Assembly: GCA_017543445.1 (NCBI GenBank)
Contig: JAFYGB010000056.1
Location: forward strand, 1 to 51,576
Source: Lachnospiraceae bacterium
GTDB taxonomy: Bacteria > Bacillota > Clostridia > Lachnospirales > Lachnospiraceae
DNA: 51,576 nucleotides
Direction: 5' to 3'
In this document: piece by piece, positions 1 to 51,576 of the stretch
Layout of the letters: every line of letters starts with the position of its first letter
Numbering within the stretch: position 1 is the stretch's first letter
Position numbers and translations under genes: made by a program
The notes under the pieces: model-generated
Database searches by the model: none
Told to the model about the DNA's origin: nothing
Seen by the model: only the letters and a program-made list of their open reading frames with translations

Positions 1-647
1 GCATAGAAGAATTGAAAGAATTCTGTTCCTCTGAAATCGCAAACAGCCTGCATACCGGCACATTCCATTTCGACACAAATGGCGCCCTGCTCTTTTCTAC
101 GGTTTACTTTTTCTCGGGTTTCGCGATAGCAGGCATCCGTGGTCCATGTCACACCTTCAACGTAAGGATATCCGCACTCGGTCAAAACCATCTTGAAAAT
201 ATCCCTATACTTCTTGTTAACTTCTATCATGTCGCCAGGCGCAGCGTAATGAAAGCTCGTTCCCTCATCCCTTAACGCAGCTGTAGGTATAATAATGCCG
301 CAGTCTTCAATGGTCTTATCGAGGACTCCACAGTTGCCCAGCAGTATGAGACGCTTACTTCCCATGGCCATTAACTCCTCATACTGCGCAACACATATCG
401 GTTCCCCGACCAGTGAATGATACAGTGCAAATCGTTTCCCTTTATATTCAACTTCATATACCGGATTAAGGCCCGTGGCAGAATGGATCTCCGTGATCTT
501 CTTAGCATCGAACGTCGCCAGAACACTGTCGAACAGTTTCCATGAAAAGCATGATATCGTTACTTCCGGAAAATTCTCTATTTTCTCCACGCACATATCC
601 GGATTAATTATTGCGTTGGTTTCTCTTTCAAATTCTTCGAGCAGCAT
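1..647 (-). CDS. Nucleoside phosphorylase (PNP/UDP family), 3' end cut by window edge
   Basis: Reading the minus strand from ATG at 647 gives an open frame of about 215 codons that leaves the window. It starts MLLEEFERETNAIINPD and contains LILLGNCGVLD near residue 100 (phosphate/ribose-binding glycine region of PNP_UDP_1 proteins) and GAICVEMECAGMQAVCDF near residue 190, the VEMExA nucleoside-binding motif. The family cleaves nucleosides with phosphate to a free base and ribose-1-phosphate in the cytoplasm, for salvage. An in-frame TGA four codons upstream fixes the start; the ribosome site is a weak AGGG. Closest resemblance is to uridine phosphorylase-like proteins, but base specificity cannot be read. 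The gene lies just 3' of the IS3 element on the opposite strand. Confidence 0.85.
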   Translation of the reverse strand, partial: MLLEEFERETNAIINPDMCVEKIENFPEVTISCFSWKLFDSVLATFDAKKITEIHSATGLNPVYEVEYKGKRFALYHSLVGEPICVAQYEELMAMGSKRLILLGNCGVLDKTIEDCGIIIPTAALRDEGTSFHYAAPGDMIEVNKKYRDIFKMVLTECGYPYVEGVTWTTDACYRETREKVNRRKEQGAICVEMECAGMQAVCDFRGTEFFQFFY

Positions 648-795
648 AGTAATCCCTCATAAATCACATTTTCTGTCACTTCGTATCATCGAATGCCATA
701 CTTTGTCACAGATCCCATGGACCTATACTATAAAAGTGGACACGAATAGTAACTATGTATTACAATGAAGTAGACACGAAAAGGAGGTATCTACC

Positions 796-1089
796 ATGTC
801 CACAGACAAACGTTCCGCAAGGTATGACGAAGAGTTCAAACGGACCATCGTCAACCTCTACCAAAACGGCGGCAAAACCCAGGAAGCTCTCTGCAAAGAA
901 TACGGCATTTCCCTTACCAGTCTTTCCCGCTGGATCAAACAGTATTCCACCGTCAAAACCGACGAAGGCGAGATCCTGACCGCCAAGCAGGTCAAAGACC
1001 TGCAGAAACGCAATGCTCAGCTGGAGGAGGAACTCCTCATCCTAAAAAAAGCGATTGCCATCTTCACGCCACACTCAAGCAACGACTAG
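796..1089 (+). CDS. IS3-family transposase OrfA (helix-turn-helix, leucine zipper)
   Basis: 97 residues. Residues 10-50 form the helix-turn-helix typical of OrfA (RYDEEFKRTIVNLYQNGGKTQEA region, SRWIKQY), which recognises the terminal repeats. Residues 72-88 form a leucine-rich coiled coil (LQKRNAQLEEELLILKKA) used for multimerisation. AAGGAGG lies just upstream of the ATG. The gene overlaps the -1 frame of OrfB; a run of seven A at 1044-1050 lies in its last third, where ribosomes would slip to make the OrfAB transposase. Confidence 0.93.
   Translation: MSTDKRSARYDEEFKRTIVNLYQNGGKTQEALCKEYGISLTSLSRWIKQYSTVKTDEGEILTAKQVKDLQKRNAQLEEELLILKKAIAIFTPHSSND
1044..1051 (+). promoter_or_regulatory. 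A7G slippery site for -1 programmed frameshift
   Basis: Seven A followed by G, read in the OrfA frame as A-AAA-AAA-G. A slip of -1 joins OrfA residue K84/K85 to the frame that reads SDCHLHATLKQRLEAVH and continues without a stop into the DDE domain. This is the usual arrangement for making OrfAB in IS3 elements. The position is seen directly; use of the site is inferred. Confidence 0.8.
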
Positions 1090-1946
1090 AAGCCGTCCAC
1101 AAGCTTCGTTTCCAACACGATATTAAAATCCTGTGCAGAGTCCTTGAGGTCAACCGAAGCACCTACTACAAACATTTTAACTCAAAGCCGGCAGATCGTA
1201 CAAAAGAAAATCAGGAAATCGCCAAGATGATCCTTCGCATCTATGCCGATTACGACAAACGTTTGGGTGCCTACAAGATCACTTATGTCCTCCGGCGTGA
1301 TTATGGCATTAACATCAGTGTCGGCCGAGTGTACCGACTGATGAAGACCCTTCAGCTCCCACGGATGTCCACGGATAAACCCTTCCGCAACTACCGCCAT
1401 AAGGACAACGGTGTATGCACAAACCACCTTCAGCAGGCGTTCAACCAGCCCGCTCCCAACATCGTCTGGGTCAGCGACTTTACTTATATCAAAGTCGCGG
1501 GAAAGTGGTATTACCTGTGTGTCGTCATGGATCTGTTCTCTCGCAAGATCATTGCTTGGAACATCTCCGGAAGGCCGGATGTCGACCTGGTAAAACAGGC
1601 GTTCCGCAAAGCCTATGAACGAAGAAAACGTCCTGAAGGCCTTATGTTCCATTCTGACAGGGGAAGCCAGTACACTGCCTTCTCTTTCAGAAAGCTACTC
1701 GATTCACTCAGCGTGGTCCAGTCCTTCTCTAAGAAGGGATACCCTTTTGACAACGCCTGCTGCGAATGCTTCTTCAAATACCTCAAGAGGGAAGAAACAA
1801 ACCGCCGAACCTATCACTCTTTGGAGGAGCTTAAGCTCTCCGTCTTCGATTACATTGAAGGATACTACAACTCAAGTAGGCCTCATAGCTCTCTTGGGAT
1901 GTTGACACCCAACCAAAAGGAAGAACTCTTCTGGAATCAGGCTTAG
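1050..1946 (+). CDS. IS3-family transposase OrfB (DDE integrase catalytic domain)
   Basis: The frame is open from the slippery site to 1946, about 298 codons; an internal ATG at 1227 is unlikely to be the true start. An HTH_21-like segment (RVLEVNRSTYYKHF) precedes the rve catalytic core. The catalytic acids are visible: first D in VWVSDFTYI, second D in FHSDRGSQYT, and E in DNACCECFFKYLKRE, with the K/R seven residues after the E. It ends RPHSSLGMLTPNQ, typical of the family. The fused OrfAB of about 383 residues would cut and join the element ends. The core looks intact, so the element may still be active. Confidence 0.92.
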   Translation, partial: SDCHLHATLKQRLEAVHKLRFQHDIKILCRVLEVNRSTYYKHFNSKPADRTKENQEIAKMILRIYADYDKRLGAYKITYVLRRDYGINISVGRVYRLMKTLQLPRMSTDKPFRNYRHKDNGVCTNHLQQAFNQPAPNIVWVSDFTYIKVAGKWYYLCVVMDLFSRKIIAWNISGRPDVDLVKQAFRKAYERRKRPEGLMFHSDRGSQYTAFSFRKLLDSLSVVQSFSKKGYPFDNACCECFFKYLKREETNRRTYHSLEELKLSVFDYIEGYYNSSRPHSSLGMLTPNQKEELFWNQA

Positions 1947-2001
1947 TGCCTGGTTTCCGGAGATCGTTTTCACAAATCGTGTCCACTTACTTGACTATAG
2001 T

Positions 2002-2238
2002 TCAACCATATACTGCAAAGCCTACAACTTTCTCTCCATCCTTCGCAACCAGAGTATTCTCCGGGAAATTTCGCGCTCGCGCCGTCGTCGCCTCCACAGT
2101 CATCGTATCAAGATATCGGTCACATACGATACCTCTGTAGGCTTCCTGCCATGCAGTACAATGCACGTACCCTCTCCCGCACAACTCCTCATCCGTTTCA
2201 GCCAGTTTAATGCATATTGAATCTTTCTTTTCTTCCAT
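2002..2238 (-). pseudogene. GNAT acetyltransferase, N-terminal fragment interrupted by the IS3 element
   Basis: From ATG at 2238 (GGAGG at 2245-2249) the frame encodes about 78 residues beginning MEEKKDSICIKLAETDE and running to LVAKDGEKVVGFAVYG. That is the N-terminal half of a GNAT domain, up to the strand before the acetyl-CoA loop. The stop is supplied by the IS end. On the other side of the IS the joined frame continues only GPWDL before TGA, and the acetyl-CoA-binding half is absent between the IS and the phosphorylase gene. The gene therefore seems to have lost its 3' half before or during the insertion. No activity is expected. Confidence 0.8.
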
Positions 2239-2288
2239 AATAGTCCTCCGAAACACCAGGTATTACTAAACCGGTACAATATGACCTA

Positions 2289-3218
2289 TCACAATTTCAA
2301 TAGATTCATCACGATCGCGGTCATGATATCCTTTTCCTTAGGATCCGATTCCGCAATCATAAGCGTTAAAGCAACTAATGCTCCGTCACTGATTACCTTC
2401 TGTCCATTCCGAAACAATGCGTTGTTACGGTTCAGAAATTCCAGAAACAGGGATGCGGCAATTCGCTTACAACCATCTGCAAAAGGATGGTCTTTGATCA
2501 TAAAATAGAGAAGGTTCGCCGCTTTCTCCTCCAGTGAAGGATAAACTTCCCCTCCAAAAACATCCTGATATACCGCAGCCAGGATGCCTTCAACCTTGCC
2601 TTTTTCTTTCTCGACGCCGAACACGTCCGACTTGAAGGTGTCTTCCATATGGTTTATCATTTTCCGACAATCCTCATACGTCAGTCGATATACTGGCGCA
2701 GCTCCAGTCGGTTTTTCAAGAGATTGGTGATCGTACTGATCAAGCAGAGAAAGTGCACTTGTGTACAGATTTACCGCCTTCAGGACATCATCCTGCTCCA
2801 CATTAAGCGTGTTCGCGATCATCTTCGATTGGATCTCGACGGTCTTCTGCAATGCAGTGAGGCGTCTTTCATTGAGGGCGTAACCATTCATGATATATTG
2901 TTTCAGCACGGAGTTTGCCCATTTTCTGAAAGCTATGCCTCTTCGGGAATTCACTCGATATCCGACGGAAAGAATCATATCCAAGTTATATATCTTAGGT
3001 TTACGGCCTCCGGAACTTTTGTCGGAAAAACCGACAGAAGTCTCATCCAACTCTCCTGTAGACAGAATATTATTGATATGTTCGCTCACTGTAGCATGCG
3101 TAACATCAAATAAGTCTTCCATTTGTTTTTGTGTAAGCCATACGGTTTCGCTCTCAGGGCTCACTTGGACTTCTATGTTTTTCTCTCCATCGGTAAACAA
3201 TACTATTTCGTTGTTCAT
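2289..3218 (-). CDS. RhuM-family protein fused to Fic/Doc domain
   Basis: 309 residues, GGAGG just before the ATG. Residues 1-115 match RhuM/virulence-protein architecture: a winged-helix region (VWLTQKQMEDLFDVTHATVSEHI) and YNLDMILSVGYRVNS followed by RGIAFRKWANSVLKQYI. Residues about 180-309 form a Fic/Doc fold with the loop HPFADGCKR at 244-252. Fic proteins usually carry HPFxxGNxR; the Asn that helps position the Mg-phosphate is Cys here. Fic enzymes transfer AMP or other phosphate groups to proteins, and Doc homologues act as toxins. No obvious antitoxin lies beside it. A nucleic acid-linked regulatory or toxin-like role is likely, but the target is unknown. Confidence 0.85.
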   Translation of the reverse strand: MNNEIVLFTDGEKNIEVQVSPESETVWLTQKQMEDLFDVTHATVSEHINNILSTGELDETSVGFSDKSSGGRKPKIYNLDMILSVGYRVNSRRGIAFRKWANSVLKQYIMNGYALNERRLTALQKTVEIQSKMIANTLNVEQDDVLKAVNLYTSALSLLDQYDHQSLEKPTGAAPVYRLTYEDCRKMINHMEDTFKSDVFGVEKEKGKVEGILAAVYQDVFGGEVYPSLEEKAANLLYFMIKDHPFADGCKRIAASLFLEFLNRNNALFRNGQKVISDGALVALTLMIAESDPKEKDIMTAIVMNLLKL

Positions 3219-3280
3219 AATTCCTCCCTCCTCTCCTATACACCATTTATATTATTCTATCGTTGACACTCCTTGTCAAA

Positions 3281-3595
3281 TTACAGTTCAGCTATCATTC
3301 TTACTTTTAATGGCCTTTTCGTCAAAAACTCTGCGTTTTCATCCATAACCGTTCTCGGATGCTGATAAACATCAACGCCAACTACAATCGGTTCATCTAT
3401 TACATATAGATATCCCTTTTCTGTTCCGTTATGGTAAATCGTTCCGTTGTCGTCATAACTCAATCGGTCAGGTTGATGAGAAAATGCCTCGGCAAGTTCT
3501 CTCCACTGGGTGATAGTACTGCCTTCTCTCAGTTCAGAAAATACCACGTTCGAGCCATGATACCATATTCCATTCGGATCAATCTTTAGTTCCAT
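3281..3595 (-). CDS. Small hypothetical protein, YHGS-type (possible ADP-ribosyltransferase-like fold)
   Basis: 104 residues from ATG at 3595, chosen because GGAGA sits 8 bases upstream; the frame is open further back but has no ribosome site. It begins MELKIDPNGIWYHGSNVVF and ends KRPLKVRMIAEL. The YHGS start resembles small ADP-ribosyltransferase-like and RNA phosphotransferase-like proteins, but no full catalytic triad can be assigned, so function is unknown. The N-terminal extension of the frame overlaps the next gene upstream, which also argues for the shorter start. Confidence 0.6.
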   Translation of the reverse strand: MELKIDPNGIWYHGSNVVFSELREGSTITQWRELAEAFSHQPDRLSYDDNGTIYHNGTEKGYLYVIDEPIVVGVDVYQHPRTVMDENAEFLTKRPLKVRMIAEL

Positions 3596-3668
3596 TGTTA
3601 AAGTCTCCTTTATAAATTTTCCTTCGTAGTTATATGCAGCTAAGAAATTTATACGTCTTCCGAACCAA

Positions 3669-4112
3669 CTATGAGACCCACTGAATTTCTTCTTTTTCCA
3701 ACGTAATGCCATCTTCATTGACCCTGATATCGTAGGAATACCCTCTCCCATATCGGGGACCGTAGGTCATATCTACAAAGGCCTTCATCCTATCCAGATC
3801 CCAGAAAAATCTCCCACTGGCACACTCATAATACATGCCGGATACTTTCATATTGTTCTTAATGGAAGATCCTTCTGGCATAGGTCTCAATACATTATCC
3901 TTGTACAACCAGGCTTTTACAAATGTTCGTTTGTAAAAATGTTCAGTTCTTCGTACCGCATCAAACATTTGCAAAAACATATACTGGAAAGGAACTCCCC
4001 ACCTAACATCTGGTTTCTCTTTTACCAGTTCAGCATGTCCTGCCAATACCTTCTCATATAGTTCTATACATTTTTGTATAAGCGTTTTTTCAAGAACCTC
4101 TTTGTCAATCAT
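3669..4112 (-). CDS. Hypothetical protein, 147 residues
   Basis: A charged cytoplasmic protein beginning MIDKEVLEKTLIQKCIELYEK and rich in aromatic residues (SGMYYECASGRFFWDLDRMK, YGPRYGRGYSYD). No membrane segment or signal. I do not recognise the family. Its ATG overlaps, as ATGA, the stop of a short unassigned open frame at 4109-4208, suggesting it once followed another coding region. Codon use resembles its neighbours. Confidence 0.55.
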   Translation of the reverse strand: MIDKEVLEKTLIQKCIELYEKVLAGHAELVKEKPDVRWGVPFQYMFLQMFDAVRRTEHFYKRTFVKAWLYKDNVLRPMPEGSSIKNNMKVSGMYYECASGRFFWDLDRMKAFVDMTYGPRYGRGYSYDIRVNEDGITLEKEEIQWVS

Positions 4113-4208
4113 TCGGCCCCCCTCTTCTCATGTAATAAGCCTGTATTTTCAATTTTTTGGTCATCAAACCACTCATTTCCCCTGAAGGAGACTATTGTAT
4201 TTCCATAC

Positions 4209-4733
4209 TCACTCCAAAACACCCTCAAATTCCTTGGAGCGCATCTTGCAGCTGCCGTCCAGTTTTTCAAACTCCCCATATCCGACAAAATGAAGACCAC
4301 ACTTCTCGATCACATGGCCGGATGCTTCATTGGGCTCCACATGGCTACAGCAAAACCGTGTTATTCCGAAAGTATCTCTCGCAAAATCAATCATTGCTTT
4401 TGCAGCTTCCGTCGCATACCCCACGCCCCAGCAATCATGTCTGAGGTTATAGCCAAAGCCCCAGAAGCCTTCCTTCTTATGGGGTCCGATACTTCCGCTG
4501 CCGATCAGTTCTCCGTCGGATAACCGGACAAACCCAAAGTGATACTCTCCGTCAAAGGTTTCAATCGAGCGAAGCCATTCGACCAGTTTCTCCCGGTCCG
4601 TATAGGTCGGATAAACCATATATCTCGCAACGCGTTCATCGCTGACCCACTTCCACACAGCATCCACATCTTCAACTGTCATGGGTCGAAGAAGCAAACG
4701 TTCCGTCCTGATCTCATACTCGTGCGCTCTCAC
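4209..4733 (-). CDS. GNAT N-acetyltransferase, RimJ/RimL-like
   Basis: 174 residues starting at GTG 4733 with GGAGAGG 8 bases upstream. It opens YEIRTERLLLRPMTVEDVDAV, the standard RimJ/RimL beginning. The acetyl-CoA region is RHDCWGVGYATEAAKAMIDFA (about residues 98-118), where most relatives read YWGKGYATEA. It ends with a cysteine-containing RFCCSHVEPNEASGHVIEKCG motif that fits strand 5 and helix 4 of the fold. It should transfer an acetyl group to an amine; the substrate could be a protein N-terminus or a small molecule and cannot be read. Confidence 0.88.
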   Translation of the reverse strand: MRAHEYEIRTERLLLRPMTVEDVDAVWKWVSDERVARYMVYPTYTDREKLVEWLRSIETFDGEYHFGFVRLSDGELIGSGSIGPHKKEGFWGFGYNLRHDCWGVGYATEAAKAMIDFARDTFGITRFCCSHVEPNEASGHVIEKCGLHFVGYGEFEKLDGSCKMRSKEFEGVLE

Positions 4734-4751
4734 TTTACTATCCTCTCCTAC

Positions 4752-5300
4752 CTATTCACTCAGTCTTTTCAAATATTGGCGGATCGTTTCCCTGACGTGT
4801 TCCGGATCGTCTTCCATTCCCTGATGTATCCAAAGGGCGATCACATTCCAGACTGCACCGATATTCAGCGCGATCAAATATTCAGAATCAAGGCCATCGA
4901 AAAGCCCCACAAAAGGATTGGTTTCGCTTACACTCCCCGTCTTATGCAGGCCGATATACTCGTTCATACACTGCAGGACAATGTGTAACATATCATTTCT
5001 GTCCAAAAGAATCAGCAGATCTTTATTCTGAACGGCAAATGTGAAAATGGTCGTAAGAACATCTCCACTGCCGGCATCAACCACACGAAAGTAGTCGCGA
5101 AGTTTCGTCCTGACCAAAGACAGGAGAACATCCTCTTTCGATTCATAGTTTCTGTAGAATGTCTTCTTCGCCAGCTTCGACTCAAGCAGAATTTGCTTTA
5201 CCGTGATCTCATCATACGGGACCGCACTCATCAGTGCGAGCAGTGCTTCCGTGATCTCCCTTTGGGATCTTATAGCTGAGGGATTATCCGATACAAACAT
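4752..5300 (-). CDS. TetR/AcrR-family transcriptional regulator
   Basis: 182 residues with AAGGAG before the ATG. Residues 8-55 form the TetR helix-turn-helix (REITEALLALM, YDEITVKQILLESKLAKKTFYRNYESKEDVL). The remainder is a helical ligand or dimerisation domain. It is transcribed away from the HXXEE membrane protein, and the 131-bp gap holds two inverted repeats sharing GACACC, good candidates for its operators. It probably represses itself and the membrane protein gene; the inducer is unknown. Confidence 0.9.
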   Translation of the reverse strand: MFVSDNPSAIRSQREITEALLALMSAVPYDEITVKQILLESKLAKKTFYRNYESKEDVLLSLVRTKLRDYFRVVDAGSGDVLTTIFTFAVQNKDLLILLDRNDMLHIVLQCMNEYIGLHKTGSVSETNPFVGLFDGLDSEYLIALNIGAVWNVIALWIHQGMEDDPEHVRETIRQYLKRLSE

Positions 5301-5315
5301 ATGGCTCCTTTATCT

Positions 5316-5339
5316 GACACCTTTTCACAAAATGGTGTC
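5316..5339. promoter_or_regulatory. Inverted repeat, candidate TetR operator 1
   Basis: GACACC (5316-5321) and GGTGTC (5334-5339) are exact reverse complements, and TTTT/AAAA extend the dyad inwards. It lies 16 bases upstream of the TetR start codon, where a bound regulator would block its expression. Confidence 0.6.
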
Positions 5340-5393
5340 TCTTTGTCTTTAGGTATTTACTTCCTAATCATCCGATAATATGATTATATCACA

Positions 5394-5413
5394 AGTGACA
5401 CCATAGTGCCACT
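5394..5413. promoter_or_regulatory. Inverted repeat, candidate TetR operator 2
   Basis: AGTGACAC (5394-5401) and GTGCCACT (5406-5413) pair at seven of eight positions around CATA. It shares GACACCA with operator 1 and lies just upstream of the AGGAGG (5421-5426) of the membrane protein gene. Two related dyads in one divergent promoter fit TetR control of both genes. Confidence 0.55.
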
Positions 5414-5431
5414 TTTTTATAGGAGGTTCAT

Positions 5432-5968
5432 ATGAGAGAATATCTTTTACTTTTGCCTATTGTTTTTATTGTTCACGACATGGAAGAGATCGTGGGATTC
5501 GGTTGGTTTTTCCGAAATAACCCTCAACTGTTCGACCGTTATCCAAAGGTGTTGAATATGTATCGCAGCCTGAAAGAAATGGCCTGGAAGCTGGGCGTGT
5601 ATGAAGAGTTTATCCCTTTCTTCGGAGTCAGCCTTCTGGCATACTATTTCCCAAGCAACATTCTCAATTCCATTTGGTACGGTTTCTTTCTGGCGCTCGT
5701 AGGACACTTTTTCGTTCATATCGGAATGTCAATAAAGATCCGAAAATATATCCCTTCGCTCATTACCAGTGTAGTCGGTATTCCGGTAAGCACCGTAATT
5801 CTGTATAAATGCGCTCGGATAATGACCTTTGACGCCAAAACGGTGTCCTTTATCATCGTCGGAACCCTGCTGATGATCGGTAACTTCTGTTTCCTGAGAT
5901 GGGGAATGACTTTCCTGAGCAAAAAACTGGAATTCAAGAATGAGCCTGGCTTCTATACAGGAGACTAG
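5432..5968 (+). CDS. HXXEE-domain membrane protein
   Basis: 178 residues with AGGAGG 6 bases before the ATG. The motif HDMEE at residues 15-19 is the HXXEE signature, and a second histidine motif (HFFVHIGMS) follows near residue 93. About five hydrophobic segments are visible (residues 4-14, 60-75, 80-98, 107-125, 137-155). The biochemical role of HXXEE proteins is not established as far as I know; the conserved His and Glu residues in the membrane suggest metal binding or hydrolysis. The divergent TetR gene and shared operators imply induction by a specific signal. Confidence 0.85.
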   Translation: MREYLLLLPIVFIVHDMEEIVGFGWFFRNNPQLFDRYPKVLNMYRSLKEMAWKLGVYEEFIPFFGVSLLAYYFPSNILNSIWYGFFLALVGHFFVHIGMSIKIRKYIPSLITSVVGIPVSTVILYKCARIMTFDAKTVSFIIVGTLLMIGNFCFLRWGMTFLSKKLEFKNEPGFYTGD

Positions 5969-5982
5969 GAATGATGCGCTAG

Positions 5983-6537
5983 TCAGTCCTCCACTCGAAT
6001 GATATTGTTATCTTTTATTTCGTCGGATTTATCAAAATCACTGCTGTATTCTCTGGAATGGTTGATCTCGATAAAACACAGGTTCTCATAGTCATATCCC
6101 CAGTGAGGGATCAGAAACCAGCGGTTCATAAGCCCAGTATACTCTTTGACTTTTTTTCTGAAGAATTCTTCGGGGAAGGCATACTTAATGTTCCGAAGGT
6201 ACCTTTCAAATCCAGGCAGTCTGGCATCTTCGATGGCATCATAATCGTAATGTCTGTGTTCGATATAGTACCATTGCCCGTTTTCCGCATGATCTCGGTA
6301 CCAACGCCAGGCCCTGGATTTGTCAGCCTTACCTACAAAATTGCAGATAACATTCAACTGCCACCATTTCAGATCCTCCTCATCCTTCGCCACATAGCGA
6401 ACCGTATCAGGATCGCCGCGCTCTCCTTCCGACATCACTTTAAGGCCATCCAGATAGAGTCCGCCGAAGCAGTCAAGCGATTCATTTCTGCAGTCTTCCG
6501 GCAGATGTTCTCTGATCCATTTTTCATCAAGTTTCAT
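5983..6537 (-). CDS. Hypothetical protein, 184 residues
   Basis: A soluble, acidic and aromatic-rich protein starting MKLDEKWIREHLPEDCRNESLDC, with WYRDHAENGQWYYIEHRHYDYD around residue 85 and FLIPHWGYDYENLCFIEINH near the C-terminus. No signal or membrane segment. I do not recognise a named family. Its composition and size recall polymorphic-toxin immunity proteins, but no toxin is adjacent. It converges with the HXXEE gene; GACTAG/CTAGTC around the two stops could form a small shared hairpin. Confidence 0.55.
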   Translation of the reverse strand: MKLDEKWIREHLPEDCRNESLDCFGGLYLDGLKVMSEGERGDPDTVRYVAKDEEDLKWWQLNVICNFVGKADKSRAWRWYRDHAENGQWYYIEHRHYDYDAIEDARLPGFERYLRNIKYAFPEEFFRKKVKEYTGLMNRWFLIPHWGYDYENLCFIEINHSREYSSDFDKSDEIKDNNIIRVED

Positions 6538-6590
6538 TCGGTTTCTCCGTCTCGTTGCTATTTGTTATCCAGTATTTCTATCCTCGATCA

Positions 6591-7007
6591 TCAAAAATCA
6601 AAAATGATCAATGTCCCGTACTTTTCAGAGTGTCTTACAGCCTGCCATAGTATGGAAAATGCAAACTTAGCAAGGGATACCATGTTGTAACTCTCGACCG
6701 GTTCCGTGAATTGAACTTTTTTGTCAACTCCCAAAAGGCCCTCTGTTGGGTAACCCTCCTCTTCTCCCCATTTGATAATGGTCTCTTCATCCGCTTTCCA
6801 CTCGATCGCGTTGATCTGTTCCAATTCATTCTTCAACTGCCCGACAGTCGCAAAATTCTGTTCCTGGCCCGTCGGAAGATAGTATTTGAACATGAAAACA
6901 TCATCAAACGGAAGCCACCAGCCATCTCCATTGATCAGGGATATAGAAGGGTATTTATTTACAAACTCCTCATAGATCTTATCTTTGAACAGGTCATAAT
7001 CCTGATA
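6591..7007 (-). pseudogene. Hypothetical protein lacking its 5' end
   Basis: An ATG at 6893 gives 100 residues (MFKYYLPTGQEQNF to GTLIIFDF), but the same frame carries 38 more protein-like codons upstream (YQDYDLFKDKIYEEF, GDGWWLPFDDVF) until TAA at 7008-7010, with no ATG, GTG or TTG among them. The gene has therefore probably lost its start. The break lies 25 bases from the end of the sfsA remnant, so one deletion may explain both. Family not recognised. A short product from 6893 is possible but has no good ribosome site. Confidence 0.6.
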
Positions 7008-7034
7008 TTATACCCGCAATCCATTCTCCCGAAC

Positions 7035-7196
7035 TCATACAACGATTTCCAATCTGTCGGGCTCTACATGGCAGGGCAAGAACCATATTTCTACGCCTGC
7101 TTCCTTCGCCAGATCAAAGGCTTCACCGAACTCCGGATGCATTTTCCGGTATGGTCTCCGAAGGAACGTTGCTTTTGTAATGTTATCGTATATCAT
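7035..7196 (-). pseudogene. sfsA: sfsA remnant: N- and C-terminal pieces joined, middle deleted
   Basis: A 53-codon frame from ATG at 7196 reads MIYDNITKATFLRRP, the start of SfsA proteins, then passes directly into MHPEFGEAFDLAKEAGVEIW and LPCHVEPD, their usual C-terminal region. SfsA is normally about 230 residues, so some 170-180 residues are missing in frame. The start codon overlaps the stop of the GNAT-ASCH gene as ATGA, so it was probably co-transcribed. The nuclease-like core is gone, so no function is expected. Confidence 0.75.
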
Positions 7197-8068
7197 TTCT
7201 CTCCTGACGGGTTCGTTCTCATGTTTTCCTCTAACACAATAGTGATTCCAACAACACCGTATTCCTTCTGTTTTTCTTTCGAATAATATGCGTCCATATC
7301 ATCCGGCGACGCTGAGGCGATGTCCTCTTCCGTGTAACCGCACTTCAATAACGGCAGGTTTCTGTACAACTCCTCAAATGAATCAAAAACGGACAAGGCA
7401 AGCACCCTCACTGAGAGGTGCTCACCATTTTCCGTGTTTGTAAACAGGATCGTATCTCCGACCTGTATTTTTCTTCTCTTTTCGTCATATAACCGGAGTT
7501 CGATCGTCTTGCTACCGCTTTGGATCATCGCAAACGGTTCCGGTTGCAGCTGCATCTCATGCGTCACATGTTTATCCTCATGTTCGTCCAAATAGAACAC
7601 GATTCTTTTCTGGCCGCCATCCTGGCAAACGATCGTTCCGCCCATCGCCAGATAAAAAGCAATCGCATTTTCATTTCGGTCATTTACCGCCAGGACGAAC
7701 CGGTCAACCCCTTTTTGTCGAACTTCATCCCTCGCGATCTCGAGAAACTTCCGCCCGATCCTCTGGCGCTGAAAGTCTTTTCTTATGTACAGAAGCGCCA
7801 CTTCCTGCTCATATTCCTCATAGAGTTTATATGGTCTTCCGACCGTCATCAGTCCGATCGTTTCACCGTTACTCTCAGCTAAGAAGAGTTCTATGTCCTG
7901 TCGCTCAACAAAGGACCGGAAGATACTTTCGTTCTTATCCACGTCATAGCCGTCCAGTTTTTCCTGCGGGTAAATCCCCGTATACGTGGTGAGCCATACA
8001 TCACGTTTCAATTTGGAAAGATTACGACAATCCTCGACTGCAGCCTTTCTGAAAATGATATCTTTCAT
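7193..8068 (-). CDS. GNAT acetyltransferase fused to ASCH domain
   Basis: 291 residues. Residues 1-155 are a GNAT domain (IIFRKAAVEDCRNLSKLKRDVW; acetyl-CoA loop YIRKDFQRQRIGRKFLEIA near 92-110; VNDRNENAIAFYLAMGG). Residues about 168-285 are an ASCH domain (MQLQPEPFAMIQSGSKTIELRLYDEKR; VGDTILFTN; FEELYRNLPLLKCGYTEEDI; SKEKQKEYGVVGITI), a fold related to RNA-binding PUA. The pairing suggests acetylation of an RNA- or nucleotide-linked substrate, but this is inference. It is the only intact gene among remnants and overlaps the sfsA remnant by 4 bases. Confidence 0.85.
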   Translation of the reverse strand: MKDIIFRKAAVEDCRNLSKLKRDVWLTTYTGIYPQEKLDGYDVDKNESIFRSFVERQDIELFLAESNGETIGLMTVGRPYKLYEEYEQEVALLYIRKDFQRQRIGRKFLEIARDEVRQKGVDRFVLAVNDRNENAIAFYLAMGGTIVCQDGGQKRIVFYLDEHEDKHVTHEMQLQPEPFAMIQSGSKTIELRLYDEKRRKIQVGDTILFTNTENGEHLSVRVLALSVFDSFEELYRNLPLLKCGYTEEDIASASPDDMDAYYSKEKQKEYGVVGITIVLEENMRTNPSGEK

Positions 8069-8074
8069 CTGTAA

Positions 8075-8322
8075 TCACCTTATATACTTCTCATCCGGTT
8101 TGTATTCGTCACTTACAAAGCGCTCCACCGTTCTCAACCAAGCATTTCCCGAAGGAGGCCCTCATACTCTTTATCCAAGGGATATGCCGCAGAAAAACGA
8201 ATATCCACATCGGAATATGGAGATGCAGTCCCCTTTTGAAACGAACCGCATAGCCAGATGTGTATCTCGTTTTCCGTGGCAAATTCTGCCACATACCGAA
8301 TGTACTTCTCTTAGTTCAACAT
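8075..8322 (-). pseudogene. MNT-type nucleotidyltransferase, degraded
   Basis: ATG at 8322 follows GAGGGGG, but the fourth codon is TAA (8311-8313). The frame then continues EKYIRYVAEF...HIWLCGSFQKG...PYSDVDIRFSA, the GS-x-D-x-D core of minimal nucleotidyltransferases, and stops at 8134. In another frame, the last 20 or so codons before the next gene read WLRTVERFVSDEYKPDEKYIR, as if a frameshift or deletion joined a different C-terminus. A GTG at 8292 could in principle give a short product without the N-terminus. Confidence 0.65.
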
Positions 8323-8434
8323 TGCCCCCTCAACTCACAAAATAGGCCTTTTGGAAATATCCAATATGATTCGATTCTGCATACCTAGCCTTTCGAAAAA
8401 CTCCCAACTGCCTGTTTGGCAAACGGAATGCATC

Positions 8435-8512
8435 TTATATATCCTTCGGTGTTATCTCCGACTTCAAGAGCTGGATTGCCTGTTCATCTTCCGCGATCAA
8501 AATCCTATTCAT
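8435..8512 (-). pseudogene. Response regulator N-terminal stub
   Basis: ATG at 8512 with GGAGG upstream encodes MNRILIAEDEQAIQLLKSE and stops after 25 codons. The opening is the first strand and acidic pocket (ED/DD) of a receiver domain; the phosphorylated Asp, the rest of the receiver and any output domain are absent. After the stop the same frame continues about 34 codons (FRLPNRQLGVFRKARYAE) of unrecognised protein-like sequence, so a deletion probably joined two genes. Confidence 0.6.
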
Positions 8513-8581
8513 GTGACACCTCCGCTATGCCCATCATAAAACCATACTGTATCTTTTTTGTATCTTAACGCTCGAAATACA

Positions 8582-9877
8582 TCATTGGGCCAATGTACCG
8601 AAGGCGGCAACCGCCTCATCGATCGTCATCACGCCGGTTCCGACCCGATAACCCGCCTGCCGCACCTGAATGACCGCGTCATCCGTCAAACCGAATTCTT
8701 CCGGCGACAGGATGCGGGATGTCGGAACGCTTCCGAACGCAGCGTACATGCTGTTGAACGACAGATCTTTCGTCGGCGACATCAGCCCCTTGATCTGCGC
8801 CATCTCATTCAATTCCTGCGACGTGATCAGGAAGCGCATGAATTCATTTGCCATGTCCAGATTCTTACTGTTTTTATTGACCGAGAACTGCAGGTTCGGC
8901 AGATCCAGGAAGTTCGCGCCCTCCTCTGACAAAGGAACCGGAACGAACGTATACTTAAAAGGGCGGGCAATGAATGCCTCCGAACGACTCTCGCGTTTCT
9001 TCGTTCCCGAAACGGTATCGCCGGTGCAGGTCATCATGGGAACATCTCCTTCAAAGAAGCGAAGGATCACGGCGTCGTAGTTATTTGCGATCTCTGCGCA
9101 GGCATCCAGATCCACACAGCCGTCTTTTAGGAATTGTGTGATCTTCTCCAGAGCAGGGCGCATATATTCGCCGGCGGACGGTTCCAGGGCGTTGAGTTTT
9201 TTCACTGCCTCTGCGTCATTTGCGACCAAATTGGCGAAGTACGGATAGACCAGCAACGTGATCAAAGAAGTCGTCTCGGATTTGGAATAGCCCATCATCG
9301 GATTGGCGTAGCCCTTTTTACGAAACGCGTCACATACGCTCACCAGTTCCTGATAGGTCGTGGGAATGCTCAGCCCCTCTTTTTCGAAGAGGTCATTATT
9401 CACGAGCATGCCATACGTGTTCGAGAAGACCGGGACCATCGGAAGCGTACCATCGCCCGTCTTCAAAACGATATTGCTACGGATACAATCAAGGTCCAGG
9501 CCCAGCGCAGGATCCGCCAGGTTCTCCGCATGGTCGATCGACGATCTGTACTGCTCGCGGCCGTACATCCAGGAATAGTTGACATAGATGTCCGGAGCAT
9601 CGTTTCCGTTCAGGACCATGCCGATCATGTTGTTATAGTCATCGACCTTCGTAAACGTCAGTTCCACGTTGGGATAATGCTCGTTAAAACGGTTAAATTC
9701 AGCCTCCAGAGCCTCAAAATTATCGTAACCGCCGGCAACCACGATCTGGCTTCGGGTTGAAGTATCCAGCGTGGGCTTAAACCCCTGCCCCTCTTTTTCT
9801 CCCGGCTTCTTTCCTCCACATGCGGTAAGGCTCAGAAGCATGACCAACGTCAGAAATACACACACCATCCTCTTCAT
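8582..9877 (-). CDS. Extracellular solute-binding lipoprotein, family 1 (sugar type)
   Basis: 431 residues. Signal peptide and lipobox LLSLTAC at residues 14-20 with Cys as the lipid anchor, then a periplasmic-binding fold (EALEAEFNRFNEHYPNVELTFTKVDDYNNMIGM; DAPDIYVNYSWMYG; GMLVNNDLFEKEGLSIPTTYQELV; GDVPMMTCTGD). Family members deliver sugars to ABC permeases. No permease gene is present here; instead the gene begins 4 bases after a hybrid sensor kinase ends. It may present a ligand to that kinase or feed a permease encoded elsewhere. AAGGGG precedes the ATG. Confidence 0.9.
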   Translation of the reverse strand: MKRMVCVFLTLVMLLSLTACGGKKPGEKEGQGFKPTLDTSTRSQIVVAGGYDNFEALEAEFNRFNEHYPNVELTFTKVDDYNNMIGMVLNGNDAPDIYVNYSWMYGREQYRSSIDHAENLADPALGLDLDCIRSNIVLKTGDGTLPMVPVFSNTYGMLVNNDLFEKEGLSIPTTYQELVSVCDAFRKKGYANPMMGYSKSETTSLITLLVYPYFANLVANDAEAVKKLNALEPSAGEYMRPALEKITQFLKDGCVDLDACAEIANNYDAVILRFFEGDVPMMTCTGDTVSGTKKRESRSEAFIARPFKYTFVPVPLSEEGANFLDLPNLQFSVNKNSKNLDMANEFMRFLITSQELNEMAQIKGLMSPTKDLSFNSMYAAFGSVPTSRILSPEEFGLTDDAVIQVRQAGYRVGTGVMTIDEAVAAFGTLAQ

Positions 9878-9881
9878 AAAT

Positions 9882-12416
9882 TCATCCCCTTCTTTCTCGG
9901 ATCCTTCGGATCTCCTTAATGACCAGCTTGATATCTACAGGCTTTGCAATATGGCCATTCATTCCTGCGTTCAGACATTCCGTGACATTCTCGGAAAATG
10001 CATCGGCTGTCATCGCAACGATCGGAATAGACGATACCCCGGGATCCTCTAAACTGCGGATCGCCCTGGTCGCATCGAGTCCGTTCATCTCCGGCATCTG
10101 CACGTCCATGAAGATAAGTTGATACTGATCTTCGGTTGCCGTGCGCATAATGTCCAAACATACCCTTCCGTTCTCCGCGCGGTCGGCGGTGATCCCGAAC
10201 ATGGCCAGCATGGCGGAAATGATCTCCCAGTTGATATCATTGTCCTCGGCCACAAGGATACGCATTCCGTGCAGATCGGAATAATCTTCTTCCGGCTCCT
10301 GGGATCTGGACTCTCTTCCCATAAGAGCGTTGAGCTTATCGTAGAGCGTGGAGCGAAACAGTGGTTTGCTGACGAAGCCGTTCGCGCCCGCCTCTTTTGC
10401 TTTTTCTTCCACATCCGACCAGTCATAGGCGGAAATAAGCAGGATCGGGATATCGGGGCCGATTTCTGCGCGGATCTGTTTGATGATCTCAACGCCATCC
10501 ATCTCCGGCATTTTCCAGTCTACGATGACAACATCGTAATCCCGTCCGGAGTGGTGTCTGTGCTCGATCATGCCGAGCGCCTCCACTCCGCTTCGCGCCT
10601 GCTCCGCAGTAGCGCCCAGCGAAGAAATGGAATCCACCGCGGTCTGAAGCACGGTCTCATCATCATCCACGACCAGGATGTCCATGGGATCCAGCTGCAT
10701 ATCGTCCCGCTGCCGGTCAGCCACGGGAATGTCCAGAACGACCGTAAAGGTAGTTCCCTTCCCCGGCTCGCTCTGGCAATCGATCGTTCCGCCGAACAGT
10801 TCGACCATCTGCTTCGTAATGGCCAGGCCCAGGCCGGTCCCCTGAATACTGTTTACACGGCTGTCGACCTGACGCGAGAACGGCTGATACATGGTCTGCA
10901 TGTATTCCTCACTCATGCCGATGCCTGTATCGGCCACCACATAGGTCATCTTTATGCAGCCGGGTACGGAACTTTCCTCCTCGCGCATATCTACGCAGAC
11001 GCTCCCGCCGGGTTCCGTGTATTTGATGGCATTGGAAAGGATGTTGATAAATATCTGGTTGAGCCGAAGCTGGTCGGCATACAGATACTCCTTCTCCATC
11101 CGGTTGATATGAAAACTGAATTCGATATTCTTTTCTTTGATCATCGGCTGCGAGATATTGATCAGGTTCTCGACCGTGTCCACAATGGAAAATGTCAGAG
11201 GACTCAAGGTCAGTTTTCCGCTCTCCACCTTCGATATGTCCAGGATATCATTGATCAACGTCAGCAAATGATTGCTTGCAAGACCGATCTTCCGAAGGTT
11301 TTCCTTCGTTAACTCCGGATCTCCGAGGTTCTTCTCGGTGATCGTCGTCAAGCCCGTGATGGCGTTCATGGGCGTACGGATATCATGGGACATCGTAGAA
11401 AGAAAATCCGTCTTCGCTTTATTCGCCGATTCCGCCTCCTTCGCTATGATCTGGAAACGTTTGTTCAAATACAGCATGTGGATCAGGTCACAGATAAACA
11501 ACAGCATCAGGCCGGCAGAAACGACAACGACCAACAGCATGTTTTCAATGTCCACATGAAGATCCTTCGCCGGGACGAAGCCCAGCATGGTCCATCCGGC
11601 CGATGCCGAGACAGGCGTATAGGCCAGGATGCACTCCTGCCCATGCGAATCCGTCATCGAAATGGAACCGGTCGAGGTAGTGATCCGGTCGAACAATTCC
11701 TTCGAGGACACCGGGTCCGAAGAATTATACGATTTGTAAAATTCAAAAAAATCAGAGTTTTTAAAACTGTATCCTTTGAGGATATAATCACCGTCGCTGT
11801 CGATCATGGAGAGTTCCGCATTCACGAACTCTTCCTGCGGGAACACCCATTTCTGCTCCAGTTCCGAGATCGGGATCACGCGCAGAAGGATCGCGGCTTT
11901 CATTGTCCCGTCTTTCGTATCCTTCAGCATGACCTTATTGCAGAAAGCCAGGGATTGCTCCCCATTCATCGGGTTGGTATAGGCGCGGGATACATTGATC
12001 GACTTTCCGATGTCGTCGATCCAGTTCACATCCTCCAAAAGATCCAGGCGTGTATAGGAGGCCGCGTAATCGTCGGTCGTGCCCTGTTTCGGACGTGTAG
12101 AGAGGCCTGTGAGTGTGTCGACAAAGATCAGATGCGCCGAAGCCTTCGGCAGTGCATGCGAAACACGGATGTATTCGGTCGCCTCTTCTATCGTCATGCT
12201 CTTATTGTTGATATAGTGCGCCCATACATCGCAGACTCTCTGCTCACCTTCCAGGTAATTCTCTGTCACTCGTTCCAATGTGACCGTGGTGTTTTCGAAG
12301 TGTTCGATCTGCCTCTTGTAAGACTCCTTACTTTCGTGCCCGGAGTAGATCACAACGAAGCTCAATATGGAGGCAATAATGATCACATTGACCAGAATAA
12401 TAACGATCTTTCTCAT
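9882..12416 (-). CDS. Hybrid sensor histidine kinase with two receiver domains
   Basis: 844 residues from ATG 12416, preferred because MRKIVIILVNVIIIASI begins the first membrane helix; an upstream ATG at 12458 would overlap the previous gene. Order: TM1 (4-24), large extracellular Cache-like sensor to about 305, TM2 (LLVVVVSAGLMLLFICDLIHM), HisKA with FLSTMSHDIRTPMNAI, HATPase_c (NILSNAIKYTEPGG, DTGIGMS, GTGLGLAI), receiver 1 (DILVVDDDE, VDWKMPEMDG) and receiver 2 (RILVAEDND, MDVQMPEMNG, AMTAD). No HPt or DNA-binding output is seen, so phosphate must pass to another protein. Its tight link to the solute-binding lipoprotein suggests nutrient sensing. Confidence 0.93.
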   Translation of the reverse strand: MRKIVIILVNVIIIASILSFVVIYSGHESKESYKRQIEHFENTTVTLERVTENYLEGEQRVCDVWAHYINNKSMTIEEATEYIRVSHALPKASAHLIFVDTLTGLSTRPKQGTTDDYAASYTRLDLLEDVNWIDDIGKSINVSRAYTNPMNGEQSLAFCNKVMLKDTKDGTMKAAILLRVIPISELEQKWVFPQEEFVNAELSMIDSDGDYILKGYSFKNSDFFEFYKSYNSSDPVSSKELFDRITTSTGSISMTDSHGQECILAYTPVSASAGWTMLGFVPAKDLHVDIENMLLVVVVSAGLMLLFICDLIHMLYLNKRFQIIAKEAESANKAKTDFLSTMSHDIRTPMNAITGLTTITEKNLGDPELTKENLRKIGLASNHLLTLINDILDISKVESGKLTLSPLTFSIVDTVENLINISQPMIKEKNIEFSFHINRMEKEYLYADQLRLNQIFINILSNAIKYTEPGGSVCVDMREEESSVPGCIKMTYVVADTGIGMSEEYMQTMYQPFSRQVDSRVNSIQGTGLGLAITKQMVELFGGTIDCQSEPGKGTTFTVVLDIPVADRQRDDMQLDPMDILVVDDDETVLQTAVDSISSLGATAEQARSGVEALGMIEHRHHSGRDYDVVIVDWKMPEMDGVEIIKQIRAEIGPDIPILLISAYDWSDVEEKAKEAGANGFVSKPLFRSTLYDKLNALMGRESRSQEPEEDYSDLHGMRILVAEDNDINWEIISAMLAMFGITADRAENGRVCLDIMRTATEDQYQLIFMDVQMPEMNGLDATRAIRSLEDPGVSSIPIVAMTADAFSENVTECLNAGMNGHIAKPVDIKLVIKEIRRIRERRG

Positions 12417-12442
12417 GTCCTTTAGTCTCCTAAAAGGCCGGC

Positions 12443-13246
12443 TCATAATCTCCGGCAATCACATTCCTTAAAGTACTCCAGCAGCATTTCCTGTGAGACA
12501 GGGATGTCCTGGCCTTCCAGTTCCCGATAGATCCTATCCGTCAGGTTCAGGAGGGCATTGACCAGTTCCTCTTTGCTTTCACCGGTGACGAACGTGCTTC
12601 GTATCGCGTTCTTTTCTTTCTCCGGCAGTCGGTCGAGTTCGCGGTTCACCGCGCTCTCCAGGCGATAACGGTCGCCGATCAGGTCTAGATACTGTCTGCG
12701 TACGAACTCCAATTCACCCATCGCACGGAAGGTGTTTCCGCGGTAAATGGCAACGGCCGCGTGCATCAATCGTGCCCAGAAACTGTCAACGATCGTCTCG
12801 ATATCTTTCTTCGTTTTATTCCCGAAGATGTTGTCGTCCATCCACTCCCGGGAGCGGATCATTTTCTCTTCCACTACGCCGGAATGATCGAACAGAACCT
12901 TAAATGCCGGCTTCCAAGCCGCAGCGCCTTCATATCCTCCGAAGCCCAGATCGATCTCCAGCAGATTTTCCAAAACGTAGCATTGAAGCCTTCTCTCCGG
13001 CATTTGCTTGAAGTAGGTCAGTGCATATCTCGCTGTGATCTTCTGATTCATATACTCCATAACTTCGGGCATAGACTCGTTCTTATCCAGGGCAATGACA
13101 AAATCCAGGTCCGATTTTTCGTCGTGATACCCCTTTGCGCCGGAACCCACCTGACACAGGGCAATGATCTTCTCGCATTCTTTTGTTATGGACAAGATGT
13201 ACTCAAAAACTTCCTGTCGGTCCGCAGCACTGAAAATCCTGCGCAT
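12443..13246 (-). CDS. Nucleotidyltransferase-domain protein (aminoglycoside adenylyltransferase-like)
   Basis: 267 residues, GGGAGG upstream. An NTP_transf_2 core lies near residue 33: LCQVGSGAKGYHDEKSDLDFVIAL, giving GSG-x9-DxD, with a third acidic residue in LENLLEIDLGF. The C-terminal half (120-260) is helical, like the domain that binds the acceptor in ANT/KNT enzymes. It could add AMP to a small molecule or protein; resistance cannot be concluded. It sits between a beta-lactamase-like lipoprotein and the hybrid kinase in a long gene string. Confidence 0.8.
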   Translation of the reverse strand: MRRIFSAADRQEVFEYILSITKECEKIIALCQVGSGAKGYHDEKSDLDFVIALDKNESMPEVMEYMNQKITARYALTYFKQMPERRLQCYVLENLLEIDLGFGGYEGAAAWKPAFKVLFDHSGVVEEKMIRSREWMDDNIFGNKTKKDIETIVDSFWARLMHAAVAIYRGNTFRAMGELEFVRRQYLDLIGDRYRLESAVNRELDRLPEKEKNAIRSTFVTGESKEELVNALLNLTDRIYRELEGQDIPVSQEMLLEYFKECDCRRL

Positions 13247-13267
13247 ACTCCACCTCCCATTTTCCGT

Positions 13268-14926
13268 TTATTCACCGAAGTATTTCTCGTAATCCTCGAT
13301 CGGTCTCCTCATATCGCCACCGATCTCGATCTTTAAGATGAGGTCGTCATCGAGTTTCCGCATGTAATAATATGCCTTACCGGTCTGTTCGATAAACTTA
13401 TACTCCGTTTTGGTCCTTAAATATTCCGCTCCGCCGATGGTCACCGTTTCTGCGTCCCCGATCTCCAGGCTTACACCCTGCTCTTCACCGAGACGTCTCT
13501 GCAGGTTCATGTGGTCTTCCATGTATTCTTCCAAGGTATAATCCGAATCTCCGAGTGCGCCCTGTTTCCGGTTCAAGAATGTAAAGGTGATCGATATCCC
13601 TTCGCCCCAGAAGGCCGCGTCCGTAACGGTCGCGTTTTCACGTCTTTTATCCCTGGAATCCGTCATACTCATTGCGGACTCGTTCTCCATCTTCGCTTTC
13701 TCTTCCTCAGGGATCCAGGCAATTCCCGAGGGAATCTTAACTTTCAACCCTGCATATGCATTTGTGTAAACGCCATCCTCGAAAGAACCCTTTGTATAGT
13801 TGGTTCCGGCCATCGGATCGCCATCACCCGACTGGTCGAGCGTGCCTTCGTGCTCAAACCGGATAATGTAGATATGGCCGAACTCCTCGGATTCGACGAT
13901 CTTGTTGTTCGCGCTGCACGTGATCGATGATCCGGTGTGCGAGTAGCCGGCCTTGTCTTTATAGAGGCCGCAGCAGTAACCCTTTTCCGCTGTGAGCAAC
14001 GTCTCCATGGACTTCTCGTTGAGAAGTTTACCTCCGAAAAGCGCACGGTCGAACGCCACCATGTCTACAAGGTTCGAGTGGATACCACCGTCACCTCGTG
14101 CATTATTCGGGCAAATGGGATATCCATCCGCGTCACAGGCGCCATATTCCGCCAGTTCTTGATAGTTCTGCGGAACATAGGTCATGTCTCCGACCGCCAT
14201 GGATGTCGTCGTCTTCATGCCACATTTATCGAAGATATTTTTCTGCACATAATCGCAGTACTTCATTTCGGAAATCTGCTCGATGATGAAGGCAAGCAAA
14301 CGATAATTCGTATTGCTGTAAGCATACTGCATGCCGGGCAGGAATTTGAATGGTGCTTTGTATAATGCCTGCAGCAGTTCCTCATCCGTCGTCCGGTCCT
14401 GAAGGATGGACTGGATCCGCCGGTCCGCTGCCTCCGCTCCCGAAATGTTCCAGAACGGATCCGGATCGTTCAGATAATCCGGTATGCCGCTGTTCATATG
14501 GAGAAGGTTGTAGATGGTGATCCGTTTTCCGTACTCAAATTCCGGAAAATACCGATCCAGCGTGTCATTGATATCGATCTTTCCCTGTTCGGCGAGCTGC
14601 AGAATGCAGACAGCCGTGATGGTTTTGCTGCAGGATGCGATATCGAAGACCGTATTCTGCGAGACACGCGTGGTTCCGTCTTTCTCCACTGCATCCTCGC
14701 AGTACAGGTAGACGATCGCGTCATCGGTCGCGACCACCATCGTACCGGTGCAAATGTTGCCACCGTAGGACTCCAGAACCGACTTGTATTTCTCGTCCGT
14801 CGTGGACCAGGATGTTTCCCCGGCATTGATTTGGACCTTTTTCCATGTATCCTCAGCGCCCCGACTGCACGCGGCCAATGCGATGAGCATCGCGAAAGCC
14901 AGCAGAATGGTCAATGTTTTCTTCAT
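13268..14926 (-). CDS. Serine beta-lactamase/esterase-like lipoprotein
   Basis: 552 residues from ATG 14926 (GGGGG 8 bases upstream; the frame extends 13 codons further without a site). Signal peptide and lipobox LIALAAC. The penicillin-binding-like triad is complete: SCSK (SxxK) in FDIASCSKTITAVC, YSN in MQYAYSNTNYRLL, and HTG in AGYSHTGSSI. Residues about 395-552 form an extra C-terminal domain with no name I recognise. Members of this class C-like family act as peptidases, esterases or beta-lactamases at the cell surface; sequence alone does not decide. Confidence 0.88.
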   Translation of the reverse strand: MKKTLTILLAFAMLIALAACSRGAEDTWKKVQINAGETSWSTTDEKYKSVLESYGGNICTGTMVVATDDAIVYLYCEDAVEKDGTTRVSQNTVFDIASCSKTITAVCILQLAEQGKIDINDTLDRYFPEFEYGKRITIYNLLHMNSGIPDYLNDPDPFWNISGAEAADRRIQSILQDRTTDEELLQALYKAPFKFLPGMQYAYSNTNYRLLAFIIEQISEMKYCDYVQKNIFDKCGMKTTTSMAVGDMTYVPQNYQELAEYGACDADGYPICPNNARGDGGIHSNLVDMVAFDRALFGGKLLNEKSMETLLTAEKGYCCGLYKDKAGYSHTGSSITCSANNKIVESEEFGHIYIIRFEHEGTLDQSGDGDPMAGTNYTKGSFEDGVYTNAYAGLKVKIPSGIAWIPEEEKAKMENESAMSMTDSRDKRRENATVTDAAFWGEGISITFTFLNRKQGALGDSDYTLEEYMEDHMNLQRRLGEEQGVSLEIGDAETVTIGGAEYLRTKTEYKFIEQTGKAYYYMRKLDDDLILKIEIGGDMRRPIEDYEKYFGE

Positions 14927-14969
14927 TTCATTTCCCCCTGTGTTTATTGATCCCCTCTTGATCATCCTT

Positions 14970-15422
14970 TTAGAAATAATGCTCCATCAGACGCTCGACC
15001 CATTCAGGGACCGACGCATCCTTTTTATCATATACCGGATAGTATGGCTTGATATCCAACACAGGAGTTCCATCGATCGCATCGAGACCTTTTACAACGA
15101 TCCTATCATCCGAAACCGATACGATCTCAACCGAGGTCATACCGATTTGATTCGGTCTGTCCTTCCCGCGTTGCGAGAAAATACCTACAAGCGGCATGTC
15201 TTCTCGGTTTTGCGGTCTCCGCTGAAGATGCTTCTCTTTTACATATTTCGCTTTATCCAGATAATACAAGATGATCACGTGAGAGAAATCTTCTAATCCC
15301 TTTAAGCCCGAGATGTACGATTCTTCCAGAACTATAGTCGAGGTATCCTCTCCCCACGCCACATCTTTTCGTTCCGTTACCTCGTTTCGAACATAACCGA
15401 TCGGCTCCGTTACGATTTGCAT
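14970..15422 (-). CDS. trmO: TrmO-family tRNA methyltransferase (TsaA-like)
   Basis: 150 residues starting MQIVTEPIGYVRNEVTERKD, the standard TrmO/TsaA beginning. Conserved blocks: GLEDFSHVIILYYLDKA, RRPQNREDMPLVGIFSQRGKDRPNQIGMTSVEI (the R-P-N-IG motif of the SAM pocket), GLDAIDGTPVLDIKPYYP. The family methylates t6A37 of certain tRNAs to m6t6A; some members act on other substrates. Strong GAGGGGAG site. It lies 12 bases after the P-loop kinase gene, so it is probably co-transcribed. Confidence 0.9.
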   Translation of the reverse strand: MQIVTEPIGYVRNEVTERKDVAWGEDTSTIVLEESYISGLKGLEDFSHVIILYYLDKAKYVKEKHLQRRPQNREDMPLVGIFSQRGKDRPNQIGMTSVEIVSVSDDRIVVKGLDAIDGTPVLDIKPYYPVYDKKDASVPEWVERLMEHYF

Positions 15423-15434
15423 ACGGTTCTCCCC

Positions 15435-16037
15435 TCAAATATGGTTTTCCTTCTGTATCATGGTATCACACCATTCTTTTACTTTTCGTCCGACTTCCTC
15501 CCTGGACAGATCGTCGACCATCAGCCAATCTACATTATCCTTCTCACGAAACCACGCTCGTTTCAGCGGCATCATATGCGTTAAATGATGCTCGAAGAAG
15601 TTACGTGACCGGGTCGCATCGTTCTGCTTATGGCTTCGAAGTACCTCGTCAGAAGCATCCAGGAACAGGATTCGGTCCGGCATGCATTTGCGGACTTCCG
15701 CCAGTTCCTCTTTCAATGCATTTTCCACTTCCCAGTCGGCGCCGATACTCTTCGGATAATTCAGCGTATAGAATTCGATCTCCTCCGCGCCGAAATCCAT
15801 GATGCTACAGGGATGCCGGATCGCCTTCTCATAGCGGACGACCTCCTTCCGCAGCCAGAGCTTCTGGATCTCCAGATAATCCTCGTAACGGTTCTTATCG
15901 AGGTTGCGACGTTTGATCTCTTCGATAACGTCTGTATTGATCTCATAACTGATATGAATATATGGCGCATGCTCCTGGATGTATCTCACCGCAGTCGTTT
16001 TTCCGACCGCCATGCACCCTTGTAATGACAGTATCAT
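15435..16037 (-). CDS. P-loop kinase, deoxynucleoside/adenylate kinase-like
   Basis: 200 residues. Walker A GCMAVGKTT at residues 7-15 near the N-terminus (MILSLQGCMAVGKTTAVRYI), a mid-region Asp in SIMDFGAEEIEFY, a Walker B-like strand RILFLDAS, and a lid region DATRSRNFFEHH with arginines. This layout fits small-molecule kinases such as deoxynucleoside or antibiotic kinases. Substrate unknown. It ends 12 bases before trmO and begins 3 bases after the cupin gene ends. Confidence 0.75.
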   Translation of the reverse strand: MILSLQGCMAVGKTTAVRYIQEHAPYIHISYEINTDVIEEIKRRNLDKNRYEDYLEIQKLWLRKEVVRYEKAIRHPCSIMDFGAEEIEFYTLNYPKSIGADWEVENALKEELAEVRKCMPDRILFLDASDEVLRSHKQNDATRSRNFFEHHLTHMMPLKRAWFREKDNVDWLMVDDLSREEVGRKVKEWCDTMIQKENHI

Positions 16038-16040
16038 GAT

Positions 16041-16541
16041 TTACTCCCCATCCAAATAGTTTACTTCCGAGTCGAGTTTGAAAGACTTCTGCATGCCCCC
16101 GGCCAGGAAGCGAACATTACCCGAATCCGGATAGACGATCACATCCGATGGGCTATAGGTGTCGATATCCAAATAGACCACGGGCGCATCCGACTCGTTC
16201 GTCAACCGGTGTCCTCCGTTCTCGTTCGGCGGGATCACGATCACGTCTCCTTCGTGGACCGTGACATCTCCCTTCGGTGTCTTCAGGACGGCCTCACCGG
16301 AAATGATATAAAAGGCTTCTTCCTTCCCGAAATGCTGATGATACGGGTAGTTACTCTTTCCCGGAAGCAGCGTGTAGAAATTCACGGTCAGCTGCCCTTC
16401 ACCGTTTCTGTACGGCGAATATACCTCATTCTTCGAAAACTCATAGGATCGTTTATGCTCCCCGGCCGGATCGTAGATCTGGTTCAGGTTTTTAACCTCG
16501 TAGCCCGGGTCCTTTACATTCTTTATGATGATGTCTCGCAT
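16041..16541 (-). CDS. Cupin-domain protein
   Basis: 166 residues with a single cupin barrel. Motif 1 is YPYHQHFGKEEAFYIISGEAVL (metal-binding His-x-His and Glu, about residues 66-87) and motif 2 is EGDVIVIPPNENGGHRLTN (His near 111). Small cupins act as isomerases, epimerases or ligand sensors; the substrate is not readable. It belongs to the same minus-strand string as the kinase and the methyltransferase-HAD fusion. Confidence 0.88.
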   Translation of the reverse strand: MRDIIIKNVKDPGYEVKNLNQIYDPAGEHKRSYEFSKNEVYSPYRNGEGQLTVNFYTLLPGKSNYPYHQHFGKEEAFYIISGEAVLKTPKGDVTVHEGDVIVIPPNENGGHRLTNESDAPVVYLDIDTYSPSDVIVYPDSGNVRFLAGGMQKSFKLDSEVNYLDGE

Positions 16542-16564
16542 TTAATCTATCTCCTTTTTAACAC

Positions 16565-17884
16565 CTACACCAGATAATTCAGCAATTCCAGCGGTTCCTC
16601 TGCCACCGGAAAATCTCCGATCGTCTCGCGCTTTTGCGGGAACCGGTTCGTGTACCATTTCGCCTGAAGCGCCGTCATCCCGGCGTTTTTCGCTCCCGGA
16701 AGCTCATCACTTCCACCGTCTCCCACGAAGAGACATTCTTCCGCCTTCACGCCCAATCGTCTCACTGCTTCCTCGTAGATCGGAAGGTCCGGCTTCTTCA
16801 TGCCAACCTCGTAAGATAGGATCACCTCATCAAAAAATCGATACAGTTCCGACTCCCGAAGCACCTGAACTTCTTCCGACGAGCAGTTGCTTACGATTGC
16901 CGTTTTCAGCCCCCGTTCCCGTAGCGCATTGAGCATATCAAATACCTCGGGCAATATATGGTCGAAGCTCGCGGCTTTTGCAGCCATTCTTTTCTTGAGT
17001 ACCAAGTCCAAGGTTTCGGCATCGATCTCTAAGCCCATCTTGCTTCCCGCATAGAGAAGCGATCCTTCAAAGTCGATCTTTCCGAGGTAGCGGTCCTCAC
17101 CCTTCTCATTCCAGAACGGGTCGAAGCAGTCCTTATCAACGCCCAGATCCGCACACATTTTCCGCTTGGTATATTTCTCGTGCCCCCATTCTGTGATCAG
17201 CGTCTCAAACAAATCAAAGATAACAGCTTTGAAGCGAGGAGACTCTTTCATATTCCCTCTTTTCTTAAAATCCAGACGCACCAGCGCCTTCCCGTTGGGC
17301 AGGTCGTTTGATTCCTGCAGGAGCATATCATATCCGATCGCATGCATGGCAGAGGTTAGTTCCGCAGAGTTCATTTGATGATGGACTGCATCCAGCCCGT
17401 CAAAAGCATGGATGTACGGTGAGTCGGAAACCCAGTTTTTCTCGTCTGTATTAATCTGGATCACACAGGAAACGTACTCCGGAGATATCTTTCGGATCGC
17501 CTCCCGAAATGCTTCATATCCAATGTACTCGATCAGTAGATTCGCGATCACCAACTGCACCTGTGGCAGTCGGTCCGCCTCATGGACCAGATCCAGCCGA
17601 ACACAATGCAGAACATCCCCGAGGTCCGCATACCGCTCCTCCACCTTTCGCAGATAGTCTTCATTGATATCCACACCATAGACGGTTTGATACTTCTCTC
17701 TCCAGACATGCTCCAGACCATTTCCACCGGCCACGCCCAAAACCATCGCACTACAAACCGGATAAGCCTCAAACTGCGACCTCATGATCGAATTCATCAC
17801 CTGCAACTGCCTCACCGAATCCAGCCCCATATGATTTTCATAATCCTCCAGATCGATCTCCTCCCACGGGTTCTTCATAGACAT
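16565..17884 (-). CDS. SAM methyltransferase fused to HAD-family hydrolase
   Basis: 439 residues. The first 205 are a class I methyltransferase: motif I MVLGVAGGNGLEHV (47-60), acidic motif II YGVDINEDYL, then LPQVQLVIANLLIEYIGY. After a short linker (KKRGNMKESPR) residues 216-439 form a HAD subfamily IA hydrolase: motif I AVIFDLFETLIT, motif II TAIVSNCSSEE, K in GMKKPDLPIYEEA, motif IV LFVGDGGSDELPGA. An internal ATG before KESPRFK might allow separate HAD translation. The fusion implies methylation and dephosphorylation of one metabolite, but this is inference. It is the first gene of the 17.9-8.6 kb string. Confidence 0.88.
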   Translation of the reverse strand: MSMKNPWEEIDLEDYENHMGLDSVRQLQVMNSIMRSQFEAYPVCSAMVLGVAGGNGLEHVWREKYQTVYGVDINEDYLRKVEERYADLGDVLHCVRLDLVHEADRLPQVQLVIANLLIEYIGYEAFREAIRKISPEYVSCVIQINTDEKNWVSDSPYIHAFDGLDAVHHQMNSAELTSAMHAIGYDMLLQESNDLPNGKALVRLDFKKRGNMKESPRFKAVIFDLFETLITEWGHEKYTKRKMCADLGVDKDCFDPFWNEKGEDRYLGKIDFEGSLLYAGSKMGLEIDAETLDLVLKKRMAAKAASFDHILPEVFDMLNALRERGLKTAIVSNCSSEEVQVLRESELYRFFDEVILSYEVGMKKPDLPIYEEAVRRLGVKAEECLFVGDGGSDELPGAKNAGMTALQAKWYTNRFPQKRETIGDFPVAEEPLELLNYLV

Positions 17885-17959
17885 ATTTCCTCATTTTCAT
17901 CGAAACAAACTACCACCTATAATATATCACAAAACAAGAAGTAAGTATATAAGAATATA

Positions 17960-17984
17960 GCCGGGAGGAAACCCACCTCCCGGC
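17960..17984 (-). terminator. 9-bp GC hairpin, possible terminator of the hairpin-rich transcript
   Basis: GCCGGGAGG and CCTCCCGGC pair perfectly around a 7-base loop. On the minus strand the stem is followed by TATATTCTTATATAC, moderately U-rich. It lies at the 3' end of the hairpin-rich region and upstream of the methyltransferase-HAD gene. Confidence 0.5.
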
Positions 17985-18431
17985 CACCAAAACTTCATAA
18001 AACGACGATCGCGGTTGCTTTTCCTTCCATCTCGATGCCTATCTACGTCACTGGCGACCACCAGAACTATGAAAAGCAACATGTTTGGTTGCCTCTGCAT
18101 CCCATCCAGAGCCCGTCCAAGTCACTACCAACCACCAGAACAACAAAACGCCCTAGACCTGGTTGCTTTTTCTTCTGCCGGCGAAGCCGGATGCCGATAG
18201 CTACTATCCAATCACGTCTCGGCATGAGAGCGAGCTGATGAAAAACTCCATGAATAAGAAGCCGAACGAGGGGCAAAATCGGTTTCCGAGACCGATTTTG
18301 AGCTAGCTGAGTTCGTTTTCATCAAGAAAACGGACTCAGTCGACGCGGTACCCTCAAGTTCGACTTAGAGGCTTGCGACAGTTTTTTCACCGCGCAACGA
18401 ACTGTCGAGGCGAAATTGCTGTGACTCGCCC

Positions 18432-18601
18432 GTATCCAAGCACCGCGCTGTCGGCGTTTCACGCCTTTACCAGCGCTCCACCATTCGCCGCTCTCGGTCC
18501 GCGTTGCGTCCCTTCACGGCTCATGGTGGGCGTTCGCCAGGTGTCGCAACCCGCTCATGCAAGCATGGCGGTTGCCGACATCTGGCTCACTGCTTGGATA
18601 C
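18432..18601 (-). repeat. Multi-branched structured module, copy 1
   Basis: Closed by a perfect 10-bp stem (GTATCCAAGC/GCTTGGATAC). Inside on the minus strand: an arm GCCAG...TGTCG...GCAACC / GGTTGC...CGACA...CTGGC; a GGCG-AAC-GCC mini-hairpin; an arm CACCAT/ATGGTG (18479-18484 with 18523-18528) containing GCCG/CGGC; and an arm GCGCTG/CAGCGC (18445-18450 with 18471-18476) capped by GGCGT-GAA-ACGCC. Copy 2 at 30539-30701 keeps the same arms with different, still complementary bases. Either strand could act, but the surrounding promoter favours minus. Confidence 0.7.
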
Positions 18602-18602
18602 C

Positions 18603-18638
18603 AAAAGTCCTGTCGTATCTTCCGGGTACGACAGGACT
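18603..18638 (-). terminator. 12-bp hairpin with short U tail downstream of lacI
   Basis: AGTCCTGTCGTA pairs perfectly with TACGACAGGACT around CCCGGAAGA and is followed by TTT on the minus strand. It could end the lacI transcript about 170 bases after its stop. The short U run and position inside the hairpin-rich region leave open that it is simply a domain of the longer RNA. Confidence 0.5.
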
Positions 18639-18752
18639 CATGGTGTAGAGAAAATGTTTGGTTTAGTATCATTAGGAAAATGCACAAGCTATATGCATCT
18701 TGAGTGACCTTTAAGAAAACATCTTAAACGTTTTCGTTCTTGATGTGATTAG

Positions 18753-18781
18753 AGTATAGCACATCTTTCGGATCGATTCAA
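18753..18781 (-). promoter_or_regulatory. Sigma-A-type promoter downstream of lacI
   Basis: On the minus strand TTGAAT, 17 bases, TATACT. It lies between the lacI stop (18811) and the hairpin-rich region with no gene after it for 870 bases, so its likely product is the structured RNA. Two ACGAAA half-sites (18792-18807) lie just upstream. Confidence 0.55.
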
Positions 18782-18810
18782 GTACTTTTTTACGAAAATC
18801 TACGAAACTT

Positions 18811-19824
18811 TTATACTTTTTGGATATCTTTGACCGAGAAGCCTTCGATCAGCTTTCCTCGAACTACGATGCGTTCTACCATGGCGGTCTTCGGCTGCTC
18901 GATCGCTGTGATCAGGCGGCGGGCCGCCTCCTCGCCGAGTTTCTGCGTGTTCTGCTGCCAGGTCGTAAGTTTCGGGGTGAGGACTTCCGCCATGGCGGTT
19001 CCGTCGTAACCGATGATGGAAATGTCCTCTGGGATGGACAGACCGGCTTCGTGGATCGCCTTGATGCCGCCGAGGGCTGCAAAGTCATCCGGATACAGGA
19101 TGCAGGTCGGGCGTTCCGAAAGCTCGAGCAGTTTCTTCGTTGCTTCGTAACTTCCATTTGTGTCCAGATAATCTGCCTCACGAACATAGGAGTCCGGGAC
19201 TTCGATTCCGTAAGAATACAATGTTTTATAGAATGTCGCCAGACGCTCCTGGGTTACCGAAGATGCATAGCCGTGAATGTACGCGATCTTCTTATGGCCC
19301 TGGGAAATGGCGTATTTGGTTAGTTCACAGATGCCGTCCGCATTGTCCGAAAGGATCGTGGTACAGCTGTTGAATACGTGGTCAATGGTAACGACAGGAA
19401 GGGTCGAATTGATCAAGCGCAGAATCTCGGGATCTTCATAATTTACACATACGATCGCCACACCGTCAACGCCGCGGGATACGCAGTGCTCGTAATAAGG
19501 ATCCTTCAGCTGGCGGCTGATGAACATGATATCGTAACCCGCTGCCTCTGCGACATTTCGCAGGCTCTCGAGCACATGATTGAAATAATGATGCTTCAGA
19601 CCGGTATGTGCCTCGTCGACAAAGATCACGCCGATCGTGTTGCTCTTACGCATCTTCAGCATACGCGCCGCGGAATTCGGCATATAGCCCATATCGCTCG
19701 CCTTTTTGATCACGCGCTCCTTCGTTTCCTCGCTGATGTCGGAATGATTATTCAGCGCCTTGCTGACAGTCGCCACGGACACCCCGCACTCTTTCGCAAT
19801 ATCCTTTAACGAAACCAAACTCAT
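18811..19824 (-). CDS. LacI-family transcriptional repressor
   Basis: 337 residues. LacI helix-turn-helix at 5-25 (LKDIAKECGVSVATVSKALNN) and hinge helix NSAARMLK, then a sugar-binding periplasmic-like domain (GVIFVDEAHTGLKHHYFNHVLE; GVDGVAIVC; VVTIDHVF; YPDDFAALGGIKAIHEAGLSIPEDISIIGYDG). Transcribed divergently from cellobiose phosphorylase, so it probably represses that gene and itself in response to a cello-oligosaccharide or a derived sugar. A GAAACCGTTTC palindrome lies 26 bases before its start. Confidence 0.93.
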   Translation of the reverse strand: MSLVSLKDIAKECGVSVATVSKALNNHSDISEETKERVIKKASDMGYMPNSAARMLKMRKSNTIGVIFVDEAHTGLKHHYFNHVLESLRNVAEAAGYDIMFISRQLKDPYYEHCVSRGVDGVAIVCVNYEDPEILRLINSTLPVVTIDHVFNSCTTILSDNADGICELTKYAISQGHKKIAYIHGYASSVTQERLATFYKTLYSYGIEVPDSYVREADYLDTNGSYEATKKLLELSERPTCILYPDDFAALGGIKAIHEAGLSIPEDISIIGYDGTAMAEVLTPKLTTWQQNTQKLGEEAARRLITAIEQPKTAMVERIVVRGKLIEGFSVKDIQKV

Positions 19825-19849
19825 CGTTCTGCCCCTTCCTTATATGTAT

Positions 19850-19860
19850 GAAACCGTTTC
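19850..19860. promoter_or_regulatory. Palindrome GAAACCGTTTC, candidate LacI operator
   Basis: GAAAC-C-GTTTC is an exact dyad with central CG, the pattern LacI-family proteins favour. It lies between the lacI ribosome site and its probable promoter, where binding would give autoregulation. Confidence 0.5.
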
Positions 19861-19917
19861 GGACCGATCGACGGACCGAATTGTTACTTAAAACCTTTCG
19901 AGATTTTCGCCCGAGAG

Positions 19918-19931
19918 CGAAATTATTTTCG
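19918..19931. promoter_or_regulatory. Operator palindrome CGAAATTATTTTCG, copy A
   Basis: CGAAA-TTAT-TTTCG, in the lacI/cellobiose phosphorylase gap. The same 14 bases recur exactly at 23698-23711 upstream of the AraC gene. Related half-sites lie within the phosphorylase promoter spacer (TTACGAAAATAC, 20031-20042) and at 20113-20125 (CGAAAATTTTACG). The 390-bp gap 19825-20214 holds no gene; it holds these sites and the promoter at 20023. Confidence 0.6.
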
Positions 19932-20022
19932 GAACAAGGCTATAATAATATAATCTTGCACAGATTTCAAGGGGTTTTTAGGTTTTTTTCTACGAATCCT
20001 CTAATTTCCCCAAGATTCTACA

Positions 20023-20051
20023 TTGATTTCCTTACGAAAATACATTATACT
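20023..20051 (+). promoter_or_regulatory. Promoter of cellobiose phosphorylase
   Basis: TTGATT, 17 bases, TATACT. The start point would be near 20058, leaving a leader of about 157 bases that contains further CGAAAA/TTTTCG dyads (20089-20128). A TTACGAAA half-site overlaps the spacer, as expected for repression. The boxes equal those of the AraC promoter at 23796. Confidence 0.65.
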
Positions 20052-20214
20052 GAAGGGGAATGAAGGCATTTTAAGCCATTTGGAGAAAAATTTTCGAAAT
20101 TCTGTGAAAATCCGAAAATTTTACGAAACCCCATCGTTCCCCCTGTCCGGGTGTCCGTTCTGTCTTTATTCGTTCTAATTATGTGCGCTTATTGGGCGCG
20201 GAAATGAGGTACGT

Positions 20215-22647
20215 ATGAAATTTGGTTACTTTGATGATGCGCGGAAAGAATACGTCATCACCTCTCCGAAGACTCCGCTTCCGTGGATCAACTATCTCGG
20301 ATGTGAAAGTTTCTTCCGTCTGATCTCAAACACCGGCGGCGGCTATGCATTCTACAAAGACGCAAAACTTCTTCGTCTGACCCGCTACCGCTATAACAAT
20401 GTTCCCTCGGATGACGGCGGACATTACTACTACATTAAGGATGGCGATACCGTCTGGAACCCCGGCTGGCAGCCGACCCAGACAGCGTTGGACTCCTATG
20501 AGTGCCACCACGGTCTCGGATACTCCATCTTCAAATCGTCGAAGAACGGCGTGGCTTCTGAAGTGACCACCTTCGTTCCGATTGGAAAGAACTGTGAAGT
20601 TACTTCCGTAACATTGACCAATAACACCGCAGCTTCCAAAAACCTGCAGCTCTTCTCTTATGTAGAGTTCTGCCTCTGGAACGCCATGGACGACATGACG
20701 AACTTCCAGCGTAACTTCTCCACCGGTGAAGTTGAGGTAAAGGGAAGCGCGATCTACCATAAGACCGAGTACCGCGAGCGTCGTAACCACTACGCTCTCT
20801 TCGCGGTCAATGCTCCCGTAGCCGGTTTCGATACCGACCGTGACAGCTTCCTCGGCGCTTATAACGGCTACCGCAATCCGGAAGTCGTATTCTCCGGTAC
20901 CTCTAAGAACTCCATGGCGAGCGGCTGGGCACCCATCGGTTCCCACAACCTCAAAGTTGAGCTCGCACCCGGCGAGTCGAAGAACTTCATCTTCATCCTC
21001 GCTTACATCGAGAACCCTCGCGACGACAAATGGGAGAGCCGCGGCGTGATCAACAAGAAGCCCGCCGAAGCTCTGATGCAGGAATTTGCCACCAAGGCAC
21101 AGTTCGACGCTTCCCTCGCCGAGCTTTCCGCGTACTGGAACAACCTGCTCTCCACCTTCACAGTAAAGACCGGCGACGAGAAGCTCGATCGTATGGTCAA
21201 TATCTGGCATCAGTACCAGTGCATGGTTACATTTAACATGTCCCGTTCCGCTTCTTACTACGAGTCCGGTATCGGTCGTGGTATGGGCTTCCGTGACAGC
21301 TGCCAGGATCTCTTCGGTTTCGTTCACCTGATCCCTGACCGTGCACGCCAGAGAATCATCGACATCGCATCCACCCAGTTCGAAGACGGTAGCGCGTACC
21401 ATCAGTACCAGCCGCTGACGAAGAAGGGTAACTCCGACATCGGTTCCGGTTTCAACGATGACCCGCTGTGGCTCATCGCAGGTACGGCCGCATACATCAA
21501 GGAGTCCCACGACTTCACGATCCTGGATGAGATCGTTCCTTTTGATAACGATGAAAGCAAGGCACAGACGCTGATGGAACATCTGCGTCGTTCCTTCAAC
21601 TATACACGCACACACTTAGGTCCTCACAAGCTGCCTCTCATTGGCCGCGCTGACTGGAATGACTGTCTGAACCTGAACTGCTTCTCCGAGGAGCCCGGTG
21701 AGTCCTTCCAGACTTTCGGTCCGAGCGAAGGCCCGGTTGCAGAGTCCGTATTCATCGCCGGCATGTTCGTTAAGTACGGCCGCGAGTACGCAGTTCTCTG
21801 CCGCAAGAAGGGCTTGAACGACGAGGCGGATGCTGCAGAGGCTGCTGTCAATGACATGATCCAGGCCATCTACAAGGACGGCTGGGACGGCGAATGGTTC
21901 CTGCGTGCGTACGACGCATTTGGCGAGAAGGTCGGCTCCCACGAGTGTGAGGACGGCCAGATCTTCATCGAGCCGCAGGGCTTCTGTGTTCTCGCAGGCG
22001 TAGGTCTTGAGAACGGTTATGCACAGAAGGCCATGGACAGCGTTGAAGCAAAACTCGAGACAAAGTACGGCGTAATGATCCTGCAGCCGGCATATAAGGA
22101 CTACCACCTCAACCTGGGTGAAGTTTCCTCTTACCCGCCGGGATACAAAGAGAACGCCGGTATCTTCTGCCACAACAACCCTTGGGTTTCCATCGCAGAG
22201 ACCTGCCTGGGCCACGGCAACCGTGCATTCTCCCTGTATAAGAAAATCTGCCCCGCTTACGTCGAGGAGATCAGTGAGATCCACCGCACCGAACCGTATG
22301 TTTACTCCCAGATGGTTGCCGGCCGTGACGCGAAGAACCACGGTGAGGCAAAGAACAGCTGGCTGACCGGTACGGCTGCATGGACCTTCGTCAATGCTTC
22401 CCAGCACATCATCGGTGTTCGTCCGGATTACGACGGTCTTGTGATCGATCCTTGTATCCCCGACACCATCACCGATCTTACGATCACCCGTAAGTTCTCC
22501 GGCGCAGTTTACAACATCCACGTAAACAATGCCGCAAAGAGCCAGTACGGCGTTAAGAAGATGGTCGTAAACGGTAAGGAAGTTTCCGGTTGCACCGTTC
22601 CTTTTGAAGATGGCGTGACCGTATACAACGTTGAGATCACCATGTAA
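20215..22647 (+). CDS. Cellobiose phosphorylase (GH94)
   Basis: 810 residues, the usual length for the family (about 811). Phosphorolysis of cellobiose gives glucose-1-phosphate and glucose in the cytoplasm, saving one ATP. Visible features: N-terminal beta-sandwich ([26 protein letters not shown]), then the (alpha/alpha)6 barrel with [28 protein letters not shown], and [11 protein letters not shown] carrying the general-acid Asp, then [12 protein letters not shown], ending in a C-terminal beta-domain ([18 protein letters not shown]). The DWND motif and substrate loops favour cellobiose over chitobiose. GAGG precedes the ATG. Codon choice is strongly biased to C/G-ending and preferred codons, suggesting high expression. 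Confidence 0.93.
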
Positions 22648-22693
22648 TCTCGCACGCGGCGCAGCCGCCGTGTAAAAAAATAATTATTTCGGT

Positions 22694-22723
22694 AGCCTGC
22701 CGGTCGACATCGACCTGCAGGCT
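22694..22723 (+). terminator. Terminator after cellobiose phosphorylase
   Basis: AGCCTG/CAGGCT (22694-22699, 22718-22723) with inner GGTCGA/TCGACC, followed by GCTGTTATTTATTT. A second GC-rich hairpin (CGGC/GCCG near 22656-22668) followed by A7 precedes it. Confidence 0.75.
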
Positions 22724-22759
22724 GCTGTTATTTATTTAAATAATCGTGTTCATAGGGTC

Positions 22760-22817
22760 TTTACTTTCGTTCGAAACGGTGTTACAATAAAACCGAACAT
22801 ATGTTCGGTTTTATTGT
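22760..22817 (+). promoter_or_regulatory. SOS promoter: LexA box inside a 34-bp perfect palindrome
   Basis: Promoter TTTACT, 17 bases, TACAAT (22760-22788). From 22784 to 22817 the sequence is a perfect palindrome with 17-base arms, whose core CGAACATATGTTCG (22794-22807) is an exact match to the Gram-positive LexA/DinR consensus CGAACRNRYGTTCG. It covers the -10 region and start point, 15 bases before the start codon of the next gene. LexA binding there would block transcription until DNA damage. Confidence 0.85.
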
Positions 22818-22831
22818 TGAAGGAGGCCCTC

Positions 22832-23665
22832 GTGTATTATTTTATCTGCCGCCCGACGATCAGCGGAATGCTGACCGGGATCTATGAAGCCTGGGATTTC
22901 GCCCTGCGGATACGCTGTCCGGCAGGGTCGAAGGTCACGTACACAGGGGCCCCGACATCCGAGACCGGGCACGACCTGCTGCGTCTGGTCGTCGACGGAG
23001 GCTTCCGCTTCTGTGACTATTCCAAATTCATCGATGTGCTTCCAAACGAGGCAAAAGCCGAACGGGTGTCGCAGACGATCGCGAAGAAACTCGGCGATGA
23101 AGTGCATGATCTCTGCCTGACGGCGATGCTCAGCAGCGCGAAGGACCGTGTGGACACCCTGTACCGTTTCCTGCTCTATGCGTTTGGCGTCGGCGCCCAG
23201 GCCATCGAGAACACCGAACGGCCGGACGTGCGCCGCCTGCGTACCTATTATCAGAACGTGCAGCGCGAAGGCGCACTCCTCTACGGCTTCCCCGGGTTTA
23301 CACGACACGCTGGCCCCCTCGGCGAGATCGACGTTGCCCGCATCCGCCCGAAAAACAACGTGCTGGAACTCATTGCCCGACACTTTGTAAACCAACGCCC
23401 GCAGGATACCTTCCTGATCTACGATGAAAAGCGATGTCTCTACGTGCTCCACGTTCCCGGCCTTCCGCTGCAACACGGGTGTCAGGTCCTCTTTCCGCCG
23501 GCTGTCCGAAAGCACCGGACCCGACCGACCGGGCATCCCGATCCGACAGAGTTTCCTCCATGTTCCGATCCGATGGAGGCGATCTGGGCACTCGTTGACC
23601 GAGCCTGCGATGCATCCGAACATGAAACGACAAATATTGCTCTCCATTTATTGCGTGGTGCCTGA
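22832..23665 (+). CDS. DUF4130 / TIGR03915-type DNA metabolism protein
   Basis: 277-278 residues; start GTG 22832 is chosen because AAGGAGG lies 5 bases upstream. The middle part matches DUF4130 (uracil-DNA-glycosylase-like superfamily): VSQTIAKKLG, RRLRTYYQNVQREGALLYGFPGFTRHAG, EIDVARIRPKNNVLELIARHF, RPQDTFLIYDEKRCLYVLHV. Members usually pair with a radical-SAM protein of the SPL-like group and are thought to repair DNA. No such partner is adjacent. The last 80 residues (PGLPLQHGCQVLFPP onward) look divergent, so a frameshift or relaxed selection is possible. It is rather GC-rich. The LexA box supports a DNA damage role. Confidence 0.75.
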   Translation: MYYFICRPTISGMLTGIYEAWDFALRIRCPAGSKVTYTGAPTSETGHDLLRLVVDGGFRFCDYSKFIDVLPNEAKAERVSQTIAKKLGDEVHDLCLTAMLSSAKDRVDTLYRFLLYAFGVGAQAIENTERPDVRRLRTYYQNVQREGALLYGFPGFTRHAGPLGEIDVARIRPKNNVLELIARHFVNQRPQDTFLIYDEKRCLYVLHVPGLPLQHGCQVLFPPAVRKHRTRPTGHPDPTEFPPCSDPMEAIWALVDRACDASEHETTNIALHLLRGA

Positions 23666-23693
23666 TCGCCCGCAACGAACTCCCATAGAGGAA

Positions 23694-23715
23694 TTTACGA
23701 AATTATTTTCGTAAA
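23694..23715. promoter_or_regulatory. Operator palindrome, copy B (TTTACGAAA-TTAT-TTTCGTAAA)
   Basis: A perfect dyad with 9-base arms and TTAT spacer. Its central 14 bases are identical to the site in the lacI/cellobiose phosphorylase gap. It lies 80 bases upstream of the AraC promoter and just after the DUF4130 gene. Confidence 0.6.
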
Positions 23716-23795
23716 AATCAAGCAAAATCAAGGGTTTTTGACCATTCTTCCGTCCATAAAAAGAGGATTTTACACTTTTTTAATAATCTGTTCTA

Positions 23796-23824
23796 TTGAT
23801 TCAGGTGTATTTTACTGCTATACT
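23796..23824 (+). promoter_or_regulatory. Promoter of the AraC regulator gene
   Basis: TTGATT, 17 bases, TATACT, with the same boxes as the cellobiose phosphorylase promoter. An inverted repeat ATTGATTC (23795-23802) / GAATCAAT (23840-23847) brackets it, and ATTGAATCAAT (23837-23847) is itself a dyad, so autoregulation is likely. Confidence 0.65.
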
Positions 23825-23892
23825 GAAATTGCAACAATTGAATCAATATGCATCCGAAGAATGTATAACAGTGAACCATATGGAGGAAGAGT

Positions 23893-24828
23893 ATGACACC
23901 TGAAATGATTCGAAAGGCAGCGACCCCTGATAAGTACACCAACTCTTTGCGCTACATATCCACCCCCAGCAGTAACGCCAGAGACACTTTTTTGTATACA
24001 CAGGAGGTCGGCTACCTACACAGTTTAAAAGCCCACCGTTCCAGTCGGAAAGGACTGGATTCCTATCTGTTTTTATATGTATGGAGCGGCTCCGGAAAGG
24101 TAATGACCGGAGAAGTGGTCCATAACCTGAAAGAGGGAAGTTGCATCCTGATCGACTGCAGTCAGGGCTATTATCACGAGAGTAACGAATATACACCTTG
24201 GGAACTTCTGTGGGTGCACTTCAACGGCAAAAACGCGAAATCCTACTATGACGCGATCATCAATAGCGAATCCCAGGTCCTGTCCCCCGCAGATTCTACC
24301 CGGTTTCGTGATGTCATGCTCGATCTGATCCGTTTACAGGACGAAAAACCGCCGTGCTATGAAGCGCACACTTCCCTGAAATTGACCACGCTCCTGACCT
24401 ACATGTTAGACGAAAAGATCGATGTGGATCTTCTGGAGACAGAGGACGATGGAGACGTGATGAGCGTGAAACTGCGTGATATCCGCAGATACCTGGACGA
24501 GCACTATCGTGAGCAGGTCTCTTTAGACATGCTCTCCAAACTCTACGGTGTCAGCAAGTTCTACCTGTGTCGCGAATTTAAGGATCGCTACACCTACAGC
24601 ATCCTGAACTACATCACGACCATGCGATTAAACTACGCGAAGGAGTTGCTCCGTTTTACCAGCCATTCCATCCAGGAAGTCGCCGTATTGTGCGGCATCA
24701 TGGACGCGAACTATTTCAACAAAGTGTTTAAAAAGACCGAAGGGATCACCCCGACCGACTATCGGATCGAGTGGTTTGAGAATAATCGGTCGGCTGACCT
24801 CCTGCGTCGCAGCAGTGTCCGCAAATAG
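23893..24828 (+). CDS. AraC-family transcriptional regulator
   Basis: 311 residues, GGAGG before the ATG. Residues about 20-150 form a cupin-like effector domain (YLFLYVWSGSGKVMTGEVVHNLKEGSCILIDCSQGYYHES; WELLWVHFNG). Residues about 200-298 hold two AraC helix-turn-helix units (VSLDMLSKLYGVSKFYLCREFKDRYTYSILNYI and SIQEVAVLCGIMDANYFNKVFKKTEGITPTDYR). Position just before GH95 suggests activation of fucoside use. A terminator separates the two genes, so GH95 probably has its own promoter. Confidence 0.93.
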   Translation: MTPEMIRKAATPDKYTNSLRYISTPSSNARDTFLYTQEVGYLHSLKAHRSSRKGLDSYLFLYVWSGSGKVMTGEVVHNLKEGSCILIDCSQGYYHESNEYTPWELLWVHFNGKNAKSYYDAIINSESQVLSPADSTRFRDVMLDLIRLQDEKPPCYEAHTSLKLTTLLTYMLDEKIDVDLLETEDDGDVMSVKLRDIRRYLDEHYREQVSLDMLSKLYGVSKFYLCREFKDRYTYSILNYITTMRLNYAKELLRFTSHSIQEVAVLCGIMDANYFNKVFKKTEGITPTDYRIEWFENNRSADLLRRSSVRK

Positions 24829-24854
24829 AGCCGGAACCGATATTAATCCGGGTA

Positions 24855-24882
24855 AATGTCCCTGCCGACGCAGGGACATTTT
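24855..24882 (+). terminator. Terminator after the AraC gene
   Basis: AATGTCCCTG and CAGGGACATT pair perfectly around CCGACG and run into TT. It isolates AraC from the fucosidase transcript. Confidence 0.75.
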
Positions 24883-24892
24883 GATACATACG

Positions 24893-24909
24893 GCGTACAA
24901 TATGTACGC
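24893..24909. promoter_or_regulatory. 17-bp palindrome upstream of the fucosidase gene
   Basis: GCGTACA-ATA-TGTACGC, a perfect dyad 24 bases before the GH95 start codon and immediately after the AraC terminator. It could be an operator; it differs from the CGAAA-type sites, so a different regulator is implied. Confidence 0.5.
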
Positions 24910-24933
24910 ACAAATAAACAAGCAGGAATGATC

Positions 24934-27342
24934 ATGGAAAAAACAATGAAAGAAACAACGAAACACTTGTGGGAACATACCCTTTGGTATCAAAAGCCCG
25001 CGACAAACTTTAATGAGGCCCTGCCTTTGGGCAATGGCCGCCTGGGCGCCATGTTCTACGGCGCCCCGGAATGCGAGCGCATCCACATCAACGAGGACTC
25101 CGTCTGGTCCGGCGGGCCGCGCGACCGCAACAATCCGTCAGCGAAAGAAATGCTCCCGAAGATCCGCCAACTGTTGCAGGAGGATCGGATCCCCGAGGCA
25201 GAAAGCTTGGTGTTTGACAACATGGCCGGCATCCCCGAGGGTTGCCGCCACTATATGCCCGTCGGTGATCTGCGCATTGCCCTGAGCAGTAAGGAAGCAA
25301 ACGGCGAGGCCGTTGAATACTTAGACCGGACGCTGGATCTGGAACATGCTGTCGGTTCATTCTCCTATCGAAAAGGCGGTGTCGTATATACGCAAATGCT
25401 CTTCTGCTCTGCTCCGGCGGACGCTCTGGTCGTTCACTGCGAGGCGACACAGGGTGAACCGATCAACGGGGTGATCTTCATGGAAGACGGCGACCGTCAC
25501 GACTACATCGACGACAACCGTCCTTACACGGACATAATGTCAAAAAGTGACGAAGCAACGATCCTGTATACCGGCGGAAGCGGCGGTCACGACGGCATCT
25601 CGTTTTGCTGTATGGTGCGCGCCAAAGCGGACGGCGGAAGAATTTTTATGCGCGGAAATCATATCCACGTGGAAAATGCACGTTCGATCACCGTTTATCT
25701 GACCGTAAAAACGAGTTATTACAATGCTGGATCGCTTCAGAGCCTCTGTAACGAGGTTTTGACCCGTGCATGTGAAATTGACTATTCCACACTGTTAAAG
25801 GCCCATACAGACGATTTCAGCGCATTGTACGATCGCGTAGACTTGAGTGTGACAAACGACGAAGCACAAGAAGCAGACATACCCTGCACCGACGTACGTC
25901 TGGCACGCGCCAAGGAAGATCCCGGCTATCTGAAGCAGGATCCTTCGCTCCCCGTCCTCTATTTCAATTTCGGTCGCTACCTGACCATCAGTGGCAGCCG
26001 CCCCGGCACCCTGCCCCTGAACCTTCAGGGCATCTGGTGTACGGACGCCTGGCCGGCCTGGGGCAGCAAATACACCATCAACATCAATGCGCAGATGAAC
26101 TACTGGCCCACCGAGATCGTGAACCTGCCCGAGTTTCATTTGCCGCTCATCGACCTGATCGAGCGCATCCGCGAGCGTGGCCGCGTGACTGCGTCGGAAA
26201 TGTACGGATGCCGCGGCTTCTGCGCACATCACAATACCGACCTCTGGGGCGACAGCGCGCCGCAGGATCACTGGATGCCTGCGACCGTCTGGCCCATGGG
26301 CGCCGCATGGTTATGTCTCCACATCTACGAACACTATGCATTTACCGGAGACGCAGACTTCCTGAAGCAACATTACGAAACGATGAAGGAAGCTGCTCTC
26401 TTCTTCGTCGACTACCTCTTCGAGGACGCGGCAGGCCGCCTCGTGACCGGTCCCAGCGTATCCCCGGAAAATACATACCGGACTGCCTCGGGCACACAGG
26501 GCTGCCTGTGCATTGGCCCGTCCATGGACAGTCAAATCATCCTGAGCCTGTTCGAGGCGATCGATGCGTCGGCACAGGCGCTCGGCGTCAACGATCCGGA
26601 GGATGTGGAATTCCGCGAACGACTTCACGAAATGTCGAAGAAGATCCCGCGTCCGACCATCGCGCCGGACGGCCGCATCCCCGAATGGGCGGATCCGACC
26701 TATCAGGAGACCGAACCGGGTCACCGGCACATCTCCCACCTGTTCGCCCTGCATCCCGGCAGCATGATTACCGGCGATCCCGAGGATCCGCTCACCGCAG
26801 CCGCACAGAAAGTGTTGGAAGTGCGCCTGCAAAACGGCGGCGGACACACGGGTTGGAGCCGTGCGTGGATCATCAACTTCCAGGCGCGCTTACGCAACAC
26901 ACCGGCCATTGAGGAGAATCTCACCGCCCTGCTCGGTCATTCGACGACACCGAACATGCTGGACTCCCACCCGCCGTTCCAGATTGACGGAAACTTCGGC
27001 GGCTGTGCCGGCATCGCAGAGTCGCTCATCCAGAGCCATTTGGGCTACATCCGCCTGCTCCCCGCCTGCATCCCCGCCTGGGAGAACGGCAGTGTTTCGG
27101 GGCTCAAGGCGCGCGGCGCATTTGAAGTATCCTTCACTTGGAAGCACCACAAGGTGACCTCGGTTCGCATAACTTCCCTCGCGTCCAATGTCTGCACCCT
27201 CGAGTTATCCGCGGATCGCCCCGAGCTGTCCATCACAAAGACTTCCGAGGCCGATGAACCGATCGCATTCACAAGACTCAGTCCCTCCCGCATCGCATTT
27301 CCCACCGAAGCCGGGGCGACATATGAAGTCACGATACCCTAA
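24934..27342 (+). CDS. GH95 family glycosidase, probable alpha-L-fucosidase
   Basis: 802 residues from ATG 24934, chosen because AGGA is 6 bases upstream while the ATG at 24928 directly abuts it. N-terminal beta domain WYQKPATNFNEALPLGNGRLGAMFYG and HINEDSVWSGGPRDRNNP. The (alpha/alpha)6 barrel shows INAQMNYWPTEIVNLPE, FCAHHNTDLWGDSAPQD, WPMGAAWLCLHIYEHY, SVSPENTY, HRHISHLFALHPG, GGHTGWSRAWIINFQARL and QIDGNFGGCAGIAESLIQSH, with the Asn/Asp/Glu residues used by this inverting family. No signal peptide, so fucosylated oligosaccharides would be cleaved inside the cell. Family members also include galactosidases acting on xyloglucan-type substrates. Confidence 0.93.
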   Translation: MEKTMKETTKHLWEHTLWYQKPATNFNEALPLGNGRLGAMFYGAPECERIHINEDSVWSGGPRDRNNPSAKEMLPKIRQLLQEDRIPEAESLVFDNMAGIPEGCRHYMPVGDLRIALSSKEANGEAVEYLDRTLDLEHAVGSFSYRKGGVVYTQMLFCSAPADALVVHCEATQGEPINGVIFMEDGDRHDYIDDNRPYTDIMSKSDEATILYTGGSGGHDGISFCCMVRAKADGGRIFMRGNHIHVENARSITVYLTVKTSYYNAGSLQSLCNEVLTRACEIDYSTLLKAHTDDFSALYDRVDLSVTNDEAQEADIPCTDVRLARAKEDPGYLKQDPSLPVLYFNFGRYLTISGSRPGTLPLNLQGIWCTDAWPAWGSKYTININAQMNYWPTEIVNLPEFHLPLIDLIERIRERGRVTASEMYGCRGFCAHHNTDLWGDSAPQDHWMPATVWPMGAAWLCLHIYEHYAFTGDADFLKQHYETMKEAALFFVDYLFEDAAGRLVTGPSVSPENTYRTASGTQGCLCIGPSMDSQIILSLFEAIDASAQALGVNDPEDVEFRERLHEMSKKIPRPTIAPDGRIPEWADPTYQETEPGHRHISHLFALHPGSMITGDPEDPLTAAAQKVLEVRLQNGGGHTGWSRAWIINFQARLRNTPAIEENLTALLGHSTTPNMLDSHPPFQIDGNFGGCAGIAESLIQSHLGYIRLLPACIPAWENGSVSGLKARGAFEVSFTWKHHKVTSVRITSLASNVCTLELSADRPELSITKTSEADEPIAFTRLSPSRIAFPTEAGATYEVTIP

Positions 27343-27368
27343 GTTTTAACCCTATATACAACACAAAA

Positions 27369-27397
27369 CGCCCGGCCTGCATAACGCAAGCCGGGCG
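27369..27397. terminator. Bidirectional terminator between GH95 and AI-2E genes
   Basis: CGCCCGGC and GCCGGGCG form an 8-bp GC stem. The two genes converge here. On the minus strand the stem runs into TTTTGTG, on the plus strand into CTTGATTTATC. Confidence 0.75.
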
Positions 27398-27419
27398 CTT
27401 GATTTATCTATTTGTGTTT

Positions 27420-28769
27420 TTACTCTTCTTTATCCTCTTCGGTCGTCTCTGTGTCATCCGGTTTCTCCGCGTCCACCGCATAAGCTCCGACATCGAGTGC
27501 ATCGTCCAGAGCATCCTCGATGTTTCTCTCATCGGGGATCATGTCGATGGGGCCGGAAGTATCATAGGCCGAAGTTTCCGTCGGCAAATGCTTCTTCTTT
27601 AAGTGACGGGAGGCCCAGTTCGATACGATGTGATAAACGACTGCGAACATCGGAACGCCGAACAAAAGTCCGAGGAAGCCAAAGATCTTGCCGAAGAAAA
27701 TGATGGAGAACAGTACCCAGAAGCCGCTGAGGCCGGTGCTGTTGCCGATGATCTTCGGACTGATGATATTGCCCTCGACCTGCTGGAGGATGAGGATCAT
27801 GATGGTGAACTTCAATGCTGCGATCGGGCTGACCAAGAGAATCAGGATGATGCTGGGGATGGCGCCGATATACGGTCCGAAGAACGGGATCACGTTCGTC
27901 ATCGCAACGATGATGGCAACCAAAAGCGGATACGGCAGGGACAGGAGGTTCATCAGCATGAACACAACGCAGCCCAGAATAAAGGAATCTGCCAGCGCGC
28001 CACGGATGTAGCGGCCGAAAACAGCATGCGCATAGGCAAATTCAGCGAGGACGGCATCCGCCATCTTCTTTCCGCCGATCGCATACAGCATCTTCCGGCT
28101 CTGTGCCAGGAATGTCTTTTTGCCATTTAAGATGTAGATGGTTACGATGAAGGAAATGAACGTGGTGACGATCGTCGTAACCACCGTGGAAACACCGGCG
28201 TAGAGGCCGCTCAGGATCGGGCCGGCCGAATCCTTCAGCCAGTCCATCATGGCGCCGCCCTGGATCCAGTTTTTCGCTTCGTTCACGATCTGATCATAGT
28301 ACGGCATCACGACCTTTTCGATCTGCGGATAGCCTGCCAGCCAGTCTTTGATACGTTCCCCGAGAGTTCTCGAGTTTCCGTCAAAGCCATCGATGATGTT
28401 CTTGATGCTTCGGTAAGCTTCCGGGATGATGACGATGAAGATCGAAACGATCACAAGCAAGACGACCAAAAGCGCCAGGATACTACTCAGGCTTCGGCAT
28501 TTATGCTGCGCGGTCTCTTGATCCTTCGCCCAGTGAAACTTCACAAACAGTTTCGACAAATGACGGTTCAGAAACGTAAAGAACGGGTTCACCAGATAGG
28601 CGATCAGGACACCTGCGAAAAACGGAGCCAGCATGCTCATGAACCCGCCGACGACTTTCATCACGTGGTCCCAGCGAAGCAACAAAAAGTATAAAACGAT
28701 CGCAGCTGCCAAAACACAAAATGCAGTCGTACCCGCTGCTATGTACTTCTTATACTCCTGTTTCCTCAT
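27420..28769 (-). CDS. AI-2E family transporter (YtvI/PerM type)
   Basis: 449 residues from ATG 28769 (GGAGAGGAG upstream). About eight membrane segments: two after the N-terminus (GTTAFCVLAAAIVLYFLLL; MLAPFFAGVLIAYLVNPFF), one at ILALLVVLLVIVSIFIVII, a central pair, and a C-terminal group including VAIIVAMTNVIPFFGPYIGAIPS and QQVEGNIISPKIIGNSTGL, both family signatures. A soluble acidic tail follows (ERNIEDALDDALDVGAYAV to the end). Family members export small molecules or exchange Na+/H+; the substrate is not decidable here. Confidence 0.92.
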   Translation of the reverse strand: MRKQEYKKYIAAGTTAFCVLAAAIVLYFLLLRWDHVMKVVGGFMSMLAPFFAGVLIAYLVNPFFTFLNRHLSKLFVKFHWAKDQETAQHKCRSLSSILALLVVLLVIVSIFIVIIPEAYRSIKNIIDGFDGNSRTLGERIKDWLAGYPQIEKVVMPYYDQIVNEAKNWIQGGAMMDWLKDSAGPILSGLYAGVSTVVTTIVTTFISFIVTIYILNGKKTFLAQSRKMLYAIGGKKMADAVLAEFAYAHAVFGRYIRGALADSFILGCVVFMLMNLLSLPYPLLVAIIVAMTNVIPFFGPYIGAIPSIILILLVSPIAALKFTIMILILQQVEGNIISPKIIGNSTGLSGFWVLFSIIFFGKIFGFLGLLFGVPMFAVVYHIVSNWASRHLKKKHLPTETSAYDTSGPIDMIPDERNIEDALDDALDVGAYAVDAEKPDDTETTEEDKEE

Positions 28770-28834
28770 GTTAACTCCTCTCCGGCGCCCCTCATGCGCT
28801 TTTCTCATCTGGAAAAAATAGGATCTGTAAAGTC

Positions 28835-28865
28835 AAAAAAGCGAATGGCATGCATTCGCTTTTTT
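28835..28865. terminator. Strong terminator between SBP and AI-2E genes
   Basis: AAAAAAGCGAATG and its complement CATTCGCTTTTTT form a 13-bp stem with loop GCATG. The flanking A6/T6 make it usable in both directions; it should end the oligopeptide-binding protein transcript on the minus strand. Confidence 0.85.
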
Positions 28866-28903
28866 GTTTTACTCGATCAACGGTCGAAAAACCGACCGAA
28901 AGA

Positions 28904-30403
28904 TTACTTATACTGGATCGTAGACATGTCGATCACGTACAAAGGATAGAACAGGAAGCCCTCGATACCCTTCTTAACAGCTACGAGCTTCGCAGGATCC
29001 TGAATGTATACGCTCGCCGCGTCATTCGTCAGCATCTGCTGCAGCTTGTGATAGAGTTCGATCTTCTCTTCCTGCGATGTGCTCGCGATCGCCTTGCTGT
29101 AGATCTCATCATACTCTGTGTTCTTATAGTTGATGAAGTTGTTGGAAGCATCGGAACGGAAACGTTTCATAACGTCGCCGGGTGCCAGCTTCGCATCAAC
29201 ACCGACTACCGTCGACTGATACTTTCTGCCATTATAAACGTCCGTAAGCCATGTGCTCCAGTCGACCTTCGTGATCTTCACGTTCACGCCGATCTTCTTA
29301 AACTGGTCTGCCAGTACCTCTGCGGTATCGCAGTGTGCTTCATAGTTACCGGGAACGGTGATCTCGAGATCGAAACCGTTCGGATAGCCGGCATCAGCCA
29401 GAAGCTTCTTCGCCTTCTCGACGTCGTAGCTGTAAGTATCCTTCGTGGACGCATCATAGTACAGAGACAGTGCGGGAATGAAATGTGTACCGATCTCGTT
29501 TCCGTAGCCGCCGAATACTGCGTCGATGATCTCCTTCGGGTTCATCGCCATATTCAGCGCACGACGTACATCTGCATTGTTCAGCGGCTCTACGTCGTTA
29601 TTCAAAAACAGCGCCTGTACCAGATTCGTAGGACCTACTTCGATGTTGAAATCCTTCGTAAGTTCCTTCGCCTGCTGATGTGTCAGATAGGGGTAAATGT
29701 CGATCGTGCCGGCCTTCAGTGCCATTACGACCGAGTCCGCATTTGTGATGATGCGGAAGGTAACGTCCTTGATGTAAGGCTTCGCGCCCCAGTAATCATC
29801 AAAACGTGTCATAACGAACGAATCCTGTGGTGTAAAGGATACGTATTTATACGGGCCTGTACCGATCGGGTTCTTCGCAGAATCTTCATAGTCCTTCGGA
29901 ATGATCGCTGCTGTCATGAACGCGATGAACTCTGTGTTCGGGGAAGACAATGTCAGTTTGATCGTCTTCGCATCCACGATCTCAACGCTGTCCACGGTCT
30001 TAAAATCGCTGACCAGCGGAGCTTCCTGTCCGGGGAGCTTACCTGCAGCACGGTCGAGGGAATACTTAACATCCTCTGCCGTTACGGTCTTACCGTTGTG
30101 GAACTTCACACCCTGACGTAAAACGAAGGTGTACTCGGTTCCGGCGTCATTCACCGTGTAGCTCTCTGCTACCGCGCCCTTCATCTCGCCGGTCGAGCTC
30201 GGCTTCACAAGGCCTTCAAAAACATTAAACAATACTTCTCTGGTTCCTGCCGCTTCTACTTTGTGAGGGTCAAGACTGTCAAGGTCCTGCTGTATTCCAA
30301 CGACTACAGCATCTGTAGAAGAGGCCTTCTTACCGCAGCCTGCAAGTGCAAACAGCGCAGTTACGATAAGAAACATGCATGACAAAAGAGTTCTCTTCTT
30401 CAT
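28904..30403 (-). CDS. Oligopeptide/solute-binding lipoprotein (SBP_bac_5), orphan
   Basis: 499 residues from ATG 30403 (AAGGAGG upstream; the longer frame would start upstream of the promoter's start point). Lipobox ALFALAGC, then SBP_bac_5 features: DLDSLDPHKVEAAGTREVLFNVFEGLV, RQGVKFHNGKTVTAEDVKYSLDRA, GTGPYKYVSFTPQDSFVMTRFDDYWG, DVRRALNMAMNPKEI. Such proteins bind peptides, nickel or oligosaccharides for Dpp/Opp permeases. No permease or ATPase gene is adjacent, so it must use one encoded elsewhere. It has its own near-consensus promoter and terminator. Confidence 0.92.
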   Translation of the reverse strand: MKKRTLLSCMFLIVTALFALAGCGKKASSTDAVVVGIQQDLDSLDPHKVEAAGTREVLFNVFEGLVKPSSTGEMKGAVAESYTVNDAGTEYTFVLRQGVKFHNGKTVTAEDVKYSLDRAAGKLPGQEAPLVSDFKTVDSVEIVDAKTIKLTLSSPNTEFIAFMTAAIIPKDYEDSAKNPIGTGPYKYVSFTPQDSFVMTRFDDYWGAKPYIKDVTFRIITNADSVVMALKAGTIDIYPYLTHQQAKELTKDFNIEVGPTNLVQALFLNNDVEPLNNADVRRALNMAMNPKEIIDAVFGGYGNEIGTHFIPALSLYYDASTKDTYSYDVEKAKKLLADAGYPNGFDLEITVPGNYEAHCDTAEVLADQFKKIGVNVKITKVDWSTWLTDVYNGRKYQSTVVGVDAKLAPGDVMKRFRSDASNNFINYKNTEYDEIYSKAIASTSQEEKIELYHKLQQMLTNDAASVYIQDPAKLVAVKKGIEGFLFYPLYVIDMSTIQYK

Positions 30404-30477
30404 GTGTCCTCCTTCTCGGTGCATGGCACCGAATAAAAATGTAAGCGTAACGGATCTCCGAAATCGCTCCAAACTAG

Positions 30478-30506
30478 ATTATAGCAGTGAATGCAGGTAC
30501 GGTCAA
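30478..30506 (-). promoter_or_regulatory. Near-consensus promoter of the orphan binding protein
   Basis: Minus strand TTGACC, 17 bases, TATAAT. Start point near 30471, leaving a leader of about 68 bases. The -35 region lies within a hairpin with 10-base arms TGAATGCAGG/CCTGCATTCA (30488-30526). Confidence 0.8.
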
Positions 30507-30538
30507 GTAGTACCGCCCTGCATTCATCTTACGATTTT

Positions 30539-30701
30539 ATTACAAGCAGTGAGCCATGTGGCCGCATGCCATGCTCGCATGGCAACGCGGCCATATGGCG
30601 AACGCCCATCATGAGCCGAGAAGCAACGCGAAGCGGGGCGGGATCGGCGAATGATGGAGCGCTGGTAAAGGTGCGTAGCACCGACAGCGCGGGCTTGTAA
30701 T
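30539..30701 (+). repeat. Multi-branched structured module, copy 2
   Basis: Closing stem ATTACAAGC/GCTTGTAAT; arm GCCAT...TGGCCGC / GCGGCCA...ATGGC with inner GCCATGC-TC-GCATGGC; GGCG-AAC-GCC; arm CATCAT/ATGATG (30607-30612 with 30651-30656) containing GCCG/CGGC; arm GCGCTG/CAGCGC (30659-30664 with 30685-30690) capped by GGTGC-GTA-GCACC. Each arm matches copy 1 at 18432-18601, but with compensating substitutions. It fills the gap between the binding protein promoter and the FtsX stop. No promoter for the plus strand is evident here. Confidence 0.7.
30592..30653 (+). repeat. 62-bp direct repeat, unit 1 (within module copy 2)
   Basis: Begins CATATGGCGAACGCCCATC and ends GGATCGGCGAATG. Repeated at 30708-30769 with one difference (A to G in GAGCCGRGAAG). 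It covers the GGCGAACGCC mini-hairpin and the centre of the CATCAT/ATGATG arm. Confidence 0.9.
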
Positions 30702-30707
30702 ACGCGT

Positions 30708-30769
30708 CATATGGCGAACGCCCATCATGAGCCGGGAAGCAACGCGAAGCGGGGCGGGATCGGCGAATG
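30708..30769 (+). repeat. 62-bp direct repeat, unit 2 (partial second module)
   Basis: 61 of 62 bases identical to 30592-30653, displaced by 116 bases. After it the sequence departs from the module (GGTCCGACCGGCG) and reaches the FtsX stop at 30783, so this is a partial module, made by local duplication or left after a deletion. Confidence 0.9.
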
Positions 30770-30782
30770 GTCCGACCGGCGC

Positions 30783-33158
30783 TTACTCTGCCACCAGCAT
30801 GTTGTACGCTTCGATCTTCCGGATCCGGCGGGTCTGCCAGAGTGCCAGGAAGAAAGCGACTACACAGAGGCTGGTCGCTATGATCGCCACGCCGATGACC
30901 GGGACCGTAAAGTTACACTTCATCAAGCCGAACAGGCGCATGAAGATGGACATATACGGGTTCGCCCCATAATAGGCCACTACGGAGAATACCGCAGCCG
31001 ATGCGATGATCGCAGGCATGAAGCTTAAAGCGGTCTGAAGCATCAGACTTCCCGATGTGTAACCGAGCGCCTTATAGATGCCGTAATCCTTACGCTTGTG
31101 GTAGATCAGCGATTTGATCAGGAGGTACAGGATCAGTGCGATCACGATCACGGAAAGTGTGCACATCACAGTCAGCATCATGACAGAGATGCTCTTGAAG
31201 GTCGTCGTAGCGCCTTCCATGATCTCATAGAAATTCAGTGTATTGATCACGTGAGCGCCGTACTGTCCCTTGCAGGCTTCAAAGATCTGCTCCGTATTGG
31301 ATATATTGACTGAGCATTTCTCGTCTTCCTCTACCAGATCGAACCAGTAACTTGCATTCGGAAGGGAGGTGTCGAACAGATGCTCTGCCGCTGCCATGGT
31401 AAGGATCGCTTCTTTACCATCGTTATTCACGCTCTGAATGAAGCCGGAGATCATAAACTTATATTCCGTCTGACCATACCGAAGCGGGATCTCGTCACCG
31501 ACTTTGTAACCTTTGGATTTGGCAAATGCGCCGCTGATCGCGACTTCGTTGTCGAATTTCGGAAGTCGGCCGCTGTAGCAGACATTCTGGTTATTCATTT
31601 TTGAGCAATCGTCCATAACGTAAGTATATAACGCCTGCTCGTCCTTGTAGTAGATATCCAATGAAAGGATGTTCCGGATATTTTTCACATCCTCGCGGGA
31701 CTGAAGGAAGGTCAGCAGTTCGTCCGCGCTTTCTTTATCTACGGTCAATACGCCGGCGCAGACCTCGGTCGTGAGAATATCTACCTTCGGCTTGCGCGCG
31801 AAGTTCTCATACATGAGGAGAGCGATCACACAGGCGCAAAGCATGAAGCCCATGACCAGGAAGGTGATCACATTCTGCTTGAGATTTCCGAAGAATGTCT
31901 TCAGAGCCAGGCTCGTGTTCAGGCCGAGCGAGGTTTTGTCGAGCGCTACACGGTTCTTCTTAAAGTTGTGGGATTCGATGCCTTCCCGAAGCGCCAGGAT
32001 GGGCTGGATCTTTGAGATCTTCCTCGAACTGATACGTGTCACAAGCAGTGTAAACAGTGTTACGAACAGGATCGGGACCAGGATCGCCATAAGATTGATC
32101 GACGCCGAATACGGGATACCCATCTGGCCCACGATGATATTTGCAAATACCGGCATCAAAACATAGGAAAGCATGACGCCGAGGATGCTTGCGATACAAG
32201 CGAGGCTGAAAAACCAAACGATCAGGGAACCACGGATATTTCTTCCGGTATAACCGATCGCTTTTAACGCGCCGATCGTCTTCATATTCTCCTTCACGTA
32301 GTTGGAGATACTGTTTGCAAGCATCATGCCCACAGCCAGAGATAAGATCGTCGTCAGGACCAGGAACGACACTGCGATGATGAGTGCCATGAAGGATCTG
32401 GAGGACAATACGCGGCCCAAAGCATAACCGCTGGTCACCGCCTTCGGGTTCACGTGCAAAATCTCGTTTTGCGCGGCAATCAGGAAGCTACCATCTTTTA
32501 CGCCTTCTTTCAAGTCGTATATGACCATGATGCCTTCTGCGTGGCTTCCGGCTTGACCCTGCATCTGCGCATAACTTGCATCATCTACGACCGCACTGAA
32601 CATCGCCGTGTTATTGCAGCCGCCATAGGCCACATTCGTAAAGCCTTTTACCGTATAGGTGTGCTCAACACCCTTGAGATCAAATTGGAATGTATCTCCG
32701 AGTTTGAAACCGCCACCGGTGTAAAACTGATAAGGCAGGTAGATATAAGGAGCTTCTACAGTAGCGTCTTCTAAGACGATCTCCTCCGTATTCATCGGTC
32801 TGGTAAATGTGCTTCGATCACTGAGTGTTAAATCGATCGCGACGTTTCCGTTGCCGAACGGCAGGGAACACATACCCAGCTGAATATTCTTATATGCGTA
32901 GTACTGATCGGTGTCTTTTGCAAACAGTTCTTCGATCTTCTCATCGGTAAAACCGTCCAGATCGTAGCGGATCGAGATGTAACCGTCGCCCGCGTTTAAA
33001 CGATCGGCTTCCTTACCTGCGGTCGGATATAAGTCAAAGAATACCAGAAAGGATACGCCGATAAGTGCGGACGCGATCATCATCATGAGGAAGAGGCCGA
33101 TGGACGTACCTCTGTTTTTGCGAAGGTTCGATTTGGCGAGTAAAAATGTCTTTTCCAT
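30783..33158 (-). CDS. FtsX-type ABC transporter permease
   Basis: 791 residues from ATG 33158, two bases after the ATPase stop. Architecture: N-terminal membrane helix (GTSIGLFLMMMIASALIGVSFLVFF), extracellular domain, three helices with FtsX signatures (NSISNYVKENMKTIGALKAIGYTGRNI), a fourth helix and second extracellular domain (about 470-640), then three C-terminal helices (KRKDYGIYKALGYTSGSLMLQTALSFMPA). This two-FtsX arrangement is typical of peptide or antibiotic-responsive exporters. With the ATPase it forms one transporter; the neighbouring kinase and regulator probably control it. Confidence 0.92.
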   Translation of the reverse strand: MEKTFLLAKSNLRKNRGTSIGLFLMMMIASALIGVSFLVFFDLYPTAGKEADRLNAGDGYISIRYDLDGFTDEKIEELFAKDTDQYYAYKNIQLGMCSLPFGNGNVAIDLTLSDRSTFTRPMNTEEIVLEDATVEAPYIYLPYQFYTGGGFKLGDTFQFDLKGVEHTYTVKGFTNVAYGGCNNTAMFSAVVDDASYAQMQGQAGSHAEGIMVIYDLKEGVKDGSFLIAAQNEILHVNPKAVTSGYALGRVLSSRSFMALIIAVSFLVLTTILSLAVGMMLANSISNYVKENMKTIGALKAIGYTGRNIRGSLIVWFFSLACIASILGVMLSYVLMPVFANIIVGQMGIPYSASINLMAILVPILFVTLFTLLVTRISSRKISKIQPILALREGIESHNFKKNRVALDKTSLGLNTSLALKTFFGNLKQNVITFLVMGFMLCACVIALLMYENFARKPKVDILTTEVCAGVLTVDKESADELLTFLQSREDVKNIRNILSLDIYYKDEQALYTYVMDDCSKMNNQNVCYSGRLPKFDNEVAISGAFAKSKGYKVGDEIPLRYGQTEYKFMISGFIQSVNNDGKEAILTMAAAEHLFDTSLPNASYWFDLVEEDEKCSVNISNTEQIFEACKGQYGAHVINTLNFYEIMEGATTTFKSISVMMLTVMCTLSVIVIALILYLLIKSLIYHKRKDYGIYKALGYTSGSLMLQTALSFMPAIIASAAVFSVVAYYGANPYMSIFMRLFGLMKCNFTVPVIGVAIIATSLCVVAFFLALWQTRRIRKIEAYNMLVAE

Positions 33159-33160
33159 AA

Positions 33161-33916
33161 TTACCACCCCATCTTTACCAGAAACGCGGACAGTTTCTCA
33201 TGACGCTCGGCGTCTTTCGAAACATATTTTCCGAGGAGGCATTCGCCGGCGATCTCGCCGTCCTTCACATAGAGGATGCGGTTTCCTCTTCTGGCACTGG
33301 TGATGTCGTGTGTGACCATCACGATCGACTGACCCTTCTCATTGATCGCGGTCAATGTATCCAGGACTGCCTTACCGGTCTGCGAGTTGAGTGCACCGGT
33401 GGGCTCATCCGCGAAGATCAGCTTCGGATCGTTCATGAGTGCCCGAGCGATGCCGACACGCTGTGCCTCACCACCGGAGATCTGCGTGGGGAACTTGTTC
33501 CAGAGGCTCTCTTCGATATTGACCGACTTCAGGATCTCGCCAGCCTTCTTACGAAGCGCCTTCTTATCTTTGCTTACGAGGAGGCCCGCCGCCATCAGGT
33601 TATCCATGACGCTCATGGAGTCGACCAGGTAGACCTGCTGGAAAACGAAACCGCAGTTGCTGCGGCGGAAGATCGCCATCTCGTCGGTGCTCATCTTCGT
33701 GATCTCGCTGCCCGCGAACTCGATGCTTCCGAGGGTCGGGCGGTCCATTCCGGACAATGCATAAAGGAGTGTGGATTTACCCGCGCCTGATGCGCCCATG
33801 ATAACGGTGAAATCGCCCTCGTTGATCGTCAGGTCGATGTTCTTAAGTACGTGCTGCTGAATGCCGCCGTTGGAAAATGTCTTGCATAATTTCTTCGTTT
33901 CAATGATCGTATTCAT
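33161..33916 (-). CDS. ABC transporter ATP-binding protein (MacB/BceA-like)
   Basis: 251 residues. Walker A GASGAGKST (about 42-50), Q-loop FQQVY, signature ISGGEAQRVGIARAL, Walker B KLIFADEP followed by TGALNS, and switch His in VMVTHD. The LNSQTG after Walker B is characteristic of the MacB/LolD class that drives FtsX-type permeases. Transcribed from a promoter with phased repeats (see 33976-34030). Confidence 0.94.
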   Translation of the reverse strand: MNTIIETKKLCKTFSNGGIQQHVLKNIDLTINEGDFTVIMGASGAGKSTLLYALSGMDRPTLGSIEFAGSEITKMSTDEMAIFRRSNCGFVFQQVYLVDSMSVMDNLMAAGLLVSKDKKALRKKAGEILKSVNIEESLWNKFPTQISGGEAQRVGIARALMNDPKLIFADEPTGALNSQTGKAVLDTLTAINEKGQSIVMVTHDITSARRGNRILYVKDGEIAGECLLGKYVSKDAERHEKLSAFLVKMGW

Positions 33917-33975
33917 ATTAGGACCCTTTCTTGTTGAAGGTGTGCAGGTCGGCTTTCGCCCTGCCTTATGCCTAA

Positions 33976-34030
33976 AGTATACATTTTCAACCCTTAAATG
34001 ACTTTAAGGAACTCTTAAATCATTCTTAAA
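33976..34030 (-). promoter_or_regulatory. Activator-type promoter with phased TCTTAAA repeats
   Basis: On the minus strand a -10 TATACT (33976-33981) lacks a good -35 but is preceded by direct repeats TTTAAGG (33992-33998), TTTAAGA (34013-34019) and TTTAAGA (34024-34030). Their starts are 21 and 11 bases apart, i.e. on one helix face, with a less similar CTTTAAG near 34002. This is how OmpR-family dimers bind. The response regulator next door is the obvious candidate. Confidence 0.7.
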
Positions 34031-34041
34031 TCGAAAATGCA

Positions 34042-35292
34042 TCAAGAAAGTCGCAAATAGACCGAAACTTCGAGTCCCGGCTCGGCGTTCTTAAGGCCCA
34101 GCTGGCCGTCCATCTTCTCCAGGAAGTACTCCGTCAGATACAGTCCCAGGCCGGCCCCGTCCTGATCTGTCGCGTTGCTGCCGCGTCGGTATTTCTCCGT
34201 GAGGAGCGGAAGTTCCTCCTCCGGCACGCCGGGACCGTGGTCACGGAAGCGGATCACCAGATAGTCCCCGGCGATCTGTGCCTTCACTTCGATCTTCGTG
34301 TCGGCGTATTTATAGGAATTCATAAAGATATTATCAAACACCTGCTGCAGGCGCAGTTTATCGGCAAATACATTGCACTCGGGAATCTCGAACGCTTCCG
34401 CGCGGTTCAAGTAATCCGCTCGCTCGATCAGGCCCAAAAGCACACTCGAAGGCTGCATGCCGGGATTCACCACGATCTCGGTGATATCCTGCACGCTGGA
34501 ATTGAATAAGTTATCTACGAGCACCTTGATCTGGTCGGTCTTATCGTTGATGACGCCGAACATCTTTCGGGTGCGCTCTTCTTTCGTGACCTCCAGGCCG
34601 ATCTCTGACGTTGATTTGATCGAGGCCACCGGCGTCTTGATGTCGTGCGAGAGCTTCGCGACCATTTCCTTCTTATCGTCGCTCGCCTTCTTCTCCGCGG
34701 CCCGCGCCTTCTTCAGTTCCGAACGCATAAGGTCGAAACTTTCGGAAAATGCGCCGAAGACGTGTCCTTTATCCATCGGAAGCGGCAAGTCTAAATTCCC
34801 CTGCGCCACGCGTTCCGCAAATTGATTTAAGTTTTTGAATGGCTTGAGGATCGTTTTTCTAAAATAGATGAACCAGATCACCAAAAGCAGGACCTGGACC
34901 GCCGAAATGACGATAAGGCCAATGAGGATCGTGCGTTTGATCGAAGCGATCTGCTCCCCCATATCGTAATCAAAGATGACCTTGCCCACAGTCTGGTCAT
35001 CCATGACCAAGTCCAGGATGAGCCCACGATTACGAATCGCTTCATTTACCGATTCGCTTAATCCTTCTTTAGTTTTAAAGAGAACGGTCCCGTCGGGATC
35101 GATCACGACATAATTCAGGGAACGGTCGTACCGGTCGGGATGCCCGAAGTTCTCGGTGACCGAATACATACACTCGTTCACGGTCACCGGGTCCATTTCA
35201 AGATCCCGGATCCGCGAGATCAGGTAGATACCCGCGGTGATCTCGATAAGAAGCGTCAGGAGAAACGCCGCTATGATCGTGGTTTTCTTCAT
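34042..35292 (-). CDS. Sensor histidine kinase
   Basis: 416 residues. TM1 (5-24, IIAAFLLTLLIEITAGIYLI), a short extracellular domain of about 100 residues, TM2 (IGLIVISAVQVLLLVIWFIYF), HAMP (KPFKNLNQFAERVAQGNLDLPL), HisKA with KLSHDIKTPVASIK, and HATPase_c (NIFMNSYKYADTKIEV, RDHGPGVPEEE, DGAGLGLYLTEYF). It starts inside the response regulator's stop (4-base overlap), so the pair is translationally coupled. It probably senses a compound exported by the adjacent ABC system. Confidence 0.93.
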   Translation of the reverse strand: MKKTTIIAAFLLTLLIEITAGIYLISRIRDLEMDPVTVNECMYSVTENFGHPDRYDRSLNYVVIDPDGTVLFKTKEGLSESVNEAIRNRGLILDLVMDDQTVGKVIFDYDMGEQIASIKRTILIGLIVISAVQVLLLVIWFIYFRKTILKPFKNLNQFAERVAQGNLDLPLPMDKGHVFGAFSESFDLMRSELKKARAAEKKASDDKKEMVAKLSHDIKTPVASIKSTSEIGLEVTKEERTRKMFGVINDKTDQIKVLVDNLFNSSVQDITEIVVNPGMQPSSVLLGLIERADYLNRAEAFEIPECNVFADKLRLQQVFDNIFMNSYKYADTKIEVKAQIAGDYLVIRFRDHGPGVPEEELPLLTEKYRRGSNATDQDGAGLGLYLTEYFLEKMDGQLGLKNAEPGLEVSVYLRLS

Positions 35293-35987
35293 CTTCTGTC
35301 CTTTTTGGCTATGAACTTATAGCCTTCCTTCCATACAGTGACGATATATTCGGGGTTCTGCGCATCCTTCTCGATCGCTTCGCGGATCTTCCGGATGTGC
35401 ACGTTCAATGTCCCGTCAGTCGTGTATTTATCGTTCCATACATTGTCGAAGATCTCGTTCTTCCCGACAAGGCGGTTCTTATTCGCGATCAAATACTCCA
35501 GGAGCTTCCACTCGATCGCAGTGATCTTCTTCTCTTGGCCCAGAACGAAAACGGTCTTATTCGTCGAATCGATCTTCAGGTAGCCGTCGTCGTAATCCTC
35601 TTGTGCCTCGGGCGTATCCTGCCCCGCGAAGCGCTTCAGGACGACCTTCACCTTCGCGAAAAGCACGCCCAGCGAATACGGTTTCTCGATGTAGTCGTCG
35701 CCTCCGATATTGAGGGCAATGATCTTATCGTCGTCCGTGTTGCGCGCGGAGATAAAGAGGATCGGGATGTTCAAGGTCTGCCGGATGTGCTTACACAGTT
35801 CAAAGCCATTTCCGTCGGCAAGGTTGATGTCCAGCAGGATCATTCGGACCTCGTTGTTTCGCAAAAACGTCCGGGCCTCGGCGCTCGAGTACACGACGGC
35901 CGTCTTTACGTCAAACATATTGAAATACTCGCAGGTATTGTCCGCGAGTTCCTTCTCATCATCGATGATCAGACAATCCACCTTCAT
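35289..35987 (-). CDS. OmpR-family response regulator
   Basis: 232 residues. Receiver domain with acidic pair IIDDEKE, phospho-acceptor Asp in MILLDINLADG (about residue 54), Thr/Ser in ILFISARNTDD, and Lys in IEKPYS. Winged-helix output 132-230 (KKITAIEWKLLEYLIANKNRLVGKNEIFDNVW, TLNVHIRKIREAIEKDAQNPEYIVTVWKEGYKF). Likely binds the TCTTAAA repeats upstream of the ABC transporter. Start overlaps the preceding small gene as ATGA. Confidence 0.94.
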   Translation of the reverse strand: MKVDCLIIDDEKELADNTCEYFNMFDVKTAVVYSSAEARTFLRNNEVRMILLDINLADGNGFELCKHIRQTLNIPILFISARNTDDDKIIALNIGGDDYIEKPYSLGVLFAKVKVVLKRFAGQDTPEAQEDYDDGYLKIDSTNKTVFVLGQEKKITAIEWKLLEYLIANKNRLVGKNEIFDNVWNDKYTTDGTLNVHIRKIREAIEKDAQNPEYIVTVWKEGYKFIAKKDRR

Positions 35988-36166
35988 ATCTCGCTCACCT
36001 CTTCATACTGCATCATCGCGTAATGCAGGTACGATCCTTCATTGATCGTGTCCGGCAACAGCGCCCGCGCGACCAGCTTCGTCTCGCTGCCCGGCGCGTC
36101 CTCGACGCGGCGCAGATGCGCGTAGTCGCCGTCGATACTCTCTACGATATAATAGCAATCCAGCAT
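35984..36166 (-). CDS. Small DUF3006-like protein
   Basis: 60 residues from ATG 36166 (GGGAGG 8 bases upstream). MLDCYYIVESIDGDYAHLRRV, then VARALLPDTINEGSYLHYAMM. The pattern of IVExIDGDxAxL followed by LPxxxxEGSxL fits the small DUF3006 beta-barrel proteins of Firmicutes; function unknown. Its stop overlaps the response regulator start, making a three-gene operon, which is unusual company for this family. Confidence 0.65.
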   Translation of the reverse strand: MLDCYYIVESIDGDYAHLRRVEDAPGSETKLVARALLPDTINEGSYLHYAMMQYEEVSEI

Positions 36167-36193
36167 AGTTCCATCCTCCCTGCTTATAGCAGA

Positions 36194-36217
36194 ATGTCCC
36201 CTCTTGCGAGGGGACAT
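36194..36217 (-). terminator. Hairpin after valS
   Basis: ATGTCCCCTC and GAGGGGACAT pair perfectly around a 4-base loop (GCAA on the minus strand). The following TTCTG is a poor U tract, so readthrough into the DUF3006 operon is possible. Confidence 0.55.
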
Positions 36218-36240
36218 ATGATGCGTTTTATGTTCGTTTC

Positions 36241-38883
36241 TTACTTACCTAACTGTGCCAGGCGAAGCAGTACCTGCTCCTTCATGGCGGTGTAGTTTGC
36301 GAGTTTCGCCTTCTCTTCGTCGATCTTCGCCTGCGGCGCCTTACTCATGAAACGCTCGTTCGAAAGCATGCCCTCAACACGGGCTACTTCTTTATCCAGG
36401 CGTTCCTTCTCGGCATTAAGGCGTGCCAGTTCCTTCTCGATATCTACGAGATCGGCGAACGGCATGTACAGGACGGCGTGCGGGATCACTGCGGAAACAG
36501 CGTCGTCCGCGATGCCGCTGCGGTCGGTCTGAACGATGACCTGGCTCGCATAGCCCAGTGTTGCGAAGAATACGCGGCTCTTCTCGAAGATCGCGCGAAC
36601 GCCTTCATTCTCCGATACGACATAAACGGTGGCCTTCTTCGAAGGCGGAACGTTCATGGATGTACGTACGTTACGGATCTGGCGAACGGCTTCCTTGATG
36701 AGCTCGACTTCCTTCTCCTCTGCGGCAAATGCGCGCTCTGCGTGATATACCGGCCAATCCGATACCATGATCGAGTCTTCCTTATCCTGCAGGTTGCAGA
36801 AGATCTCTTCGGTAACGAACGGGATGAACGGATGGAGCATCTTCAGCGCGTCGATCAGGACGGTCTTTAAGGTCCAGATCGCGGCTGCATGCGTCGCGTC
36901 GTTCTCGTTCCAGAGACGCGGTTTTACCATCTCGATGTACCAGTCGCAGAACTCCTCCCAAACGAAGTCGTAAACCTTCTGGAGAGCGATACCCAGCTCG
37001 TACTTCTCGAGCATCTCGGTCACTTCTTTTACGAGGGTGTTGGACTTGCTTAAGATCCAGCGGTCCGCCGCGGTGAGCTCGCTGAGCTCGACGTGATCAA
37101 CGTCGCCGGTCTTCTCGATATTCATCATGATGAAACGCGATGCGTTCCAAACTTTATTTGCGAAATTACGGGCTGCCTCGACGCGCTCCCAGTAGAAACG
37201 CATGTCGTTGCCGGGCGCATTGCCCATGATGAGCATCATACGCAGGGCGTCGGCGCCGTACTTATCGATGACTTCGAGCGGATCGATACCGTTACCCAGG
37301 GACTTACTCATCTTGCGCCCCTGCGAGTCACGTACCAGACCGTGGAACAAAACGGTGTGGAACGGGCGCTTACCCATCTGCTCGTAACTGGAGAACATCA
37401 TACGGATGACCCAGAAGAAGATGATGTCGTAACCGGTAACGAGAACGTCTGTCGGGAAGAAATAATCCAGTTCGGGCGTCTTCTCCGGCCAGCCGAGCGT
37501 CGCGAAGGGCCACAGTGCCGACGAGAACCAGGTGTCCAGGGTATCCGGATCCTGCTCCATCGCTGTTCCACACTCCGGGCAGAACGTAACGGCGTCACGC
37601 GCTACGACCATCTTACCGCAGTTCGGGCAGGTGTACGCCGGGATGCGGTGGCCCCACCAGAGCTGGCGGGAAATACACCAATCTCGGATATTATCCGTCC
37701 AGTTGAAGAAGGTACGCTCCATGCGCTCGGGAACCAGCTTCACGTCGCCGCTCTTTACTGCCTCTGCAGCCGGCTTGATCAGCTCGTCCATCTTTACATA
37801 CCACTGCAATTTGATCATCGGCTCGACGGTCGCCTTACAACGGTCGTGCGTACCAACGTTATGTACGTGGTCTTCCACACGGACCAGAAGTCCCATGCGG
37901 TCTAATTCTTCCACGATCGCCTTACGGGCCTCGTAACGGTCCATACCGCAGTAGCGGCCGCCGTTTTCATTGATCGTGGCGTCATCATTCAGGATATTGA
38001 TCTCTTCGAGGTTATGGCGCTTACCTACCTCGAAGTCGTTCGGGTCGTGGGCCGGTGTGATCTTTACGCAGCCGGTACCGAACTCTTTATCTACGTAAGC
38101 ATCCGCGATCACGGGGATCTCACGGTTTACGATCGGCAGAAGAAGCATCTTACCGATCAGGTCTTTGTAACGTTCGTCCTCCGGGTTTACCGCTATAGCA
38201 GTATCGCCGAGCATGGTCTCAGGACGGGTGGTCGCGATCTCTACAAAGCGTCCCTCTTCCCCGATGATCGGGTAGTTGATGTGCCAGAAATGGCCGGCCT
38301 GCTCCTCGTATACGACCTCAGCGTCGGAGATGGAAGTCTTACATACCGGACACCAGTTTCCGATACGGGAACCCTTATAGATCAGGCCCTTCTCGTACAG
38401 GTTGCAGAAGACCTCGGTAACGGCTTTATTATTTCCCGCGTCCATAGTGAAACGCTCGCGGTCCCAGTCGGCCGAAGAACCCAGTTTCCGAAGCTGGTTG
38501 ATGATGCGTCCGCCGTATTCCTTACGCCAGTCCCAGACACGCTCCAAAAACTTCTCGCGACCCAAGTCCTGCTTCTCGATGCCCTCTTCCTTGAGTTTCT
38601 CGATGACCTTGACTTCTGTCGCGATCGCTGCGTGGTCCGTTCCCGGCTGCCACAGTGCCTCATAGCCCTGCATCCGCTTAAAACGGATCAAAATATCCTG
38701 CATAGTATTATCCAACGCATGTCCCATGTGCAGCTGACCCGTGATATTGGGCGGCGGCATCATGACGGTAAACGGTTTCTTATTCGGGTTTACCTCTGCG
38801 TGAAAATACTTCTTCTGCATCCATTTGTCATACAACCGGCCCTCGATATCTTGGGGGTTGTATGTCTTTTCCAGTTCTTTCAT
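36241..38883 (-). CDS. valS: Valyl-tRNA synthetase
   Basis: 880 residues, normal length. HMGH motif in PPPNITGQLHMGHALDNTMQD (about 43-63), zinc-binding pairs CPVC and CPNC, the editing domain (TTRPETMLGDTAIAVNPED), KMSKS in GRKMSKSLGNGIDPLEV (about 525), and a C-terminal coiled coil (IEKELARLNAEKERLDKEVARVEGML). Charges tRNA-Val and edits Thr. GGAGGAG precedes the ATG. No T-box leader is present; the gene follows a TPR protein after a 51-base gap, so it is probably expressed with the upstream operon. Confidence 0.97.
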   Translation of the reverse strand: MKELEKTYNPQDIEGRLYDKWMQKKYFHAEVNPNKKPFTVMMPPPNITGQLHMGHALDNTMQDILIRFKRMQGYEALWQPGTDHAAIATEVKVIEKLKEEGIEKQDLGREKFLERVWDWRKEYGGRIINQLRKLGSSADWDRERFTMDAGNNKAVTEVFCNLYEKGLIYKGSRIGNWCPVCKTSISDAEVVYEEQAGHFWHINYPIIGEEGRFVEIATTRPETMLGDTAIAVNPEDERYKDLIGKMLLLPIVNREIPVIADAYVDKEFGTGCVKITPAHDPNDFEVGKRHNLEEINILNDDATINENGGRYCGMDRYEARKAIVEELDRMGLLVRVEDHVHNVGTHDRCKATVEPMIKLQWYVKMDELIKPAAEAVKSGDVKLVPERMERTFFNWTDNIRDWCISRQLWWGHRIPAYTCPNCGKMVVARDAVTFCPECGTAMEQDPDTLDTWFSSALWPFATLGWPEKTPELDYFFPTDVLVTGYDIIFFWVIRMMFSSYEQMGKRPFHTVLFHGLVRDSQGRKMSKSLGNGIDPLEVIDKYGADALRMMLIMGNAPGNDMRFYWERVEAARNFANKVWNASRFIMMNIEKTGDVDHVELSELTAADRWILSKSNTLVKEVTEMLEKYELGIALQKVYDFVWEEFCDWYIEMVKPRLWNENDATHAAAIWTLKTVLIDALKMLHPFIPFVTEEIFCNLQDKEDSIMVSDWPVYHAERAFAAEEKEVELIKEAVRQIRNVRTSMNVPPSKKATVYVVSENEGVRAIFEKSRVFFATLGYASQVIVQTDRSGIADDAVSAVIPHAVLYMPFADLVDIEKELARLNAEKERLDKEVARVEGMLSNERFMSKAPQAKIDEEKAKLANYTAMKEQVLLRLAQLGK

Positions 38884-38934
38884 AACTACTCTCCTCCGGA
38901 CCGCCGGCGCTCATGTTCCGCCGCGTTCGGTCCA

Positions 38935-39750
38935 TCACAAAATCGCTTTTCTGTATTCTTTCTTCTTACGGCCAATGTATTCGTCCAGCAGATCCTTTCT
39001 GCGGACGGCGTCCTTCGTGAAGATCGCCGCCGTCGGCCCGGTCGATGCGAACAGGTAAGCCTGCGTCTTCGCTTCTTCGAACTCCGCGCGCCACTGCTGC
39101 TCTTTCACCGCATCGAGCGACGATGCGATCTCCTGCGGCATGGGCACGCCGGAGAACAGGGAGAAACGATAGATCTGCTTCAAGATCTCCTCGTTCTGCT
39201 GTTCGGACCATGCGGACTTAAATGCATCCATAGCTTCCGTGTTCAGCCCCAGGCGGATATAGGCCACCGCCATGTGCTGACGCACCTTGAAGATGAAATC
39301 CGGCTGCAGCGTCAGATCCTTCTTCGCATAGTCGAAGTAATGATACATATTCAGCGCGCCGAGCACGTAACCGTGCTCCAGCAAAAAGTCTGCCTTCAAA
39401 AGCCGGCGCATCGCCGTCCCGTTCCGTTTGAACTCCTCATAACGGATCTGGAACTCGTGCAGCTCCGTCTCGTTGTAGAAACGGAACTCCCGCAAAATAA
39501 AGAGCAGCGTCAATTCCATCGACGGCTTATCCTCGATATATTTACGGATATGCGCTACGTGATCGCCTAAGTGCAATTCGTCCTCCAGGAACTCAAACAG
39601 CTCCCGGGAGATGAAATCATCGTCGACCACGATGAAGTTATGATAAATATAATAGCAGAGTTCCTCCGCCGTGTAAATATCTACGCCCAATTCCCGTGTC
39701 CGATACGGATGTTTCGCCATCGGGCTTAAGCTTAAGATATAGGATCCCAT
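38935..39750 (-). CDS. TPR-like helical protein linked to DUF5716/DUF5717
   Basis: 271 residues beginning MGSYILSLSPMAKHPYRTREL, with IYTAEELCYYIYHNFIVVDDDF near 25-46. Residues about 105-215 look like helical TPR-type repeats (LLKADFLLEHGYVLGALNMYHYFDYAKK; RQHMAVAYIRLGLNTEAMDAFKSAW), ending in a basic tail. No signal or membrane segment. I know no characterised homologue. It is third in a four-gene string (DUF5717, DUF5716, this, valS) with gaps of 14-51 bases, so a role with the Hsp70-like protein is likely. Confidence 0.75.
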   Translation of the reverse strand: MGSYILSLSPMAKHPYRTRELGVDIYTAEELCYYIYHNFIVVDDDFISRELFEFLEDELHLGDHVAHIRKYIEDKPSMELTLLFILREFRFYNETELHEFQIRYEEFKRNGTAMRRLLKADFLLEHGYVLGALNMYHYFDYAKKDLTLQPDFIFKVRQHMAVAYIRLGLNTEAMDAFKSAWSEQQNEEILKQIYRFSLFSGVPMPQEIASSLDAVKEQQWRAEFEEAKTQAYLFASTGPTAAIFTKDAVRRKDLLDEYIGRKKKEYRKAIL

Positions 39751-39779
39751 AACCTGTACCTCTCTTTATGAACCGTTCC

Positions 39780-41051
39780 TTACAGCGGGATCTCCCGCTC
39801 CACACATGCATCCGATGCAGGGAACATGGTGCCGAAGCCCATATCCTCGATCTTCAGTTTCAGCAAGCTCTCCGACGGACACATAAGCGACATCTTCACA
39901 CGCGTCGCACGCTTCGGGCGCACCGGGAAGTTGTCGAGATCGATCTTCACCGTGCGAGCCTGCATCTGGTCGATGGCCTGGATGGTCAGGTCGACCGAGT
40001 CCATGTCATCGATGTAAAACTCCAGTTCGCTGCCGGCCTGATACCAACGCGTTCCCGCACTGATCAGCATGACCGGACGCGTCAGTCCGTTCACCTGCAT
40101 CGGGATACTTACGTTCGAAGCCAGCCTTCCGTCGCATACGCACATGTACGGATAGGCCGTCGACTCGCGCAGCGTATCCAGCGCCAGATAGACGGCGCCC
40201 TTCGCAAACAGCGGTCCTTCGTAGAATGCCTTTCTGCGGTTGCAGATCACGGGCAATGCTTTCACGCCCCACTGATCCACATGTTCGAAACCCTTACCTG
40301 CCAGGCAGACCGACGAGATGATCTTCTTCGCCAGGAGCCGTTCTGCGCAGGAACAGATGATATTGTCCGCGAGACGTTTGCCCTGGGAATTCTCGAGGAT
40401 GCCCAGGTCGAAACCTTCCTCTAAGCGCTCCGCGCTGATCCGCACGATCTGCGGTTTCATACCGCGCATCACGCGGCACTCCATATACGTAAGCCCCTCT
40501 TCGGACAATTCAAACAAACTTGCGATATTCGCGTAGACCTCCGGCTTCTGGCTCATCAGGAAGTACATATACGCCTCGGCGTGGCCGATGACCTGCACCT
40601 GATCGTCCGTCAGACCGAACTTCTTCGTCGTCGCGAGGATGCATTCGATGATCCGCGCGTCCAGCACACGAAGCGTGAACACAACACGTTTGATCGGTGT
40701 GTGATCGTACTTCTCGCTCACGAGGCCCAGCACCTTCAGGATGAAGATCTCCAACAGATCCGTCGCCTGATACGTCACATCCTCCAGCGTAGCTACGCCG
40801 CTCTTGCGGGACAGCCGGATGAGTTTATCGACCATGATGCCATCGCTTTCGAGCGCGGTTTTAAAACCGTCCGATCCGATGCGCCATTCGTCCCGGCGGC
40901 GGCACTTGCAGACCACCGTAGGGATATCGCCGAACTGCGCGACCTCGGGATCGGAAAGCGGAATCACGATCGGTTCTGCGGTCTCTTCATCGTATACGCA
41001 CACCTGTGTATAAGTGTCGCACAGATCAAATCCGATTAATAATCCGTCCAT
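39780..41051 (-). CDS. Actin/Hsp70-fold ATPase-like protein (DUF5716)
   Basis: 423 residues. The N-terminus LLIGFDLCDTYTQVCVYDEE is a phosphate-1-like strand of the actin/Hsp70/hexokinase fold, GDIPTVVCKCRRRDEW fits an Hsp70-like loop, and VVFTLRVLDARIIECILATTKKFGL with QVIGHAEAYMYF resembles the connecting region. The phosphate-2 region reads VCLAGKGFEHVDQW rather than the canonical LVGGSSRIP, so nucleotide use is uncertain. C-terminal 110 residues form a beta-rich part. Spaced 14 bases after DUF5717. Family name is from memory of Lachnospiraceae annotations. Confidence 0.75.
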   Translation of the reverse strand: MDGLLIGFDLCDTYTQVCVYDEETAEPIVIPLSDPEVAQFGDIPTVVCKCRRRDEWRIGSDGFKTALESDGIMVDKLIRLSRKSGVATLEDVTYQATDLLEIFILKVLGLVSEKYDHTPIKRVVFTLRVLDARIIECILATTKKFGLTDDQVQVIGHAEAYMYFLMSQKPEVYANIASLFELSEEGLTYMECRVMRGMKPQIVRISAERLEEGFDLGILENSQGKRLADNIICSCAERLLAKKIISSVCLAGKGFEHVDQWGVKALPVICNRRKAFYEGPLFAKGAVYLALDTLRESTAYPYMCVCDGRLASNVSIPMQVNGLTRPVMLISAGTRWYQAGSELEFYIDDMDSVDLTIQAIDQMQARTVKIDLDNFPVRPKRATRVKMSLMCPSESLLKLKIEDMGFGTMFPASDACVEREIPL

Positions 41052-41065
41052 AACCTTCTCCCACT

Positions 41066-44000
41066 TTACATGACATCAAAGTACTTGTTGATCAGTTCAC
41101 TTTTTGCCTCGAAGGAGAGCAATGCTTCCTCGAGTCGTTTATCCTGTCCCTGCGCGTACAGCGTGCCGATCTGGTTGATCGTATCGAACACGCTCCCCTG
41201 GCGCACGAAGGACATATCATTTGCCAAAACTTCTTTCTTAACGACAACGCTCGTCGGTCCGGACGCGCCGTCCCGCTCTTCCACGATCGTATAATTCATC
41301 GTCTCATCCGCGAACAGAACGACCTGCGTAACGAAGATGCCATGGTACATTTCCTTCATGGCAGAAACGTCCTCATGGTCGCTTCCGGACATCTTGCTGT
41401 GGATGTATACGCGGCGTGCACTCTTCGCACGGTGCTCGAGCAGGAACTTTCCGTTCAGTTCTGCCGGGCAGGAGACCTTCGTCCACAACCGTCCGTAGAA
41501 GCCGAACATCAGGCCCTTCTTACACAGGCGGTCCAGCAGGATCTCACAGTAAGACAGCTGGTCACGCGTCAGATGCTCAACGCTGGAATAGTAGCACAAA
41601 AGGGCGATATTGCACAGGTCCAGATCCACATACGGGCTGTCCTTCAGCATGCAATAGTCTTCCATGACCGCGAAGATCCGCTCTTCCATCGGCTTCTCCA
41701 GCACGAAGTAGCGGTACGAGCAGACCACGTAGTACGCCCGCTCCAGTAGCTCCGTTACCTTCATCTGACGGCGGTAAATGTCGTACACGTCGTCGAGCTG
41801 GTCCCAGTCGCCGGAGAACAGTTTCTGTGCGAGGACACGCTCCGCCATCTCGCCGCACGGAATCTTCTGGCGGTTCGCCTCGAACATCACGCGGCACATC
41901 ATATCACTCGGTCCGTCGTAGTAGGTCAACAGATAAACGAGTGTGGTGGAATTATAAACATTCTTCGTGAACAGGTACAGGCACAGATAACCGAGATGGT
42001 CGTCATTGGCCGCGCCTGCGGATTTGATCACGGACGAAAGCACGGTGAGCAGGCTCTCAGGCGCCAGTCCGTTGATGCCCGAAACCTTCACATAGGCATA
42101 GACCGTGTCATAGTTGCCGACCTTCACCAGACACTCCAGGGCCTTACGGCGATCCTGGTAAGAAAGTGCCGACAGGTCGAGCTGCTCCAGCATGTCCTTA
42201 TCGATCGTACCGCCGGCCAATGCAACATCCAACAGTTTCGATACGATACGCAAACGGAATTGCGGATTGAGTTCGGCAACGTGGTACATCTCACGCAGCA
42301 GATCCACATCCTCCGGCGTCGGTTCTGTCTTCGCCAGGACTTCCTTCGTGCGGCGCAGACGGAACATAAAGTGGCCGGGGTAGACTTGCTCGCAAGTCTC
42401 CATCAGCTGTCGATCCTCAAAGAGGAGTTCCTTCGTGTATGGCACATCCAGATAACGATGGCCGAACGCGTCGATAAAGAAGATCATGCAGTTATCCATG
42501 AACAGCGGTGCGCAGCAGATACCGTTCTCCAGCGGCAGCGTATCTTCGTAATCGAGTTCCGGATAACGCAGTACCATGGACTGCATCTTCGGATTGCTGC
42601 AAGAAAATTCATACGCCATGAGCAGGTTCGGCAGCACCTTTGCGAGGCGCTCGTCGATCATCTCCTGCACGATCAGGTGGCGATACAGCGGCACGAGTTT
42701 GCGGCTGATGCGTCCCTCAAGCAGCTTCGTCAACGCGTACTCTTCCATCATCGGGCGGTACTCGCGGTAGACCGGGCTGTCCTGCGGGTAGAACATCAAA
42801 ACGTTCTCATACAGTTTCTCCTGAAGGTCGTCCTTCATGTTGTTGCTGTAGGTAAAGAACAGCAGGACTTCCTTCGGGATCGGTTTTTTATAATCTGCCG
42901 GGAGGCAGTACATATAGACTTCATTCAGCGATGTGATAGCCAGATGGCGCTCCACGCCCATCTCGTACCACTGGAAATCTCTCTCATCGCGGTAGCCGCT
43001 GCGAATCAGGTACCCAAGCAGCATCTCAAGCATCGCGTCCGTCGGATATTTCTTGCAAAGGTAGATGAGCAGGCGGCGGGTGAACGGCTTATACTGCTGC
43101 TCATGGGAAGCAGCGCGCGCGACCTCCACACTCATCTCTTCGGACAGAAGGCCCTTACGTGCTCCAAAGTAAACGACCTGAAGTTCGAAGGAATTCAGGA
43201 CACGCAACAGGTCGGGCTGGCTGCGGTAATGCTCGACCGCGAGCAGATACAGCAGCGGGCTTCTGCAGCCGTTTTTGTAGAGTTCCTTCAGACGCAGCAG
43301 CGCCAGACTGGAGTTCTCCTTCAGGGAGGTATCGACCTCCATCAAAAGCATCATCAGAACGGGGTCCTGACCATTCTCCGCGTAGTATGTGTTGATCAAT
43401 GCGGACGCGGTCTCCATGTGCTCCTTCTCCTGCGTGAACAGAGCGCGCAGATAGAGGTAGAAGCAGTAATGGCGGTTATTCACCAGGCGGTTCTGCATGA
43501 TGGGTTCGCGCACCTCATCCAGCAAAAGGTCTGCCTCCTCCGGATGTTTGCGGAGCATATCCACGTAAATGAGCATGAGGCCGTAACCGCAGCGATCCGA
43601 AATATCCTCGGTCTCCTCACGCAGTTTTTTCAGGGAAGTGTAAAGGGATTTCAGGCGGCGCTTCTGCTCTGCGAGCGCTTTCAGGCTGACTGCGATACGG
43701 TAAGCCACGAAATCCTGCATCAAATGAAAACTGGAACGTTTGCGCAAAATGTCCGAACGGGATGCGAAACGAGTCAGTTCCTGCTGGGTGATGCTGATGC
43801 GGAAGGTTTTGTCGCCCTTCGAAGTGGTGAACAGGATGTCCGCCACGTTCAAGCCCTGCGCCAAAAGGTCCGCTTTTATCGTGTAACGAAATACATACGT
43901 ATCTTCATCAAAATCATGGGATGTGATGTGATCGGTGGCCAATTCGATGAAATCGGAACTGCACGATACATAGAGGTCGCCGTAGCCCCAGGTATTCTTC

Positions 44001-44650
44001 TGTAGCACGATCTCGCCGCCAACGTCCCCTGTCAGTTCAGAGTAATTCTTAACGGCATCGCCCTCCATGGTGAAAACGAGGGACGGCTTCGCGCCGATAC
44101 CGGACAGGAACTCCTCAACACCGCGCTCAACGTTGCGGTCAGAAAGAAGGGTCTGGTACAGGGCGATCTGATCCGGATTCTTCAGGATATTCGAATCCAT
44201 GAAGGCCTTCGAGCGGAAGAAACGATACGCGGCCTCGGGCTCTTTCGCCGTAAAATCGGCAAAATCATAGACGGAACGAATCACGCGGCCTTCGCTGCCG
44301 TAGACCGGTTCCTCCATGGAGAACGCAAAGGGAATCTTTATCACGCCGGCGTTCGTCACCAGGGTAAAACCGCCCTCGATCACTGCCTGCGCGGACAATG
44401 TATTGGTATTCACCTCATAGAAGATGTCGCAGCTCCGACCGTAAAACGTCGAATGCGCGATGATCACACGACTGTGCGACGAATACACCACGCCCTTTAA
44501 GGCTACACCATTCGTCGAATCGACGTGAATGGATGCCTTATACGTGATGTCTAACGGCAGTCGTTCTTCGATCTGTACGGGATTTATGGCAAGCGCGGGC
44601 GTCGTGATCTCAACCTGTCCGTTTGCCAATTCGCGAATGCGCTCTTTCAT
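41066..44650 (-). CDS. Giant DUF5717-family protein
   Basis: 1194 residues from ATG 44650 (GGAGG upstream). Residues 1-290 are beta-rich and Ig-like (LPLDITYKASIHVDSTNGVALKGVVYSS; GEIVLQKNTWGYGDLYVSCSS), then about 750 residues of helical, TPR/HEAT-like repeats, and a C-terminal 150-residue beta part (RRVYIHSKMSGSDHEDVSAMKEMYHGIFVTQVVLFADETMNYTI). No signal peptide or membrane helix, so it should be cytoplasmic. The architecture suggests a scaffold for the Hsp70-like partner. No characterised function known to me. Own promoter at 44692. Confidence 0.8.
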   Translation of the reverse strand: MKERIRELANGQVEITTPALAINPVQIEERLPLDITYKASIHVDSTNGVALKGVVYSSHSRVIIAHSTFYGRSCDIFYEVNTNTLSAQAVIEGGFTLVTNAGVIKIPFAFSMEEPVYGSEGRVIRSVYDFADFTAKEPEAAYRFFRSKAFMDSNILKNPDQIALYQTLLSDRNVERGVEEFLSGIGAKPSLVFTMEGDAVKNYSELTGDVGGEIVLQKNTWGYGDLYVSCSSDFIELATDHITSHDFDEDTYVFRYTIKADLLAQGLNVADILFTTSKGDKTFRISITQQELTRFASRSDILRKRSSFHLMQDFVAYRIAVSLKALAEQKRRLKSLYTSLKKLREETEDISDRCGYGLMLIYVDMLRKHPEEADLLLDEVREPIMQNRLVNNRHYCFYLYLRALFTQEKEHMETASALINTYYAENGQDPVLMMLLMEVDTSLKENSSLALLRLKELYKNGCRSPLLYLLAVEHYRSQPDLLRVLNSFELQVVYFGARKGLLSEEMSVEVARAASHEQQYKPFTRRLLIYLCKKYPTDAMLEMLLGYLIRSGYRDERDFQWYEMGVERHLAITSLNEVYMYCLPADYKKPIPKEVLLFFTYSNNMKDDLQEKLYENVLMFYPQDSPVYREYRPMMEEYALTKLLEGRISRKLVPLYRHLIVQEMIDERLAKVLPNLLMAYEFSCSNPKMQSMVLRYPELDYEDTLPLENGICCAPLFMDNCMIFFIDAFGHRYLDVPYTKELLFEDRQLMETCEQVYPGHFMFRLRRTKEVLAKTEPTPEDVDLLREMYHVAELNPQFRLRIVSKLLDVALAGGTIDKDMLEQLDLSALSYQDRRKALECLVKVGNYDTVYAYVKVSGINGLAPESLLTVLSSVIKSAGAANDDHLGYLCLYLFTKNVYNSTTLVYLLTYYDGPSDMMCRVMFEANRQKIPCGEMAERVLAQKLFSGDWDQLDDVYDIYRRQMKVTELLERAYYVVCSYRYFVLEKPMEERIFAVMEDYCMLKDSPYVDLDLCNIALLCYYSSVEHLTRDQLSYCEILLDRLCKKGLMFGFYGRLWTKVSCPAELNGKFLLEHRAKSARRVYIHSKMSGSDHEDVSAMKEMYHGIFVTQVVLFADETMNYTIVEERDGASGPTSVVVKKEVLANDMSFVRQGSVFDTINQIGTLYAQGQDKRLEEALLSFEAKSELINKYFDVM

Positions 44651-44691
44651 GTCCTGTCCTCCGATGCGTATCTTATGACATTCCTCTCTAT

Positions 44692-44720
44692 ATTGTATCA
44701 AAAATCGTAAGATAGTACAA
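44692..44720 (-). promoter_or_regulatory. Promoter of the DUF5717-DUF5716-TPR-valS operon
   Basis: Minus strand TTGTAC, 17 bases, TACAAT. Start point near 44685 gives a leader of about 35 bases including the GGAGG site. It lies between the LCP terminator and the first gene. Confidence 0.65.
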
Positions 44721-44757
44721 CCGCAAAAAGGTGAAAAAACGCAAAAAACGCAAACAA

Positions 44758-44801
44758 AACAGCGATCCGATTTCTCATCTTTTGAGAAACGGATCGCTGT
44801 T
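44758..44801 (-). terminator. Terminator after the LCP gene
   Basis: A long hairpin: AACAGCGATCCG/CGGATCGCTGTT with inner TTCTCA/TGAGAA. On the minus strand it runs into TTGTTTGCGTTTTTTGCG. It separates the clp-lon-engB-LCP block from the DUF5717 operon. Confidence 0.8.
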
Positions 44802-44818
44802 ACTCACAGTATTCAGTT

Positions 44819-46108
44819 TTATCTTCCGTAGATTACGGAATTCAGGTAATTACGCGCTGCTACCAGATCGACCGAGATCACGCTCTTGCCGTCGATACGA
44901 ACGCCGGTTCCCATGCCGTCGGCCGGGATACGGGCCTCCTTGATCGTATACTTCAAAAGCGAAGGCGCGCTGGTGATCAGCGAGTTCACATAGCCTCTGT
45001 CCAGGTTGGTGGATATCAAGGGCAATGTATTATTCAGGAATGAGTCGATCTCGAAAACACCCATGCCGCGGAGTTTGGATGCCACTGCATTCAGGACTTC
45101 TCTCTGACGCTGCGTACGCGCGTAGTCCGATCCGACGTAGCGGATACGGGAGTAGGCGAGGGCCTGGCGGCCGTTGAGGAGCTGCGCTCCCACCTGTCCC
45201 TCCGGATAATGGCTGTCATTGGGATCCACACCGAAGATTCGGTTGATCTCCTTCAGGTACCGGTTGATGTACTGGATCTCATTTTCCTCGATGCCGACGG
45301 TTACACCGCCGATGTTATCGATGATCTGAGGGAAACTTACAAAATTAACACGGGCGAAACCATCAATGTGAATACCGAAATTCAGTTCGATGGTCTGCAT
45401 CAGGAGCGCGGCGCCGCCATACGCATGTGCAGCATTCAAGCGGTTGTTGCCACGGCCGGGGATGGCCACGTAACAGTCCCGAAGCAGCGAAGTCATCGTA
45501 ATGGTCTTCGCCTTATCATTGATCGACAGAATGATCATCGTATCGGAACGTCCCGCATTGGAATCGCCGCGGGCATCAATACCGATCAGAAGGATGTTCT
45601 TCACATCGTCGGACGTCTGAACAGCCGGCAATACAACTTGCTGCGTGGTTTTTCCGGATTGCGTAGGCTGCGTCGGGTTTCCGGAATCGCCGGGGCTCTG
45701 TGTTGCACCGGGATCGGTCGGAGTTCCCGGATCGACTTGCGTACCGGGTTCGATCGTGGTTCCCGGAATCACGAGGTTTCCGTTATCATCCGTGGTCGCA
45801 TTCTGCAACTGATTGAGCAGGTCATCGATGTTCGACACGACTTCCAGTGGCGAGTCGCTCCCGGTCTCGAGTTCGTCCCCATCTTCCGGGGGCAATGTCG
45901 CGTCCGGCGCCATCGTTTCATCTTCGTACACATAGTTCAGCAGGCCCGAATAACGGTTCGGCAGGATGATGAAATAAAAGATCACGCCCACCATCGCCAG
46001 GATCGCCAAAAGAAGGAACACTGTGATGAGGATGCTCATCACCTTACTGCGTTTTTTCCGTTTCTTTTTCGGCTTCTTTCGCTGCGGCTCCGTGTTTTTT
46101 TCACTCAT
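44819..46108 (-). CDS. LytR-CpsA-Psr (LCP) family cell wall ligase
   Basis: 429 residues. Basic cytoplasmic start (KKPKKKRKKRSK), one membrane helix (MSILITVFLLLAILAMVGVIFYFIIL), an extracellular Pro/Thr/Gly-rich linker of about 90 residues (IPGTTIEPGTQVDPGTPTDP), then the LCP domain from about 165: NILLIGIDARGDSNAGRSDTMIILSIN, MTSLLRDCYVAIPGRGNNRLNAAHAYGG, GGVTVGIEENE, NGRQALAYSRIRYVGSDYARTQRQREV, with the conserved Asp and Arg residues. It attaches polymers such as teichoic acids or capsule to peptidoglycan. Start preceded by AGGAG. Confidence 0.94.
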   Translation of the reverse strand: MSEKNTEPQRKKPKKKRKKRSKVMSILITVFLLLAILAMVGVIFYFIILPNRYSGLLNYVYEDETMAPDATLPPEDGDELETGSDSPLEVVSNIDDLLNQLQNATTDDNGNLVIPGTTIEPGTQVDPGTPTDPGATQSPGDSGNPTQPTQSGKTTQQVVLPAVQTSDDVKNILLIGIDARGDSNAGRSDTMIILSINDKAKTITMTSLLRDCYVAIPGRGNNRLNAAHAYGGAALLMQTIELNFGIHIDGFARVNFVSFPQIIDNIGGVTVGIEENEIQYINRYLKEINRIFGVDPNDSHYPEGQVGAQLLNGRQALAYSRIRYVGSDYARTQRQREVLNAVASKLRGMGVFEIDSFLNNTLPLISTNLDRGYVNSLITSAPSLLKYTIKEARIPADGMGTGVRIDGKSVISVDLVAARNYLNSVIYGR

Positions 46109-46118
46109 ATATTGTCTC

Positions 46119-46730
46119 CTATTCGTTCACAGGGTTTTCTTCGGCAGGTTTGCAGGCAGCCTCGATGCGCGCCCACAGTTCCTCACGCCCCTGTTTGGTT
46201 TCGGACGAAAACGCGATCAGCGTGTCGTCCGGCCGCATACCGAGCTTCTTACGGATCAAATTGATCTGCTTCTGCTGCTGGCTACGGCCTATCTTATCGA
46301 GTTTAGTCGCGATCACGACCGGACGGTACCCCGTCTGCGTGACCCAGTCAAACATCTGACAATCTAGTAACGTAGGTTCATGCCGAATATCTACAAGCAA
46401 AAAGACTTGTTTTAAGTTTTTCGACATACGAAGGTAGCGCTCGATCATGCGGCCCCAGCGCTCCTTCTCATCCTTTGATACCTTCGCATACCCGTATCCG
46501 GGCAGGTCGACCAGGTATATTTCTTTGCTTATATTATAAAAATTGATCGTCTGTGTCTTACCCGGCTGGGCTGATGTCCGCGCGAATGACTTACGGTTCA
46601 TGAGCGCGTTGATCAGGGAGGATTTGCCGACGTTCGAACGTCCGGCAAATGCGACCTCCGGCAGTGCCGTCGCGGGCAATTTACTCGTTACGCCGCACAC
46701 AAACTCCAGTTCCACACTACGTATGATCAT
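46119..46730 (-). CDS. engB: Ribosome biogenesis GTP-binding protein EngB/YsxC
   Basis: 203 residues. G1 GRSNVGKSSLIN (about 30-41), G2 TSAQPGKTQTIN, G3 DLPGYG, G4 ATKLDK, G5 FSSETKQG. TRAFAC-class GTPase needed for assembly of the large ribosomal subunit. GAGG overlaps the end of lon, 8 bases separate the genes, so it is translated from the lon transcript as in many Clostridia. Confidence 0.97.
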   Translation of the reverse strand: MIIRSVELEFVCGVTSKLPATALPEVAFAGRSNVGKSSLINALMNRKSFARTSAQPGKTQTINFYNISKEIYLVDLPGYGYAKVSKDEKERWGRMIERYLRMSKNLKQVFLLVDIRHEPTLLDCQMFDWVTQTGYRPVVIATKLDKIGRSQQQKQINLIRKKLGMRPDDTLIAFSSETKQGREELWARIEAACKPAEENPVNE

Positions 46731-46738
46731 AAGTCACC

Positions 46739-49093
46739 TCACTGCGTGAACGCCGACGCGATAACATCGTTCATGGCATTCACATAGCAGATATCCAGAC
46801 CGTCCACGATCTCGCCGGACAGTTCCGCCACGTCTGGGCGGTTCCGGTCGGGAACCAGAACGCGCGTCATACCGGCCATCTTCGCCGCGAGGAGTTTCTC
46901 CTTCAGGCCGCCGATGGGCAGGACGCGTCCACGTAAGGTAACCTCGCCGGTCATAGCTACATCGCCGCGCACCTCACGCAGGATCACGGCCGACAGGATC
47001 GCTGTCGCCAGTGTGATACCCGCCGACGGGCCGTCCTTTGGCACCGCACCCTCCGGTACATGCACGTGGATATCATGCGCCTCAAAGAAATCCGGTGCCA
47101 CATCGTAGTCTGGCGCCACAAAGCGCACGTAACTCAACGCCGTCATGGCGGATTCCTTCATGACGTCACCCAGCTTACCGGTCAGTTTCAGTTCGCCCTT
47201 ACCGGGCATGACATTGACCTCGATATCCAGGGTATCGCCGCCGGCGCCCGTCCAGGCCAGGCCATGCACCACGCCGATCTGCGGCTGAAGCTCGCCCTTA
47301 TCGTCGGTGCGGCCGCGTCCCAGAAGGGTGCGTGCCTCATCGGGCGTTACGTCAAAGACCGCACTGCGGTCATCATTCTCCAGAAGTTTACGCGCATACT
47401 TGCGGCAGATCTCGCCGATGCGGCGCTCCAGCGCGCGCACGCCCGCCTCCCGCGTATATTCGCGGATCATGACGAGAAGTGTTTCATCGGAAAATGTCAC
47501 CTGTCCGGGAGCCAGACCGTTCTTCTCGATCTGCTTCTTCACCAGGTAATCCTTCGCGATGTGGAGTTTCTCATTCTCCGTATAGCCGGACAGTTCGATG
47601 ATCTCCATGCGGTCGTACAACGGAGCGGGGATGTTCGAAGCATCGTTCGCCGTCGCGATGAACATGACCTTCGAGAGGTCCATCGGGACCTCCAGATAGT
47701 GGTCGCGGAACGCATGGTTCTGCTCGTAGTCCAGCACTTCCAGCATGGCGGACGCCGGGTCCCCATGCAGGTCTTTACTCATTTTGTCGATCTCATCCAA
47801 CAGGATGAGCGGATTGTTGACCTTCACCTGCTTCATCGCGTTCGCGATGCGGCCCGGCATGGCGCCGACGTAGGTCTTGCGATGGCCGCGGATCTCCGCT
47901 TCATCGCGCACGCCGCCTAAGCTGATGCGCACGAATGCACGCCGCAGCGCGCGGGCAATGCTGGTCGCCACGGAGGTCTTACCACATCCGGGCGGGCCCA
48001 CCAGACAGATCAGGGTACCCTGCACCTTCTCGGACAGAAGGTACACCGCAAGGTAATCCAGAATGCGTTCTTTCACCTTCTCCAGGCCATAGTGGTCCGC
48101 ATTCAGCACCTCTTCTACGCGGCGGATATCGGAGAATACTTCGCCACTTTTATTCCACGGGAGTTCCAGCATGGTCTCCACGTAGGTCTGCAGAACCGCC
48201 TTCTCCTGACTGCCCTGCGGCATGGAGCTCATGCGGCTCATTTCTTTCTTAAGTTTCTCCAGAACTTCCTCCGGCGCATCGAGCTTCTGAATCTTCTGCT
48301 CGAGTTCGTTCATCTGCGCCTCTTCGTCGTCGCCGACTTCCTTCTTCAGGGCTCGGATCTGCTCCCGGATGAAGAATTCCTTCTGGTTCTTATCGATGCT
48401 GGCCTTCACCTTCTGGTTCAGTTCGTGGCGCAGCACCTCCACCTGAGAGCGATCCTTCAAAAACTGCAGTACGATCAGCGCACGCTTGGTTTCATTGTCC
48501 TCTTCCAGATAGACCTGCTGCATGGGCGGACGGCAGAACGGCATGCGGATGACCTGGTTCATCAACCCCAGCAAGTCGGTTGCAGGCGGGTTCATCACCG
48601 TGCGGTCATTCACGCCGGCCAAGCGCAGCATGTGCGCCCGTTCGTCGCGGATGCTCTCGTAGAGTGCCTGACGTTCCTGCTCAGAGATATCCTCCAATCG
48701 CATGATGAGCGGCTGTGTAGCGACCAGGCCGGACCAGTATTCATCCCCCTCCATAGAGAGACGTCTTCCACGATCCATCACGCGCACGCGCATGACCAGG
48801 TTATCATTATCGTTTTTATACACACGAAGCACACGGCCAATGCCGCCGATGTCGTAGACTTCTCCCGGCGCCGGATCGGAAATGGACGCATCCTTCTGCA
48901 TGAATAGTCCGACGTACAGGTCGTCCGTTGAAATGGTGTCCAGCCCCTCTTCGAGGCAGGTCAGTTTCACACGCATCAGCTGCGCGACGGCCTTCGAACG
49001 ATCTCGTTTTACTTCAATGGTCAGCTCCTGCTCCGGCAGCGGAACGATATCCCGCAGGACCAGGATCGGGACCTCTTTGTAAAATTCTTTCAT
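46739..49093 (-). CDS. lon: ATP-dependent protease Lon
   Basis: 784 residues, typical LonA length. N-terminal substrate domain (VPILVLRDIVPLPEQELTIEV), coiled coil, AAA+ with Walker A GPPGCGKTS and Walker B ILLDEIDKM, and the C-terminal protease with the serine in PKDGPSAGITLATAILS and the lysine in GGLKEKLLAAKMAG. Degrades misfolded and regulatory proteins. GAGGAG before the ATG. An inverted repeat lies in its leader (49119-49142). Confidence 0.97.
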   Translation of the reverse strand: MKEFYKEVPILVLRDIVPLPEQELTIEVKRDRSKAVAQLMRVKLTCLEEGLDTISTDDLYVGLFMQKDASISDPAPGEVYDIGGIGRVLRVYKNDNDNLVMRVRVMDRGRRLSMEGDEYWSGLVATQPLIMRLEDISEQERQALYESIRDERAHMLRLAGVNDRTVMNPPATDLLGLMNQVIRMPFCRPPMQQVYLEEDNETKRALIVLQFLKDRSQVEVLRHELNQKVKASIDKNQKEFFIREQIRALKKEVGDDEEAQMNELEQKIQKLDAPEEVLEKLKKEMSRMSSMPQGSQEKAVLQTYVETMLELPWNKSGEVFSDIRRVEEVLNADHYGLEKVKERILDYLAVYLLSEKVQGTLICLVGPPGCGKTSVATSIARALRRAFVRISLGGVRDEAEIRGHRKTYVGAMPGRIANAMKQVKVNNPLILLDEIDKMSKDLHGDPASAMLEVLDYEQNHAFRDHYLEVPMDLSKVMFIATANDASNIPAPLYDRMEIIELSGYTENEKLHIAKDYLVKKQIEKNGLAPGQVTFSDETLLVMIREYTREAGVRALERRIGEICRKYARKLLENDDRSAVFDVTPDEARTLLGRGRTDDKGELQPQIGVVHGLAWTGAGGDTLDIEVNVMPGKGELKLTGKLGDVMKESAMTALSYVRFVAPDYDVAPDFFEAHDIHVHVPEGAVPKDGPSAGITLATAILSAVILREVRGDVAMTGEVTLRGRVLPIGGLKEKLLAAKMAGMTRVLVPDRNRPDVAELSGEIVDGLDICYVNAMNDVIASAFTQ

Positions 49094-49118
49094 AAAAAAC
49101 TCCTCATGAAGTTTTGTT

Positions 49119-49142
49119 GTGCATTTCTTCCCTAAAATGCAC
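49119..49142. promoter_or_regulatory. Inverted repeat in the lon leader
   Basis: GTGCATTT and AAATGCAC are exact complements 8 bases apart, 26 bases upstream of lon. It is neither a CtsR heptad nor a CIRCE element, so if regulatory it uses another factor. Confidence 0.4.
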
Positions 49143-49144
49143 GG

Positions 49145-49169
49145 CGAGTAGGAGCATGGCTCCTACTCG
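49145..49169 (-). terminator. Hairpin between clpX and lon
   Basis: CGAGTAGGAGC/GCTCCTACTCG, 11 bp with a 3-base loop, 42 bases after the clpX stop. The minus-strand tail has only a short, delayed TTTT, so termination may be partial and leave lon partly dependent on clpX transcription. Confidence 0.6.
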
Positions 49170-49210
49170 GTTCTATTTCTTGTTTAAACTTTGATCAACA
49201 AGTGTGTGCC

Positions 49211-50518
49211 TTATGCCGGTTCGGGCGCTCCCGCCTGGCTTTCGGCAAATGACTGCGCTCTCCGGCGCTGTGCGATCACTTCAGGATCCCGGTAGGTGTA
49301 CTCCGGATCGGAGTGTTTCTCCACCGTCTCCTTCGTGATGCGGCAGGTCGCAATCGAGTCATCCGACGGAACCTCGTACATGGTGTCCATCATGATGTCT
49401 TCCAGGATGGCACGCAGGCCTCTGGCTCCGGTCTTCCGTGCCAGCGAAAGATCCGCGATGGCGAGCAATGCGTCGTCGTCGAACTCGAGTTTTACTTCAT
49501 CCAGCGACAGCATGTACTGGTACTGGCGAACGATCGCGTTCTTCGGCTCGGTCAGGATGCGCACCAATGCGTCGCGATCCAGAAGATCCAGGGAAACATT
49601 GATCGGAACACGTCCTACGAACTCCGGAATGATACCGAACTTCACGAGATCCTGCGGAAGCACCTCGCGGAACAGTTCACCCGTGTTCTTCTCGACCTTA
49701 CTCTCCACATTCGAGTTGAAGCCCATGGACTTCTTACCGATGCGGGCCTCGATGATATTATCCAATCCGTCAAATGCTCCGCCGCAGATGAACAGAATAT
49801 TCGTCGTGTCAATGTGCAAAAGTTCCTGCTGGGGATGCTTACGTCCGCCCTGCGGGGGAACGCTGGCAACCGTACCTTCCAGGATCTTCAAAAGTGCCTG
49901 CTGTACGCCCTCACCGGATACATCACGGGTCACGGAAACATTCTCCGATTTCTTTGCGATCTTATCGATCTCATCGATGTATACGATGCCGTACTGCGCA
50001 CGCTCAATATCGTAGTCCGCTGCCTGGATCAGTTTCAGCAGGATGTTCTCAACATCCTCGCCGACATAACCGGCCTCGGTAAGCGTCGTCGCGTCCGCGA
50101 TGGCAAAAGGAACGTTTAAGATCTTCGCCAGAGACTGCGCCAGGAAGGTTTTACCACAACCGGTCGGTCCCAGAAGCAGGATGTTGGACTTCTGCAGGTC
50201 GACTTCGGAATTATCCGCGTGGTTGACACGCTTATAGTGGTTGTAGACCGCTACGGAGAGGGCCTTCTTCGCCTGCTCCTGTCCTACGACATATTCATCC
50301 AGATGGCGTTTGATCTCCTTCGGATACATGAGGCGCACCAGGTCATAGTCTCCCCGATCCGGCTTCTCGATCATCTCCATGCAGAGATTTACGCAATCTT
50401 CACAGATGTAGGTTCCGGCATAACTTCCGCCGAACAGCCGCCCGCGAACTTCCTTCTCTGTCCTGCCACAGAAGCCGCAGCGAATGACGTCTTTTGCCTC
50501 TTTGTCTTTGTTATCCAT
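49211..50518 (-). CDS. clpX: ClpX, ATPase subunit of the ClpXP protease
   Basis: 435 residues from ATG 50518 (AAAGG 8 bases upstream; a GTG three codons earlier is possible). Zinc-binding domain CGFCGR...CEDC (about 13-40), AAA+ with Walker [11 protein letters not shown], pore loop [13 protein letters not shown], Walker [17 protein letters not shown] and sensor 2 KTGARGLR. Unfolds substrates and feeds them to ClpP, encoded 112 bases upstream. Confidence 0.97.
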
Positions 50519-50629
50519 GTTTTTCACCTTTCACATGTTACAATGCGCCGCCTGTAAAACGTCTTATCCTCACAGGCAGATTTCCGTCCCGTTTTCTGAT
50601 CGGATATCGGAAGTGAACCGCTGCTATTA

Positions 50630-51211
50630 TCAGTGGCTCGAGATAACGGCGTCGATCAGGCCATATTCTTTCGCCTGCTCTGCCGACATATAGTTGTCAC
50701 GCTCGGTATCTCTTGCGATCTCTTCGAGCGGACGACCGCAGTTTGCTGCGAGGATCGTATTCAACTTCTCGCGGGTCTTCAAAATATGCTCTGCTGCGAT
50801 CTGGATCTCCGTCGCCTGGCCCTGAGCGCCGCCCAGAGGCTGGTGGATCATGATCTCTGCGTTCGGAAGCGCATAGCGCTTACCCTTCGCCCCGCCGGAC
50901 AGAAGGAAGGCTCCCATGCTGGCTGCCATGCCAATGCAAGTCGTGGAAACATCACACTTGATGTACTGCATGGTATCGTAGATCGCCATGCCTGCGGTAA
51001 CACTGCCGCCCGGGCTGTTGATGTAAAGATTGATGTCCTTATTCGGGTCTTCCGACTCCAGAAACAGAAGCTGCGCTACTACCAGGCTGGCGGTAACTTC
51101 ATTTACCTCCTCACCCAGGAAGATGATGCGCTCCTTCAAAAGTCTCGAATATATGTCGTAGGATCTCTCACCACGATTTGTTTGTTCAATGACATAAGGT
51201 ACCAATGCCAT
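50630..51211 (-). CDS. clpP: ClpP, proteolytic subunit
   Basis: 193 residues. Catalytic Ser in [13 protein letters not shown] (about 97), His in [19 protein letters not shown] (about 122), and Asp in the C-terminal [19 protein letters not shown] region (about 171). Forms the barrel that ClpX caps. Strong GGAGG and its own promoter at 51272. In many Firmicutes tig precedes clpP; here an IS256-family element begins about 230 bases upstream instead. Confidence 0.97.
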
Positions 51212-51271
51212 GATGTATTACCTCCGATAATTGAATTCGGCTCCGCGCGCAGGGCGCACGTCGCTCAGGAT

Positions 51272-51300
51272 ATTTTACCACAAAAATACGCCTTTGTAAA
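51272..51300 (-). promoter_or_regulatory. Promoter of clpP
   Basis: Minus strand TTTACA, 17 bases, TAAAAT, with a TGTG preceding the -10. Start point near 51265 gives a leader of about 55 bases with a GCGC-rich dyad. No CtsR or CIRCE site is visible. Confidence 0.7.
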
Positions 51301-51339
51301 CTCCCCACAGCATTTTGATGTGGTGCGCGGGCGGCCGCG

Positions 51340-51379
51340 GCCACCAAAGCGGAGAAATGAGCTTCCTTTGGTGGCTTTT
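51340..51379 (+). terminator. Hairpin GCCACCAAAG/CTTTGGTGGC with T4, upstream of clpP
   Basis: A perfect 10-bp stem followed by TTTTC on the plus strand. No plus-strand gene ends here in the window. The same word recurs at 51412-51420 (GGCCACCAA, then AACAACAAAAG) and near 18133 and 17983, so it may belong to a small repeat family. The rest of the 329-base gap 51212-51540 holds the clpP promoter and the IS256 end. Confidence 0.5.
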
Positions 51380-51432
51380 CGAGCTTTCATGACACGCCCT
51401 CTCAGCATTTGCGGCCACCAAAACAACAAAAG

Positions 51433-51576
51433 ATTGATAAAGTCCGTATAATGGTGTAAAAATAGAAAGCCACAATGGTTCGCTTTCAGGTATAATGTAG
51501 ATTGTCCAGATCAAGCATAATACCGAAAGGAGAACCACCATGGCTCAACTCAATCTTACACTAAATCAAGAAGAAA
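51433..51576 (+). mobile_element. IS256-family element, left end (cut by window edge)
   Basis: The stretch from about 51433 (GATAAAGTCCGTATAATGGTGTAA) resembles IS256-type ends, followed by a TATAAT at 51491-51496 and AAAGGAG before the transposase ATG. The exact tip, inverted repeat and target duplication cannot be checked because the right end lies outside. Confidence 0.6.
51541..51576 (+). CDS. IS256-family transposase, first 12 codons
   Basis: ATG after GAAAGGAG encodes MAQLNLTLNQEE, the typical beginning of IS256-family (mutator) transposases of Lachnospiraceae. Only 12 codons are in the window, so the assignment rests on this short match and the IS-like leader. Confidence 0.6.

What the first reader, a model, noticed from the sequence alone, without database searches (positions are those of the whole stretch)
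18432..18601. Structured module at two loci conserved by compensating base changes
The minus-strand module 18432-18601 and plus-strand module 30539-30701 share order and motifs (AGCAGTGAGCC, GGCGAACGCC, CATGAGCCG, GCGCTGGTAAAGG, CGACAGCGC, GCTTG) but have diverged. At differing positions pairing is preserved: closing stem GTATCCAAGC/GCTTGGATAC versus ATTACAAGC/GCTTGTAAT; GCCAG/CTGGC versus GCCAT/ATGGC; GCAACC/GGTTGC versus TGGCCGC/GCGGCCA; CACCAT/ATGGTG versus CATCAT/ATGATG; GGCGT/ACGCC versus GGTGC/GCACC. This argues for selection on the fold. A simple MITE would be expected to keep its terminal sequence, yet here the outer pairs change together. I do not recognise it as a known riboswitch or RNA class.
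Basis: partly seen in the sequence, partly recalled or inferred. Interest (0 to 1): 0.85.

Follow-up and report, generated by a model that had tools for sequence, protein, structure and literature searches.

The report
Mobile repeat carrying a folded RNA
The two matching DNA stretches are copies of a catalogued but unexplained RNA family (Clostridiales-1), which in related gut bacteria behaves as a small jumping element and in this genus often sits exactly where genes end.

Summary
In detail: window 18432-18601(-) and 30538-30702(+) fold alike and differ by compensating changes. The class is known: both copies match Rfam RF01699, Clostridiales-1 RNA (54.0 and 70.9 bits, gathering score 48); the fast scan missed them.

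Beyond Rfam: the family is a dispersed repeat, with 8-17 model matches in each of 6 genus genomes. In other genomes of the same family it is the left part of a miniature inverted-repeat transposable element (MITE): inverted ends GATNNNNGNGTCAAAAGGT (141 sites in one genome, 0 in the control), a 3' tail outside the Rfam model, and 7-bp target duplications (exact in 22/45 and 11/30 copies, 4 shared; 2.5% with shuffled flanks). An IS1182-like gene with such ends is the candidate transposase.

In the window's genus the right end is gone (0 of 59; 31 of 45 elsewhere), yet the closing stem persists, and 43 of 61 copies begin at a same-strand stop codon (mirrored control 1 of 61; 5 of 45 in genomes with recent copies). 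The two window copies do not. So this is a transposon family and a conserved fold at once. Present function is inferred.

The parts
18432..18601 (-). Copy A of Clostridiales-1 RNA (RF01699 match 18435-18598), closed by P1 18591-18601 / 18432-18442
30538..30702 (+). Copy B of Clostridiales-1 RNA (RF01699 match 30541-30699)
30538..30547 (+). P1, 5' strand of copy B (pairs with 30693-30702)
30549..30603 (+). P2 hairpin of copy B
30606..30657 (+). P3 hairpin of copy B (CATGAGCCG / CGGCGAATG)
30659..30690 (+). P4 hairpin of copy B (GCGCTGGTAAAGG / CGACAGCGC)
30693..30702 (+). P1, 3' strand of copy B
30704..30771 (+). Direct fragment of a second copy, carrying the P3 hairpin, 98% identical to 30592-30653 over 62 nt

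Best explanation
The two modules are copies of Clostridiales-1 RNA (RF01699). The family spreads as a non-autonomous DNA transposon (MITE): most likely an IS1182-like transposase acting in trans recognises the ends GATNNNNGNGTCAAAAGGT and inserts the element with a 7-bp AT-rich duplication. The element also carries a four-helix RNA fold that is kept by compensating changes, although P3 and P4 are not needed for jumping. In the window's genus the copies no longer have the right end, and no transposase source was found. They persist as fixed elements, most of them placed so that the fold starts at the stop codon of the gene upstream, often with another gene of the same direction behind. The most likely present effect is on the transcript: a stable structure that begins where translation ends, shielding the upstream message from 3' decay and/or setting the level of the next gene. 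Shown: family identity, fold and covariation, ends, target duplications, short duplicated forms, stop-codon placement, loss of the right end. Inferred: which transposase moves it, that it is transcribed, and any effect on expression. The window's own two copies are not at stop codons.
For: RF01699 at both copies. Covariation 19 of 46 pairs in 12 genus copies and 23 of 24 pairs in 40 sequences, score 0.522 against 0.169 shuffled. Near-identical copies at unrelated places in four genomes. End motif 141 times in G043 and 31 times in G115, reversed control 0 in both. Exact 7-bp duplications in 22 of 45 and 11 of 30 copies (4 copies in both sets) against 364 of 14818 with shuffled flanks. Five of 5 short forms examined (69 or 128 bp) have duplications of 7 bp, 8 in one. 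Reversed left end downstream of 31 of 45 and 13 of 30 copies elsewhere, 0 of 59 in this genus, 0 after shuffling. Transposase gene with an exact end 124 bp upstream (L278) and one with an end on each side (L285). Stop codon placement 43 of 61, mirrored 1 of 61. P1 continues into the gene-specific flank: next base pairs at 21 of 22 sites, 11 expected.
Against: The transposase link rests mainly on L278/L284 and L285: L285 has no duplication at its ends and a run of N inside; single ends at L287 and L288 allow 2 mismatches, and on the six loci that loose pattern gives 8 matches against 3 for the reversed pattern. The protein scores 60.7 bits against a 270-bit cut-off for IS1182. 23 of 45 and 19 of 30 copies lack an exact 7-bp duplication in register. 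Ten of 31 genus sites, including both window copies, are not stop-adjacent. In the 40-sequence count slid structures still give 7-14 pairs with changes on both sides. No expression data.
Confidence: 0.62

Rival explanations
1. Pure parasite: a MITE whose hairpins are DNA/RNA folding by-products; it is found at stop codons in this genus only because insertion there does least harm, and the fold is kept because palindromes are corrected or copied arm to arm.
For: Active spread; hairpins lost and gained piecemeal at orthologous sites; BOX elements of pneumococcus also supply stop codons and are judged parasitic by their authors (PMC3049150, passages).
Against: Mere tolerance should also allow insertion behind opposite-strand stops or elsewhere between genes: mirrored placement 1 of 61. 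Four-helix form conserved across 30 genera although dispensable for movement.
Confidence: 0.3
2. A trans-acting small RNA, as Rfam types the family ('Gene; sRNA'); dispersal is incidental and the copies are paralogous genes.
For: Rfam type; conserved unpaired motifs such as GAG/GCGAA in P3.
Against: Copies differ widely in P2 and in number, are reduced or absent at the same site in relatives, and carry transposon ends and duplications.
Confidence: 0.05
3. An RNA that guides its own transposition, like omega or bridge RNAs.
For: A structured RNA on a mobile element; precise placement at stop codons in one genus.
Against: Inverted ends and 7-bp duplications fit a DDE transposase, and the gene found with such ends is DUF772/IS1182-like. 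No match to such RNA families in the Rfam search of the copies. Forms without P3 and P4 have target duplications too.
Confidence: 0.03

Closest known systems
Clostridiales-1 RNA, Rfam RF01699 (Weinberg et al. 2010, PMC2864571; table passage seen)
   Same: Full-length model matches above the gathering score at both window copies; same order of hosts.
   Different: Rfam types it as a gene/sRNA and the 2010 table as probably an RNA, not cis-regulatory; neither passage seen speaks of mobility, the 3' tail, inverted ends, target duplications or stop-codon placement.
BOX elements of Streptococcus pneumoniae (PMC3049150, passages seen)
   Same: Works alike: dispersed, modular, strongly folded element of DNA-transposon type; in 36 of 58 overlaps with annotated genes it supplies the stop codon at the gene's 3' end.
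   Different: Different sequence modules and hosts; homology not tested. Here the 3'-of-gene placement is oriented and within a few bases in 43 of 61 copies, and covariation spans 30 genera.
IS1182-family and related DUF772 transposases (NCBIfam NF033551, Pfam PF05598)
   Same: The gene found behind a matching end in G043 matches both models.
   Different: 60.7 bits against a 270-bit cut-off, so a distant group; the pairing with the element is inferred from end similarity.

Membership tests
Clostridiales-1 RNA (RF01699) | Covariance-model score at or above the gathering score of 48 bits | tested here: met
   A 54.0 bits, B 70.9 bits, both over model positions 1-166
Clostridiales-1 RNA (RF01699) | P1 plus three hairpins kept by covariation | tested here: met
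MITE | Inverted terminal repeats | tested here: not met
   Not met for the window copies and their genus (0 of 59 genus copies have the right end); met in relatives: 31 of 45 and 13 of 30 copies. So the window copies are filed under RF01699, not as intact MITEs.
MITE | Target-site duplication | tested here: not met
   None seen by eye at A or B; met in relatives: 22 of 45 and 11 of 30 with an exact 7-bp repeat in register
MITE | Autonomous relative with the same ends | tested here: inconclusive
   L278/L284 one exact end, L285 both ends with 1-2 mismatches; no movement tested; no IS1182-model match in 6 of 6 genus genomes
IS1182 family | NCBIfam NF033551 score above 270 bits | tested here: not met
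   L278 protein 60.7 bits
BOX elements | boxA-boxB-boxC sequence modules | not tested
   Used as an analogy only

The most novel reading that the evidence does not exclude
In this genus a transposon-borne RNA has been taken over as a stop-codon-anchored mRNA device: its outer stem contains or abuts the stop codon and is matched to each gene's own flank, so it can close only when the terminating ribosome leaves, coupling translation of one gene to the fate of the message and of the next gene. Hairpin modules are gained and lost as interchangeable parts.
Probability: 0.22. Interest if true: 0.8.

Novelty: new variant of a known kind. Interest (0 to 1): 0.55.

Why it matters
A family filed since 2010 as a probable RNA turns out to ride on a mobile element. 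This explains its copy number, warns against reading its presence beside a gene as regulation, and gives a testable pair (element and transposase). The tight stop-codon placement in one genus offers 21 independent sites, several with relatives that lack the element, for asking whether such elements are tolerated parasites or have become mRNA control parts.

Tried and rejected
Rejected: (1) Unknown RNA class: it is RF01699. (2) Guide RNA of an IscB/TnpB-type element: my first guess from memory; no such Rfam family appeared. (3) The ORF between two ends in L264 as transposase: it is a MraW methylase-family gene beside one element and one end remnant. (4) An exact boundary from the empty site at copy A: G001 lacks A, but its flank differs as well. 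(5) Changing outer pairs as an argument against a MITE: see the first-reader verdict. (6) Harmless-place insertion alone: mirrored placement 1 of 61 against 43 of 61; insertion bias and selective retention cannot be told apart here.

Unresolved: the roughly 7-nt spacing between a whole copy and its downstream fragment (read off), and why some fragments carry the same private P2 letters as the neighbour (L016, L047). Whether window-type copies still move: nearly the same P2 occurs with different left flanks in G001-G004.

Results against my reading and rows dropped: the reversed-end test by BLAST was insensitive (14 of 45 even in genomes with ends), so one search replaces it. The loose end pattern (2 mismatches) is near chance for single ends (8 against 3 for the reversed pattern). 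One search used 12 of the window-type places (fragments and places without a fetched locus left out). The 61 genus copies are 57 of the 63 model matches plus A, B, L003 and L004; some are partial or tandem. One search used 47 of the 61 and one copy for each of 22 sites (9 partial or odd-ended copies and A, B, L003, L004, L011 left out). The 30 genus representatives are the tool's best RF01699 matches and lean towards the modelled fold; the structure counted was predicted from the same alignment. In one search copy B shows 2 of 7 end pairs because I trimmed it off register. Searches scored at most 17 and 13 candidates per genome, so their counts are lower bounds. The Fisher value printed used a wrong table; one search gives the corrected one (43 of 61 against 5 of 45, P about 8e-10), which ignores that copies at one site are related.

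Full report
WHAT IS THERE. Copy A is window 18432-18601 on the minus strand; copy B is 30538-30702 on the plus strand. Each folds at -99.2 kcal/mol, far below shuffled sequence (z -8.3; z -10.8), into a closing stem P1 and three hairpins P2, P3 and P4. B is followed by a fragment, 30704-30771, that repeats its P3 hairpin stretch (98% over 62 nt).

A KNOWN FAMILY. A default Rfam scan of the window found nothing. With more permissive filters both copies match RF01699, Clostridiales-1 RNA, over model positions 1-166 and above the gathering score of 48: 54.0 bits for A, 70.9 for B. PMC2864571 lists it as probably an RNA, not cis-regulatory, in Clostridiales and human gut (table passage). 'RF01699' is held by three papers; besides that one, two were seen in the listing only. 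'Clostridiales-1 RNA' gave two papers, seen in the listing, whose titles concern other topics. 'Miniature inverted-repeat' with Lachnospiraceae gave 3 papers, and two of three terms with Clostridiales and 'structured RNA' gave 16, of which 10 were listed; no listed title names this family. Passages of a MITE review show no mention of Clostridi-, Lachnospir- or Rfam (PMC10969869), and a human-microbiome RNA survey none of 'transpos' or 'mobile' (PMC8040213). In these searches I found no report of its mobility; most subscription papers and the 2010 supplement were out of reach.

COVARIATION. Twelve window-type copies from six genomes, picked by DNA similarity, give 19 of 46 pairs with changes on both sides, covariation score 0.207 against 0.083 shuffled, and at most 3 such pairs when the structure is slid. 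Forty sequences, 30 of them from different genera, give 23 of 24 pairs and a score of 0.522 against 0.169; slid versions give 7-14 pairs but scores of at most 0.130. The first seven bases pair with the last seven at all seven positions in 29 of 40 rows and at six in 10, in forms such as TGATACC/GGTATCA, TGATGCC/GGCATCA, TGATTAC/GTAATCA, TGGTTTA/TAAACCA, TAAGCCC/GGGCTTA and AAAAAAC/GTTTTTT (G-U allowed).

A DISPERSED REPEAT. The own genome has 5 places by DNA similarity and 9 others by the Rfam model. The 6 genus genomes have 8-17 model matches each. In the family 83 of 150 genomes match, 64 over the cut-off, with up to 165 first-look candidates of which 17 were scored. In the class 6 of 196 match: 5 of the same family, own genome included, and 1 of the same order. 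An exact pattern in the named collection gave 18 stretches, all titled Lachnospiraceae or uncultured Clostridiales metagenome assemblies, 12 of them from water-buffalo rumen or omasum.

A TRANSPOSON IN OTHER GENERA. In G043, G032, G115 and G114 copies are alike at unrelated places. The mobile unit starts one base inside the Rfam 5' end (GATACC...) and runs some 14-37 nt, 50 in one case, beyond its 3' end, usually to ...ATC, where the 7 bp that precede the element recur. An exact 7-bp repeat in fixed register is present in 22 of 45 copies of these four genomes and in 11 of 30 genus representatives (4 copies are in both sets); with flanks shuffled between copies it is 364 of 14818. The left end and the reversed right end share GATNNNNGNGTCAAAAGGT: 141 sites in G043, 31 in G115, none for the reversed pattern. 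G043 also has 128-bp forms without P3 and 69-bp forms with P2 only; the 5 examined all have duplications of 7 bp, 8 in one. So P3 and P4 are not needed for movement, yet across genera they are kept by covariation. An element with an unrelated interior and similar ends, flanked by ATAATAT, lies in G115 (L276).

A CANDIDATE TRANSPOSASE. One exact end in G043 lies 124 bp before a 444-aa gene with DUF772 and a distant IS1182 match (60.7 bits, cut-off 270). Relatives occur in 5 of 150 family genomes at E 1e-60. Of the six loci, with 2 mismatches allowed, L285 has inverted ends on both sides of the gene (2017 bp), L284, L287 and L288 one end each, L286 a pair that lies before the gene, and L289 none. 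The loose pattern gives 8 matches against 3 for its reverse on these loci, so single loose ends carry little weight. L285 shows no duplication and holds a run of N. The IS1182 model finds nothing in 6 of 6 genus genomes.

THE WINDOW'S GENUS IS DIFFERENT. The reversed left end is found behind 0 of 59 genus copies, 31 of 45 copies in the four genomes and 13 of 30 genus representatives, 0 after shuffling. In 43 of 61 genus copies (21 of 31 independent sites) an open frame of at least 100 codons on the same strand ends -4 to +8 nt from the element; in 14 the element's own TGA is the stop. The mirrored test gives 1 of 61. In the four genomes it is 5 of 45, mirrored 4 of 45. At 14 of the 21 sites the next gene is on the same strand. 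P1 continues into gene-specific flank: at 21 of 22 sites the next base pairs (11 expected), and 0 of 5000 shuffles reach the summed extension of 45. Sequences without the element exist at 7 of 10 distinct sites queried; elsewhere the same site holds reduced copies with P1+P3 (L145, L146), P2 (L142, L143) or P4 (L150) only. Direct fragments lie downstream of 21 of 61 copies and upstream of 1. At site B, G005 has B and the fragment, G003 a whole copy plus a second 5' half, G004 a 5' half, and G002 no recognisable copy; at site A, G003 has a 5' half and G001, G002, G004 and G005 none. Neither window copy is stop-adjacent.

HOW IT MOST LIKELY WORKS. Shown: a DNA-transposon family whose left part encodes a conserved fold. 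Inferred: an IS1182-like transposase mobilises it. Inferred more weakly: in this genus copies have been kept as transcript elements that start at stop codons. The precedent is BOX: in 36 of 58 overlaps with annotated genes the repeat supplies the stop codon at the gene's end, and the authors argue for a parasitic nature (PMC3049150, passages). A purely parasitic reading remains a serious rival.

SECOND REPEAT. Beside A, window 18221-18406 matches another dispersed family. Sixteen further places in the own genome and four stretches of G001 were fetched and found again. Most of these fetched copies fold into one long rod of about 370 nt whose outer stem differs from copy to copy; the window copy does not. 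No Rfam match reached its gathering score in five copies, and in the window stretch none did apart from copy A itself.

Noticed in passing
window 18190-18425 (matched core 18221-18406): A second dispersed family, unrelated in sequence: 16 further places in the own genome plus others in the genus. Most of the fetched copies fold as a rod of about 370 nt with a locus-specific outer stem and ends like TGTGTCAATGGGGACGGTTCC; no Rfam match reached its gathering score in five copies.
   Followed up: partly
window 18600-18644: A strong hairpin (18-nt arms, 89% complementary) abuts the 5' end of copy A and is also present in G001-G004, three of which lack A; A lies directly at its base.
   Followed up: no
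L145, L146, L142, L143, L150 (orthologous sites in genus genomes): Reduced copies that have lost whole hairpins while the stop-codon site is kept: P1+P3, P2 only, or P4 only.
   Followed up: partly
downstream of 21 of 61 genus copies, e.g. L016, L023, L040, L047: Direct fragments of a second copy follow the whole copy, many after about 7 nt, and almost never precede it (1 of 61). Mechanism unknown.
   Followed up: partly
L276 (G115:C18), minus strand, end at 2792: A 162-bp element with similar ends (GATTGAAGCGTCAAAAGGT), a different interior and a 7-bp duplication ATAATAT.
   Followed up: partly
window, Rfam scan: The gathering-mode scan missed both copies although they exceed the cut-off; diverged RF01699 members may be under-annotated.
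   Followed up: yes
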